This document shows positions 1 to 64,000 of a DNA stretch of 64,000 nt, piece by piece. Position 1 is the stretch's first letter. Every line of letters starts with the position of its first letter. Source of the DNA: Halicephalobus mephisto (lineage: Eukaryota; Nematoda; Chromadorea; Rhabditida; Panagrolaimidae); the NCBI GenBank assembly GCA_009193035.1, contig SWDT01000015.1:248001-312000 (forward strand), written 5' to 3'. The notes below the pieces were generated by a model. The model saw only the letters and a list, made by a program, of their open reading frames with translations. It was not told the origin of the DNA and did not search any database. The position numbers and the translations under genes were made by a program.

Positions 1-435
1 TTTTCACTGTTAATTGATTTTGATATCACGTCAGACAATTGATCCAACGTGTGATTTATCTTTTTGTGCTTCTATCGCATGTGAGGCTACCCAATGTTCA
101 TTGAAACCTTATCAGGACCCTTATTTTATACCGACATTTCCTGGTTATTTTAAATTTTTATTTTTCATATCCGTGTTTCCAATTTGATGACGTTCGTTAA
201 TTTTTCCGTCAAAATGAAACAAAACCCTTGTTTTGAAAGCCGCGCGATCTTTGGCATTCTGTCCTGTTGAGGTGATTTCGTAATTAGCCCATTTTATGAA
301 TCGGAATTTTGCATACTTAGGTGACGTGATTTCCTGTGGTGACTTCTTCCCGTTTCAGTTGGTTTTTCCTGACGGACTGCAGTGTTGTATGTGGTACTGA
401 TCGCTGGAGGATTTGGACTCATTTCAGCCACAATA
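1..435. other. Upstream region of the first gene
   Basis: No open reading frame of note and no recognisable RNA gene. The stretch is mixed AT-rich sequence that presumably holds the promoter and 5' untranslated region of the gene starting at 436; I see no clear TATA box. The left edge of the window may cut an upstream gene, but no coding exon is visible. Confidence 0.4.
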
Positions 436-1175
436 ATGTCGAATCAGAAGCAGAGTAAGCCTAACAACAACCGCCGCGATTACCGAAGTGGCAAAAAACG
501 GGAAACCCATGGTTTGTTCCTGTTTTTGCGTTTTTATATATGATTTTCAGGGAAAACCAACTTTGGGCAAGGGTACGGTCGTCCTCACGAGAAGGACACC
601 TTGTTTGATATGATTCGTCCTCTGCTGCCTCCAGGAGAATTCGAGAAGCCTGCTGAGCATACTGACGATGGTTCTGTTAATAATGGTCAGGACATTAATG
701 TGGATAATACCAAGGCTGATTTATCTATTTCTAACGAAACTGGTGCCTCCCAGGGAATTTCTCACGATATGAACAATAACGACGAAGGTGGTAATTCAAC
801 TGCCTCCCTCCGGAGGAACAACGGCCCTCCTAATAATGGCCGTAGAGACGGTCACCGTGGGCGTGGACGACGCTCTTATCCTAACAATTACCAGATGCCC
901 ATGCCACCCTACAACCAGCCTTATTACCCCATGCCGGCGGTTGAACAGGCCACCCCTCCTGCGCATGTTGCAGTCGGCCAATCTGTTGTTGGTCCCAATT
1001 CTGATGGAAGCGTAGGTTTTTATCAACTTTCCCCAACTCCAGACTCATATTTCAGTATTACTTGGGACGGATTATAAATGTGAATCCTTATTCGCAATCT
1101 GCGTTTGTCCAATTCATGCCTAGTGGTAATTGTTGGCATGTGTACTGGAACGACCTCCAACCTTATTCTGCCTGA
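436..1175 (+). CDS. Disordered Asn/Gly/Arg-rich protein, possible RNA-binding
   Basis: I do not recognise a named family. Three exons fit: 436-511, 551-1011 and 1056-1175, giving about 218 aa. The first intron is 40 nt and ends in TTTTCAG; the second is 44 nt and ends in ATTTCAG. Splicing the second intron replaces a short read-through tail ending at 1077 with a more protein-like C-terminus rich in Tyr, Asn and Trp (YYLGRIINVNPY...). The N-terminus is basic (SNQKQSKPNNNRRDYRSGKK); the middle is Asn/Asp/Ser-rich, followed by an Arg-Gly stretch (GHRGRGRRS) and a Pro/Tyr/Met stretch. RG repeats and low complexity suggest RNA binding or a condensate-type protein, but that is inference. Start chosen at the first ATG before the exon; the splice choice at 1012-1055 is the least certain part. 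Confidence 0.6.
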
Positions 1176-1603
1176 TTCTTTGCTGTTACCCCGGTTGAAA
1201 GTGCAAACGGATATAACTTTCTCTCCGTGTAATTACGTGCGTTATCGTTAGTTCTTCATCAAGATGTTTTAATTTCATCTTTTGATTTTCCAATAATTCT
1301 CTAGGATCTCAGTTGCGTCTCACTACGGGATTTTTCTTCGCTAGTAATTAGAGACCTGATTTATTATTTTTGGCTTTGCTCTTCTGCTTCTACTGATTAT
1401 ATGATGTAATGTTAAGATAAAGATAAGGATAATAAAAAAGTGGGAATTTTGTTTGTATTTTTGAAAGTTACGAAATCACACATTTTTTGGCGAAATGTGA
1501 TGAAATTTTCCAAAACGAAAAACGCGGTCCTTTGAGTTCTTTGGTTTCTTGTTTCATATCCGTTGTGTTTTGGAATTTTTAAATTTTATTCAACTTTTTC
1601 CAG
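1176..1603. other. Intergenic spacer before ISCA1
   Basis: AT-rich, no ORF support. It ends with a pyrimidine-rich tract and CAG directly in front of the ISCA1 start codon at 1604, which reads as a spliced-leader trans-splice acceptor. Confidence 0.45.
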
Positions 1604-2052
1604 ATGTACCTCTCCAGAATCACCAGGGTAAGTGCTAGAGTCGTCAAAGCCCGTCCGAGAATGATACCGGCGGATCCGACGAAAAAAGTACTGACGTTAA
1701 CTCCAGAAGCAATTACTAGACTTAAGGAACTTCTAGCTGAGAATCCAGGAGCAAAAGCAATGAAAGTAAGTAAATTTAAACTTGTTGATATATGGAATTT
1801 TTCTTTCAGCTGGGAGTGACGAAAAGCGGTTGTAACGGATTCGCGTACAAATTGACTTATGCAGATCAGAAGGAAAAATTCGATGAAGAAGTCGAACAAG
1901 ATGGAGTTAGAGTTTGGATCGATGCGAAAGCGCTACTGACGGTGTTAGGAAGCGAGATGGATTTTCAGAAGTCAAAATTAGCGGAGGAATTTGTGTTTAA
2001 AAACCCAAACATTAAAGGAACTTGCGGATGTGGAGAAAGTTTCAACATTTGA
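1604..2052 (+). CDS. isca-1: Iron-sulfur cluster assembly protein ISCA1 (A-type carrier, mitochondrial)
   Basis: Two exons, 1604-1765 and 1810-2052, with a 44-nt intron (GTAAGT...TTTCAG), encode 134 aa. The C-terminal about 105 residues are an A-type Fe-S carrier domain: the first ligand motif SGCNGF lies just after the intron, and the C-terminal ligand pair lies in TCGCGESF. These three cysteines are the cluster-binding set of the HesB/IscA family. The basic, Ser/Thr/Val-rich N-terminus fits a mitochondrial targeting sequence. The protein helps make [4Fe-4S] clusters in mitochondria with ISCA2 and IBA57 (family knowledge). The ATG is preceded immediately by a TTTTTCCAG acceptor, so the message is probably trans-spliced. 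NAA40 follows 167 nt downstream on the same strand, so the two are a likely operon. Confidence 0.93.
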
Positions 2053-2219
2053 AATTTTGTATGCATACTGGTGCTAATTGATTATTAGGAGAACGTTAGT
2101 ATCACTAGTCAAAGATTGATATATGAAGATAATTCTATAAACCGAGATTAATTACAAATGCGTTGAATTACGCTTTTTTATTTTGTTTTTTTTAAAGTTG
2201 TGTGTTATTTTGAATTCAG
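2053..2219 (+). promoter_or_regulatory. Operon-type spacer with trans-splice acceptor before NAA40
   Basis: A 167-nt gap between the ISCA1 stop and the next ATG contains a U-rich run (around 2175-2192) and ends in GAATTCAG directly abutting the ATG at 2220. Spacing and U-rich element match nematode SL2-type intercistronic regions. No promoter is visible. The operon call is inference. Confidence 0.5.
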
Positions 2220-4438
2220 ATGGCCCCGCAGGACGTCGCTACCTTGAAGAAGCTAGTGAAGAAGGCTTCGAAATTGCCAAATGCCATTCAATCCACTAAC
2301 AGTGCTCCTACAGAGCTGAAAACTACTGATGGGTAAGTTCTTCGTTGTGTAAAATTCAAGTTTTATCAATTACTGAAAATAAGCGCAACAATCATTCACA
2401 GACAGTTTTCACATTGCATAGGTTCCAAGTTTACTGTGGCTTGAAAGCATAGCAGGTGACTTCACCGCTGGACGCTTGACAGTAGGTCTCGGTGTAAGCA
2501 ACTGTAAAGTTAAATTAGAATTAATTGTCTTTTATGTCCCATACCGTAACTGAAGTCTGATTTGGCACAGATTACATTAACCTTTCCACCAAGCCTCTCT
2601 TCGGCAGCTTTCTGGATGGCTCGTTTTGAAATTGTTGCGTCGTCGGTGATGTTCTGCAAAAAATAGATTTTATTACTTGATTCCTAAACCGGTTTAATAG
2701 CTGATTGTGGTCTTTCTTTTGAGTGGATTACGTAAGAACTTGATCCGACTGACAAGTCTGAAACAAACCTCTTCAATCACGCTGCGAAGCTTCTCATTAT
2801 TGCAAGTGGGATCCTCGTCAAATTCGGCAGACAGAGCAGAAAAGATTCTGGCTCCATGTGTTCTTGCTCTCATTGATCTGTAGCGACATGGAGATCCGCA
2901 CTGGCAACAACAATCGTTGGTTGCAGGGGGTTGGTAGGGAATTACAGGGGCAGGGGCGTAGCTTCCACATGGCATTGGTGGGGGAGGAGGGGGTGGTGGT
3001 GGACAAATTGGTGCTGGTGGGGGCGGTGGTCTGGAAATTTTCTTAAATAGAAGATGGAATTTGTGAAACTTACGGTGGAGGACAGAATGTTGGAGGGCAT
3101 GGCTAAATTTGAATTATTTAGTAATTTTCGATAACCTAAAAAGTGAAAATAATACCGGAGGTAGTGGACATGGTGGGGGAGGAGGAGGACATGGCTAAAT
3201 TATTGTAGATGAGTATGATTGGTATATACTGTAATTCTTGCTTACCAGTGGTGCTGGACATGGTGGAGGAAGGGCTATTCCACATCCGCAAGAATCGACA
3301 ATTTTCGGTAGCACCGAAATCAAAGCCAGAATCAGAAACTTGGCCATGACCTTGTAAGGTTTAAAATAACTTTATTCCTTAATCGGATGTAACACGGCGA
3401 TTCTTATATATATTTGCGGAGAACGAAACCTTGGAGATGAGAGAGCATATCCGTGAAACCAGTTTAGATCGGATGTGGAAACGCCTTCTTTGGTCCTAGT
3501 GATTTGAATTTTGAATCCGGTCTGACAAAGGTAAGTCTAAAGCGGCCAACTTTCACTGCTTTCAGAAGCTTTTGAAGGACATAATTTTATTTCTTTGTGA
3601 ATCAACCCTTATTTGGAAAACTAGATGACGCAAAGGGGCAAAATCGGAACCGTTGTGAGTGAATGGATCATGGATGAGTCAGAAGTGGATTAGCTTGGAA
3701 GATAAAATCATGTTAGGAAATAGAATTCAAAATTAATTAGGAATGTTTTTAGTGAAGCTTTGATTTTTGAATACTATTGGGCAACAAATCTTCATCCGGC
3801 ACAATTTTTATGGGTTTTTGAACTCTTTAATGACAATATGTTGGAACTTTATCAAAGAAGTAACTGGGGATATGAAGAGAACTCGAAGAAACAGGAACTT
3901 CAGGCAACTACTGCCAGATATATTATTGTCAAGGATTTCAAGAAACGACATGTTGGTTATGTTCATTATCGATTTGATTTGGATCATGGCATTCCGGTGG
4001 TTTATTGGTGAGAGTTGTTTTATTTTTAGTAGTAATTTTGGTTTTAGTTATGAGCTTCAAATTTCTGCCAAACATCAAAAACGGGGAATTGGAACTCTTT
4101 TGATCGAAACATTGCTCAATCTTGCCAAGAATACGGGAATGCACAAGGTTATGGCTACGGTTTTCTTGTTCAATGGAAATTCACTTGCTTTCTTCCATAA
4201 GAATGGATTTCGAATGGATGAATCCTCTCCTCAGTTAAATGCAGAAGATGCGGACTACGTTATTCTCTCTCGTTGGGTGATTCCGGGGAAGGAAAATGTC
4301 TCGAAGGAGAAGGAAAACTCGACACTAGAGGATCTTATTTTGAAAGGACTGGAAGAATCTAAGATTTCTGATGTCAATGACAAAGTTGATGACAGTGAAT
4401 CTAAGATTCTTGCAACTTCTAAACAAGAATCATCTTGA
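2220..4438 (+). CDS. NAA40: N-alpha-acetyltransferase 40 (NatD, histone H4/H2A N-terminal acetyltransferase)
   Basis: Three exons, 2220-2332, 3753-4007 and 4048-4438, give 252 aa with matching phases. The 1420-nt first intron contains an entire antisense gene. The GNAT fold is clear: the NatD substrate-loop region NLHPAQFLWVFELFNDNM then YQRSNWGY, the core strand HVGYVHYRFDLDHG, the CYELQI strand made by splicing, the acetyl-CoA loop KHQKRGIGTLLIE (Q/RxxGxG/A type), and the NSLAFFHKNGFRMDESSP segment typical of NAA40. The enzyme acetylates the N-terminal serine of histones H4 and H2A (family knowledge). The C-terminus carries an extra acidic/Ser-rich tail of about 60 residues beyond the human length. 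The first exon is short and has no domain; it is supported by phase, by position and by alignment to the human N-terminal region. Confidence 0.87.
2431..3347 (-). CDS. grl: Ground-like (GRL) domain secreted protein, Hedgehog-related family
   Basis: Six exons on the minus strand (3347-3246, 3194-3156, 3102-3074, 3030-2769, 2653-2545, 2501-2431) give 203 aa with consistent phases. Residues 1-18 are a signal peptide (MAKFLILALISVLP). Next comes a Pro/Cys-rich stretch built from repeated PPPC and PPPP units spread over three tiny exons. The C-terminal about 110 residues are a ground-like domain: DCCCQC, then DPTCNNEKLRSVIEE, then TDDATISKRAIQKAAEERLG, NVICAKSDFSYVAYTETYC and the final cysteine in VTCYAFKP. 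GRL proteins are nematode extracellular/cuticle-associated proteins of the Hedgehog-related superfamily. The whole gene lies inside NAA40 intron 1 in the opposite direction and has its own TATA-like box, so it is an independent unit. Confidence 0.9.
3404..3413 (-). promoter_or_regulatory. TATA-like box of the ground-like gene
   Basis: On the minus strand the sequence reads TATATATAAG about 57-66 nt upstream of the ground-like ATG. Position and sequence fit a core promoter TATA element; it lies within the NAA40 intron. Confidence 0.45.
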
Positions 4439-4609
4439 AACTGTTGATGAACAATTTTTTGTTTTGTTGGTTTACTTTATTTAAGCTGATGAAATGATCC
4501 CGTATTGGAATGGGAATCAAAAAGTCGGAGAAACTGTAGTTTCTCCGATGAGATGCCGAGATGGAAGGGGAAGTGAACTGTTTGATTTTCTGAATTACTT
4601 CAGAAAAAG

Positions 4610-6099
4610 TTAATCCGGATGTAACAGAGTCAAAAATGGATTTTCTCGAGTCTTTTTGAGGTGTTTGTATGTCCGGATTGTACAGGTCATCCATTCCTTC
4701 TGGTTGATCCTGGAGTCTCGGTTGATGTCGCAGAACCGGATGAAGTTTCTTCCGCATTTTCGAACGTTTTTGAGATTCCGAAGTGATTTCCTGAAGGACT
4801 TCCATTCTGATCTCTCGATTTCCTGAATGGTTTTGGGATTATAAGGGATTGAGGATGTAACTAACGTGGTCCCCATTGGAGTCGAGTTGAGCAAACTTCC
4901 ATTTGGCAACTTGAGGTCGTCGTCTTTTGGGGCCGTTAACTGGCGCCGGAGCGGATTGCCTCATTTCCTTACTGAGCAAGGAAAATAATTTTCGATAAAA
5001 TAACAATTGTTTTTCAGGTAAACAACCTGGAAATAATGTCATAGAAATTAAAAATAAACCTAATTTCGAAATTATCTCAAGTGAAAATTTTAGGATTTAC
5101 TAGAAACTGAAATAATTTAAATTTCCAATTTTGTGCGATGATTATTTCGAAATTAATTTTTTAAAATTATTTTAGATGGATTTATATTTTATAAATTAGA
5201 GTTATATGAGGTATAGAATCTTCTTCCCGTCATCCGAGATTAGAGTCATGTATGGAATCATTGATATTGAGAAACCTCAACAGTAAAGTGTTCACAAAAA
5301 AGTAACTTTTAGTTCTGTAACAATTTCAAAATGTAAAAAATAACAATTATCACATTTTTCACGAATATTTAAAATTTGTGACGAAAAATAAAACTTAATA
5401 ATTACAACTTGCATTTGTTACTGTGTCGAAAGTTACTTTTTTTGTGTACCTGAGGATTACTGTAATTTCGAAATAAAATTAAACTTGCCTTTGATGGACC
5501 CCATTTTACCGATTTTAGCGACCAAAGGAGTTTGACTACATTCGGCAGTGGAGTTGACTAATCCGTGACCGATTGGCTCTCCAGAAATAGGATGGACACA
5601 CCAACAGACGTTCCTTCCGTGCTTCAGATGACACTGCATTTCGGAGTAGAACCTCTCGTCTTGACCTTCACATCTGGGGATGAAGACGTACTCCAGGAAA
5701 TTCGGTGGAGTGGAAAAAGTTATTTTTTCTTTTTCTGTTTTACAATTTGGTTTTTCTGTACTTTTTTGAACTTCTTCCGGTTTTGATTTCTTCGAAGGTG
5801 AATTCAGAAAGAAATCTGGAGCGGTTTCTGATTCTTCTGATTTTTGTTTTGGAGGTTCTATTTCGTAAATAGGAAGAGAATTGTCTTCGTTGGGTTCCGG
5901 AAGAACGTTGTCTGAAAAATTGTAAATTACCGTAATCTAGGAGGAAAAGCCACAAAAGCAAATGCCAACTTTGAAGAAATCGATCATCGGAAGGAAGTCT
6001 GACGAAATAATCCGAGGGGACTTCCCTTGATCTCCTGACTGGAATCAGGAGTCCTGTGACGAGCATTAGACTCGAAGCTACCAGTGTCAGTTTGAACAT
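4610..6099 (-). CDS. Secreted SMOC/SPARC-like protein: thyroglobulin type-1 domain plus EF-hand EC domain (no Kazal)
   Basis: Four exons (6099-5970, 5911-5489, 5026-4866, 4822-4610) give 308 aa. Residues 1-20 form a signal peptide (MFKLTLVASSLMLVTG). A Lys/Glu/Pro-rich linker follows, then a thyroglobulin type-1 domain (RCEGQDERFYSEMQCH, CWCVHP, SGEPIG, AEC). The C-terminal half is a SPARC-type extracellular calcium module with two EF-hands: DSNGDHEIERSEW and, between paired cysteines, CDINRDSRINQKEWMTC. The intron after the thyroglobulin exon starts with GC instead of GT (5488-5487) and is about 460 nt. SMOC proteins bind matrix and modulate BMP signalling (family knowledge). It is the tandem paralogue of the gene at 7504-9394 but lacks the Kazal domain. 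The weakest splice call is the first donor (AAA|GTTGGC). Confidence 0.82.
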
Positions 6100-7503
6100 G
6101 TTAGTCGAGATCTGGAGAGGGTACACTCAGAAGCCCAAAAAAGCGAAATCGCGTCAAAAAAAAGCTAATTTAAAAAACCGGAAGTTCCGAAATAAAAAAT
6201 GAAATGTCAAATACAACCGAAATATTTTTTTTTGTTGACAGGTCAACTTTGGAAATTCAACGAACACCATTTAAAGCTCACAATTGGCCAGTTTTATTAG
6301 TTCCAAAAAGCGTTAAAACTGACGTGAAGTCGGTAATCCAGAATGATGGGATTTTTGTCGACCGTTTTTCTGCAAGGATTCGAAAGTGGCCCTCGCAATT
6401 GCTGGAAATAGTTAATTTGGTCCACAAGTTAGTTTTTATAGTCTTTGAGCAGGCGACATTTGGAGAAATTTACATTTTTCCGAGGGGGTTTTTCGAGTTT
6501 AAGGCGAGTAAATGAACTAGCTATGACATCAAACGCAAAAGTATACGTTAGAAATAAACTTTGAAGTGAGTAGGATTTCAGACTTCCAGAAAAGGTCAAA
6601 TTTGACTGGCAAGTAAACTGTCAAAACCAGTTTTAAACCGCGGATTTGACAGTTCTGACTACGTGCAGAAATTCGGAAAACAATAAAACTTTAAACTCGA
6701 TCAAATTGTCCTTCGTAATTGAGGAAAAATGATTTTCTAAATTTGAACAAACTCTAATTTTCTAAAATAAATCCAGAATCCATTTATTTAGTTGAATTAT
6801 TTTTAGATTAAGAAAATTGGATAAATTTATAAAATTTCATACATCAAAAGTCGAAAAAACATGGACGAATTCGCTTATCATTGATTTTAAACTTATTTAT
6901 TTTTTTATTTTTTAAAATTTTAAACTTATTTATTTTTTTATTTTTTAGAATTTTAAACTTATTTATTTTTTTATTTTGTTAATTTTGAAATTATTTTTAA
7001 TTTAAAAATTTTGAATTTATTTATTTTTAAAATTTGAACTTATTTATTTTTAATTTTCTTAATTTTGAAATTATTTATTTTCTAATTTTAATTTTAATAA
7101 TTATTTGTTATAATCAAGTGTATTTTTACTTCCATGTAAAAATAAATAAAAACAAAAAAGTTCGTACATCGAATAAAGAAAAAAAGCGAATTCGTTTTTT
7201 ACGAGCGATTTTCCGATAAACTAGTTTTAAATCCCTTGTTTTCTGTTCTAACTTCCTTAATTTCAATAATTCTTTTTTGTAAATAATTATGTTTTCTGTT
7301 AATTACGATTAAATTTCTTAAAAGATAAAAACACGAAAAAATTAAAAAATTAAAAAACAAAATTGACGAATTTTCTGGATTATCTCGTTTCAGAAAGACA
7401 TTTATCCAAAGCGAATTACCGATCTTGAATGTGCATTTAAACTCCACTAAAATGATGCACAACTGATGTCAAGACTCCGGGGTAAGCAAAATTATTTCCT
7501 TTG
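6100..7503. other. Spacer between the two SMOC paralogues
   Basis: No convincing gene. An open frame at 6204-6515 on the plus strand has no domain, no start context and AT-driven composition, so I left it out. From about 6888 to 7075 the stretch is a simple tandem repeat, listed separately. Confidence 0.45.
6888..7075. repeat. AT-rich tandem repeat, period about 32 bp
   Basis: At least three near-perfect and three decayed units of the type TTAAACTTATTTATTTTTTT follow one another, the period being about 32-33 bp. Units drift towards the right end. No coding role is seen. Confidence 0.75.
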
Positions 7504-9394
7504 TCAACATCGAATTCCATCTGGAATAACATTCAAAAAACTCTGGTCATAAAACGTTCCGGGATCAAAAGGCATCCGACTCTCGGAAAGAAAACTAACT
7601 GATGAGATTCCACAAATTCCTCAATTTAGATAAACTCGACCTAAGGCAGACAAATAATGGGTGTTTTCGAAAGCAGCGATGTTGTCAGTTGTCGGCAAGT
7701 TCAAAGAAAAAAATTTCAACAACAGGTCAATGAGGAAATGACTTACGTCCAAGATCAATTTTGAGACAGGTTGTCCACTCTTGGAGATCGATTAATTTAT
7801 CGTTATTCTTATCGCAGTCCTTATGGAAAGTTCTGGCACAAGAAGCTGGTTTCACAACGAGGATCGTGAGTCTGTGTTCTCCCGCGAGTTCCTCCTTCGT
7901 CAACCTGTCGTTGGAGTCAAGGTCGAGTTTAACGAATCGCCACACCAGAATCCGTCTCTCCAAAGTCTCATTCCTCTCGTCTCCTGGAACGAAAATTACA
8001 CTGTTATAAAGATGAAAATATCTAACAAAGAAATTTCAAAAATTGTCTCGACACGAATCTTCCGATTTTCCAGTCAAGACCGAAAACTTTAGAATTTTGA
8101 GTTTATGTGCGTTTATAAGATTCCATTCTGAATCATACTATCATAAAAATTCTCAGCATGAAATTCTAGAAAATTGTCTCGACACGAATGTTTGACAATT
8201 TTCCAGTTAAGACCGAAAAGTGTAAAATTTTGAGTTTACATTTTTTTCAATGTTTCGGAAATCTTCAATAGATTCCAAACCATACAATTATGAAAATATA
8301 AATATTTAACACAAACTTCCAAAAAATTGTTTCGACACGAATTTCCCCAACTTTCCAGTCAAGACCGAAAACTTTGGAATTTCAAATTTACAAACTTTTT
8401 TAAGATCCTAGAACTACTCAATGGATTCTAAAAATAATTTAAAAACCAATTTACAAGAATTAAGAGTCAAAATTACAGTACCCTTGTGATCTCCGTGTTC
8501 GTCAGGGGCATTGGCGTATTCTCTCCTGAATGCATCCATCATGTTACTGTTAAAAATAATTCTCTCAACGGCTCCACACTCTGAAATGGCCTTTGATCAA
8601 TGACGTTAGTTCTTGTTTGCGTCGGAGGATAAAGATGAAAGACGAAATCTCATTAATCAAAAAGACCAAAATAAAACTAACCTGAGGATTTCGAAAAATT
8701 GTGACCGACATGTCCTGAGGCATCCACTTGGATATCTGAAAATTTCGTCGATTTTAGATTTACTGAATCTCGATTACCATGAACGTGTTCGCAATTTGGC
8801 ATTTTTTGAGTACTGATGGCGACTGAGGTAGACGGTATGGGGGTCCCGTGGAGTGTCGAGCACCAACAGTACCCGATTACTGAGTGGCACTGGACCTGGG
8901 CGTAGAGATTCGTGCTTTTGTCGCACATCGGGACGAATTCGTTCGCGTACTTTGTAGCATTTGAACGAATCAGTTTCAACTGGAATTCCCTTTCTAAAGG
9001 ACAACGGTCTTCAGCTGGAATACGGTAATTGGGAATTATGCTTCAAGATTTTTTTACCTTTACAGTCTCCCATGGAGTGCATTTCTACAGGAATCCCGAA
9101 ACAGACGATTCTGTTTAATTCACAGGGATTCTGATATGTCTTCCCGTTGGTGCCGCAGATCCTAGGTCCACTCAGGTCCTTCTCGGTACAAACAAGGTCT
9201 CTCTTGCATCGTTCGTTCATCTCTCGTTCGTCGTCGTTCTCTGTCGAGCCCTGCGACGTCGATTTCTACAAAAATCTTCGAAAAATTCAAACAAAAACAA
9301 CTACCTTGATGACATGATCGAGGAACGCGATGTTTCCGTAAACACACAAAATCAAATTCAGCAATAAACAAAGTACAGTCATTTTCGGCGTCAT
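7504..9394 (-). CDS. Secreted SMOC-like protein: Kazal, thyroglobulin type-1 and SPARC EC domains
   Basis: Seven exons (9394-9305, 9265-9058, 9014-8778, 8735-8682, 8580-8482, 7983-7747, 7598-7504) give 339 aa with all phases consistent. Residues 1-20 are a signal peptide (MTVLCLLLNLILCVYG after a short leader). A Kazal domain follows: RCKRDLVC, CGTNGKTYQNPCELNRIVCF, GDC. The thyroglobulin type-1 domain has FVPMCDKS, YAQVQCH, YCWC and a final cysteine in PNCEH. The last third is the SPARC extracellular calcium module: ECGAVERIIFNSNMMDAFRR, the first EF-hand DLDSNDRLTKEE, and a second EF-hand framed by cysteines, CDKNNDKLIDLQEWTTC. The domain order Kazal-TY-EC matches SMOC rather than testican. 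The last short exon (MPFDPGTFY...) is supported only by phase. The fifth intron is made almost entirely of three repeat copies. Confidence 0.86.
7995..8435. repeat. Three diverged tandem copies filling a SMOC intron
   Basis: The core (ATTGTcTCGACACGAAT, then TTTTCCAGTcAAGACCGAAA, then a TTTGAGTTTA-like segment) occurs at about 8038, 8171 and 8326. Flanking sequence is also partly shared (an ATTCYNAAYCATAC-like stretch), so the period is about 130-150 bp. All copies lie within intron 5 (8481-7984) of the minus-strand SMOC gene. Confidence 0.75.
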
Positions 9395-11257
9395 TTTCGT
9401 CAAAAATAATCATTCAATGAAGGAGTCTCTTTTTCGTGCACAGGGCTTCAGTCGCATTTCCTGCAAAAGGATAACTTTAAAGGTCAAGTGGGATCATTCT
9501 TTCAACTTCGATAATGCCAAGACAAAATTTTTACGGAGGAGGAAGTTAAAAACACAGTAATGGATTTTTCCAAAAAGCAGTTTTAATAGAATTTAGGTCC
9601 TGACACGAAAATCTCAGAAATTACAAAAATTTTAATCATTATTTTTTAAACGTAAACTTTCTGATTTTTTAAAAGTCAAAAATTGTCAGATTACTGTAAT
9701 GGCTGTACTTTGAAAAGGTTAATTAGTAATTTTTGAAGAAAGTAAAACTTCAAGAATGTTGTTCTATTTCCATAGTCCCCAAAGTTTTAACCTTTTTCCA
9801 AAACTACAGAATCCCTGAAACAAAAGCAACAGTAATCTCATGATTTTTAAATGACCAGAAAAACCAAAAAGTTAAACCCCATTTGAGTTTTAAATTTAGC
9901 TCCCGGATAACTTTAACTTGATTGTCCATTCAGCGGTCCATTGATGACGCCAGAGGGAAACTAAAAGTGGTCGGAATATTTCGAAATACTTCCTCGAAAG
10001 TTTTGAGCTTTGTCCAAAGTTGCAAAAAACGGAAAAGGGTCATCAATAGCACAACGTCGAAAATCAATAATTCAGAATTAAATTTTTTAGATTTCTGTAA
10101 GCAAGTGTAATCTAGGATTCAAAAGTTGTCTGTGAACACCTAAACTCGACCTTCGACTCGTCTGACTCGCGCTGGCTTGTAAGCCGTTTTTACTAATCCG
10201 AAATTCAAACTTTATGTGGGCAAAATTCTGTTTGTTTCCGTTCTTCCTCATTTTTTAGTCAAATCAAAAATCAAAGGCAATGATTTCATTAGAGAGTGCA
10301 AAAGTTGATCCAAGTTGCAGAAATCGAAAAAAGTCAACAACAATCCAAAGACATCTGACTCTCGAAGCGATTTTTTCTTGAAAAAAGAGAAATTTACAAA
10401 CTGCAAATTAGAAACACAATTCAAACTTTTTATAATTTTATTTTTTAAACAAAACAATTATAAAATAAACTCTGAATCAATGAAATTACAACTTTAGGGG
10501 ATTCTTAGTTTTCCATTTGAGACCATAGAGATCGAAAATGTATTAATCCATTTAATTTTATTTTTTCGAAATTTTAAAAACAATTTTGATGACGTCATCT
10601 TTCTACTTTTTCTGTAATTTTTTGACTAGTTATCTAGTTACAATGATTCAACTAAGAATGCTTAAGTCACTATTGTTAGAATTATTAAATTTTGATGAAT
10701 AATAAACTTCTCGAACTCTTGATTTTGTAGTCAGGTGAAATACGTATTAGAATCTAAGACTTTCGCTAACAGTTTTTATTTACTTTCAGTTTCTTCAGAA
10801 CGAGAAACCAGAATTGTCAGTCAGTCGAATTCTGGATTGATTTAACAAACTTGAAAAAAAATCAGAAAAATCAAAATACATTTATATGATCGAAAAAAAG
10901 TGATTTTTAATAGGATTTAGAATCTTAATCACCAGAAAATCAAACTCGATCGGTAGACAGAATATAATCAGACAATATTATTTAACAAAATTCGGAAAAT
11001 TTGTAAGTTTCAGTTTTTATACTAAATTATTGAATAAGATTTTATCACTTTATTTGCAATATTTAAAATCAGTTTTATAAGGTTTGAAATCTGGAAATTG
11101 TAATTTTTATTTTTTTTATTTACATTGAGATGTTTTACCAAGAATGTTTCAATGAACGAAGAAAACAAACAGCTCAATAAAACTGATTATTCTGTCATTT
11201 GTTCTTTATCGATTATTTTCTTTTTTTCGAAAAAGCGAAATTTTTTTAAGTAATAAC
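9395..11257. other. AT-rich intergenic region
   Basis: Short open frames here (for example 9922-10110 and 10248-10497) have no family signature and overlap each other in opposite strands. Two loosely similar stretches sit near 10010 and 10305. I see no gene; it separates divergent transcription of the SMOC gene and the monoamine oxidase. Confidence 0.4.
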
Positions 11258-13335
11258 ATGGCAGGACCGGATATCGGAGACGGAACTAGTCCGTTGACGA
11301 ATCAAAACTGTGATGTCCTCGTCGTTGGGGCTGGGATATCTGGCTTGAGCTCTGCTAGAGAAATCCTGAAAGCTGATCCTTCTTTAAAAGTAACTTTCAA
11401 ATTCAATTTTTTATATTTATTTAAATAATTTAGGTTCTGATAATAGAAGGGAAAAACAGAGTTGGTGGCAGAACGCATACTGTAGAATTGAAAGCCAGTG
11501 GAGGAGAATCTGAAAAATGGGACATTGGAGGTGAAATTTTCAACAATTGGTTTATTTTTAAATAATCACCAAATTTCGGAGTTTTCAGATATTTCAAAAA
11601 TATATCCACTTTTACAGTAAAAATTTACATTTTCTATTTTTAAAGAAATTTATCTCTTAAAACGAAATTCTTCCTTAAAATTGGCGGGAAATCTGAAATT
11701 TAATTTCTTTAAATTCTTTAAAATCGATTTGGATTTAGGACAATGGGTAGGAAAGACCCAAATCCACATTCTGGATCTTGTGAAGGAACTGAATCTCGAA
11801 ACCTATGATCAGTACACACAGGGTGCTAAATGGATGCAGATCGGGAGTGCCAAACCCAGGAAATACACCTCCAGTCTTCCCAAAGCCGAAGAAATAGGGT
11901 AAGTTTTATTTCAATTAATTACAAAAAATAAATTTCAGTCAATTTTCCGTTTTCGAAGTTTTGGATTTCCTGAAATCTTACACGAAAATAAAAAACTTAA
12001 TAGCTTCGACTGACGTGAAAGATTTCCTTTCTTCTCCTGACGCGAAAGAACACGACAGTATTACTGTAAAGGAATGGTTCCAGAAACATGCCTACACAAG
12101 GTTCTTCGTGGATGTAGCCGACATGATTACGAAGACGGTTTTCGGGGTTCCTGCAGCGAGAATGTCATTTTTGTACTTTCTAGTCTACATCAAGTCCGGA
12201 GGGAATCTGGATGACGTACTGGAAAGCACAAACACAGGGGCCCAGGCCATCAAGATCGCCGGAGGGACCCAGCAGATAAGTCAAAAATTAAGCGACGTCA
12301 TCGGCAAAGACAAAATTTACTTAAATCAAGCATTGTTGAAATTAAGATTTCTCGACGAAAACGACGATGAAAGTCCTGTTGAAGCCGTTATTCAAAATAC
12401 TCTCGACGAAACTAAGGTTTTTTATTTTTGTAAACCAATTTCAAATTAATTTTCAGATAACTAAAGTTATTGCGAAAAGGGTGATCCTGGCCATATCTCC
12501 TAGTGAATGCTCCAGAATTCGGTTCCAATCAGGACTGCCTTTCGGCAAAAAACAGCTTTTCGACGGCGCCCCTCAGGGCAACTTGTTTAAGTTCCTAGTT
12601 ACTTATGAAAAGCCGTTCTGGAGAGAAAAAGGATTTTCTGGAGAAATTCTCTCGACGGGATTTACTGACAATCCCAGGGAAACGCGTCCGTTGAATTCAG
12701 TTTTCGATGCAACAACCAAGTCCGGGAAACCAGCTCTTGTTGGTTTCATCAACAACGAAACCTGGTCAGATTCCTCTCCCGAAGTCAGGAAACTTGCTGT
12801 TCTCGAAGACCTAGCCAGATTCCTCGGGGATGAAGCTTTGAAACCTCTGGATTACATCGACAAGGACTGGCATCAAGAAATGTTCACTGGAGGATGTCCG
12901 GTTTCAGTGGTCCCGGCAGGAAACATGGGGGCCTACACCAGGGCCAGAGAACCTTGGAAAACGTAAAAACATCCAAAAATAATTTGTTTTTAATTTAATC
13001 ATTTTAGAATCCACTTTGCCGGAACCGAAACAGCGACGATCTGGATAGGATACATGTCTGGAGCCGTTCAAGCAGGGCTACGAGCCGGACACGAAGTACT
13101 CTTGAAACTAGGTAACAAGAATGTCAACTGGAATTACCTGGTGAGATTGATCTTTAACTGTTTATTTTTATTCATATCCGTTCAGGAGGACTCGTTTCTT
13201 AACCCTCAATACAAACCCCAGCTTGAATGGGACAACAGATACAAAAAAGATTCTACCGTAATCTCTGTGAAGTCTTTGTTCCTGATCGCGGTCGTCATCG
13301 GAGTCGCGTATTTTGTAAAATCTAGAATCTTCTAG
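11258..13335 (+). CDS. Flavin monoamine oxidase, tail-anchored (MAO-like)
   Basis: Seven exons (11258-11389, 11434-11530, 11739-11898, 11939-12416, 12457-12962, 13008-13140, 13186-13335) give 551 aa. The N-terminal dinucleotide-binding motif [17 protein letters not shown] is followed by [16 protein letters not shown]. The C-terminal FAD signature is [22 protein letters not shown]. The covalent-flavin cysteine of MAO is retained in FTGGCPVSV, just before it. A single hydrophobic helix ([13 protein letters not shown]) followed by KSRIF* at the end is the outer mitochondrial membrane tail anchor of MAO-A/B. The enzyme should oxidatively deaminate amines such as biogenic monoamines. The last intron (13141-13185, 45 nt) is in frame without a stop, so its retention would add 15 residues near the tail. 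Confidence 0.93.
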
Positions 13336-13539
13336 AAATATTAGAAATCACAATAATCTTCTAAAATAAGTTATACGTAATTTCAAGTTTTCAAATTTGC
13401 ACTTTGAATTTGTATTTTTCTAAATTACTTTCTGAATTTAAATAATCTAAAAAGTCCATAAACCTTGGTTTTTTCCAGTTAGTGGCCATTTTTAGAAAAT
13501 CGAATTAGGCAAGTACAATCAATCTACAAATATATTTAA

Positions 13540-14035
13540 TTACATAAAATAATAAAATTGATAACATTAAGGTAAAAAAGTTATCCTAAAATAGAACATT
13601 AAAGTTCATTCACCAACTGAACAAATTCGTTTATTTTTGAAGTTTCTTTGGTTTTCAAAAATCTCATTATGTAGCTGTAAGCGATGTAAAAAATACGTAT
13701 AATCGAAAATAATTATTAAAATTGATAAAGTAAAAATAAGCGTTTTGAAAAAAATTGTTAAAAATTCGCTTTTTTTTTCACTATTTTATATATAAAATTG
13801 CTCTACTTTCTTCTTATAAAAGTAAAAATACAGTCAACTATAAAAATTATTAAAATTAGTTAAGTTAAAATAGAAAAGTGATCTTAAAGTACGTGATTAA
13901 ATGTTCAAAAACGAGTAAACAAATTACTTTTTTTGATGAGAATTTTAAAAATTCCATTATATGGCTGTAATCAGTGTAAAAATATATTTGATTATAAAAA
14001 CAAATTGGAAAAATTTATTAAATTAAAGCAGAAAA
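13540..14035. repeat. Diverged tandem repeat, about 290-bp period
   Basis: The block around 13560-13735 (TTAAAGT..., then TATGTAGCTGTAAGCGATGT, then AATTATTAAAATTGATAAAGT) recurs around 13845-14025 with the same order of words (TATATGGCTGTAATCAGTGT and so on). Copies differ by many substitutions, which suggests an old tandem duplication. Confidence 0.5.
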
Positions 14036-15264
14036 TGAAAAATCGAAATTTTGACGAATAAATTCTTTTTTTAACTTTTGATATGTGCAATTTCGAAATT
14101 CAGTTCACCTTAATAAAAAAGATATCATGAATATTTAAATTGGTTTTTTTCAAAGTATTTTTAGAAAATTAAATTTAATAAATTTCGACATGGATTTTTG
14201 GTTTTTCTCATTACAAACAGAGCAAATTGTCTTCAACGAGCGATTTAGGTATTGTGGTTTTTGAATGTCCATTAATCCTTTTATATACAATCATTAACTG
14301 TCAGAAACAAATAAAAACTTTTGTATTTTACATATCTTGATTCAGAAGTTTCTATATTTACCTGTGAAGAATGAGTTTGAAAAATTAACTATGAAATCAT
14401 GTAAAACCAAAATTACCACATATATTGCTTTAATTTCTATTTAATTCTGAGAATTTACACAGAAGAAATTTCTCAACCAAGTTTATTTCCACTTTTTATA
14501 ATAATGTGATTTTTGTTTTAACGGTGTTTTCAAATGAACTAAATAATTTTTAGCCAACTATACGAATAACTGTAATATCAAATTCCATTCCACCTGTTCA
14601 ATGTTAATTTGCCCAAAAGCAGATAAAATCCAAATGTAAGCTTTCAAAGCCTAAACGTAATCTTACTCTAAAATGTCCCGATATATTTATATTCAAATGC
14701 CATTTTTAATTTTTAATGAGCCATGGAAAACGATGAAAACAAATCCCATTGTGAAACTAGTGCTGCATTTGTTCGTAAATAATGTCATCGAAAAAGTTTT
14801 TAAACGTTTGTTTTTCTTCTAAGTGGATTTGATTTTCCAATTTGATATATGAAATTTCGGACATTTACTTCATTACCTCGCTTGACGAGTTTATTTTGCA
14901 CAAATTGGACCCAGACTAGGAATGCATATCCTGAAAACTTGGAAATAACTTATCATTCATTTTAAAAGGTCAACTTGAGTCCTGATGTCTTCCTTATAAA
15001 GCGTTGTTTACGTGGCGTGCATATATCATCAAATTAAAATTTATGAGTGACTTGGTGCATAGCATGCGAATTTAACTATTTTTCTGTTGGATTATGAAAT
15101 CTCCAATTTTTTCTAAAAATGTCGTTTTTGATGCAACGAGATGCTTTGCGTGTAAAATCAAGAAAGATAACCTTCTTCCTCAATGATCAACAACAATAAT
15201 TAATAAGCAAAAAATAAAAATTAACACAACTGACACAAATCGGCTTTTTAGTTACAATAAAGTA

Positions 15265-15620
15265 ACTAGTTAATACATAGGGTTCTTTGCTCCAAGATCA
15301 CGTAAAGAATAAAGAAATGAACCTGTTTGATATATCAATGATACTTGAAAATAACAATACAATTATCATGTAGCTGGTTTTTTGCTACAATGATGCAGTT
15401 GATACATAGGGTTCTTTGCTCCAAGATTGCGTAAAGGATGGGGAAATATTAGACCAGTTTAAAATGCAAACAATAACACATGGAAATGAGAAAAGAAATA
15501 ACAATTACAATTACAATTACAAAATAACGGTATAATAACAATATTCCAGAAACTTCAACCTACAGTAGCATCAGGTTCTTCGCTCTTGGAACGTGTCTTC
15601 GAGTTGGTTAGAGGTTAACA
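15265..15620. repeat. Direct repeat ATACATAGGGTTCTTTGCTC, two good copies and one decayed
   Basis: The word ATACATAGGGTTCTTTGCTC followed by CAAGAT...CGTAAAG occurs at about 15273 and 15402, about 130 bp apart. A decayed third copy (AGGTTCTTCGCTCTTGGAACG) lies near 15572. Between them are simple ACAATTACAATT runs. This could be part of a transposon or satellite fragment. Confidence 0.6.
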
Positions 15621-15990
15621 AGATTCTCCCATCTTATTATGGTAACATTCATGTTCGTAATTTTTTAATTTCATCGTTGAATCGCTTTTAACTCGTTTAA
15701 TTCCTTGTAAACATCATGGAATTCATTTTAAAACATTACTTTGAATTTCAAAAAATTAGTTCTATTGTAAAATTCATATTTCCAAACAAAAACTTGTTTT
15801 TCACGTGGAAGTTTGATGTAAACATTTTAGAAAATTCTTATAAAAAAGTACGTAGAAACTAATTTCTTAATGGAAATTTGATATAAAACACTTTCAAAAT
15901 TATTAAAGAATTTAAAATGGATTTTTTATTATTTTCTCAACAATCCAATATGAGTAATTGAATGATACAGAACCGTGGATATAAACAGGA

Positions 15991-16775
15991 TTAACAAAGT
16001 CGTTGGGGCTGGAGCGAAGTACTCCGTCTTCTTGAAACCTCGTCTTGTGGTCCATTATGGATCGAATGCTGCTCCCAGGAGGGAGTCAGGAGATCATTAC
16101 TGGAGTTAGTCGTCGACCTACTTGACTTTGAGCCATTTTCGTCCGGATTTCCAGAAGAAACAGAACCCCTAGGGCAGTTAGGGATCGATCTAGACCGTTT
16201 CTCTTTGACGAAGGAGAGTCTCATTTCTTCAATGACGAAATTTATCAAAGTCCTCCATCCGATGAGGACGTCCTTGCACCTCTGACCCCCCTCCCAATTG
16301 ATCGCACATTCAGTCAGGGATTCAGCAAAGATGTCCCAGTACTCCGGTTTGAAGCCCCTCTCGATGAATCTCACGTGGGTTTTTCCCAGTCTACGACAGA
16401 ATTGACGAATTCTGGGCATGTTATCAAGGTTGTTCATTATGAAATCCAGGGATCTGATAAAAGTCGTCGAATGCTGCTGAAAACAAATTATTTAGTTTAA
16501 AAATTAAAATCAACTTTTACCTGGAAAAATTTATGATATTTAAGATTCTGTAAAGGGACATTCTGGAGCCCAAACATGTTCCCTACACTTCTGTCTCTCA
16601 TGTAAATCTTCATGAAAATTTGACTTCCAATGTTGTCAATCCCGGTTCTAGGGGACTTCTTCCAAGACTTCTGGAGGGCCAGTTTCTGTCTCGGTGTTAG
16701 TAAATCACAGTTCTTCGACCCGGATCTCGCAGACCTGGGGGTCTGGGGCGAGGACATAGATTCATTTTGGCCCAT
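15991..16775 (-). CDS. glb: Nematode globin with N-terminal myristoylation motif
   Basis: Two exons, 16775-16521 and 16476-15991, give 246 aa. The globin fold spans about residues 35-190. Helix A is LLTPRQKLALQKSWKK, the CD corner has the invariant Phe region (MFGLQNVP), the E helix starts QHSTTFIRSLDFIMNNLDN with a candidate distal His, and the F helix holds the proximal His in CRRLGKTHVRF. The intron falls between helices D and E. The N-terminus MGQNESMS fits an N-myristoylation signal (Gly2, Ser6), as in some membrane-bound C. elegans globins, and a Ser/Arg-rich C-terminal tail of about 60 aa follows the fold. Globins of this type are thought to act in redox or oxygen sensing rather than transport. 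I start at MGQ; an in-frame ATG six codons upstream (16793) would abolish myristoylation. Confidence 0.88.
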
Positions 16776-19700
16776 TATTATTAAATAAATCACCGAAATT
16801 ATTTAATAAGTGAAATATCATAAGTCGATTATTTTCCTAAAATTTTAAATACATAAGTCCGTTCTCTTTTTTCGAAGACGAGTTAAAACGAGTCTGGGAA
16901 AACTGACAGGGCTATGAATGAATAACTAAATAATTTTTTTTTAAAAAAGTGATTTTTTCTGCAATTGTTATAATCCTCAATTCGACTCGAAAATAAATAA
17001 TTTATATCTTTTTAACAAAATAACATAAAAATGACAACATTCCCAAAGATCGAAAAGCAAAAACAACCTCGCAGTTTGAATAATGGATATTCGAGTCGGA
17101 ATTTCAGACTAGCAATTTTCAAAACACGTACTTCAAGAGTGCCATTAAGGAACTGTTTGCAGAATCCCATAAATGAGCCGTTGGTGGAAAATCTAATCAC
17201 TAAAAGGAAGTCGTGAACCTCTGGCATCATGGCCATGTCACTTTCAGACAATTTCAAAAATTTCAAAAATTTAGAATAATTGTCTTTCGATTTCCCAAAA
17301 ATGGCCCTAACAAAGCCTTTGTTGTAAATAATTCTATGCAAAAAAGTTTATTTTTAGAAAAAATCAAAATTCAAAAAATAATTTTATTAAACAAAAGTAA
17401 ATTTGAAATGGATGAAACTTATTTTCTCGAAGGAAATGTGAGATTTTTTACTTTTTTAAAAATCAGACAACTCATTAGAATTATGAATAAATCAAACATT
17501 ACAAGTTCCAAAATAAGAATAATTTTATATCCATAATATCCTGGGAATTTTCTCACGAAAAAGTTGCATTTCCTTCAGAATTTAATATCGGCTCTTCAGA
17601 TAAGGATTTCAAATTATCGTCATTTATTAATCCGAAAATTGGATAATTTTCACTTTTTTAAAGAAGTAAACAAACAAAATAGCCTCAGGAAATTAGACAT
17701 TTCCACCTTGTTTAAGAATGTTTACTTTCGGGTAAATAATGCATAATTAATAAACATCTTTGCCTTCGGGCAAGTATAGTAATTTAAAATTAACAAAGAT
17801 TGAGAAGCTTTAAGTGCTTCAGTGAAATTCAAAAAATCTAAAATTTCATAATTGCTGCAAAAAACTTATTTTTCTCTTTTTTTAAATATATTCTGACCTT
17901 TTACCAAAAGCATCACGAAATATCCTGTCACAGAAAAATCTAAAATATTCAGAAGGTAGACAAATTAACAAAAGAAAATTTATTTTTAAGTCCTTGTTGA
18001 CAAGGAAGAAATTACCGACTCCGAAAAGGACCTGGATTTTATCTTCAAAACAAATAGATATCTATTTTTGCAACGTAAAGTCAACAGACAAATTATCTGG
18101 CCAAGTTCCAATTCCCAAGGCAACGTAAAAGCTGTAAGGAAATAAGATTATCTGGTTTTCTGATAAGCTCCTTTGAGCCCTAAATTAAGTGTGAAAGTGG
18201 AAATAATTATCTTTAACTCAGGAATGTTGAAATAACTCATTATTCATGAGTTATTTATAATGATCAGTTGCCTTAGTGACATTTCGATCCAAAAATACAT
18301 TAAAATGATACCTCAGAACATGTTCATTTACAACATCAAGACTATATTTTTGGAAATCAGACACTTCATCAAGATAAAAACACAAAGCGCTCTAAGGTCC
18401 GCCTTCTGTCTGGAATTCTGGAACTCAAGGAAGTTGCTTTCATTTCCGTCCCCTATATTCCTTCAACTATAGTCAAAAGACACCACCAATGACCACATTA
18501 CAATTGAATGGGTTACCCTTCCAATGATTCCACTCAGTAATTCCGTCATCAACAGTCTCCAGAAGCATCTCCCAATCAATTATAATTCTGGGTTCATCTT
18601 AAAAGTAACTTCCTACTCTTTGCACAAACACAATTATGTTTTAATAAGGGCGGTCTCAATATTAATTCCTTGGAGCTCACAATATTCAACATTTTTGTCA
18701 ATACTTATTGAATTCACCAAGTTATGAAAAAGTTCCTATAATGGAATGGACTTTAGTGGATGCGACTTTTTGAAACAAGTTATATCAGTCTAAAGCTTTC
18801 AAAATGAGTATTAGAAATATACTTTGTTTTTGCAAAACACTCTTCTGAAGCAATGGAAATACGAAAACTAAAAATACAACAGTTAACAGAATATCAAGAA
18901 CAAGCAATACTGTTCAGCGCATGTTAGACCGGGCTAACAATGAAGTGATAACTGGCACGAGCGAGCTTCATAGCCCCATTAAAATCTTTAGGCCCGTTTT
19001 CCCTCTGATTCGTAACAATTTCCTTACTGTATAACTTTGAAACAAAATTAAAAAACACTGAAAGGTTTTGGTCAATATAATGATTGAATGTACTCAACTA
19101 ATGATAATGGAAAAAAATGTTTAAGACAAAAGAATTCTTCGAAATTCAAATATTTAATAAAAGAATATTGATGCCAGTGTTCAAAATAACAGACGGTAAT
19201 TGTTGAACAAAACCATATTGTACTAGTGTTACAAATTCAGGTGGTCTTCCGTCGGTGTATTCATATTGGCTTTATCTACATTGTAAAAATCATTGATATC
19301 AACAGCAACAAAATTCATTGTAAACTAAAGACACTAGTTTTAGAATGTTATTTCTGCGGTGAAATAAAACATGTTGCTTATATATCACAATTTTCATGAA
19401 CTTTAACGAATGCTTTAAAGAAGTAAAAAAGCTGTCTAAAAACTATATAAATAAGACCGTATTAATTGGAATGTTAAAAATCTCTAGAATTTTGCTACTA
19501 ACCACGGAAAATTGTTTTGTTCCATGATCTTTAAAAAAATTTCATGAGTCGATCATGAAAATGATTTTATAAACCATTTCCCCCAGTTAAAACGCATTCC
19601 TGCAATCAATCTCTTATCATTTGTTTTGTTATAATGTGCAAACTGTGACAATGTGTTACGAGATTTAGCACTTTGAAAACTTGCTATTTGGAGAATTGAC

Positions 19701-20118
19701 CTTGGGATTCTTGAAGAACAATAACAAGGAAATCGTCAGATTGTGTTTTAGCTAAAATTAGTGTAAAATAGTATAAGAATGCGTTATACCATCAACTGAC
19801 TGAACTTAGTACTCAACTTCCCATATACCTACTTATGTTATACATCTAGTTGTAGGAAACTTTTTCGAAATTCCTAATTGATCAGCATTCATAACAGCTA
19901 ATAAATAAACAACTTTTGATTTTGATTTCATAAACGCAGCAAAGTAATCAGCAATTTTTTGAGTCTGAATTTGATAAATGTTAGTTTTTTATTAGTCAAT
20001 GGTGTAATACGACGAAAAATGTGTTTAAATTTTCATACCCATATAATCGAGGCTTTAAAATTGAAACTTTTTAACCACTTGTTAATCAACAACGCCATAA
20101 GTTGTAAATCAAGATTAT
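16776..20118. other. Long gene-poor, repeat-rich region
   Basis: No gene is recognisable. Open frames at 17012-17341 (minus) and 17213-17536 (plus) overlap on opposite strands and show no family signature. The rest is AT-rich. A word GATGCGAYTTTTTGAA near 18760 recurs near 21110, hinting at old transposon debris around the Tc3-type element to the right. Confidence 0.4.
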
Positions 20119-21022
20119 ATAATATACTCTTGGGAAAAACCATACACCAATGGTGTTTCTCCAGTATTCCCAGTCGTATGGTCAAAATGAATCATAGTAT
20201 GAGATAAATTCTATTCATAATTTACATTTACTAATGATATGCTATCTCCGAAATTGGCGCTAAAGTTTTCAGAATTTCTGGATGAAGTTTTGACCAGCTT
20301 TCCTTTAAAGCAAGTTTCAATGCATTAGTCGTTAGGAATTGCTGTCTATCTTTGAAGACATCTCTAGTTAAAATCCCGAAAATGTTCTCCATAGGATTAA
20401 GAGAACATGCTGGCCAATCAAGAACTTTAACATTATTCCTTTTAAACCAAGCAAAAATGTCCTTACTAACATGAATGGAGAAATTATCCTGCTTGAAAAT
20501 AAAGCAAGTCCATATTTAATGTCGAAAAAGTATAAGTAATTTTTCTTCAATACCTGCTGGTAGTCCTTGCTGTTCATCCAACTCAAAATAAAAGCAATAT
20601 TAAACTTGTAAAGAAAGAAAACCCAATCCATATCATGGCAGAACCTTCGCCAAAATTCCGTCTAGAGAAATATTTTGGCTCCTTATGCAGATCATGCCAA
20701 TAATAGTTATGTTCGTCTGAGCCATCGAGATTCCACTTGTTCTCATTGAAAAATATAACCGAAAAGCAAGGTTCGCAGATTGAATTTTAGGAAATTAGGA
20801 TTTTAAACAAAAAATCAGGATTTCTTTTAAAAATTAGGCTTGAGACTCAAAAATCAGGGTAAATCCTGATAAATTAACACATCTGTGAACCCTGATGTAG
20901 ATTCTATTTATGATTTACATTTACTAATGGCATGCTATCTCATACTGTGATTCATTTTGGCCATACGATTGAGGATACTGTAGAAACATCATTGGTGTAT
21001 GGTTATCCCCAGGAGTATATAA
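20119..21022. mobile_element. Degenerate Tc3-type DNA transposon with inverted terminal repeats
   Basis: About 85-bp inverted repeats lie at roughly 20120-20206 and 20938-21020. Both arms share AACCATACACCAATG, then CGTATGG, then AAAATGAATCA, then AGTATGAGATA, differing by single substitutions. Just inside each arm a direct repeat (ACATTTACTAATG.YATGCTATCTC) is found at about 20224 and 20915. Between the arms lies a broken Tc3-like transposase on the minus strand. The element is too short and too mutated to be active. Confidence 0.75.
20230..20784 (-). pseudogene. Tc3/mariner-family transposase remnant (DDE domain only)
   Basis: Read on the minus strand, the catalytic half of a Tc3-like transposase can be followed across frame changes: ENKWNLDGSDEHNYYWHDL, then KEPKYFSRRNFGEGSAM, then SWMNSKDYQQVL, SIHVSKDIFAWFKRN, KVLDWPACSLNPMENIFGIL and a C-terminal helix. 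These match the order of Tc3 transposase motifs (EKKWNLDGPDG..., FSRRNFGGG, VLDWPARSPDLNPMEN). Stops and frameshifts interrupt it and the N-terminal paired/HTH half is missing. Non-functional. Confidence 0.8.
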
Positions 21023-22077
21023 ACAGTAGCGCACGAAATCGAAAGTATAAAAATAAAAATATTAATACATACACGACATCGTGACACTCCGTAGGTGTCA
21101 TTCTTTTAGATGCGATTTTTTGAATAGAAATTGACGGGAGTTGAGCATCTGGTTAACTGATTGATCTTAAATCCAGTTTCCATTGAATTCAAATTCATTG
21201 GCATGAGCAACATCTTCAATCCAGTGATTTTCATATTTTTGATCTTCACAATCATCCTCTTCTTTCGATTCCACAACCTCAATCAGTTGATCATCATATT
21301 CTTCTGCTTCCACATCTGCACTTATACTCTAATAATAATCTACCAAAATTTAAGTTGAATTCGTCACTGGCTATTGTACCTATTGTTATCTCTAATCCTT
21401 GGAATAAAACCCTCACAGTTCTTTAAAACTCCATTTTATATATCAAAAACGCGTAAAAGACAGTGAATTACACAATAAAATAGGTGTAACACGATAAATA
21501 ACAATATAACACAGAAAATTTAACGCAAAGACTACTATTTGGAGTTACATGTCACCCCTTAGGTGTTGTCACGGATCACAAGGCCCCAACCCGTAGATTC
21601 AGACACTTACGGGGAAACTAGGTATTTATTCTGCGCTTCTTGAACCTCAAACCAACACAATAAGGGTTTTGTGAAACATCATTATCAGCCAGTGCAGTCA
21701 TTCTCGACCTTTAACCAGAATCATTCAAAAAACAAAAAAATGAATATTATCCCAAACGGCACAAAACCCGAAAATAACCCTTATCGTGCATATTAATAAA
21801 ACACTAAATTGACGCAACTCTTCCAGCTACAGTAAGGCGCTGGATACTCACAGGTTTTCCGATCCGAGACTAATCTTCCTTAGGTGCGCTCTACTAAAAT
21901 GAAATGCCGAATTAGCATGCACATAATCACATTTATTCGTATTACTGCTCTTCTCCAACCTTTTTAATTCCGACTAAAGATCTCAAAAATAAGAAATCCT
22001 ACCCAAAGAAATAAGCCACTATTCATTAGGGATTTGTTCATCGATGGAAACATAAAAATATTCAAAAAAGTATAAAT
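21023..22077. other. Intergenic region right of the Tc3-type element
   Basis: No gene is assigned. On the minus strand at about 21336-21163 an acidic open frame (VEAEEYDDQLIEVVESKEED...) ends in a stop, but it lacks an ATG and has a stop just upstream, so it may be a relic. The remainder is AT-rich with short GC-richer patches near 21550-21620. Confidence 0.35.
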
Positions 22078-23684
22078 TTAATCAGAGGCTACAATTGTAG
22101 CTTGAGCGGACTCTTCATTCGGGATTTTGAGTCTATCACAGATGTCAGAACCCTTTTCTCCTGTTTTTTCCAGCTTGGCAATCCTGGTTCCAAACTGCAT
22201 GGCTTTCTTCGGAGCCGTGTAGAGTACTTCTGGACATCCAAGCTGCTTCAGTGCATTTCTTAGGATCATCTTTTCACCAAATCCTCTGGGTTTTGAGAAA
22301 TCAACTTTGATCTGAATCGGGAGAGCATTCACAAATCTAACGACTTCCTCGTCAAGGAACGGGGCGATGATCAGTCTGTTATTGCTTAAGGCCACTCTGT
22401 CGTCTCTTCCGAGATTCCTGTTTCCAATGTTTTCGATTTCTAGTCGTAATTCTTCAAAAAGTCCATCATATCCTTCTCTTTCAAATCGACCTCTGTGTCT
22501 GGAGTACCCTCCGAGGATTTCATCCGACCCAGAACCGACCAAAACATGGATAGCTTTGTCGTAGCTGAAAAATCCTTACATTCTTATTATTTACAGTACG
22601 CTTACCTGACTTCGACTCCATCTTCAATTCCCCTAGCTCTACAAGCAAACCACATGACACAGCCGATAGAATCATCAAGGACCGAATAACCTGGGGCAAT
22701 TGCTTTAGCTATTGAACTGGTTCTTTCAAGCTGAAGTTCATCTTTAGTAACATTCACTCTCAGAAAGTGGAATATCCTTTCTGGGAATTTCTCCTTCAAG
22801 AAAGTATAAGCCGTAACTCCTCTTTCTCTGTCTGGAGCGATTTCGAAATCGTTTCCGTCTTCGGAAAATGACACGTTCACGAGGACAAACTCTTGACTTT
22901 CATCTGCCGTCATAGCTGCTGTCATAGTCACGAAAAGACTGTCAACGCCTCCGGAAAACAAGAACATCAAAGGGATATTTCCATGAGGTGGAGGTAGATA
23001 CCGTCGGATCATGATTTTTCTGAACAAATCGATGAATTGTCCAACATATTCGTCTTGCAATTCCTTCACTTCCTCGATCGGAAGAATCTGGGTGTTAATT
23101 CTGAACAAATCATCACATCCGGGAACTTTGTAAGTCTGGACGTGCTCGATTGAATTCTCCAACCTATCAGTGAAGAAAGTCACGGCTTCGTTTCTGACAA
23201 GGTAGAAAACAGAACAATCCGCTGTCCAGAGATCTTTGAAGGTGAACTGTAAGTGAAGTTTCTTTATCTCATCGTTGAAGGATATTCCATTCCTGGCGAT
23301 TTCTTCATGTCTGATAACCACCACAACGCCCTGAGGGATCTCCCTCCAACCAGCACTGATCTGTCCTGGGATCCTCTTGACTTCAATGGTGTTTCCTGTT
23401 ATTCTGTAGCACAAGGACTGTTTCCCGAAAACATCTCTTCCAAACAACATCCATGGGACGTCTCTCGCAGGTTCACCACGTTGAAGATGCTGCAGTACCT
23501 ATTTCAGGACATTAATCAAGGTTAATTTCCCTCCACTTACCAGTATTGCATCAGTGTAGTAAAAATTGCAGAACAAAGTTCCTGGTTGTCCGTTCTGATA
23601 GATCCGTCTCAATTTCTCTGCCACAAGTTCTGGGGAAAAATTGCGGAACAATTCAGCCACTGCTGAATCCGCGGGCTGCATCAT
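22078..23684 (-). CDS. ASNSD1: Asparagine synthetase domain-containing protein 1 (ASNSD1-like)
   Basis: Three exons (23684-23541, 23498-22606, 22564-22078) give 507 aa. The N-terminal part resembles the glutaminase-like fold of ASNSD1 (DVPWMLFGRDVFGKQSL) but has no catalytic Cys2, because the protein begins MMQPAD. The C-terminal part is the ATP pyrophosphatase domain with the PP-loop FLFSGGVDSLFV and, further on, VGSGSDEILGGYSRHRGRF, NRNLGRDDRVALSNNRLIIA, PFLDEEVVRFVNALP, and PKKAMQFGTRIAK. These follow human ASNSD1 closely in order. The exact reaction of ASNSD1 is not established; the loss of the N-terminal Cys argues against glutamine-dependent amide transfer. Confidence 0.9.
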
Positions 23685-23869
23685 TATGGGACACTAAATA
23701 ATTACGAAATAATATATCTCAAAACCAAAGATAAAGATATTCAAATCGTCATAACGATTGATCTGAACATTGTAAAAACCTCAAAGTTAACAATCAGTAA
23801 AGTTAATTATCTTTAAAATAAAAAAGATATGGTTGAAGCTGTGAAAGTAGAATTAAGTACAAAAATCTT

Positions 23870-24780
23870 AAAAAGTGTAAAACTTCTTCGAGATCATATT
23901 CTTTGTCATGAACTCCTCCAATATGGTATTTCGTACAACAATCAACCAACGAATACTGCCATTTTTCATCTTTTTCTTTCAAAGTTTCTTTTTCGCAACC
24001 ACATCAATAGTATTTCTGTCAAATCTTCCTTCAGGTTCTAAATCAAACAATGTAACGAATATTGTACTTTGTTTCTTCAACCTTAATAAGTGATCCGATT
24101 TCTTCCAGCGATCGAGTTTCTCAAAAAGACGTATAATCAAGTAGAATTTTCTCAGCATCCATTCCCAGAATTTGTTTTTACAATTTGTCACTATGATTTA
24201 AGACTTCTTATCATCTCTATTTTAATGAACATTTGCAGAGAATACTTCAAATAAAATGTATAACATACTCCAGAAGTCTAAACTGAAGGAATTTCTATTA
24301 ATTTTTAAAAATACAAGTAACTTACCGTCATATATAGTACTTTCTAAAGAAATTGGATCGATGATAATAAACTATCCTCTTAAATACCAAATTCGTGCTT
24401 AATCCTCAAAGCCTTGGTTAATCATTCTTCATTACCTGAAAAGAAGGAAATAAAAAATTCCAATAAGCCAAAAACAAACAATTGCTTCACTGGTCCAAAA
24501 TTATGCATGAACAAGGCCCATTGTTGACTGTGCTTCTTTCTAGACACAAAATCCGAAGATTTAATGTCACAATGGCTAAATCTAGCCTGATAGAGTTCCG
24601 CAGTGGCTTTCAAACAGAAAGAATAGTGCTCCAAAAAGTTTGAATATGATCTTCTTCAATTTACTCAGGCATTTTTCAAAGAAATTATTGTTAAAACGGA
24701 TCTTTTCTGTTGGAAATAAATTGTAAGAACACCATATGGCATAGATGGCTCTGAGAGTGTAGCAATAGTCATCGTCCTAA
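23870..24780 (-). pseudogene. Decayed CK1/TTBK-like protein kinase remnant
   Basis: Minus-strand pieces in different frames recall a CK1-superfamily kinase: YSFCLKATAELYQARF then SHCDIKSSDFVSRKK (catalytic loop HRDIKPxNF with Arg changed to Cys), ALFMHNFGPVKQLF (equivalent of the IDFGLAR segment, DFG changed to HNFG), and near 24300 SLDFWSMLYILFEVFSA (helix F region). Stops and frameshifts separate them. Flanking open pieces (DDDYCYTLRAIYAIWC near 24770; FDLEPEGRFDRNTIDVV near 24010) may belong to the same locus or another. No intact N-lobe is visible. I treat it as a pseudogene with moderate confidence. Confidence 0.4.
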
Positions 24781-25245
24781 AATCAAAGATAATTCAATTT
24801 TTGATAATTTCAATTAATTTCCATCCCGCACATTCTTCATCTCAAAGGTAACTTTATATCCTCATTTTCGTAATCCCTTCATGATTTGGAACAGTAATTT
24901 TATATGGAAATTAACAAAAAACACAAAAAATAAACCAACCATTTTTGTTCAAATTTCCAATCAAGAAACTTTCAACCCATTGATCCAGGCTATTTTTACA
25001 TTCAAATTTCAGATCTGACTATCAGATAAAAATTAGGAATGAATTTATTCATGAAAAATTAAAATAGTATAAAAAGTAGTCGGAATCATGATCAATGGAC
25101 GTCCACCGAGAGAAAGAGAAAACTTTTCCAGCGTATCCTGACACGAAAACTATGTTCAATTTTTTGAGTCTTCCGTGATTTTCCGCTTGTTGATGAAAGA
25201 TCCCGGATTTTCTGTTATCTTCATATTTATCTTATTTTTATAAAA
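24781..25245. other. Upstream region of the emb-4 operon
   Basis: AT-rich, no ORF support. Presumed promoter region for the four-gene operon that starts at 25246; no clear TATA box or trans-splice acceptor was picked out next to the first ATG. Confidence 0.4.
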
Positions 25246-28200
25246 ATGGCCAAGGGTAAATCACAAAATCGAGTTCCGCCGACGATCTCAGCTATGCAGA
25301 AAGATGAAATAACTGAGGTTTGTTCTTTCGGTTCCTTGAAGTTGTTTATTGTGTTTGTTTTCCTTTTCAGATCGCTACAAAGTACTGGGCTCCTTTCTCT
25401 GATCGTCATGAAGCTTATAATCCAGAAATCATCGAGGATATCTACAGAGAAGAACTTTTAAAAGACGGTTTTGTCAAAAGGAAAATTGTGCTTCTCGAAT
25501 TCAGGTTTTTCTGTTTTAGATCTCTAAACTTTCTAATTTCCTCCTTTAGCCAGTATCTGGAAGCTTATCTATGGCCAAATTTCTCCGAAACTTCGACAGA
25601 TGCCCATGTATTGTCGATTGTCGTGATGCTGAACGAGAAGTTTCGTGAGCGGGTTCCTGCTTGGGCGGCTTTCACCAGCAAGCCCGACTTGTTTCCGTTG
25701 TTCTTCAACAAAGCTCTGGATCTCAGTTTGCGGGAAGAAGGAATGAGTTTCGTTGAACATACTGCGATTCTGACCTTCCTTGTGAATGCTGTGAATTCAG
25801 TCGAGGTCGATTTAGTGAGGAAAGAAATGGTCAAAATTTCCTCGCTAAATATATTGGTCAACTTATTTCCGGTAAGAACTTTGTTATTTCTTTCTCCTTA
25901 ACCTTTTATATATTTCTAGAGCCAAAGAATAGCACTGCTTTCAAAATCTCCAAAACTACTCAAATACTGGAACAAGTTGGAATCCAAATTCTCTGAGTTA
26001 CCAGAAGAGCAACAAAAGCCTATTGATTTCAACAGAACAGTTCTCTGGAAATTGATTCAAAAATTCCTGAAGACTCTGGCTTTTGTAGACGATGAAACAA
26101 CTCCATTTGACCCGGAAGCAGTAAAGTACCTTGAGCGGTTTTTGGAATTTGCCATCGACATGATCTCCTTACTGGCAACCAGGAGATTCTTCAACCAACT
26201 GATCATCTATTCTCATCTCCTCGTAAGAGCAGCGCAGTCAGACTTCATCAAGACTGAGTTTGGAGCTCTATTCTGTAAGCTGATTATGAGGTTAAAGTTC
26301 TACGTGAGGTTCGAAATTGACGATGTCAATGGATCTGCTCTAACAGAAAACGAAATGATTCAGAAACATTATGACCATGTTGTTGAACTCCAAAAGGCTG
26401 CTTTCAAGTTCTTCAGGGAAAGAATGGCTTCGTTTTATCTCCTAAGTGCTTCATCGATTGATACTCCCAAAGTTCTCTCTCAGCAATTGTCTGAGTTGGA
26501 CGAGAATGACCTCTACAACTTTGCTGAATACCTTCACTTGGTGCCTACTAAGGAAGAGAAGGAGAAATTCAGCTGTACTGAATCTTATTCGAAACAGTTT
26601 TTGATTGATGTAGTTGTTTTCCATTGCGAACGACGTCCTAACCAACTCCAACAACTGAATGAACAACCGATTTTCCCTAGTGAAAAGACGATTTGGGATG
26701 AAGATCTTGTTCCATATGATGAATACGATGGTGAGAATGTCCTAGCTCTGCCGAAGTTGAATTTCCAATTCCTGACACTCCATGACTACTTGTTGAGGAA
26801 CTTTCTCTTATTCCAAATGGAATCTACTTGTAAGTTTTTAATTCGTTAAAAACCCAATATACCAGTGTTTTTAGACGAAATTAGGCATGATATTGAGACG
26901 ACGGTACTTCGGATGAGACCTTGGCAACATGAGCATGGAGATGACAAAATTGTCTGGGGTGGATGGGCCAGGTATGCTCTGCCTCTTACGGAGTTTAGAT
27001 TTGTTCAAATATCTAAGCCGTTAATCGGACAAAGAGCTCCATCTGAAGTCACTGCAGATTTGACAATTACTTTGCCGAATAGAAAGGATCTGAGACAGGA
27101 ATGGGAGAACTTGCACAGACATGATGTTCTTTTTTTGGTTACTGTTGTTCCTTTATTACCTGTGGGAACTAAGTTTAACCCTAGAGAGCCGTTTTCTGAA
27201 CAGATCAAAGTGACTGCAGTTAGAGGTTGTGAGATTGATGGGCTTATTGACAATGACGGCAAGGTTGTGGAAGAAATGGAGCATCGAGATGTGTTGAAAA
27301 CCTTGACTGGTGATATAAGGAAATACAGAATCTGGTTGGATCCGAATCAGTACTTCATCGACCAACAGAATGAAGACTTGGAAGTTTATTACACACTGAA
27401 CTTGATTATCAGAAGGGATCCAAAAACGAACAACTTCAAAGCTGTTCTGAGTACAATTCGACAGTTATTGAACACTGATTTTGTCGTTCCTGACTGGCTT
27501 CAAGATTTGATTCTTGGTTATGGTGACCCTGATTCAGCACATTATTCGAAACTGGCAAGTCCTATTTCGACAATCGATTTCAATGATACGTTTTTGTCAA
27601 CTGAACATGTCAAAAATAGCTTTCCCGGGTGTAAGATCACTGGATTAGAAAAGGCAGAACGATTAAAAGACCCGGGATTTAAACTGACTTTTATGGATCT
27701 TGTTCCGCAACATAATCTGGAAGAAGGCGAGAGAGACGATTCAGTGGTTGTGGAACCTTATGAGAAGTTTTCGAAAGTGATAGAACTTGTTGGAGACAAA
27801 AGAAGGAATATGATCAATTTTACACCTACTCAAATCGAAGCTATCAAATCAGGAACAGAACCTGGATTGACGGTGGTTGTTGGACCTCCTGGAACTGGTA
27901 AAACTGATGTTGCTGTCCAGATTATTTCGAATATTTATCACAATTGGCCAGAACAGAGAACTTTGATTGTTACTCATTCTAATCAAGCTCTAAATCAGTT
28001 GTTTGAGAAGATTATTGCTCTAAATGTAGATGAACGGCATCTTTTGAGATTGGGACATGGAGAAGAAAGTCTGGAAACGGAGAAAGACTTCTCAAGATAT
28101 GGTAGAGTTAATTATGTTCTGTCTCATCGACTTGAACTTCTGCGAGAGGTGGAGAAACTTCGTGATTCAATAGGGGAAAATGGGGATGTTGGATACTCTT

Positions 28201-29823
28201 GTGAAACAGCTGGACAGTTTTATCGATTCATTGTCTGCAGATTATGGGATGAGTTCATAGAAGCTGTTGAAAAAGATAAATCTCAAGTTGCTGCTAAATT
28301 TCCGTTCAAGAAATACTTTGAAAAAGAAGGAGAAGATTTGTTCAAAGGAGACGATGGAGACTATGGCCTCGCTATTAGTTGTTGGGAAGTCTTAAGCGAT
28401 CTCTTTGGTGAATTAGAAGAATTTAGAGCATTTGAACTTTTGAGAAATGGAAGAGACAGAACTGAGTACCTTTTGGTGAAAGAAGCAAAAATCATCGCGA
28501 TGACATGTACTCATGCAGCATTGAGAAGAAAAGATCTCGTTAATCTTGGTTTTCGATATGATAATATTCTTATGGAAGAAGCAGCACAAATTCTAGAAGT
28601 TGAGACTTTTATTCCCTTGCTTTTGCAAGATCCCAACGATGGAAGGAACAGATTGAAGCGATGGATTATGATTGGAGATCATCATCAGCTCCCTCCGATT
28701 GTTCAGAATGTGACGTTCCAGAAGTATTCTAATATGGAACAGAGTTTATTCGCGAGATTTGTGAGATTGGGTGTTCCTCATATCCAACTTGATGCCCAAG
28801 GACGTGCTCGACCAGAAATCGCTGCACTTTATAATTGGAGATACTTGAATTTGAATGATCTTGACCACGTAAAACAAGGAGAATATCGTTTCCAGAATCC
28901 AGGCTTTGTTTTTAATTATCAGTTAATCAATGTTCCTGATTTTCACGGGGTTGGTGAATCTACCCCGAGTGCATTCTTTTACCAGAATCTTGGAGAAGCT
29001 GAATATGCTGCTGCTTTGTTCATCTACATGAGGGTTTTGGGATATCCAGCGGAGAAGATTTCTATTCTGACAACTTATAACGGCCAAGTGTCGTTGATCC
29101 AGGATGTGATTGACAAGAAATGTAAAGATAATCCTGTTATTGGGAAGCCCCACAAGGTTTGTTATTGTAGTAATGGTTGTTGGTTAATTGGATTGGTTTC
29201 AGATTGCAACGGTTGATAGATTCCAAGGCCAACAAAATGATTATATTATTCTTTCTTTGGTGAGAACTAATCATGTTGGTCATCTGAGGGATGTTCGTCG
29301 TTTGGTCGTGGCGTTGTCCAGAGCTCGACTCGGTTTATATATTCTTGCAAGAGTGAATTTGTTTAGAAATTGTTTCGAATTGACTCCTGCGTTCAGTCAA
29401 CTTTGTAGAAGAACTACAACTCTTGAACTTTTGCCAAATGAACTTTTTGGAATAAAACGACTTTCTGGGGATCCTCTTCCAATGGAACAACCGGTTAAAA
29501 TTGTTGATGCTGATCATATGGTTAGATTTAGCCATGAATTTTATGTTAACAATTTGGAATTCATTACTGAACGATATCAGAAGGAACAAGCTGAAATTCG
29601 AGCAAGAGAAGAAGTTAAAAGAGCGAAGGAACAGGAAGCAATGGAAGCTGCTGAAGTTGTTGAGGAGACGAATGAAGAAATACCGGAGGCAAATGGAGCG
29701 GGAAATATTCCTGAGGGACATGGTTTGCCTCAAGCTTTTGGTCAACCAACTGAATCAAATGAAGGAGCTATTGTTTTTGAATCTGTCGAATTTGAGAGGC
29801 TTGAGAAAATGCCGACATATTGA
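25246..29823 (+). CDS. emb-4: EMB-4/Aquarius, intron-binding SF1 RNA helicase of the spliceosome
   Basis: Six exons (25246-25317, 25371-25504, 25550-25871, 25920-26829, 26875-29156, 29203-29823) give about 1446 aa, close to human Aquarius. The N-terminal ARM-like region starts [12 protein letters not shown] and contains [11 protein letters not shown]. The junction [20 protein letters not shown] is typical of Aquarius. The UPF1-like helicase core has Walker [17 protein letters not shown], motif II region [20 protein letters not shown] (DEAA-type variant), [54 protein letters not shown] and VALSRAR. The C-terminal tail is acidic and charged. Aquarius binds upstream of the branch point and links splicing to RNP assembly; in worms it also acts in nuclear small-RNA inheritance (family knowledge). 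First gene of a probable operon; SDHD follows 139 nt downstream. Confidence 0.96.
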
Positions 29824-29962
29824 ATTTGATCTCTTTGATCTTGTTGAATTTTTCATTGTTGGTATTTATTTGACTAATTACTTTTGTTAGTTTTGAGCGA
29901 TTGGTTTGGAGCCAATACGATATTTGATTTTATTATTTATTTTGTTTTTAAGTTGAGTTTAG
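29824..29962 (+). promoter_or_regulatory. Operon spacer with trans-splice acceptor (emb-4 to sdhd)
   Basis: The 139-nt gap ends in a T-rich tract and GAGTTTAG directly before the ATG at 29963. This is the expected spacing and signal for SL2-type trans-splicing. Confidence 0.55.
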
Positions 29963-30447
29963 ATGTCGTTGTCTCGTCTTGCTTTGGGACCTCTTCGTCT
30001 CCGTTCATCTCTCTTGATGAAACAACTTCCGATCGTTGCTGCGGCTCCATCATTTCGTAATACAACAACTGTTGCTCAAGGAAAACCGTATGGAGCTCAT
30101 GCTCTTCACTTCAAGGTTGAGCGTTATTTTGCCGCTGCAATGCTTCCTCTGATCCCAGCTTCTTACTTTGTCCATGGAACAACAATGGATATGCTTTTGA
30201 CCGCTGCTTTGACTCTTCATATTCATTGGTTTGGTGTTTGTAGTGATTCTTTTACAATGTGAACTTTAGGGGATTTGTTGCTGTTGTCAATGATTATGCT
30301 CGTCCAATCGTGGTTGGACCTACGATTGCCAAATTAGCTGTTCCAATGGCCTATGTCTGCACTATTTTCCTCCTTGCTGGACTTATCCATTTCAACATGA
30401 ACGACGTAGGACTTACCCGCGCTTTTGAGATGGTCTTTAGTCTTTAA
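29963..30447 (+). CDS. sdhd-1: Succinate dehydrogenase cytochrome b small subunit (SDHD, complex II)
   Basis: Two exons, 29963-30228 and 30270-30447, give 147 aa. The donor inside TG|GTTTGG was chosen because splicing restores the SDHD motif LHIHWG followed by VVNDYARP, the quinone/heme-side signature (H-x-HWG...DY). The N-terminal about 45 residues ([20 protein letters not shown], rich in Arg, Ser and Leu, no acids) are a mitochondrial presequence. Three hydrophobic segments follow, as expected for the membrane anchor subunit. SDHD anchors the SDHA/SDHB dimer in the inner membrane and helps form the ubiquinone site. Second gene of the emb-4 operon, with a TTTAG acceptor directly before its ATG. 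Confidence 0.9.
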
Positions 30448-30606
30448 GTACAAGGATGAAGGAATGATGATTAGGATAATATTCATCTTGGAAGTATTTT
30501 TAAATCGAAGTTTATAGATGTAATTCATTATAAAAATGATACTAGATATTATGGGTTGAATGCCCGATATTTGGAGATTTTTGATTTTTTTGGAATTTTA
30601 ATTTAG
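30448..30606 (+). promoter_or_regulatory. Operon spacer with trans-splice acceptor (sdhd to UXT-like gene)
   Basis: The 159-nt gap ends TTGGAATTTTAATTTAG directly before the ATG at 30607, a typical spliced-leader acceptor. No promoter is visible. Confidence 0.5.
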
Positions 30607-31026
30607 ATGGAAGCATACCTTGCGGAGAAGCAGAAAGAATTAGAATCGAAACTCCTAGAACATAAGAAGATTCTTGAAGAACAAGAAGAGTATGAGAAAT
30701 TGATTAAGTTTTGTGAAGAGTATCTAGGATGGAAAGACGGGAAATTGGAATCTAAAGGAAAAAAAATTTCAACGATGAGTGCATTGTCTCCGGTGATTTT
30801 TACAGAAGCAGAAGTTTACAAAGAAGGTCCTATTGCAATCAGATTGACAGACAACTTGTTTGCTGAAATGACTGTCCCTAAGGCGATGGAATATTCAAGA
30901 AAGAAATTGAAACTTCTTAAAGTTTTGGAAAATCGGGCAAGAAGTGAATGTCATTATCTTCAGGCTCAATTGAATATTTTACTGTTGGGATGGGAGAAAA
31001 TTATGTTAACGGGTCAACAAAAATAA
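30607..31026 (+). CDS. UXT-like prefoldin alpha-class subunit
   Basis: A single exon codes 139 aa. Two long heptad-rich helices (about residues 1-50 and 95-137) flank a short beta region, the layout of a prefoldin alpha subunit. The central region EVYKEGPIAIRLTDNLFAEMTVPKA followed by MEYSRKKLKLLK and the end LQAQLNILLLGWEKI match UXT/ART-27 in order and spacing (human: YVALGYGFFLELT, LAEALKFI, IHMLLEGLREL). UXT is part of the R2TP/prefoldin-like complex that helps assemble RNA polymerases and other machines. Third gene of the operon; trans-splice acceptor TTTAG abuts the ATG. Confidence 0.72.
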   Translation: MEAYLAEKQKELESKLLEHKKILEEQEEYEKLIKFCEEYLGWKDGKLESKGKKISTMSALSPVIFTEAEVYKEGPIAIRLTDNLFAEMTVPKAMEYSRKKLKLLKVLENRARSECHYLQAQLNILLLGWEKIMLTGQQK

Positions 31027-31110
31027 TTTTGATAATTTTCGTTGAGTGGATTTAATGTTTAACGTCATTTTGATATTTTTTAATTAATTTTTATTATTAT
31101 TGATTTCTAG
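31027..31110 (+). promoter_or_regulatory. Operon spacer with trans-splice acceptor (UXT-like to CENP-X-like)
   Basis: An 84-nt T-rich gap ending TTGATTTCTAG directly before the ATG at 31111, the expected SL2-type intercistronic layout. Confidence 0.55.
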
Positions 31111-31332
31111 ATGTCTGTGAAAGATGAAATGGAATCGTATCTGGAAGAACTCCTTTCTGGAGAAAGCAAGAAAATGAAGTATACTGCAGTCGATGCTATG
31201 TCTACAGTAACTGTTGACGTCATCAGAGGACTTTTCAGAGCAGCTATGAAAGACGCAGAACTGTCTTCAGATGATACAGTAACGGAAGATCATGTTAAAA
31301 ACACATTTGCAATGGTTTTGCTGAGGTATTGA
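31111..31332 (+). CDS. CENP-X/MHF2-like small histone-fold protein
   Basis: A single exon codes 73 aa, the usual size of CENP-X (about 80 aa). The order of elements fits a histone fold: a first amphipathic helix (EMESYLEELLS), a basic link (KKMKYT), a long central helix (AVDAMSTVTVDVIRGLFRAA) and a third helix starting at the acidic DTVTEDHVKNTF and ending in MVLLRY (human CENP-X: VDQLEKVLPQLLLDF). CENP-X pairs with CENP-S at kinetochores and as MHF1-MHF2 with FANCM in DNA repair. The assignment rests on remembered pattern only, and the protein is very short. Last gene of the emb-4 operon. Confidence 0.6.
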   Translation: MSVKDEMESYLEELLSGESKKMKYTAVDAMSTVTVDVIRGLFRAAMKDAELSSDDTVTEDHVKNTFAMVLLRY

Positions 31333-31561
31333 ATTGAGTAATTTGTTATTCAAGTGACGTTCTATCCGAGGGAAATTGGATTAGAATCCGTGACCGGAAA
31401 CAGCATTTCTTCAAGGAACAGATCTGGTCATTGAATTGGTCAATTCTTGTTTCGTTTTTCTTACCTTTTCACTTTTCGAACAAATTGGATGAGATTTACC
31501 TTTGACCTGGTTTCGAAAGATTTTATAAAGCTGATTTGAATTAGAAATAAAATTTAAAACA
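31333..31561. other. Intergenic spacer
   Basis: About 230 nt without coding support between the end of the operon and the next plus-strand gene. It probably holds the operon 3' end and the promoter of the secreted-protein gene. Confidence 0.35.
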
Positions 31562-32394
31562 ATGAAAAAAAATTTTCTCTTTATTTTTATTGTCTTCATT
31601 ATTGGAGTTACTGTGATTTCTGGAACTTCAACACCAGGTCGTAGAGCTTCAAAAAGAACCAGAAAAACTTTACCGTCTCAAACCCCGTCATTGGCGACTC
31701 CCAATGTTGAAAATTGTCCAAATGGCCAGAAGTATATTGTAAACCATATACAGTACCTATGTTTAGCTAAGCCGAATGGAACTGAAAGAACTTTATTTCC
31801 GACAGGTGAGATTTAGATTAAATTTAATCTATTACAGTAATTTTAAAGGTTGTGTTGTCAGAAATGCAGTCAGAGCAAGAAAATTAAATCTTGGTCAAGT
31901 TCATCAAACTCATTTGTTTTCGTATAAATGCATAATTGAAAACCATGTTGTGAAATACAAACCTATCAGTAAGTTAATCCCTCATCTTAGATGTCACTAA
32001 TCCACCATAATCCCTAGGTTGCATGTTGGATAAAGTCGAAATAGCCCCTGGTAATCGTGTAAAAGCTGGAAAAACAGAATATTCCTGTGCCGTAAACGAT
32101 GAAACAGGCCATATGACGTTAACGGAAAGAAAATGTGAGTCAATTTTCCCCCTTAAATCCATTTCCCTCAAATGACTTTAAAAACATTTAAAATTGATCT
32201 TTTCAGACCTTCATAATCTCTGTTCATTAGGCCAAAAAAACGAATCCCTCATTGTTGACAATCCTTTCAACTGTCCAGGGTTATCCACCAGTATCTATCA
32301 TTCTGACTACGGTAGTGGCACCATCGTCTATTACGACGCCAAAAAACAAATTTTAATGCCCTCAAACAGGGACAAAAAATTAACCAACAATTAA
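31562..32394 (+). CDS. Secreted protein with repeated Cys modules, unknown function
   Basis: Four exons (31562-31805, 31849-31968, 32018-32134, 32207-32394) give 222 aa with matching phase-1 introns throughout. Residues 1-22 are a strong signal peptide (KKNFLFIFIVFIIGVTVIS). A basic Ser/Thr-rich spacer (PGRRASKRTRKTLPSQTPS) is followed by four related modules, one per exon, with the pattern C...(V/I)..G......Y.C: NCPNGQKYIVNHIQYLCLA, then GCVVRNAV...YKC, then SCMLDKVEI...YSC, then NLCSLGQKNES...CPG. Symmetrical phase-1 introns between modules suggest exon duplication. I know of such short Cys modules in nematode secreted proteins but cannot name the family. Confidence 0.75.
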
Positions 32395-32488
32395 ATTTTC
32401 TATAACCTTTCATATTACAGACGAAAATAATTTCCAATCATAAACTTCAACATTTATAAAATAAATTACCTTCCCAAAAATTACTTGT

Positions 32489-35873
<3,385 letters not shown>

Positions 35874-36392
35874 ATTTCCAGGGAAAACAAGAACTTTGGT
35901 TTCCTGAAATTTTAAACCTAACGTGTGACAAATTTACATATGTCGGATCGTAACTACGAAGTTGGTAAATCGAGAAAATCAAAAAGTAAGAGGTAAAAAG
36001 TGAAATAAAGAGGCACCTCCAACTTGATGAACACGTCACATAGTTTGCAAGAAAGAAGACAAGACACGAAGCACGAACGTCGCGCGCACTTTGCCAAAAA
36101 CTGGAATGTCTGTCACCTTCGGGAACTTTGGAAGGTTTGACTGTCAAAATTAACCTTCATTTGAACTTCCTAAATTCGGGTTTTTCGGTTTCATTAATTT
36201 CAGCACTCAGCTAAATAATCTTCCTAGGAAGCAGTAATCCGAGAAATCTTTTAACGAAATTGATTTCTGAGTTATAAAATTTGTTATTTCTTATTCCATA
36301 TGTAAGCAATATTGCTTTTTTAAAACTTTTTATGCATTTCATAACATCCCTGTATTTCGCCGTTATCAATTTTTTTTAAATTCAAGTAAAAT

Positions 36393-37332
36393 TCAACTCC
36401 AACTAGCTTGGGGTTGAGAAGACCGATTCGGATTCTTTTTGTACATCTTCTCAATCGGATAAGGTCGGAGTATTCGTTCGGAGTCCGTAGACTGCATGGA
36501 CGGGAGAGTGTCGAAGTCTCTCCTTTCCAGCAGAGAGAGGTCTTCTGACCGTTTAGAGGAATTGAAACATGTAAAAACGTATTTGTAAATCCCACAAACG
36601 AAGAACGATATACACGCCAGAGGTAATAAGATTCCAGTGAACAAGGCGGAGATGACGACGACTCCTAGCATAGTGGTGTCCATTTCGCAGTTTTCTGACC
36701 CATTCGGAAGTTTGATGCAGTAGTAGAGAGAGTTAGTGCAGATTTTCGAACAGTACGGATTCTGAAAATCAGAAGGCTCAAAACAAGTAAAATTACTATA
36801 GATTTTAAAAATAAAATCGGATTTCATGTTACAGAAGTCATAATTTTGAATTGAAGTTAAAGAATATAAATTGTAAATAAAGTTGAAGTTAAAAACTTTA
36901 GGTTTTATAAATTATAATTCGATCGAAGGAGTTTCCTTGGTAGTGCAGTGGTTAGTGCGCGCGATTGTTGTCCGTGAGACTCGAGTTTGATTCTTAATTG
37001 AAAAATTTCAATCTCGAATTTCAGTTTTTTAATTTCCCACAAAACCACTTCCCGTTAACGATCCAAACCAGATCCTTCTCCAGCGGGATAAACGTTAAGA
37101 AGAAAAAATAATTAAGCGCAACCCTTATCTAAGATTGAACTTTTTTACAAACCTCAGTAGTAAAGACTTCCGTAAATCCGATGGTTCCTTCTGAAGTGCT
37201 CTGATTGGGGTCAGTTGTAATTGGGGTGCTAATTGCATCATGGGCGAAATTTACAACGCAAGCTGCGAGGAATTGGAATTTCGTTAATGAGACTCCATAA
37301 GCTTTGATGCACTTGAAGGAAGCTACGTTCAT
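36393..37332 (-). CDS. Small single-pass membrane protein, unknown function
   Basis: Two exons, 37332-37153 and 36761-36393, give 182 aa with a 391-nt intron in phase 0. The N-terminus has a weak signal-like hydrophobic stretch (FQFLAACVVNFA), then a Thr/Ser/Glu-rich stretch, then a cysteine cluster just after the intron (NPYCSKICTNSLYYCIKLPN, SENCEM). One strong transmembrane helix follows (MLGVVVISALFTGILLPLACISFFVC), then a cytoplasmic tail rich in Arg, Ser and Asp (KRSEDLSLLERRDFD). This is a type I membrane protein pattern. I do not recognise the family. The intron holds a tRNA-like relic on the other strand. Confidence 0.65.
36931..37003 (+). pseudogene. tRNA-like relic (Asn GTT-like), degenerate
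   Basis: The stretch has an A-box-like GGTAGTGCAGTGG, a D-stem that pairs (GTGC with GCGC), a 7-nt anticodon loop TTGTTGT giving anticodon GTT, and a B-box-like GAGTTTGATTC at the correct spacing. The T stem has one mismatch, the anticodon stem four of five pairs, and the acceptor stem does not pair. So it is a tRNA pseudogene or tRNA-derived repeat, not a working tRNA. It lies in the intron of the minus-strand membrane-protein gene. Confidence 0.55.
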
Positions 37333-40300
37333 TATTGGATATATTTCTTATTAGAGATCCTGTAAAAATATCCATTTTCACAACGACAACAGATATCACG
37401 ATTAAAGCGTCTGTACGTGGAAAATTATAGGATGTTATTTTTAAAATATGTAAACAGGAAAAGACACGAAAGCGGACTTTTTAGAGGATTTATGTGTGAA
37501 ATGACCGTTTTTAGGAAATCCACTTTATCGACCTCAGATTCATTGGAATGGAATTTAAAGAACTAATTATTCATTTCCGAAATGTCATAAAGGAAATTTA
37601 AAAAATCAAAACTTTCTGAGCAATAATCCTGGATAATTGAAACCAAAAATATAAAAATTCAACAAAATAATAAAATAATGAAATAGACCAGGATTTAAGG
37701 TACAATTTAGATACACTTTGATATGAAAACCAAAAGCAGTCTCAATTCAAGCATGATTCCACTTTTCCTTCGGCGTTTCCGCCCGGATTTCTGGGAAAAA
37801 TGAAGACCAATGTTGCTGAAGACCAGAGGTGTCGATTTTCGAACTTCGAATCGATTTCGAATTAATTTTATTCCAAAATTGAAGATTTTAAAAACTCCAA
37901 AGAACAAACTACAGCTCTTTAAGAATTTCTAACAAAAAATTACCGGACTACCGTAATTAACTGTAAAATGACAGAAAAAATAAATAATAATTAAAGCCTC
38001 AGGGAATTTAAATCAAAAAATAACTATGTATAAAATTTAAAAAATTTAAAATAAAAGTGCATTTTAGACGAAAAATAATCAGATTCCTATTCAAACGTGC
38101 TTCTAATTCTTCGTGAATTCTAATTTCATAAAAATTATGTGGGATTTAAAAAGCAAAGTTGGAAAATTTGCTGAAAAATGCAAATAAAAGTCAACAGCAT
38201 CATCTAAATTGTTTTTTGACTTAGGGACATTTGGTGAAAAAAATATAAATTATTTAATCGGTCGACGAAGGAAAATAAAAAAGTGAAAATTAAAAAAAAA
38301 TTAATTTTGAAATTTGACGAAATATAAAGATAAACGTTCTTTTTGGATAATCTTTAGGATTTTCGTTTTCAAAAAATAGAGATAAACAAAATCGCTTCCG
38401 TTTGGAAAAGTTCGAAATTTCTACTTTAATAAAAATATTTAAAATTTTCGAAAAATAAAATTTATAATTACGGTAAAAAATTAATAAAAATTTAATTTTT
38501 TGAAAAACTGTACTTTCTTAATTTCATTAATAATTCCGAATTTCGATAGCTAACTGTCAATTCAAAAAAAAATAAAAACAAAATATTTAAAAAATTAATA
38601 AAAATGAAATCATTCAACCGTATATCATTTTCTATTTTTTCTTTTTTCGAAAAAACAAAATTAGTCTAGTAGGATTGAAGACAAAAGTTTATCAGCTTTT
38701 CTAGCCTCCGATAAATTCGATAAAACAATAAAGTAATTGGAAAATTCTATTTTTTTAAATTGATCATGACTTTTCCAAGAATGTTTTTTGACTGGACAAA
38801 CCTTCCGAAAAAAAGCAACAAAGACAATAGGTTCATGAAGGTTGAATAGACTAGAAGAACAAAGAGTCGAAATTTAAAAATAAATACTAAAAATCAATAT
38901 TTAAAATCACATTATTGAAATATCCATCCAGGACCATAATTCTTTAAAAGCGTTCCCATGGTCCTGAGGCGAAGTTGCATCTGTTTTCTTTCTTAAGTAG
39001 GCCAAGTGACATTCATCAAGAAAAATTCCAGTTTTCGCTCTAAGACCCATCCATTTCCATAATTAATCTCACGACGATCACTCAGAATCCAAAAATGTGT
39101 CGCCGGTTTCAAACAGGCTGATAATCGAAAGATAAACTTCAGTTGGAAATTAGAACCGCCAAAGGGCACATTCCAAGTTGGAATAAAACCCGACTCGAAA
39201 GCCCTCCCAATGCCATTTATGACTTGACATTAGTAGTCCAACGACACGTGACACTTTTTTAAAGAGAACTTCAACCGTTTTTCCAATGGACCCAATTTGC
39301 TTCTAATTTAAGGCTATCCTCAAGGGTTTCATTTAAACATTTAATGGAAGAACAAAGATTACAAAAATTAATATACTTTTACCTAAGGGATCAAAAACTT
39401 CTGCATCAGGTCTTGTGACGTACAGTACTCTGTTACGTAAATGTTAATGAAATAAACTACAGTAAGAATCTCGTTGGTGATAGTAGGGGAGGTTTTCTGG
39501 TGAGTTTAGAAGCACTGAGGACTCTGGTTTTGAATGAGCAGAAAAATCCTGTTTTGTCAGTTTATGATTTACTACTATGTCTCCAAAGACCAACATCAAG
39601 TTACACAAGAATCCAGTACTTTTCTAATCCGTCGGATTACAGTTAAAAGAAATTCACTTAAAGAGCATCTGAAATAAAGTTAAATAAATTATTAAAAGAA
39701 TAGACCTGATTGTTTAGTTTCCGTTTTAACGTACACGATGATATCATTTAAATTCAACACAATAACATGGTTGAAAGTTGTTCTTTCCTGGTATTTTCTA
39801 AGTGTAAATTGCGTCATTTTTTATTTTCCACATAAAAAATCGAAAAACAACATTCAAAATTAATTAAAAATCATGTTTGAAATAATGAAATCGGCATCCA
39901 TGTCGTAGGAAACTTTAAGTAGCTTTATTCATTTCCTCAATGGATAAAAACGTAATTTTTGGAATAGATTAATGATTCGAAGATGAGTATTTGAAGAAAT
40001 ATTAGACATACTGTTTATTTCTATCCCGTTTGAACATGAGATTGACTTAATAGTGATTATAAAAGCTATAAGACACTCTGAATGTAAAGATGCATACTTT
40101 GATGTAATTACATCCAAATTACAATTTGTTTTTATAGTTTTACACAAAATAATAGTGATTATTAATACATTAAACAAAGAGTATTATTGCTTTCATAAAT
40201 ACGGAACTGAAATAAACTTTATTGTTTAATTTATGACGACCACAACGTTGAAAATTAGTGCAAATTACAATACAATAGAAACGAAGGATGTGACACAAAT

Positions 40301-41083
40301 GCTGATTTCTTTGGATGTATACTAGTTTTACTTTTTCTCAAAAGTCAGGAACTACTTCGCATATGCAAAAATAGCTTTAATGTACCAATATATAAATTGA
40401 TTATAATGTATTAGTACATTATTTCAATATATCGGTACATAAAATATAGTCCATTCAATATATCAGAGCCGTTTTAATACATCGATACACTATACCTTGT
40501 ACTTTTTTGTGTGTAGTCAAGTTCAAAGTAGTTAAAGATACCTAAGTCAGTAATCCATATTATGAGGATAATATTTGGCGATTTTCTTTTACAACACTTT
40601 AAAGTCATTACTATCGTGAATAGCAGTAGTAGTGCTTTCTTCAATAGCAGAAGAAGATTATTTTCACAATTGTTCTACAATTTGTAAATTTCAAATGTTG
40701 AACTGAGTACTTTGCCAATTTTTTGATTTTATTAAATCATTCTTTAACCTTATGACATTGTTTATAATTCAGCAGATCCATTACATTCATTTTACTACAA
40801 GGATTTTAATTTTTAAACTTTTTCTTTCAATTATGCTAGGTAAGCAAATATTTTCCACCATATAATCTAACTAGGGTGCATCATAGTTATTGAGTCTCTA
40901 ATCGATCACATTGTCGAATAAAAACTATATACTCTTTTGATTAGAAGCATTTATCACATTGTCAGAGTATACGCTTTCATTTATCATCAACACAAAAGTC
41001 TCTGATGATTAGCACTTTCTCTAACTCTGTTGATTTTTAGTGGAATATATATTTTATTTTTGTTTTGTTTTAGAAATACAGAA
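37333..41083. other. Long gene-poor AT-rich region
   Basis: No coding exon is supported over 3.7 kb. Short open frames (37707-37907 minus, 39929-40177 minus) are AT-driven with no motif. A GC-richer block lies at about 38930-39260, with no recognised element. Palindrome-like ATATATCGGTACAT words recur at 40390-40490. Confidence 0.4.
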
Positions 41084-42011
41084 ATGTATACCAGGTTGTA
41101 TCTACCAGAAGAGCATAAAGTTGTTCATCACTACGGCTTCAAGGAAGATACAACAGAAATCGACTGCGACATTCTAAAAATCCCGTTCAAAAACTTCGAT
41201 TATGACCTGAAGCTCCAGTTTTACAAACTATGTCCTCCAGTTCTTCTTCGAGATCTCTTCTGTAGTTCAAAGGCAATCCAACAAATCAATTGCCCTCCGG
41301 TATATGTCTCCTGGAAAACAGAAATTAGGAAAAGTTTCACTGCTGATAATTTTGGTACGATTATTGTAATTTTATTATTCATACATTGGACTTTCAGAGA
41401 AGCCAAATCTGCTTATGGTAATTGAAGTCAGAGGCCGTCTATTGCTCAGAGGTTTCAAAGCTGGGGAACTTTCTGCGTATTTCAACAATTACAACTTCCG
41501 TCATAATAATTTATATTTATGTGATAGCGTTTTAAACCCAGAGGAATTCAAAACTATCATCAATCCCAATGTGACAGACTTCACTTTCCACAACCGATGC
41601 TTCTCAAAAGATCAAAATTTAGCAATGTTTCTTGAAAGAATGCCATATTTGGAGAAATTCCGGTATGTAGTTTCCTTCAAAATCCCAGATTTTCCATTAA
41701 CATTGTTTAATTGGAAGCAAAAATCAAAGTTAAAAAGAATTGATTTAGAGTGTTCAACAGATTCAGTTAATGAGTTTCTTCAAAGTCCAGAATTAATTGC
41801 CGAATTCATGATGCGTCAAGACGAAAATTTCAAAATGGAAGTTACTTCTAGTGATCCCGGTAACTGGGATATTAGTCTAACGTTCTTGGAATACTTTTCT
41901 CAAGAAAAATGCATGTGGCATAATGGTAAATTCTTAATTCTCGAGCATATTGGCGCAAGACTTAACACGAAAATTTTCCGTCCGAAAATTGCTCAATCCA
42001 CAAATCAATGA
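41084..42011 (+). CDS. Divergent nematode F-box/FTH-type family protein (tentative)
   Basis: Two exons, 41084-41354 and 41398-42011, give 294 aa; the 43-nt intron ends in CTTTCAG. A TTGTTTTAG acceptor lies 10 nt upstream of the ATG. The protein has no signal peptide or membrane segment. Its character (aromatic-rich segments, LxxLxL-type strands such as LKRIDLEC, short conserved-looking PEEFKTIINPNVTDFTFHN) recalls the large nematode F-box/FTH/DUF38-like families, and a longer relative in style lies at 56925-58169. I see no clean F-box, so the call rests on general resemblance. A 3.9-kb mobile element begins 150 bp downstream. Confidence 0.5.
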
Positions 42012-42112
42012 AAACAAGATTCATGTGTCGTCAAAACAACACCAGAATGCAGAGTTCTTATGGAATCTTTGTAAATTTAAATAATTTGTTCATAAAAGTT
42101 AAGTATATATTG

Positions 42113-42166
42113 TTATTTAAACATTGTGTCGTTCTTGGTTAACGGAAACCTAAGAACTGGAGTAGT
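42113..42166 (-). pseudogene. 3' part of a minus-strand exon split by the 3.9-kb element
   Basis: On the minus strand, after the 6-bp target duplication (CCAGTT in this direction), the sequence stays open for about 15 codons (LRFPLTKNDTMFK) to a TAA at 42115-42113. Removing the element joins it in frame to the exon at 46268-46094, so this is the former C-terminus of one gene. Confidence 0.65.
42155..42160. repeat. Left target-site duplication (AACTGG)
   Basis: AACTGG lies directly before the left terminal repeat and is repeated directly after the right one (46094-46099). This is a 6-bp target-site duplication. Confidence 0.8.
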
Positions 42167-42389
42167 ATACAATAGGCGTATCTAGGACAGCTGGATTTTC
42201 CCCCACCACCCGTCGATCCTAGACACTGATATTTATGTTCAATTTCTGTGTAGAAAATCAGCATTGTCCAAACCTAGAACGGCCGCAATCCCCCACTGTC
42301 CATCGTTCCTACACTCTGATATTTAAAGTATAAATTAATAAAAAAACCTATATTTTTACAAAAAACATATTATAAAACAACATTCAGAT
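42161..42389 (+). repeat. Left terminal inverted repeat
   Basis: 229 bp matching the complement of 45865-46093 with only about a dozen differences. It starts AGTAGTATACAATAGGCG and contains two subterminal units that begin CTAGGACAGC and CCTAGAACGG. Similarity continues more weakly to about 42580 with further units. Confidence 0.9.
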
Positions 42390-42580
42390 CTAGGATAGCC
42401 AATTTTTCACCCACCACTCGCTGATTCTACACACCAAAACCAGATACCAATTTTTAACCATCCAATCGCAAAAAAGCCTGAAATTAAGCAAATTCTGATA
42501 CAAAATCACTAGGACAATTTTCAAAACTATCCTCCCCCACCAGACCTGGGACAGCCCAAAATCCCCCATCCTCATTAGTC
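42390..42580 (+). repeat. Inner subterminal repeat units, left side
   Basis: Two further diverged units of the same family (beginning CTAGGATAGCC near 42389 and CCTGGGACAGCCC near 42544) with the C-rich CCCCCAYC core. They make an ORF-like shadow on the minus strand that is not a gene. Confidence 0.7.
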
Positions 42581-42883
42581 AATATTTAGGCTTACCATTG
42601 CTGAAAAATAGTATATTTAGCAATAATATGTATTGTTTTGTTCTAAGCCTCCTAAAGTCTGCAATATATTTCATAAGATATAATACATATTAAAACAACA
42701 ACTGTTAAATAGGAAATACAGATTTATTAAACCAGGTCAAGATTACATTATAAAGAGGATTTAAATTTCGGTAAGGCGGAAAGTATTTTGACGCCAGTTG
42801 ACAATCGGCGAAACATTCAATAGTCACATTGCATCAACGCCCAGAATGTTAACGTGCTCGAAATGGGTACCAACTTTCGAGAT

Positions 42884-43639
42884 TTAACATTCGATTTCAC
42901 TTTGCTGGTCCTAAATATTTTGAAAGCATTGATTATAAACAAAATTAAAGCAAACCTGAATTGCAAAAGAATAGAATTGCCCGTCGATTACATTGCCAGC
43001 ACCAAAAAAGACCTCCAATGTCTTAACAGTGAGACAGGTAAACGGGGAGCCAGTACCGAGCAAACACCATACGTTGATGGCTTTGGAATTGGGTTTTCGA
43101 GCTCGTTGGAAAACTAGCGGAACCATGAATCTCGAGTTTGGTCCATGAATTTTGCCTCGTACCGGAAAAGCAGGAGTAGGGAATGTGCCAGCACCCAAAT
43201 GTTCCACTTCTTGATCACGGCCAATCTATAATTACAAAGTTTAGAAATATTCCAAAATAAAAAGCATACCTTCTCCAGCTTTTCTTCATTAATGTCCTTG
43301 AGCATGATGTCAAACTCGTCATACGGCAGCGCTAACAATTCATACGAATTATCATTTCCACTTGAAGCTGTTGCAACGAGATTTGAATTAAGCTTTTTAG
43401 TGACAGGAGAACCTTCGTCATCAGATTTGCTTCTGATCTTCTTGCGTATTCCTTCACCCATTTTTTGGCATTGATTTTTTAAAAAATTCTAACTTAAAAA
43501 AATGTTTTTTGATTACCTTTAGATGATTTTTCCACTTGGAAACATTTTCTATGTACTCCCTCGAACAAAATTGACAAGCAAACTTTCCATTCGGTTGCTT
43601 AATAAAGTACGCACGAGACCAATTATATTGTGGAGCCAT
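42884..43639 (-). CDS. BED zinc-finger protein with degenerate retropepsin-like domain, truncated by a stop
   Basis: Four exons (43639-43517, 43488-43270, 43225-42956, 42910-42884) give 212 aa. Residues 15-55 are a BED-type zinc finger: FACQFCSREY with CxxC, then WKNHLKNFLKNQC supplying His and Cys, the finger being completed across the first intron. A basic, nuclear-signal-like stretch (GEGIRKKIRSKSDD) follows. The third exon holds a retropepsin-like core: WCLLGTGSPFTCLTVKTLE, where the catalytic DTG/DSG would be expected but Gly replaces Asp. The frame stops at TAA 42886-42884. Read past that stop, the next codons contain NILG followed by VDAM, like the ILGxD element that ends such protease domains. 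So the domain looks both cut short and inactive. It lies inside the mobile element and is transcribed away from the second gene. Confidence 0.75.
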
Positions 43640-44243
43640 CAAAAAAGTATAAAACACATCTATAACGAAATATTTATTGTTTAAAAAATTGAAAAGTGTT
43701 GGATCGTTGCTGGGGAATCCGGATTCGCGTGTAGACAAAAATATGTAGAAATAATTTTGAGGCCAAAGGCACGAGATAAACCACAATTCGATCAAAAATA
43801 TTGTGCAATCTCCAAATTGCCGCCAACCCCCAATCGTATAAATTTCGTTAGTCCTCAGGGTATTTCCCTTCGGGACCAATGCTGTGTGGCTTGCACCCAA
43901 ATAGATTGCTCAATCCAACAAAAAGAAATCTCAAAAAATCGGAAAGTGATGTTATATCAGTAAAACAATCGTTTCAAAACCAAAAATCATGATGTTTGAT
44001 TATTCCCATGGGAATCAATGCAAATATTCCCGACTTTCAATCCTACTTTTCATACGCATTCAAATCTGCGCATTTATTCTTTTTGACGTTGTCAAATCTG
44101 CATGCTTTTTCTTTTTAGCGTTGTGTATCAACTTTTCTCCAATCCATTTTTTTGCTGTTTCGTTCCCGCAATATTATTTCTTCATTCATATATGCATATT
44201 TCGTGTTTATTAATTATATTCGTATTAATTTTAGATTCGTGTT
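43640..44243. promoter_or_regulatory. Divergent control region inside the mobile element
   Basis: About 0.6 kb between the two element genes, which point away from each other. Open frames on both strands here lack domains. The right end carries AATTTTAG 8 nt before the plus-strand ATG, a likely trans-splice acceptor. Shared promoter use is inference. Confidence 0.45.
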
Positions 44244-45427
44244 ATGGACAATCAAATGGAAGCTGAAATTGAATCAGTGAAAGCGAAGATTGCCGAACTG
44301 AAGGCTAGGCAAGCGACGTATATGCAGCAATGCGAGAACGCGTCAGGTACATTTATTTTTAATTTTGTTGCTTAATTCAATTAGTACTATGATTATGAAA
44401 CATCCAGGACTTTCCGTCATATTAAGTCTAAAATATTTGCATTAGAAACCTTCATTTTAATGTATTCTCACATAATATTCTCAGATGAAGCAAAGTTGAT
44501 TCTGCTTAAATGTTTGTCTAGTGTACAAGAACAAATTGTTCAATTGGAACGACAAATAACAGTGCTGATGGAACGTATGCCAACCCCTTTTAACTCTCGT
44601 CCGTTGACTTCAGCAGCTGAAGGTAAGTTTTATTATCTAGTATTAAAATTATTCTAGCCAAGTCCGATATATTTTCAAAATTCGTGCTGTTTTTAGATTC
44701 TCATGAAGTGTATAATTTCTGGAAAAAACGTGTATTCCGTATTGTGGGCGACAACGGGCAAGGTTCGGGTGTTCTCATTTCGAACAAACGCATTTTAACG
44801 GTTGCACATATATCTTTTCGAATTGATAAGACCTACAACGTTTCCGGAACTGAAGGCAGCTTTGAAGTTAAGTGCATATTCATCTGTAAGAAGTTTGACT
44901 TTGCTGTTCTGTCATCCGAGAGTCTTCCGTATGTGAGCACTGTGCCGGGAAATATCAGGCAGGGAGATGAATATTTTCTAATGGTATGTCTTTTTGAATT
45001 TATGTAAGTATAAATTTCATTTTTTTTTTCAGGGTTATCCCGACGGTGCCAACCATGGAAGTCCTGCGATTACTCCGGGATTTATTGAAGGAATAATGAA
45101 CGATTGCATCCATCTAAGTAATATTATCAATTTTATTTGTCCCATACTAATTTATTTTTGTTTAGTTGGAACTTCGGGCTCAAGACGCGGTTTTTTGGGT
45201 GGTCCGATTCTGCATCATGGAAGTTTGGCGGGAATTTTGCTTGGCAAATTACACGGACTTACCATTGATTCCACGTTCAGAGAGTATTTGGATTCATTGA
45301 CGGAGCAACGTTACGCTCGAATTTTGGGAATTACGAGTATTATGATGCTCTTTGATGAAGGTATCGTTTTATTTGTATTTTAATATTTATGCAACAATGT
45401 TTAGGGCGATCGGACACCGAAAGTTAA
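44244..45427 (+). CDS. Coiled-coil plus trypsin-like (chymotrypsin-fold) protease, probably inactive
   Basis: Six exons (44244-44346, 44485-44622, 44697-44983, 45033-45117, 45166-45360, 45405-45427) give 276 aa, phases consistent. Residues 1-70 are coiled-coil-like (EAEIESVKAKIAELKARQA; SVQEQIVQLERQITVLMERM). Residues 85-260 resemble a Trypsin_2-type domain: VFRIVGDNGQGSGVLIS, catalytic His in NKRILTVAH, catalytic Asp in CKKFDFAVLSS, then GYPDGANHGSPAITPG, and the nucleophile region RRGFLGGPILHHGSLAGILL. Proteases of this group read GNSGGP there; here the Ser position is Leu, so activity is doubtful. No signal peptide, hence intracellular. It lies inside the 3.9-kb element and has no host-gene neighbour in operon arrangement. 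Confidence 0.8.
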
Positions 45428-45544
45428 CCAGATTCATAGTTCTGCGGCGTTCTTATCATCGGAATCAGTGATCTCGTCATAAGTCTAGTTATGTTAAGCA
45501 ATAGAGTGTTTTTAAATAGGACGTGATAATAAAACTATTTTAGC

Positions 45545-45864
45545 TGTCCTATGTGTACTTTAATTATTGATATGTAGATAGCGGGCGGTGGGGGAATTTA
45601 GATTGTCCCAGGTTATTGAAAATTGTCTTATGTGATAATTTGTTTAATTTTGATCGTTTTTTTGCGATTGGAAGGGTAAAAATTGATGGAGGGTGATGGG
45701 GGATTTTAGGCTGTCCCAGGTCTGGAGGGGGATAATTCTGGATATCGATTTTATAAGATGTTTTTGTTAAAATATAAAATTTTTACAATTTGTACCCTAA
45801 ATATTGATGTGGTTCGATGGGAGGCGGGTGAAATTTTGGCTGTCCTAGATACGGAGGATGATAA
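45545..45864 (-). repeat. Inner subterminal repeat units, right side
   Basis: On the minus strand three or four more diverged units of the terminal family follow inward (CTAGGACAGCC near 45846, CCTGGGACAGCC near 45720, CCTGGGACAATC near 45612, and a partial ATAGGACAGC near 45555), each with a C-rich core. The unit period is about 110-130 bp. Confidence 0.7.
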
Positions 45865-46093
45865 ATCTGAATGTTGTTTTATAATATGTTTTTTTGTAAA
45901 AATATAGGTTTTTTATTAATTTATACTTTAAATATCGGAGTGTAGGAACGATGGACAGTGGGAGATTGCGGCCGTCCTAGGTTTAGACAATGCTGATTTT
46001 CTACACAGAAATTGAACATAAATATCGGTGTCTAGGATCGACGGGTGGTGGGGGAAAATCCAGCTGTCCTAGATACGCCTATTGTATACTACT
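45865..46093 (-). repeat. Right terminal inverted repeat
   Basis: Complement of the left repeat 42161-42389, same length, about a dozen differences. It ends ...GTATACTACT against the target duplication AACTGG. Confidence 0.9.
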
Positions 46094-46099
46094 AACTGG
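46094..46099. repeat. Right target-site duplication (AACTGG)
   Basis: Direct copy of the six bases found immediately left of the element (42155-42160). Confidence 0.8.
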
Positions 46100-46268
46100 A
46101 TTGTCTAGTTCTATAACCAAAAAGTATTGGTTAAATCTGTCCATGAAGTTCTGGTTGTTGATGCTTTCCATGATGAAACTCAAGCGCTTATCTAGTTCCT
46201 TGGCAAAGCCAATGAACAGCGTTCCGTTTTGTCAATTTTCGATTATTTCAAAACTCATTCCAACCTTT
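46094..46268 (-). pseudogene. Exon of a gene interrupted by the 3.9-kb element
   Basis: After a GTTTTTAG acceptor, the minus strand from 46268 reads KVGMSFEIIEN, a TGA at 46234-46232, then NGTLFIGFAKELDKRLSF and on to ELDNPV at the element edge. If the element and one target copy are removed, the frame runs on into the 42166-42113 segment and ends at a stop there. The style (FEI..., GTLFIGF) recalls the F-box-associated domains of nematode F-box proteins, but I cannot name it. The gene was dead or died by the TGA and by the insertion. Confidence 0.65.
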
Positions 46269-46782
46269 CTAAAAACAATAAAAATAGATGAGCTAGTTAT
46301 TTTAAATATATAAAAATTCAATTAGAATAACGTCTTCGATAGTTTTAAATAATGATTTTAGCAGTATAAAACACCTTAGAAAAAAATAGATTGGATATGT
46401 AAGAGTTTATTTTGAAAATTGTCATATAAAAAAGTCTGAATAAATGCGCAAGACAATTAAGCAAAAGTTTTGTACTTCATCCAGAGTTAATGGATTTCAA
46501 AACTAAAGTTTTAAATTCTTATCATTGATAAAATTTATAATCATGAAGAAACTCAAATATCTTTAGTTGTCTTTTATATCTTATAATATTCACAAATTCA
46601 TCCAACTTCGTTCCCCATCCTCGGGCATTTTAAACTTTTTAATTCCCATAATCAGTTAATCCAAATAAATTCTTTATTCTTTTTCTTTCAACTCGTATGT
46701 AACTTCTTCAATCAATAACTTCTCAAAAATAACTAATCAGTAAAAACAAAAAGTGAACTTTGTAACAATACGAAAAAACAAA
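46269..46782. other. Intergenic region
   Basis: AT-rich, no coding exon supported; the 5' exons of the interrupted minus-strand gene would be expected here, but none is clear. The right end is the 3' flank of VPS-39. Confidence 0.4.
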
Positions 46783-49700
46783 TTACAACAACGAAACAGT
46801 CCTGTTCCTGGATATTCTTCTGTCAAGCACCGGTCCTGATCTTTCATTATTACTGTTCTCCGTTGAAGAACTATTCTGTCTTGTATGACAGGAATAATGA
46901 GCTAATTTCCCATCTTTCCATCTAACAAATGCACTATCTATCATCTTCCCGCAAATAAAACAATTCACATTGTAGTCTATCACAATCTTCTCTGACTTCA
47001 ATTCCTTCAAATTCAACTCTGCCTTCTGAAGAGCTAACTGAGAAGCTGCTAGATGAATATCAATCGATGCTGCTTTGTTATTTATCGCTTCCATAACTGC
47101 TTCCAATGCTGGCCAAACTTTCTGCAATGGAGTTTCTGCAGGCAACAACTGAATCGCTTCCACCGGATCCAACTGAGTTGGATGTTTCGTCAACAACTTT
47201 AAAGCTTCAGGGATCTTAGCATGAGCATGTTTCATTCTTTTCTGAATCAATGGAAAAGCCTGTAACAAAGTTGGATTTGTATACGCCTTGAATAAAGTCA
47301 CAAATATCTGCGAATTAGGTCCTTCATCATAGTATCTTTCACAATGTTCTTCAGCAAGATCATAATCCATCAAAAAATTTGCATAAATCAGTAATGCTTC
47401 TTCATGTCTTCCAAGACGACCATAAACAATAGCTTTTTCGTGCATTAGATCTAAAACGAGAATCATTATCTAATTATCGGTAATTTCAACCATGTCAATA
47501 TTATCCAATGGCAAAAACAACTTCAATCACGTTGCTTGCTCCCGAGATAACACTTATTCTATCGGTCAATCTAAAAGCAAAATGTCCAAAAACTCTTGAC
47601 ATTTTGCGGAACAATGACCTTTTTAAATCAAAAAACTTACTGTCGTTTAATTGCATTTCTATTGCAGCAGGATTATATTTTATCGAAAAATTCAAAAAAT
47701 TAATCAACTTTTTCCTGTATAAACCATATTCTCCATCTTCTTCACCACCTCTTGGAATCAATTCATCTAAAATCAAATATTTTAAAAATACATTCAAAAA
47801 AAACTTACTTTCATCCAGAACATGAACATAATCCTTCATCAACCTTTTAACTTTGCTAATGTACATCCCAAGGAGTTCTTCATGAAAAATTTCTCTATCT
47901 TCTTTCCACTTGAATATTATATGCTCCAAATACGGCACTACAGCTGGAACACATTCTTCTCTCAAGAAAGACAACACCTGTACTCGATTCAATTGCCTAA
48001 CAACTTCCACATCATCTGTAGCGAAAATTTTGACTCCTAATTCCGGCGATTCCCCCAAGACCCAGAGGGAATATTCCTTAATTAAATCAAAATTAGCTGG
48101 ACCCATGGTTTGAAGATAACGAATAGTTTCTTCTGTGCCATAATAAGGACTTTCTTCATTCCTCGATTGCTGTTTCAAAATATCCAGAGCCTTCTTCCTT
48201 ATGTTTTTCTTAGAGTACAAAAGATACAAATCATCCAACCTTCCGGCATTATAGAGATCTTTCGCCACTTCATCGACGTTGCAATGGTTGTGGGGCAATC
48301 TCAATAGAGAAGGAACAAAAGAAGGTCTTGTTTTCAAGTAACATTTAAGTAATACTGTATCCGCCAATTCCAGAATATTCTCGTGTTCCTTGAATTTCGA
48401 CGTAGAAAGAGTAATTGTCTTCTGTCTATGCTGATCCAGAATCTTGGCATGTTCTGTTCTCATCTAAAAACCAAAATTAATACTTTTTTGTTTAAAAATC
48501 AACCTCGCTCAAGAAGTCACTCAATTCAATCTCGGCGTCTTTCAATTCACTCTGGGTGAAATCCGGACAAGGCAGAAAATTATGAGTTTCTGCTGAATAC
48601 TGATCAGCTCTCATTCTGAACTTTTCTGGGATCAAAGCTGGGAGGAAATGAAGGAGTAACAAAATATCGGTTTTTTCTTGTTTATGAATTTTGAAACATT
48701 CTTCAAATCGCTTCTGAGCGAACAAATTGGCAGCCGTTTTTCTTTTGACTTCAGTTTTCTCCTTCGCTGTCATATCATCGCAGAGATCTGTCAATTGAGC
48801 TGCTAGATCAAATTGTTTGTCTTCAACGAGATTCTTGATGTTCTCTTTCAACAAGAACTTTGAATTTAATTCAAAAACGGATCCGGCACCAGACACATAG
48901 ACTTTCCCCCTAGAACCCGTAGTTTAACTAAAAAGTAATAGTAAAAACAAACTTTGGTCCGTTGCATAGAAACGTCGATTTGACGGCGATTTTCTGAATC
49001 ACCATCGGGGGCATCACGGATCTGATTTCAATCATGTTACTCGGAAGAGCCGCAATCAAGTAAGGAGAATCGTAGACCAGACAAATCGGTTGTTCAGTGA
49101 ACTTGGCACTTGGGATATTGTGGACCTTGGTTCCATCGGCATCAAAAAATTCCACAACAGAAGAGCGGACAAGACCGACAATGTTCCTGTCAGGGAGAGA
49201 AACAATCGGGCCATCTGGAGGTCGATTGGCGAAGGTTTGAACTAGTCCAAGGTTCGTTTCTAGTCCAGTTTCCTCGTCTCTGAACACTTGAACAAAGGAA
49301 TAATCCGTCTTGGAGGCAAAGTAGATGGAATACGAAGAGCACCATCTTATGATTTCAGGATTCCCCAAGAAATCAGATGGATTGAAAGCAATTGGAATTT
49401 CCTCGAACTGCTTCTGAACCAACTTGAAGATGTGAAGCTGTCGTTTTGCCGAGACAGCGATAAATAAATTCCTTTCCTTCTGGAACGGGGTGAGTTGAAA
49501 GTGGATTCATATATGAAAACGAACCTCGCGAACATGTGCAGAAAAAGCAGTTATCAACGGATATTCACTGATGGTAGCTATCAGATCGAATGGTTCTTTA
49601 ATCGAATGCACTGTTACTTGTCCATCAGACAGACAAACGAGTAATTCTAGTGAATCCACAAATTGCAAATCACGAACAAGCTTCTTCCTGAAATCTCGGA

Positions 49701-49919
49701 AAACTTGGAACTCGTGTCCTCGACGGACAGGTTCATTTGGACGCTTCAAGTAGATCAAAGAGCCATTCTTCAATCCAAGATACACTGTATCTAACAAAGC
49801 TAAAAAACAAAAATTAAATTCTCTACATGAAGTAGCAAAAGGAACTCACAGTTAACGGACAATGCAGTGATATCCGTGATCTTTTTTGCAACATCGATCT
49901 TGGCATAAGCATCATACAT
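46783..49919 (-). CDS. vps-39: VPS-39, HOPS tethering complex subunit
   Basis: Seven exons (49919-49850, 49799-49525, 49479-48953, 48909-48504, 48463-47809, 47766-47641, 47450-46783) give 908 aa; human VPS39 is 886. The N-terminal half is a CNH/beta-propeller region (MYDAYAKIDVAKKITD, VYLGLKNGSLIYLKRPN, VCLSDGQVTVHS). The middle is an alpha-solenoid with close matches to VPS39: VEDKQFDLAAQLTDL, NLFAQKRFEECFK, EETIRYLQTMGPANFDLI, PYLEHIIFKWKED, GEEDGEYGLYRKKLINFL, HEKAIVYGRLGRHEEALLIY. The C-terminus has a zinc-finger-like motif NCFICGKMIDSAFVRWKD then HYSCH. VPS39 links HOPS to Rab7 for late endosome/lysosome fusion. The intron 47640-47451 has an open stretch in two frames but splicing it out restores alignment with human. 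Divergent from vps-37. Confidence 0.94.
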
Positions 49920-50212
49920 GGTTACTGACGGATAACGGGGAAGAAAAATATAAATCAGACGGAAATTAAGGCATCAGGAAGGCACACCGAAGAATTACAA
50001 ATAGAGTCAAGTCGGTTTTCCGCACAAGAAAATCCCGCAACGAAACGCCGTATTAGCTATCAATGATGACGCAGAATTCTTTCTTAATAAAAATCTTTCT
50101 TCAGTGTTTATTTATATTCTTCTTCTGTTGCAGACGTTCACTATTGATGCAATCTACGTGGTGATATATGTAAATTACAATAAAACCATTCTTTTTAGGA
50201 TGCAGTCGACAG
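49920..50212. promoter_or_regulatory. Shared divergent promoter region, vps-39 / vps-37
   Basis: Only 293 bp separate the two opposite ATGs. A TTCTTTTTAG acceptor ends at 50198, 14 nt before the vps-37 ATG. No TATA box stands out. Shared regulation is inference from the head-to-head layout. Confidence 0.5.
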
Positions 50213-50932
50213 ATGATTGGATTCAATCATGTACCGCTTCTATCCTCCCTCCTTAATCTCCAGAATTACTCAGATGAAAATCTCCAAGCTTTAGTAGACG
50301 ATGAATCCAAACTCGATGCCATTATTGACAATCTGCCACAGGTGAGTTTTGTGATTTTTAATATAAACACGTGACTTAAACGTTGAATATTTATTTTTTG
50401 ATTTTCTTAGATAACAGCAATACCGACGGAAAGAGAAGTCAAGTTAGCCCAAGCGAAATCGATGGCCGAATGTAATTTGTCATTTGAGCCTAAACTAAAA
50501 GAAGCCAGGACAAAACTTTCTCAAACTTATACGGAAACGTTAAAGACGAAAGCAGATGTCGAGAACATGAAAAAACAACTTGGTACGTTCCATCCATCCA
50601 TATGTCTAATAGTCGTCCTCGTTTCAGATAAAGTAGCATGTCAGAGGTCTCTAGATTCCGTCAATGCAGTCTTACAAGCCGAAGCTAAGAAGGCCGAGGA
50701 TGAAAGTGAAGCAATTGCTGAGGAGTTTTGCAGCGGTAATTTGGACCCAAATCTGTTTGTAACACAATTCTCTGAGAAGCGGGCTCTGGCACACAAGCGG
50801 AAAATCAAGTCGGAAAAACTATCTGAGATTCTGAAACAACAACATTATAATCAGCCCAAAGGCCCCCAGGTCCCTCACAGGACACCGTATCCCGAGACCT
50901 TCGGCAATCCGATGTACCCCAAGTTCACGTAA
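50213..50932 (+). CDS. vps-37: VPS-37, ESCRT-I subunit (Mod(r) domain)
   Basis: Three exons (50213-50341, 50411-50582, 50628-50932) give 201 aa. The Mod(r) domain shows YSDENLQALVDDESKLDAII followed by DNLPQ, then AKSMAECNLSFEPKLKEAR, a long coiled coil, and the C-terminal signature EAIAEEFCSGNLDPNLFVTQ then FSEKRALAHKRKIKSEKLSE, as in VPS37 (EExFxxGxxxxxxFxxxFxxxRxxxHxRxxKxEKL). A Pro-rich end (GPQVPHRTPYPETF) closes the protein. VPS37 forms ESCRT-I with TSG101, VPS28 and MVB12 for sorting of ubiquitinated cargo. Start at MIGFNHVPLL fits the reading frame; an ATG 14 nt upstream is in another frame. mL48 follows after 145 nt, a probable operon. Confidence 0.87.
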
Positions 50933-51077
50933 TTCACTTTATTGTAACGGTGTTTTATTCTACTTATTTTCTGTATAAATGATGGATAGCGCTCAGTTTT
51001 CCATTGAAAAAGAATCTTTGGTTTTGAGCCGATTATTATTTTTTATTTTATTTGTAAAATTTTGTGTCAATTTCCAG
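50933..51077 (+). promoter_or_regulatory. Operon spacer with trans-splice acceptor before mL48
   Basis: A 145-nt gap ending in T-rich sequence and TCAATTTCCAG directly before the ATG at 51078, the layout of an SL2-type intercistronic region. Confidence 0.55.
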
Positions 51078-51635
51078 ATGTTTTTAAAATTGACAACGGG
51101 AATTGCGAGACACGTTCAACTACGTTCCTTTGCTAGTCTTCGTTCAAAGACACCTCGAATTGATCCTAAACAACTCTATGAGCCAGAATTCAAAGATCCC
51201 AGAATCTACCCGGAGTACCCTCTGATCAATGTCTGTCTTCAAAGTTATGATTTTGTTCCATTGGAGAAGTACCAAGCTTATGTTGATAGAGTTGCGAAAA
51301 AGTTCAAATTCCAAGTAGTCGATAGTTATGCAGTAGCAGCCGAGACGACAAGGGTGATCACATTCAAACCGAATTCGACGATTCCGGATTCTGAGATTGA
51401 AATTGCAAAGTACGACAGAGTAGTCAGACTCGCGTCTGTCCCGTCCATTAGGTTGCCGTTGTTTCTTGACCTAATCCAGACTCATGCTCCGGTGGGGATC
51501 GAGATCACCGTCAAAGTCCACGAAAAAGCAGATGAAGACTACAGGTACATTCCGGATTTACTACTAAAGGAGAAACAAGAAGAACTCAAATCCTTGGACG
51601 ATCCGGTTGTCAGGAAGAATCTTGGCTGGGAATAG
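51078..51635 (+). CDS. mrpl-48: Mitochondrial large ribosomal subunit protein mL48
   Basis: A single exon codes 185 aa. Residues 1-25 are a basic Ser/Arg-rich mitochondrial presequence (FLKLTTGIARHVQLRSFASLRSK, length quoted in part). The body is an S10/L48-type fold: INVCLQSYDFVPLEKYQAYV then KKFKFQVVDSYAVAAETTRV, RVVRLASVPSIRLPLFLDLI, HAPVGIEITVKVHEKADEDY, matching mL48 in order (human: YDMTLAEHYSQYVH, VEESYAMPTKT, PEGVRLSVKEHTEED). It sits in the mitoribosome large subunit. Trans-splice acceptor abuts the ATG; downstream gene of vps-37. Confidence 0.85.
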   Translation: MFLKLTTGIARHVQLRSFASLRSKTPRIDPKQLYEPEFKDPRIYPEYPLINVCLQSYDFVPLEKYQAYVDRVAKKFKFQVVDSYAVAAETTRVITFKPNSTIPDSEIEIAKYDRVVRLASVPSIRLPLFLDLIQTHAPVGIEITVKVHEKADEDYRYIPDLLLKEKQEELKSLDDPVVRKNLGWE

Positions 51636-52407
51636 ATTAGTTTTGTCAATAGGAAATGTTGTTTTTTTTCGAAACAGATGAAAGGATTATTATTATCTTT
51701 ATCTTGTTAAGTCGTATTTATCTTAAGGCAAAAGATCAATGGTACTTTACGTGTCTCGAAAGTAAACCTGACTTGTTTGTTTGCTCAAGTGCTTTTAGTG
51801 ACCAATGGTTTTTTTCGGGACTAGAGACGTCACTTGAAGTAGAGTCAATTTAGTTCCTTTTTTGCTGCATCCAAAAATGAGCTCGATCTTTGTGGTTTCG
51901 AAGGATGAATCAGAAAGGCGATCGAAAATTTAATGTTTATTTCAAATTGATGCAGAACGGGGGAAATTGAATATTTTAGAAACATTGGTTCTGATCTTCG
52001 ATGATTGAGACAAAAATAAAAGTCAGCATATTTTTAATGAAATAAAATTCATAAACTTTCAAGTATCTGAAAAAATTCAATTTTCTTCAAGATTCTTTTT
52101 GTGGGATGAATTCTGGATTACCGAAATCCTTGAAATGACATCATTCATCTTTAGTCTCTCCCGAACGGATTACAATATCTCTCGGAATCATCTTTGAACC
52201 AAAGCCCTCGAGAAACTCCTTAACCTTGGTCTTGATCTTTCTCGAGTCTGTTCAAACATCGAAAATCTGGACAAATAGCAATTTTCATGGATCTAGTGAA
52301 GATGGACCATCGTGAGAGGCGGACCCTCAGGCAATTTGTTTGTTTCCTCGTTTTTTGAGTATAAAAGGGGGTGTCCCTGCGAAAGAAACAGCGAGTTTTT
52401 CTCGAAG
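51636..52407. other. Intergenic region with promoter of the SXP/RAL-2-like gene
   Basis: No gene seen. An open frame at 51656-51853 is a chance shadow. The right end contains a core promoter (TATA at 52360-52366). Confidence 0.45.
52360..52366 (+). promoter_or_regulatory. TATA box of the SXP/RAL-2-like gene
   Basis: TATAAAA followed by a G-run lies 42-48 nt before the ATG at 52408, a strong core promoter signal. The short distance suggests a very short 5' untranslated region and high expression. Confidence 0.7.
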
Positions 52408-54450
52408 ATGAACCGTTGGCAGATTGTAGTTGCCTTAGGGCTGATTTGTGCTTCTACCGTACTCGGAGCCCCGAGATTCGGTAGACGTCATGGAGTAAGA
52501 ATTTTAATTTTCTATGATACGAGTTCATCATGATGTTTGTAGCCCCCTGGTCCACCCCCGGAGTTGGAAAAGTACCTCCCAAAAGAAACCATGGAGAAAC
52601 TTAGGTCGATTCATGGAGATCATTCTCTCAAGTGGGAAGAGAAAAAGAAAATGATCGATGATGTTTTCGATTCTGTTGATCCTGAGATTCTGGAGAAACT
52701 CCCACTTCCACCTGGATTCGAGTTGCTTCCCCAAGAGGTCCAGGACAAGTTGAAGGCTATCCACTCTGACCGTTCTCTGAAGTGGAGCGAGAAGATGGAA
52801 AAAGGAAAAGCCATCATCGACGCCTTGCCCGAGGAACAAAGAAGAAGTTTGCCTTTCCCGTTTAACCGTCATGGACCCTTCGGACCAGGACATTTCAGGG
52901 GATTTCCTCCGATGGTAAAAATTACTTCGATCATAAAACTTTTGAACCCCTTGCTTTAGCCTCCTCCGGGCTTCAAAAACGTCCTTCCAGAAGACATCTA
53001 CAATGAGCTAGTTTCTGTCCACCAAGACAAGAGCCTCACCGAATCAGAGAAGAAAGCCAAGATCGACCAAATTATGTCCAAGACTCCCAAGGACATCCTT
53101 GCCAAACTCCCCCTCCCACCGAACTTCGAGAAACTCCCCCAAGAAGCTCAAGACAAAGCCAGAAAAATCTTGAACGACTTCTCCGTTGGATTCGACGAGA
53201 GACATAGAAGACTCTTTGAATTCATCAAGTCCCTTCCCGAGGACCAGAAAGCCCTTGTCAAACCACCTTTCCCTCCCATGCCCTTTGGCCCTCGCTTGGG
53301 AAGAAGAGGACGATTCCCTTTTGTAAGTCCATCTTCAACTATATTATTTATCATCCGTTACTTAGTAACTAAATAGGTTTAAAAAGTGTAAAAAATGACA
53401 AATGTCACTTTTTGTGATTATTTTACAAATCATAGGTGCAGAAAAAGGAAAAAATCCGAAGAAATTCCTTTATTTTAAATTTTTAATAAGTTTGAAAAAA
53501 ATCTTTTGTTTTTGATCTTGGAATTTTCAAAATTTACGTAAAAGACCCTTTATCCTTTCCGGAAAAACTCCTAATTTTATTTATTTTATTAATGATATTT
53601 TTAGCCACCACCGGACTTCAAAGAAGTCCTTCCTGCTGACGTCTACAGTAAGCTACAAGAGATTCATCAAAACAAGGACCTCTCTTGGAACGAAAAGTGG
53701 AATCAAACTGATGAAGTCATGAAGAAGCTCTCGAAGGAAATCCTTGACAAACTTCCCCTTCCTCCTCATCTCAGAGGACTTCCTGAGGACGTTCAGACTC
53801 AAATCAGAGCTATCATGAGGGACTATGAACTCAGTCACTGGGAGAGAAAACAAAAAGTTAGAGAACTCATTGATAATCTTCCTGAAGATGTCAAGAAACT
53901 CGTTCCCCCTCATCCTCCTCATCCTTTTGGCCCTGTTGGATCTAGAGGCAAAATGTTCCCCATGGGACCTCCTCCGGATTTCAAGGAACATCTTCCTGCC
54001 GATGTCTGGGAGAAACTGACCGCGATCCACGCCAACAGGGGCCTCAGCCGCGAGGAGAGAATGAAGCAGGTCGATGAGGTCATGAACTCCCTTCCGACGG
54101 AGACTCTTCTGAAGCTCCCTCTTCCTCCTCATCTTAGAAAACTCCCCCAAGAAGCCCAAGACGAACTTCACAAGATCTTCGCCGACAAAACCAAGTCCTT
54201 CAAGGAGAAGATGAAGGCTAGCAAAGAATTCGTCAAGTCCCTTCCGAAGGATCAGCAGAAGCTTGCCCGTCCTTACCCCCCAGGCTTCGAAAACCTTCCC
54301 GAAGACATCAAGAACAAAATCAACGCCATCTTTGACAACGACGATCTTCACTGTCATGAAAGATTCGAGAAGATCGGAGAAATCATCGAATCCTTGCCCG
54401 AAGAAATCAGAAACAAGTTGCCTCCTCCTCCATCTCCATTTGAAGAGTAA
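52408..54450 (+). CDS. Secreted repeat protein of SXP/RAL-2-like (DUF148) units, polyprotein-like
   Basis: Four exons (52408-52494, 52543-52914, 52960-53322, 53605-54450) give 555 aa, all introns in phase 0. Exon 1 is a signal peptide (MNRWQIVVALGLICASTVLG, cleaved after about residue 20) plus a short basic piece FGRRHG. Four repeats of about 115-125 aa follow, one per exon for the first two and two in the last exon. Each starts with PPPxFKexLP, has KLxxIHxDxSLxxxEK, then ILxKLPLPPxxxxLPQExQxK, a second helix pair, and ends in a Pro/Phe/Gly-rich link with Arg residues (FNRHGPFG, LGRRGRFPF, GSRGKMF). The motif LPxExxxKLxxI resembles nematode SXP/RAL-2 (DUF148) secreted proteins. Basic links between repeats suggest proteolytic processing like a polyprotein; that is inference. 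Confidence 0.8.
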
Positions 54451-54932
54451 AGTAATCCACAGTTACGCTTGCCCATGTATCTTACTTTATTTATTGAATT
54501 AGTGTCCAATAAATAACTATTTACCGAATGAATTTGCAACTGTTAAAAATTATAATTAAAATTTAGAATTTCATTCTGGGTTTTTTTTGGAATTTTTAGT
54601 TCCCCTTCTTATCGAAGTTTGAAATTTTTCTCAATGTATTTTAAAAAATGAGAATTACAGATTTTTTATTGATAACATTATCAATTTCTCATTAAAGAGA
54701 AAGTAATAAATTTGGGTAACGTTAACTGTATCCAATATCAGCAAGACACCTTTTCTGAAAAATAAAATTTATTTTTTTTCAAAACTGAACAGTCGTATTT
54801 TATTTTTTATTGAATTTTTTTACTTTACAATTTGATTGCCCCACATTTGATGTATGTGAATAAAAGAATCCAGAATTATATTAACTAATAACGAGTTTGA
54901 AAATAGTTTGTCATTTCGTCTAAAATTTAGAT
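54451..54932. other. Intergenic region
   Basis: AT-rich 3' flank of the SXP/RAL-2-like gene with an AATAAA near 54508. No coding support. Confidence 0.4.
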
Positions 54933-55466
54933 ATTTACCCTAATTTCCAGATTATAAGCCGGGGGGTTTATAAACAGAAAAATAACGTTTATTTAGTAAT
55001 TCTGTACAAATCACTGTGTTGTCAAACTGTTTTCTTTTAATTTCTGTTTGTAAACAACTTTTTAAAATTCTTTTTGAATTATCGCAATTTTCGAATGTTC
55101 GTTGATTAAAGCTTTAGTTACTTCTATCAGATGAGATCTAGCAGACTCGAATATCAGAAAACCTTTTGGGATTAAGCAATGGACTTGGCTTCTTTATCCA
55201 ATATTCATTTATTCATTGATTTATCATTAACTCGTTCATCCGACCGTTTTCGTTGGTCTCGTGCCAGTTACAAGGTGCGACACTGTTGATAAGAATACTT
55301 ATTTTTTCAAACAAAACACAATCAAAAATAAATTGGCAATTAAGAATGATTGCTAAACCCATCAAAGATTTCTCAAGTTCATATAAAAAGTTCGAGAAAA
55401 TTTTCCTACGATGACTAGGGGGTTTTATGATTGACCCGGGCTTATAATCGGGAAATTAGGGTAAAT
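54933..55466. mobile_element. MITE-like DNA element with TTTACCCTAATTTCC inverted ends
   Basis: Inverted repeats of about 30 bp: left ATTTACCCTAATTTCCAGAT followed by TATAAGCC; right, read on the complement, ATTTACCCTAATTTCCCGAT followed by TATAAGCCC. A G-run (CCGGGGGG, AGGGGG) follows inside both ends. The interior of about 0.5 kb has no gene. TA pairs within the end sequence (54936 and 55462) suit a Tc/mariner-type target, but the exact border is uncertain. Confidence 0.7.
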
Positions 55467-55623
55467 AAAGACCAAATACTGTAATATACAGAAAACTATA
55501 AAATGGATTTTTGTTGTGTTTTCTTTGTTAATAATTTTTTGTTCCACTTTAGACAATGTCAATAGTTTTCATTAATTATTAAAGTTTAGATTTCTGAACT
55601 TCTGACAGATATCGGCTAACTAA

Positions 55624-56580
55624 ATGACCGAATTCAGTAATTCTAAGAATTTCAAAAAAGTGGAGGAAACTCTTCGTGAAATCTATTCAGACAAAGAATA
55701 CATCCAAATTTTGAATATTCTCGTCGAAGATGCAGAAAAGGCTGGCAGTCGGGAAAAGTCCACAGAATGGGAAATGATGGCAGAAGTGGCAGATAAACCA
55801 AAGGTAGGATCAAGACAAAATTCAACTAGTAAAATGTTGTTATAGTTGTTGAAACACTATGCAGACCAACTACTAAAGCAACACTCAAGTATAAACAGTT
55901 CCACAATGTCACTTGGTAGATATCTCATTACCCAAATCAAGGAATTTCTGAAGAACTTTGATCCACGGGCCATTGGAAACTGGTTGATTGAAGATCTACG
56001 TATTGTTCCATTGTTATCGTTGGGTTTATCTGAATTTTGGGTCAGAATTCCTGAAACCATAAGGAGATCAATTCTCCAGCAATTAGAAACTCAAGCTTCT
56101 AGACTTCCCACAGTATATCCACACAATCTTCTTTGTTGGACTTCTGATACGATCAAATCGTTAGGAAGCAAATTCCCAGCATATATAGCTGCAGGAGCAT
56201 GGGCCTGGATGGTTACCCAGAATCTGAAGGCCTGGTACAACGGAGATCAAACCAAATCAACAACATTCAAAAACATCATCGTTTCTACAGTAGTTGTTTT
56301 TTCAAGTTATCAAGGAAGTATTGAAGGAGCAGCCTTAGGAGCTTATTTCGGACCAATTGGAATTCTACTTGGTGCAGTTTTAGGAAGCACCATTGCTGGA
56401 TATACTGGAAACAAAGTTGCTGAATACGGAATTGACATTATTATAAAATTCGCTGACTTTATCAAGTCACTAATTTCTTTAGTGGGTAATACGATTAACA
56501 CTATGATAGAAGCAAAGCGTTTTTGTAACTTCATAGAAGGAATTGAACAGTTGTTACCCATGTCTAATCCAGAGATTTAA
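55624..56580 (+). CDS. Unknown protein with glycine-rich hydrophobic segment
   Basis: Two exons, 55624-55803 and 55846-56580, give 304 aa; the 42-nt intron is in frame. Residues 1-95 are charged and helical (KNFKKVEETLREIYSDKEYI). From about residue 150 the protein becomes hydrophobic: FPAYIAAGAWAWMV, then VVVFSSYQGSIEGAALGAYF then GPIGILLGAVLGSTIAGYTG, a glycine-zipper-type stretch with small residues every four positions, which suggests membrane insertion or packing of helices. No signal peptide. I do not recognise the family, and I do not assign a function. Confidence 0.65.
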
Positions 56581-56667
56581 ATAAATCTCCATATACATAT
56601 TTTGACTACTATAATGATTTCTGAATAAAGTTACTGTAATTGAATTATGGCAACAAATGAGGATAAA

Positions 56668-56847
56668 TACAGTAAAACTTGGATATAAGATACCCCGAGA
56701 TATATTATATCGGGTTATAGCATACGGTATAAGTGAGTGTGTTTGGTTAGTCTCTCTTCAAATTTACCCTAGCTATGATATATCCTTTGCTAGAACATAC
56801 GCTTTGGCCGATCCCAAGGGGATATTTTATATCCAAGTTCGACTGTA
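56668..56847. mobile_element. 180-bp MITE with TA-flanked inverted repeats
   Basis: Left end TACAGTAAAACTTGGATATA (56668) followed by AGATACCCC; right end, on the complement, TACAGTCGAACTTGGATATA followed by AAATATCCCC. The 29-30-bp ends pair with few mismatches and both begin at TA. The interior has a further small palindrome (CCGAGATATATTATATCGG). Typical of a Tc1/mariner-type MITE. It lies 90 bp past the stop of the upstream gene. Confidence 0.8.
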
Positions 56848-56924
56848 ATACTATCATCAAAATGGAAATGGAACAACTTTACTTCTAATGTATTTATTAC
56901 TAAATAATATTTAAAAAGTCTAAA

Positions 56925-58169
56925 TTATCGCCAAACACCAGCATAATGGACCAAACAGAACATAAGGTCCAGTTTAAAGTTGCCTGAGAACTTGATAGAT
57001 TTAGAGAAATAATAATGCCTCGGGCCACGAATGTCGGGGTGGAGGTCAAAGCCAGAGAGTTGTTTCCTGACGTCTTCGAAGTAATCTGCGACAGCTCCAC
57101 TAGAAGCCTCAGGAGGTAGTACGGACTCGATCTTATGATGAATATGAACACAGACGTTTTTCGGCAAATCGTAACTAGCAAGTTTATTTTCATAGTCCGC
57201 AAAACTTTCGGAGAAGTTGGGAGGCAAAGTTAAAGTTTCTTCTTTCCCGTTGTAGACCACTCTTCCACTATATTCGGAAAACCTGAGCTCCATGATAGTC
57301 AAGTTGGGAAACTTGGTATTCATCAACTCCAGGAATTTAAGAAGCTTCTCAGGGTTGAGAAACAAGCCTACATGAGAGATAGACAACTTCAACTTTTTGA
57401 GAGCTTTGAAACCAGGACTGCAAAGTGTTAATTAAAATAAAAAAACAAAAACCAACCCGATATTTATTGGAAAAAGACTACCGGAAAGGTATTCATAATA
57501 TCTGTATTCAGTGATCAATGAATTCGTCTTGATGGATTCGGCCTTCATAATCTCTTCAAGGGAAAAGTCACATAATCGCAATTCTTCGGTATCAATACGA
57601 ACATTATTCAGATTTTTAAAGATACGAGGTGCCATTCTGACGTAATCAAACTTTCTGGATCTTACTAGCAATTCTGCAGTTGAGAAATCACATCTAGTTA
57701 ATTCCAGTCTTTTGAAACCTAAAAAGTCATTATCTGCTGACGGAAAATAAAACTTACTGAAGTTCTTCAATAGTAAATCTGTAACATCTGTAGGAAGGCT
57801 ATCCTCAGTGTCAATCACAACTTCCTTGGCAGAAAACAACGCCCATCGGATAACATGCTCCATGCAATGGTGACCGAAATGAGTGTCTATCTCGACATCG
57901 TCGTACTAGGTTTGTCTATTAAAAAGTACAATAATCAATGAACTCACCCATCCAATATTCATATAAAGAGGATTTAGTGGATGAACAACGCTGTATTCAG
58001 GCCTCCAGTAACAGAACCAAATGGTGTCCACGTTATTCGTTCTTTTCTTCAAAGCAGTCAGAAATTCCTTCCCAGACAATATAAATCTGTTCAAAAGCTT
58101 CGGATCCTCACGGCATAAAGCGATAAACTCCACGACAAGGTCATGGTGGAGATCCGGATTCACAATCAT
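56925..58169 (-). CDS. Nematode F-box/FTH-like family protein (tentative)
   Basis: Four exons (58169-57948, 57905-57758, 57718-57457, 57417-56925) give 374 aa with consistent phases. There is no signal peptide or membrane helix. Leucine-rich strand-like segments with periodic hydrophobics occur through the middle (FKRLELTRCDFSTAELLV, NVRIDTEELRLCDFSLEEI, FKALKKLKLSISHVGLF, LTIMELRFSEYSGRVV), as in FTH/DUF38-type regions of nematode F-box proteins. The N-terminus (DLHHDLVVEFIALCREDPKL) could hold a degenerate F-box. Such genes form large, fast-evolving families thought to recruit substrates to SCF ubiquitin ligases. The name is a guess from style, not from a clear motif. Confidence 0.5.
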
Positions 58170-61140
58170 TCTAGACCTAAAAACAATGAATAAAATTAAA
58201 TTTTATTTTTAAATACTACAGAATATGGCGAAAAATGCTTTTTATATTGACATAACCACATATTTCGCACGGGAAGAAACCAGCTCGCGGCATGAAATTT
58301 TTGAACATCATAAGTTTGCAGATTTCACGAGCGAGTGGAACCTAGTGCCCAACTGACTGGCGTAAAAAAGACCAATCAGCAGTTGATTGCATATGCTTAT
58401 ATATCTTCCATTCAATAAGAGTTCCTACATAAAGTCGACAAGATTCCAGAGGTTATAGAATAGTGGAAGATTTATGCATTTTTCCAGCCAAAAAAGAGCT
58501 ATCTGTAAACTAAATTCATGTAATGTTGTTGGTAGTTTTTAGATTGATTTATATTACTAAAATAATAACTAATTTGCTTTTAGAATTTAAAGTTCCAAGA
58601 AATAACTAGATGTAAACACGGAGATTTATCAAATAATTTCGAGTATCTATCACCAACTGATCCATCTATTGATATGTTAATCAAAATATTAACCCAGTTA
58701 TTTCTTTTAGAAATTCTTCATAGATTACTCTCAATAACTAAAATATCTAACATAGTATGTTTTCATTTGGTTACTGTCCAAATATATCACAGCAAATGTC
58801 GCTTCTTTCCACCATCGGAACTCAAACAACAACGTGAGTTTGTTGTTCTATATTATAATCACGAAATTTGTGAAGAGTGTTCGGAATGTTGTCTCGTCAT
58901 TACTTTATTCCGAACACAAATCTCAAATTTGGGTAATTAAACATTATAAAAAAGTTATAAAATACAAACGCAACACGATCGAGAAATCTTTTTTAAGACT
59001 GTTAGCAGTCTCTTTGGATCGGTGGCGTTATCGCCGTTCCGATCAGAGGGATTTATAATTGGAGCTTACCTAAAGAGTTCAAAAGCACATGGAGAGCTAG
59101 TAATAGGAAAAAGAGAACAACCTCCTTTGCTTAATTTCGAAATCAATCTTCTGGAGAAAACAATCCAGAGTGTTGTTAGAAATGATCCCCTTAATAAGTC
59201 CGAAAGTGAAAAGTGAAACATGCACAATAGACGTCAATTCCGGAGATTTAAAAGACTATGATGGACATTGGAGTAGTGATACAAGTGAATACAAATTAGA
59301 TTACGAAATTACTAAAGAATTATTTTTATATATTACATTATAGGAAAGATATTGAAAATAGTCGTATTATGTAAGATAATTGAGAATAAGATAAGTAAGA
59401 GTATATCATGTTTGTAGCCCCATATTGTAATTGCTTCGAAACTTTCGATAAAGTGCTAAAAAGTAAAAGATAAGTAAGAATCTCACGAACTTGCATTTTT
59501 TTACACATAATTGATGTGTCTTCTTCAGTTTGAAAGAACTTAGGATGAGAATCAGTACGAGATCTAGAAACGCAAAATCTACTGAAGCCTAAAGTACATC
59601 TTAGATTTGAGAAATAATCATAAACATGCATAATTTATTCATCGTGATTGCATTTATCATGTAACAATGACGAAAAGGTGTTTCAATATAAAAAATATTA
59701 AAATTACGCACAAATTCATAAAGCAACAATAATAGAACCTAACTAATTGGTAAGAAGGAGAAGTGGATACAGTATGATACCATCAAGCGGTCTAGTACAG
59801 AAATTTTTTACATGACGTTTTCGCACGAAACAGTAGTTGATTATTGTTTTTTAAACTGGATCCAAGGGAGGTAATCTTGATATCTCCGGATTTATTGTAT
59901 TGTGAATTTACTTTTAAAATGGTGATTTTTAATATTGGAATATATGGGATTCTAGAGAACTTCTGGAATTGTTGATATCCAACGACTACGTATAGAAATA
60001 GCATCAAATTGCTAGTGATTGATCTAATCTTCATCTTTAAGTTCGTAATATAACGCATTTAAAGAACTAAACTTCAAAATCTGATTTTGAAGCAAAATAA
60101 TTCTAAAATCAAGAAATTACGATCACAAATAGTTCAGTTTATGCCACATATATTTGACAAAATAAAATTTTCCTAGGTGATTTCCGAAATAGAAAACTTG
60201 AAGTGATGGATATGACTCAGATAATAGATTTCAAAGAGCCACAGCTACCTACAACATTTCAATCTGATATATCATATATGATAGTTTTAAACCAGATTAC
60301 GATCAAGGGATACACCACTTTTGCTCATCTTCTACAATAAAGAATCGACTGATATCTTATGTGTATGTTCTATGGTTATTTTTACAATACTTAAAAAATC
60401 AAATTAACCGATTTTGTTCATCAACCTCGAAATGAACTAATTCTTTGAATAAAGACACAATAACAAAGGGAAAACTAAAAATACAACAAATGAACTCATT
60501 GTACTACTGAATATTTAAAAAGTTCGTAGTACGTTAATTAAATCAAGTGTTTGTTTTCCACTATAGGATGTCAACACCGATTATCCTTTTAAACTGACCT
60601 TTGTTCTCGCATATTTTTTCCATAAAGAAATCTTTCCCGAAGCAATTAATTTTTTGGATTGAAATCATGATTTAATAAGACATTAAATCTTATTCCATAT
60701 GTGTGTTTTACAGTAATTTTTATGTTTCAGGAAAAATCAACTCAGTCTACATACAACCGTACTTTCTTCCGTTTCGATTATAAACAGGAATCGAAAATTA
60801 ATTTGTTTTTCAGCTTTGGAACAAGTTAATTTTCTAAACAAAATTAAACCAAATAATGAATAAAAAAGAAATTAATTGAACAATTACTAAATGCGACACT
60901 GAATATTTAAGAATCTAGATGTAAGTCAATTAAATCAGTTACTCCTGTCCTCGAGTAGGATGCCACTGGGCATGACTTTCAGGTTGACTTTTACTCTACC
61001 GTAATTCTTACGAGAGTAATTTATAAACAAGTTCTCCCAAACATTCAAACATTCGTACTTAGATCTTCATAAATCGGGAATCGACCAACATATCATATGT
61101 TCTAAAATATCGTTTATAGACTTCTTCAACTTGCATGAAA
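58170..61140. other. Gene-poor region with possible unassigned exons
   Basis: No gene model closes here. Between about 58582 and 59220 on the plus strand some stretches look coding after acceptor-like TTTTAG signals (for example KFQEITRCKHGDLSNNFEYL near 58590; MALSPFRSEGFIIGAYLK near 59022), but they do not join into one frame. They could be relics or a very diverged gene. From 59.3 to 61.1 kb I see nothing but AT-rich DNA. Confidence 0.35.
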
Positions 61141-62268
61141 ATGTTGATGAAAGCAGCTACTGTACTTTTACTTTTTGCCGCTTCTGGTAAGTCTTTAGGA
61201 ACTGATCCAATAATGAATAAACCCTTAAGCAATCGTTAGTGGGAATATAGGCTATCGCTGGGGTTACGGTAAGGCGGATGGGCCTCACACTTGGAGAGAC
61301 CGTTGTATTCATGGGGCCCGACAGTCCCCAATCGACTTCAAAGCTTCTAACCTCCAGATTGTTAATTTGCCCAGAATCGACTTCTTCTTCTATAAAAAAC
61401 CCGGAACCGTTAATGTAACACATGATGACAAGTCAAGTGGGTGATTTTATTCAATCGCAAAAACAATCTTTAACGTCATATTACTATAGAGATTTTACGA
61501 AATTGGTCCGATTCAAATCTCTAGAACTTAATCTCATCCTTAATCTCAAGACTTGCATGAGATTATAATTGCTAAAGAATTTCAGTAAGAGTCGATGGAT
61601 TCAGCGACTGGGGTGAATACCAACCATACATCACCGGAGGGGGACTCGCCAAGTACAAACTCGCGCAGTTCCACTTCCATTGGGCTCAGAATCAACTCAA
61701 CGGATCTGAGCACGCTGTAGGAAGTCTACAGTATCCTGCAGAACTCCATCTTGTTCATCTCAAAGACGGATACACCATGGAAGAGGCCGTGAAGCATCCA
61801 GATGGAATAGCTGTCTTGGGAGTCTTCCTGGCCGTAGAAAATGATGGGAGAGCCTTATCCAACCTCGATTCTTTTCTTAGAGATCTGGACGAAACTAGTA
61901 GTTTTGACATGAAATTAATTTTTATAAACAACTGAGTTTTAGGAATGCACACAAGAGCCCAGAACTTCATTCTTAACGCACTTCTGCCTGCAAACACCGA
62001 AGCGTTCTACAGATACGAAGGGTCTCTGACGACCCCGGGATGTGACGAAGCTGTCATCTGGACGATTTTAGCTGATCCTGTTTCCATCACCCAGGACCAG
62101 TTGGAGTCTTTCCGCAGACTGAGAAACAGTGCCGAAATCGAACACAACGCCAGACCCATGCAGGCGTTGAACAGGAGATTCATCAAATTCCGACCCAGTA
62201 CTGCTCTCAATTCTTTTATTCTTAATACTCCCAATGTTAAAGACATTATTTCTTCTCCTTTCCTGTGA
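61141..62268 (+). CDS. Secreted alpha carbonic anhydrase
   Basis: Four exons (61141-61186, 61251-61440, 61578-61897, 61943-62268) give 293 aa. Residues 1-16 are a signal peptide (MLMKAATVLLLFAASG). The alpha-CA fold is plain: YRWGYGKADGPHTWRDRC, GARQSPIDF, ITGGGLAKYKLAQFHFHWAQ with the first two zinc His, AELHLVHL with the third, GIAVLGVFL, FYRYEGSLTTPGCDEAVIWT and NARPMQALNRR. All three zinc ligands are kept, so it should be an active CO2 hydratase. The third acceptor (GCTAAAG) was chosen over the nearby TTTCAG because only it keeps the frame (SGISVRVDG). The donor in ACTA|GTAG for the last intron is likewise chosen by frame. Confidence 0.92.
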
Positions 62269-64000
62269 TTTTATCATCATCAACATCAAAGCATTCGTGT
62301 ATACTCACCCATAGTGTGAATTACATCATCACTGTTGAAAGTAATTTTTTGTATTAAATATTCTTTTTTAATGTTTCTTGAGAATAAACATGTTATTCAT
62401 TTTAATTGTTTATCTTATTCATCAATCAAAGTTTACATCATTTCTAGCTGAAGTTATTATCTTCTTCATGAAAGATCAAGTACCGACTAACTTCGTGAAG
62501 CATATCAAAAAATTTTTTAATTCTTAAAAAAATTTGATCATGGACAAATTAATTAAAACTAGTTTATATCAAAAACGGTTTTAAAAATGTGAAGAAAGTC
62601 ACATTTGTAATAGTGTTTCTGAAAAGATTGAAAGTAAAAAACTCACGTGTACGTTTGTTGGGATGAATTGTTTTGTATTATAGAAAAAACTGTTTCAAAT
62701 GATTTAGTAAATTTTTTTCAGGAATCGACTCGGTAAAGACGATGGAAATTTTTGTTTTATATCCGTTATTCTGAATATATTCAAAAAAGTGATAAACTAC
62801 ATCAAATTAGATATCTGGATTGAAGTTCATCAACTTGCTCGATAATAGTTAAAAATTGAATTCAATGTTATAGAAAAACAGCACTCTGAATCAACTATGG
62901 ATGGAAATATTCCAAGTCCAAATGGTGTAAAATAATGAAGAAATACCGTTTTAATGACCAAGAATCCTCTTCTTTTCATAACATAATATGGTGTTGTCGA
63001 AATCTTTAGAGTTATGCTTTTTTGAAATTATAAATATGTAATGCAACTGAACATAACTTGATCTTGATTTTTGAATTTAACTAATTCAGCTCCAAATCGG
63101 CATTTTTGTTTACAAGTATGCAGCATTTCGTAAATCTCAACTGAGATTCAATAATGACATGCTGGATCTTAGGATTTTAAATATAAATTTTCAACTTCCA
63201 CTTCAAATTTGGCATCTACTAGTTCATTACCTTCATTTTAAGCACTTTTTTGCAAATCTGAAAGTAGTCATTTTTCTAGTATTAGCAGTTTATGAATGAA
63301 AGTGTTGTGGAAGTATAGTCTCCACGGCTGGAGATATTCAGAACATCCAAGGCTAAGTAGTCCTCTCTACCGAGGAGTATAGAAGGGAACACTTCTTGTT
63401 AGTGGGATGTCGCAGCGTTGTGTTTTCTACTTGTAATATTATTTACATATTTATATTGCGTCTAGGTAATAAAAGACATAACAGAAAATATAAGAGTTAC
63501 ATAGAATAGCTTTTTATAGTTATTATAGGGGATTATATACAGGTGATAGTTTGCTGGATTGATCGAGAAACACAGCAACTCTAAAATGGTCTACGATTCT
63601 GAAAGACTCTTACAACGATTTTTGTACTTTCATAGATTATAAATTTTCACAGTTTTAAGAACAAACTCGAGGACAGCTGTTAGATGAATCACTGGTGAGG
63701 AAAATGAAATTATTATTTGAAAAAAGTACCACAAATCATCACTAGATCTTTCTGACTTTTGTCTTATTGTGAATTCTTAAACTCCTTTTATCCAATTTAA
63801 TATCGACATGATCTAACAATTACAGACCCTTCAGATTAAAATTAGCTAAAGCATAATTGTTATAAACTAAGAACGTTGAATTTGAGCTGTCAGTATCCTC
63901 GTTCCTTACGTCATCCATCTAATCGTTGATAAATGAATGAATAATGTGAGTAACTTTCAGAGCATAATTGAGATTAATAGTTCCGAGACTTTGCTGAGAA
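62269..64000. other. AT-rich right end of the window
   Basis: No open frame of note. The 3' flank of the carbonic anhydrase has AATAAA near 62383. A GC-richer, hairpin-capable stretch at about 63300-63425 stands out and is noted under findings. The window ends without a further gene. Confidence 0.4.

Follow-up and report, generated by a model that had tools for sequence, protein, structure and literature searches.

A short element with protease-like genes and Maverick-type ends in the nematode Halicephalobus mephisto

The window analysed (the whole 64,000-nucleotide stretch of Halicephalobus mephisto contig SWDT01000015.1, positions 248,001 to 312,000 of the forward strand) holds a 3,933-bp mobile element at 42161-46093, which is bounded by repeats and contains two divergent spliced genes (Table 1). 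We found its inverted repeats are 94% complementary over 232 nt without gaps (96.6% across 233 columns if one gap is allowed), with AGTAGTATAC at the 5' start and GTATACTACT at the 3' end, and the 6-bp duplication at the two flanks is exact. The first-pass annotation had described near-identical 229-bp inverted repeats opening 5'-AG, a perfect 6-bp target duplication and two spliced, divergent genes, and all three are borne out, with the repeats at 232 nt.

Table 1. Features of the 3,933-bp element and its flanks (positions counted from the first letter of the window)
Feature	Position	Strand	Basis
Target site duplication AACTGG, left copy	42155..42160	.	sequence; survey of paired ends
Left terminal inverted repeat, 5'-AGTAGTATACAATAGGCGTATCTAGGACAG...	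42161..42392	+	232 nt, 94% complementary
Inner end-like repeats, more diverged: 76-nt, 28-nt and 25-nt inverted pairs with 45589-45732	42393..42608	+	
Gene 1 (retropepsin-like)	42911..43639	-	three exons: 43639-43517, 43488-43270, 43225-42911
Gene 2 (trypsin-like)	44244..45427	+	six exons: 44244-44346, 44485-44622, 44697-44983, 45033-45117, 45166-45360, 45405-45427
Inner end-like repeats, right side	45589..45732	-	inverted-repeat comparison
Right terminal inverted repeat	45862..46093	-	inverted-repeat comparison
Target site duplication AACTGG, right copy	46094..46099	.	sequence; survey of paired ends

The start codons of the two genes lie about 600 bp apart. Gene 2 has 276 codons plus a stop, and all five of its introns are GT-AG. 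Its product begins with a charged part that is coiled-coil-like by eye, followed by a Trypsin_2 domain (Pfam PF13365; 30.4 bits relative to a cut-off of 27.6, E 7.7e-7), which confirms the trypsin-like protein proposed at first pass. In the window copy, Leu occupies the position of the catalytic Ser (GFLGGP). In comparison, the catalytic His, Asp and Ser are all kept in the trypsin-like copies L017, L065 and L066, and the gene 2 frame of the sister copy L018 is broken by a 17-bp tandem duplication. A protein database search with the spliced gene 2 trypsin gave 614 candidates, with 0 at E <= 0.01, and comparison with solved structures gave a weak match to a bacterial membrane-associated serine protease (E 0.006).

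Gene 1 encodes 218 aa plus a stop, with a CxxC segment at the N-terminus and a retropepsin-like segment at the C-terminus. The window copy reads LLGTGS where xxDTGS is expected; hence, the motif Asp is replaced. The profile scan assigned no Pfam family to this protein, and the solved-structure search returned zero matches. Its homologue L089 in the same genome has LLDTGS and a sub-threshold match to Asp_protease_2 (E 0.011). Hence, the BED-finger/retropepsin-like protein of the first-pass annotation stands in part for its retropepsin-like segment, and the scans found no BED finger. Judging from sequence, both protease-like products of the window copy are probably non-catalytic. Genes 1 and 2 are also found together at L018 (contig C131) and L063 (contig C280); at the latter, gene 2 is cut off by the contig end past its first exon.

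Searching the genome with the element end, we found 65 matches to the terminal motif, compared to 0 in the reversed control. Hence, the ends are not unique in the genome, and a lone assembly oddity is unlikely. Among these matches, 36 form 18 facing pairs and 29 are unpaired. Nine of the pairs have exact 6-bp duplications (all different), 4 have duplications with one mismatch, and 5 have none, 2 of which are explained as exchanged arms. In comparison, the cross-pairing control had 3/306 exact and 0 one-mismatch duplications, and the three exact cases are all explained (two by a swapped-arm pair and one by a shared flank). The further copies with different 6-bp duplications that had been anticipated were thus found for related-end elements and not for the gene pair, as L018 and L063 show at most one end each. 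An empty-site search with the joined flanks matched only the two flanks themselves. The zones within 5 kb of an end motif make up 0.88% of the genome. They hold 5 of the 9 trypsin-like loci, 14 of the 46 kinase-like loci, 3 of the 11 gene-1-like loci and 3 of the 6 polymerase B loci.

Mavericks (Polintons) are marked by a 6-bp target duplication and by long terminal inverted repeats opening AG. We found that one of the facing pairs bounds a 19.2-kb element, at C258:69026-88179, with a 245-bp terminal inverted repeat (98.8%) and the target site duplication GAAGAA. It encodes polymerase B (in a 1,354-aa open frame), an integrase and an A32-type packaging ATPase, and it holds an adenain-like protease frame (L024/L025), whose homologue at L011 reaches 21.1 bits relative to the Peptidase_C5 cut-off of 21.3. 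When the ends of the window element are compared with those of C258, they are alike over the first 23 bp only (78%, E 3.8); L020, L021 and L023 have ends that match both types. Hence, the kinship rests on the common motif and the bridging copies. The view that the ends of the window element fit Maverick/Polinton elements is therefore upheld, since the same terminal motif bounds this core-gene-bearing element, and the predicted full-length element with the same ends plus polymerase and integrase genes exists in C258, the sameness being that of the 23-bp motif.

A tblastn search of the window unit showed no homology to polymerase B or adenain, and genome searches for polymerase B, integrase and A32, in which the best candidates were scored, placed no match inside it, in agreement with the absence of polymerase B, integrase and packaging ATPase reported at first pass. 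Elements of the related-end set are 1.8-7 kb long. We read 12 further short paired copies in their entirety and found remnants of polymerase B in 10, of adenain in 7 and of either in 11; L019 is also without core remnants. Both remnants are present in L030 (C93), a pair read in part. At L017 (C69; left end only), the trypsin gene adjoins a polymerase B remnant, and L064 (C25, target duplication AATATC) has the retropepsin-like segment of gene 1 plus polymerase B and adenain.

Genes of trypsin-like or kinase-like type are found in several of these short elements. At L014, L020 and L022, the trypsin-like frame scores below the Pfam cut-offs; at L011, L016 and L021, it was assigned by eye only. 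The kinase-like cargo has by eye the motifs K, E, DLNxxN and DF, with D147, L148, N152, D166 and F167 invariant in four rows. The profile scan gave this cargo no Pfam support, and the match to solved structures was weak (ATM kinase loop, E 0.26). Hence, the kinase assignment is one by motif.

Comparing gene 2 of the window with its sister copies, we found exons 4-5 are 21-24% apart and introns 3-5 are 0-9% apart; this greater divergence of trypsin exons than of introns was unexpected. In 11 of the 12 comparisons by segment, dN is lower than dS, though not strongly, and dS of exons 4-5 of the window copy is 0.40-0.48, far above the intron divergence. Hence, we rejected simple positive selection as a sufficient account of how far the exons have diverged. 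L020 and L021, checked for the same hyperdivergence, are too nearly identical in this part to inform on it. Snake venom toxin genes have exon-restricted divergence (ASSET), and there, too, paralogue exons are more diverged than introns, according to the available text of PMC2711939; in contrast, gene 2 is transposon-borne and known from sequence alone, and any toxin role for it is hypothetical.

Taken together, these results indicate that the 3.9-kb unit very probably derives from a nematode Maverick/Polinton as a non-autonomous, cargo-only form, presumably moved in trans; there is no need to invoke a separate, unnamed family. The element is like Mavericks in its 6-bp duplication, its AG-opening repeats of 232 nt and the terminal motif common to C258. 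It is unlike them in its length of 3,933 bp, compared to about 15-20 kb in the available text of PMC13419823, and in that polymerase B, integrase, ATPase and adenain were not found in the window copy, whereas all four are in C258 (the Maverick/Polinton core gene set is listed in the part of PMC11071308 available). Hence, we class the window copy as a non-autonomous derivative rather than a Maverick in the full sense. Since Maverick ends are kept and only cargo is aboard, it was most likely moved by the machinery of full-size Mavericks such as that in C258. The first-pass proposal, a cargo-only derivative that full-length elements mobilise, has good support from the C258 motif and from the core remnants in related elements, with the mobilisation itself presumptive.

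By this mechanism, an ancestral Maverick would have lost its core via internal deletion and retained its ends. Full-length elements would supply the integrase, and probably a protein-primed polymerase, that recognise the ends of the short element, and these proteins would copy it and integrate the copy, duplicating 6 bp of the target. Passenger genes, which may be of the same kind as Maverick-borne nematode proteases, would be exchanged among elements as cassettes. Nematode Mavericks are reported to carry a protease (wosp) and a kinase (krma) as cargo (Widen et al. 2023, as relayed in the available text of PMC10680173 and PMC12941216). The trypsin-like and kinase-like genes near or inside Maverick-type ends are like this cargo, compared by gene kind only; in contrast, the elements that carry such genes here are short and lack a working core, and the kinase is assigned by motif. 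Mavericks of Curculio weevils, in which bacterial genes are embedded (PMC13419823, preprint), are also passenger-gene carriers, but their passengers are bacterial, their host is an insect, and the available text of that preprint does not mention short cargo-only elements.

We consider it very unlikely that the unit belongs to an independent cut-and-paste DNA transposon family, Foldback-like or Ginger2-like, with its own unseen transposase and with Maverick-like ends arising by convergence. Its long, internally repetitive inverted repeats do look Foldback-like, the similarity of its ends to those of C258 is short, and Ginger2 also has 6-bp targets; however, Ginger2 has TGTNR termini and RTATAY targets in the available text of PMC2836005, compared to the ends AGTAG and the target AACTGG of the window element. 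Moreover, polymerase B and/or adenain remnants in all but one of the 12 short paired copies and the bridging ends of L020, L021 and L023 speak against it, and family scans over selected open frames found no other transposase.

The joint recurrence of genes 1 and 2 at L018 and L063 makes the pair an old unit, which would suit a compact, active Maverick-type lineage of its own, with gene 1 or gene 2 serving mobility instead of being cargo. This reading is highly improbable, as other short related-end elements carry other genes (L012, L013 and L015 a kinase-like one), profile and structure searches showed no resemblance of either window protein to an integrase or polymerase, and the catalytic residues of the window copy are replaced. 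Quite possibly, and compatibly with a Maverick origin, the element was once mobile and is now a fossil whose genes decay without function: its two repeats are about 3.4% diverged, it has lost the catalytic Ser and Asp, and the L018 frame is broken. However, both window genes have intact open frames and splice sites, L017, L065 and L066 keep His, Asp and Ser, and dN tends to lie below dS, albeit weakly.

Beyond the cargo-only derivative, a satellite system is conceivable but doubtful, in which short Maverick-ended shuttles would swap protease and kinase cassettes between common frames and travel in full-length Maverick particles, with exons diversifying as in venom genes. If so, the venom-like diversification of cargo exons would point to an arms race or a toxin-antidote role, and an exon-level conversion process would be acting on transposon cargo. 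Among the papers listed by searches for short or non-autonomous Mavericks/Polintons, none describes cargo-only nematode forms in its title or abstract opening, and we do not claim absence from print. Mavericks are a leading candidate vector of gene exchange among distant nematodes, according to the available text of PMC10680173, and the window element may have contributed to horizontal gene movement. If short elements share their ends with full-length ones but carry only cargo, vehicle and engine would be separate: any full-length element resident in the genome could copy these small, numerous units and the protease and kinase genes they carry. The defined set of loci in this one genome may help to address how Mavericks acquire their cargo, how it is exchanged and diversifies, and whether it gives rise to toxin-antidote proteases.

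We found that the element at 42161-46093 of the window is bounded by inverted repeats of 232 nt (94% complementary without gaps; 96.6% over 233 columns once a gap is allowed) that begin with AGTAGTATAC, and that AACTGG lies directly outside both ends. The near-identical repeats and perfect 6-bp target duplication reported in the first-pass annotation are thereby confirmed, and gene models bear out its two spliced, divergent genes. The repeats (42161-42443 and 45577-46093) are internally repetitive, with 37-43-nt units around a CCCCCACCACCC-like core at a spacing of 90-224 bp; such repeats recall Foldback-type ends. Rfam gave no match at gathering scores for 41800-46500.

Gene models of the window element
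Gene	Position	Strand	Exons	Introns	Product
Gene 1 (retropepsin-like)	43639-42911	-	three		218 aa
Gene 2 (trypsin-like)	44244-45427	+	six	GT-AG	276 aa

The first 23 bases of the element matched the genome 65 times with up to three mismatches (35 forward, 30 reverse), and the reversed 23-base control pattern matched nowhere. Matching up, by eye, ends that face each other on one contig, with flanks of unpaired ends read in part, placed 36 of the 65 in 18 pairs of 1.8-19.2 kb and left 29 unpaired. The ends of the window element are a genome-wide family. Nine of the 18 pairs have an exact 6-bp duplication of their own (window, L009, L010, L011, L015, L023, L064, C258 and C88), four have it with one mismatch (L019, L020, C38, C292) and five lack it (L012, L013, L014, L021, C93); 306 control cross-pairings gave three exact matches, two of L013 with L014 and one of L020 with L021, which have a flank in common. 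L013 (C17:491991-495855) and L014 (C55:1301597-1306326) have crossed flanks: CCGAAG and TTTTTC each lie to the left of one element and to the right of its partner, and the end sequences, too, match across the two elements. Their arms have evidently been exchanged, either by reciprocal recombination between copies on two contigs or by an assembly join within repeats. No empty insertion site was found in the one assembly searched.

One pair, C258:69026-88179 (repeats of 245 bp at 98.8%, duplication GAAGAA), encloses polymerase B (a 1,354-aa open frame), an rve integrase, an A32-type packaging ATPase and an adenain-like frame, whose L011 homologue scores 21.1 bits, just short of the Peptidase_C5 cut-off of 21.3; direct reading of this interior was confined to the polymerase region. 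A full-length element uniting the terminal motif with polymerase B and integrase is therefore present. Sameness of its ends holds in part: the terminal motif is common to the C258 and window ends, but BLAST aligns just 23 bp of them at 78% (E 3.8). The ends of L020, L021 and L023 match both types. Elsewhere in the genome (G000), Maverick-like loci carry integrase with polymerase B (C264:3026-8376) or with an A32-type ATPase (C28:6796-9553).

Of the remaining 16 short pairs we read 12 completely (L009-L015, L019-L021, L023, L064), C93 in part, and C38, C88 and C292 at their ends only. Polymerase B remnants occur in ten of the 12, adenain remnants in seven and either in 11; neither was found in L019 or the window copy, and both are present in the part of C93 (L030) read. 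About 2.6 kb at 90-92%, covering both remnants, is common to L011, L012 and L014, and the genes beside it differ (kinase-like in L012, trypsin-like in L014). L017, of which only the left end was found, has a trypsin gene of the window type next to a polymerase B remnant, and L064 joins the retropepsin-like segment of gene 1 to polymerase B and adenain. These two loci link gene 1 as well as gene 2 to Maverick DNA.

Gene 2 carries a Trypsin_2 domain above the Pfam cut-off, as its earlier trypsin-like label implied; homology, Pfam, protein-database and structure searches used a 277-aa version with one additional residue at the last junction. The retropepsin-like label of gene 1 is upheld in part by relatives reading DTGS (L064, L089), but gene 1 itself matches no Pfam family and reads LLGTGS; L087 and L088 read ETGS. 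The window copy of gene 2 keeps His and Asp and has Leu at the catalytic Ser position (GFLGGP). L017 has all three residues, L018 has His replaced and its frame disrupted by a 17-bp tandem duplication, and L065 and L066 read AAH, LDFAVL and GYSGGP. Given Leu in place of the catalytic Ser, and LLGTGS in the retropepsin-like motif, neither product of the window element is likely to be catalytic; some other role is compatible with this.

Both genes also occur together in L018 on C131, which shows just the left end, and in L063 (C280), whose contig stops beyond exon 1 of gene 2. Further copies of the gene pair thus exist, but the genome yielded none that has both ends and a duplication that can be read. 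The same eight bases, ATATTAAG, precede the left ends at L017:987 (C69:33086) and L018:1085 (C131:9084), which suggests that one insertion in an ancestor gave rise to both, that the locus was duplicated, or that one contig is an alternative haplotype. By its sequence, the window copy has a mosaic appearance. Relative to it, L018:2882-3215 and L063:3362-3675 hold about 315-335 bp extra at the same point (window ~43960), and DNA similarity of both to it ends at window ~43360.

Comparing three mutually non-independent trypsin gene copies, with gap columns set aside, we found more differences in exon than non-exon sites: 93/831 and 9/430 for window and L018 (Fisher p 1.4e-9), 154/831 and 22/344 for window and L017 (p 2.8e-8), and 123/831 and 30/344 for L017 and L018 (p 0.004). 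Exons 4-5 are several-fold more diverged than introns, synonymous sites included. Against the window copy, exons 4 and 5 differ at 18/85 and 47/195 sites in L017 and 19/85 and 42/195 in L018, and introns 3, 4 and 5 at 1/43, 0/48 and 0/44, and 2/43, 1/48 and 4/44, respectively. In L017, intron 1 and exon 1 have diverged to the same extent (15/84 and 18/103), and exon 3 diverges just 4-8% from the window copy, which argues against a uniform effect. Positive selection on the protein sequence alone is insufficient, because synonymous sites of exons 4-5 have diverged too (dN 0.22-0.23, dS 0.40-0.48 for the window copy); candidate causes are exon-level conversion from an unseen paralogue and homogenisation of introns. 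Three-finger venom toxins have been described as diverging in their exons while their introns stay similar (PMC2711939).

The host is a nematode, as the SL1 22-mer has 110 exact genome matches (control, 0). The next gene rightward in the window (46786-47469, minus strand) resembles the Vps39 C-terminus, its zinc-finger match reaching 23.0 bits (E 5.7e-5) where the Pfam cut-off is 24.7, and 6884-7106 is an AT-rich tandem array with periods of 8-50.

Loci were collapsed by hand from match lists (72 matches for kinase-like), and a locus counts as near at up to 5 kb from an end motif (a zone covering 0.88% of the genome), whether or not it is inside an element; C258:91581, for example, lies outside the C258 element. 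Near loci comprise 14 of 46 kinase-like (assigned by motif only; several are a few kb apart and hence not independent, which makes the probabilities calculated for this nearness too small), 5 of 9 trypsin-like and 3 of 11 gene-1-like (window's own counted in both), and 3 of 6 polymerase B. Trypsin-like frames of L014, L020 and L022 score under Pfam cut-offs. A meeting report (PMC10680173) gives wosp proteases and krma kinases as nematode Maverick cargo, and a review (PMC12941216) derives the toxin msft-1 from a Maverick-associated protease family. In kind of gene, our trypsin-like and kinase-like cargo is a strong parallel to wosp and krma.

Within this one assembly, we observe the common terminal motif, the duplications, a core-gene element (C258) and core remnants in relatives; they favour the earlier proposal of a cargo-only derivative, which full-length elements would move in trans. 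The window element is very probably a non-autonomous derivative of a Maverick. That the window copy is now a relic has a little under an even chance, and is compatible with such a derivation. We infer that the short copies replicate and integrate in trans and exchange cassettes; any interspecies transfer would likewise be inferred. Most likely, a Maverick would have lost its core by internal deletion, retaining ends and cargo, and proteins of full-length elements would then have copied its descendants and inserted them, creating 6-bp duplications.
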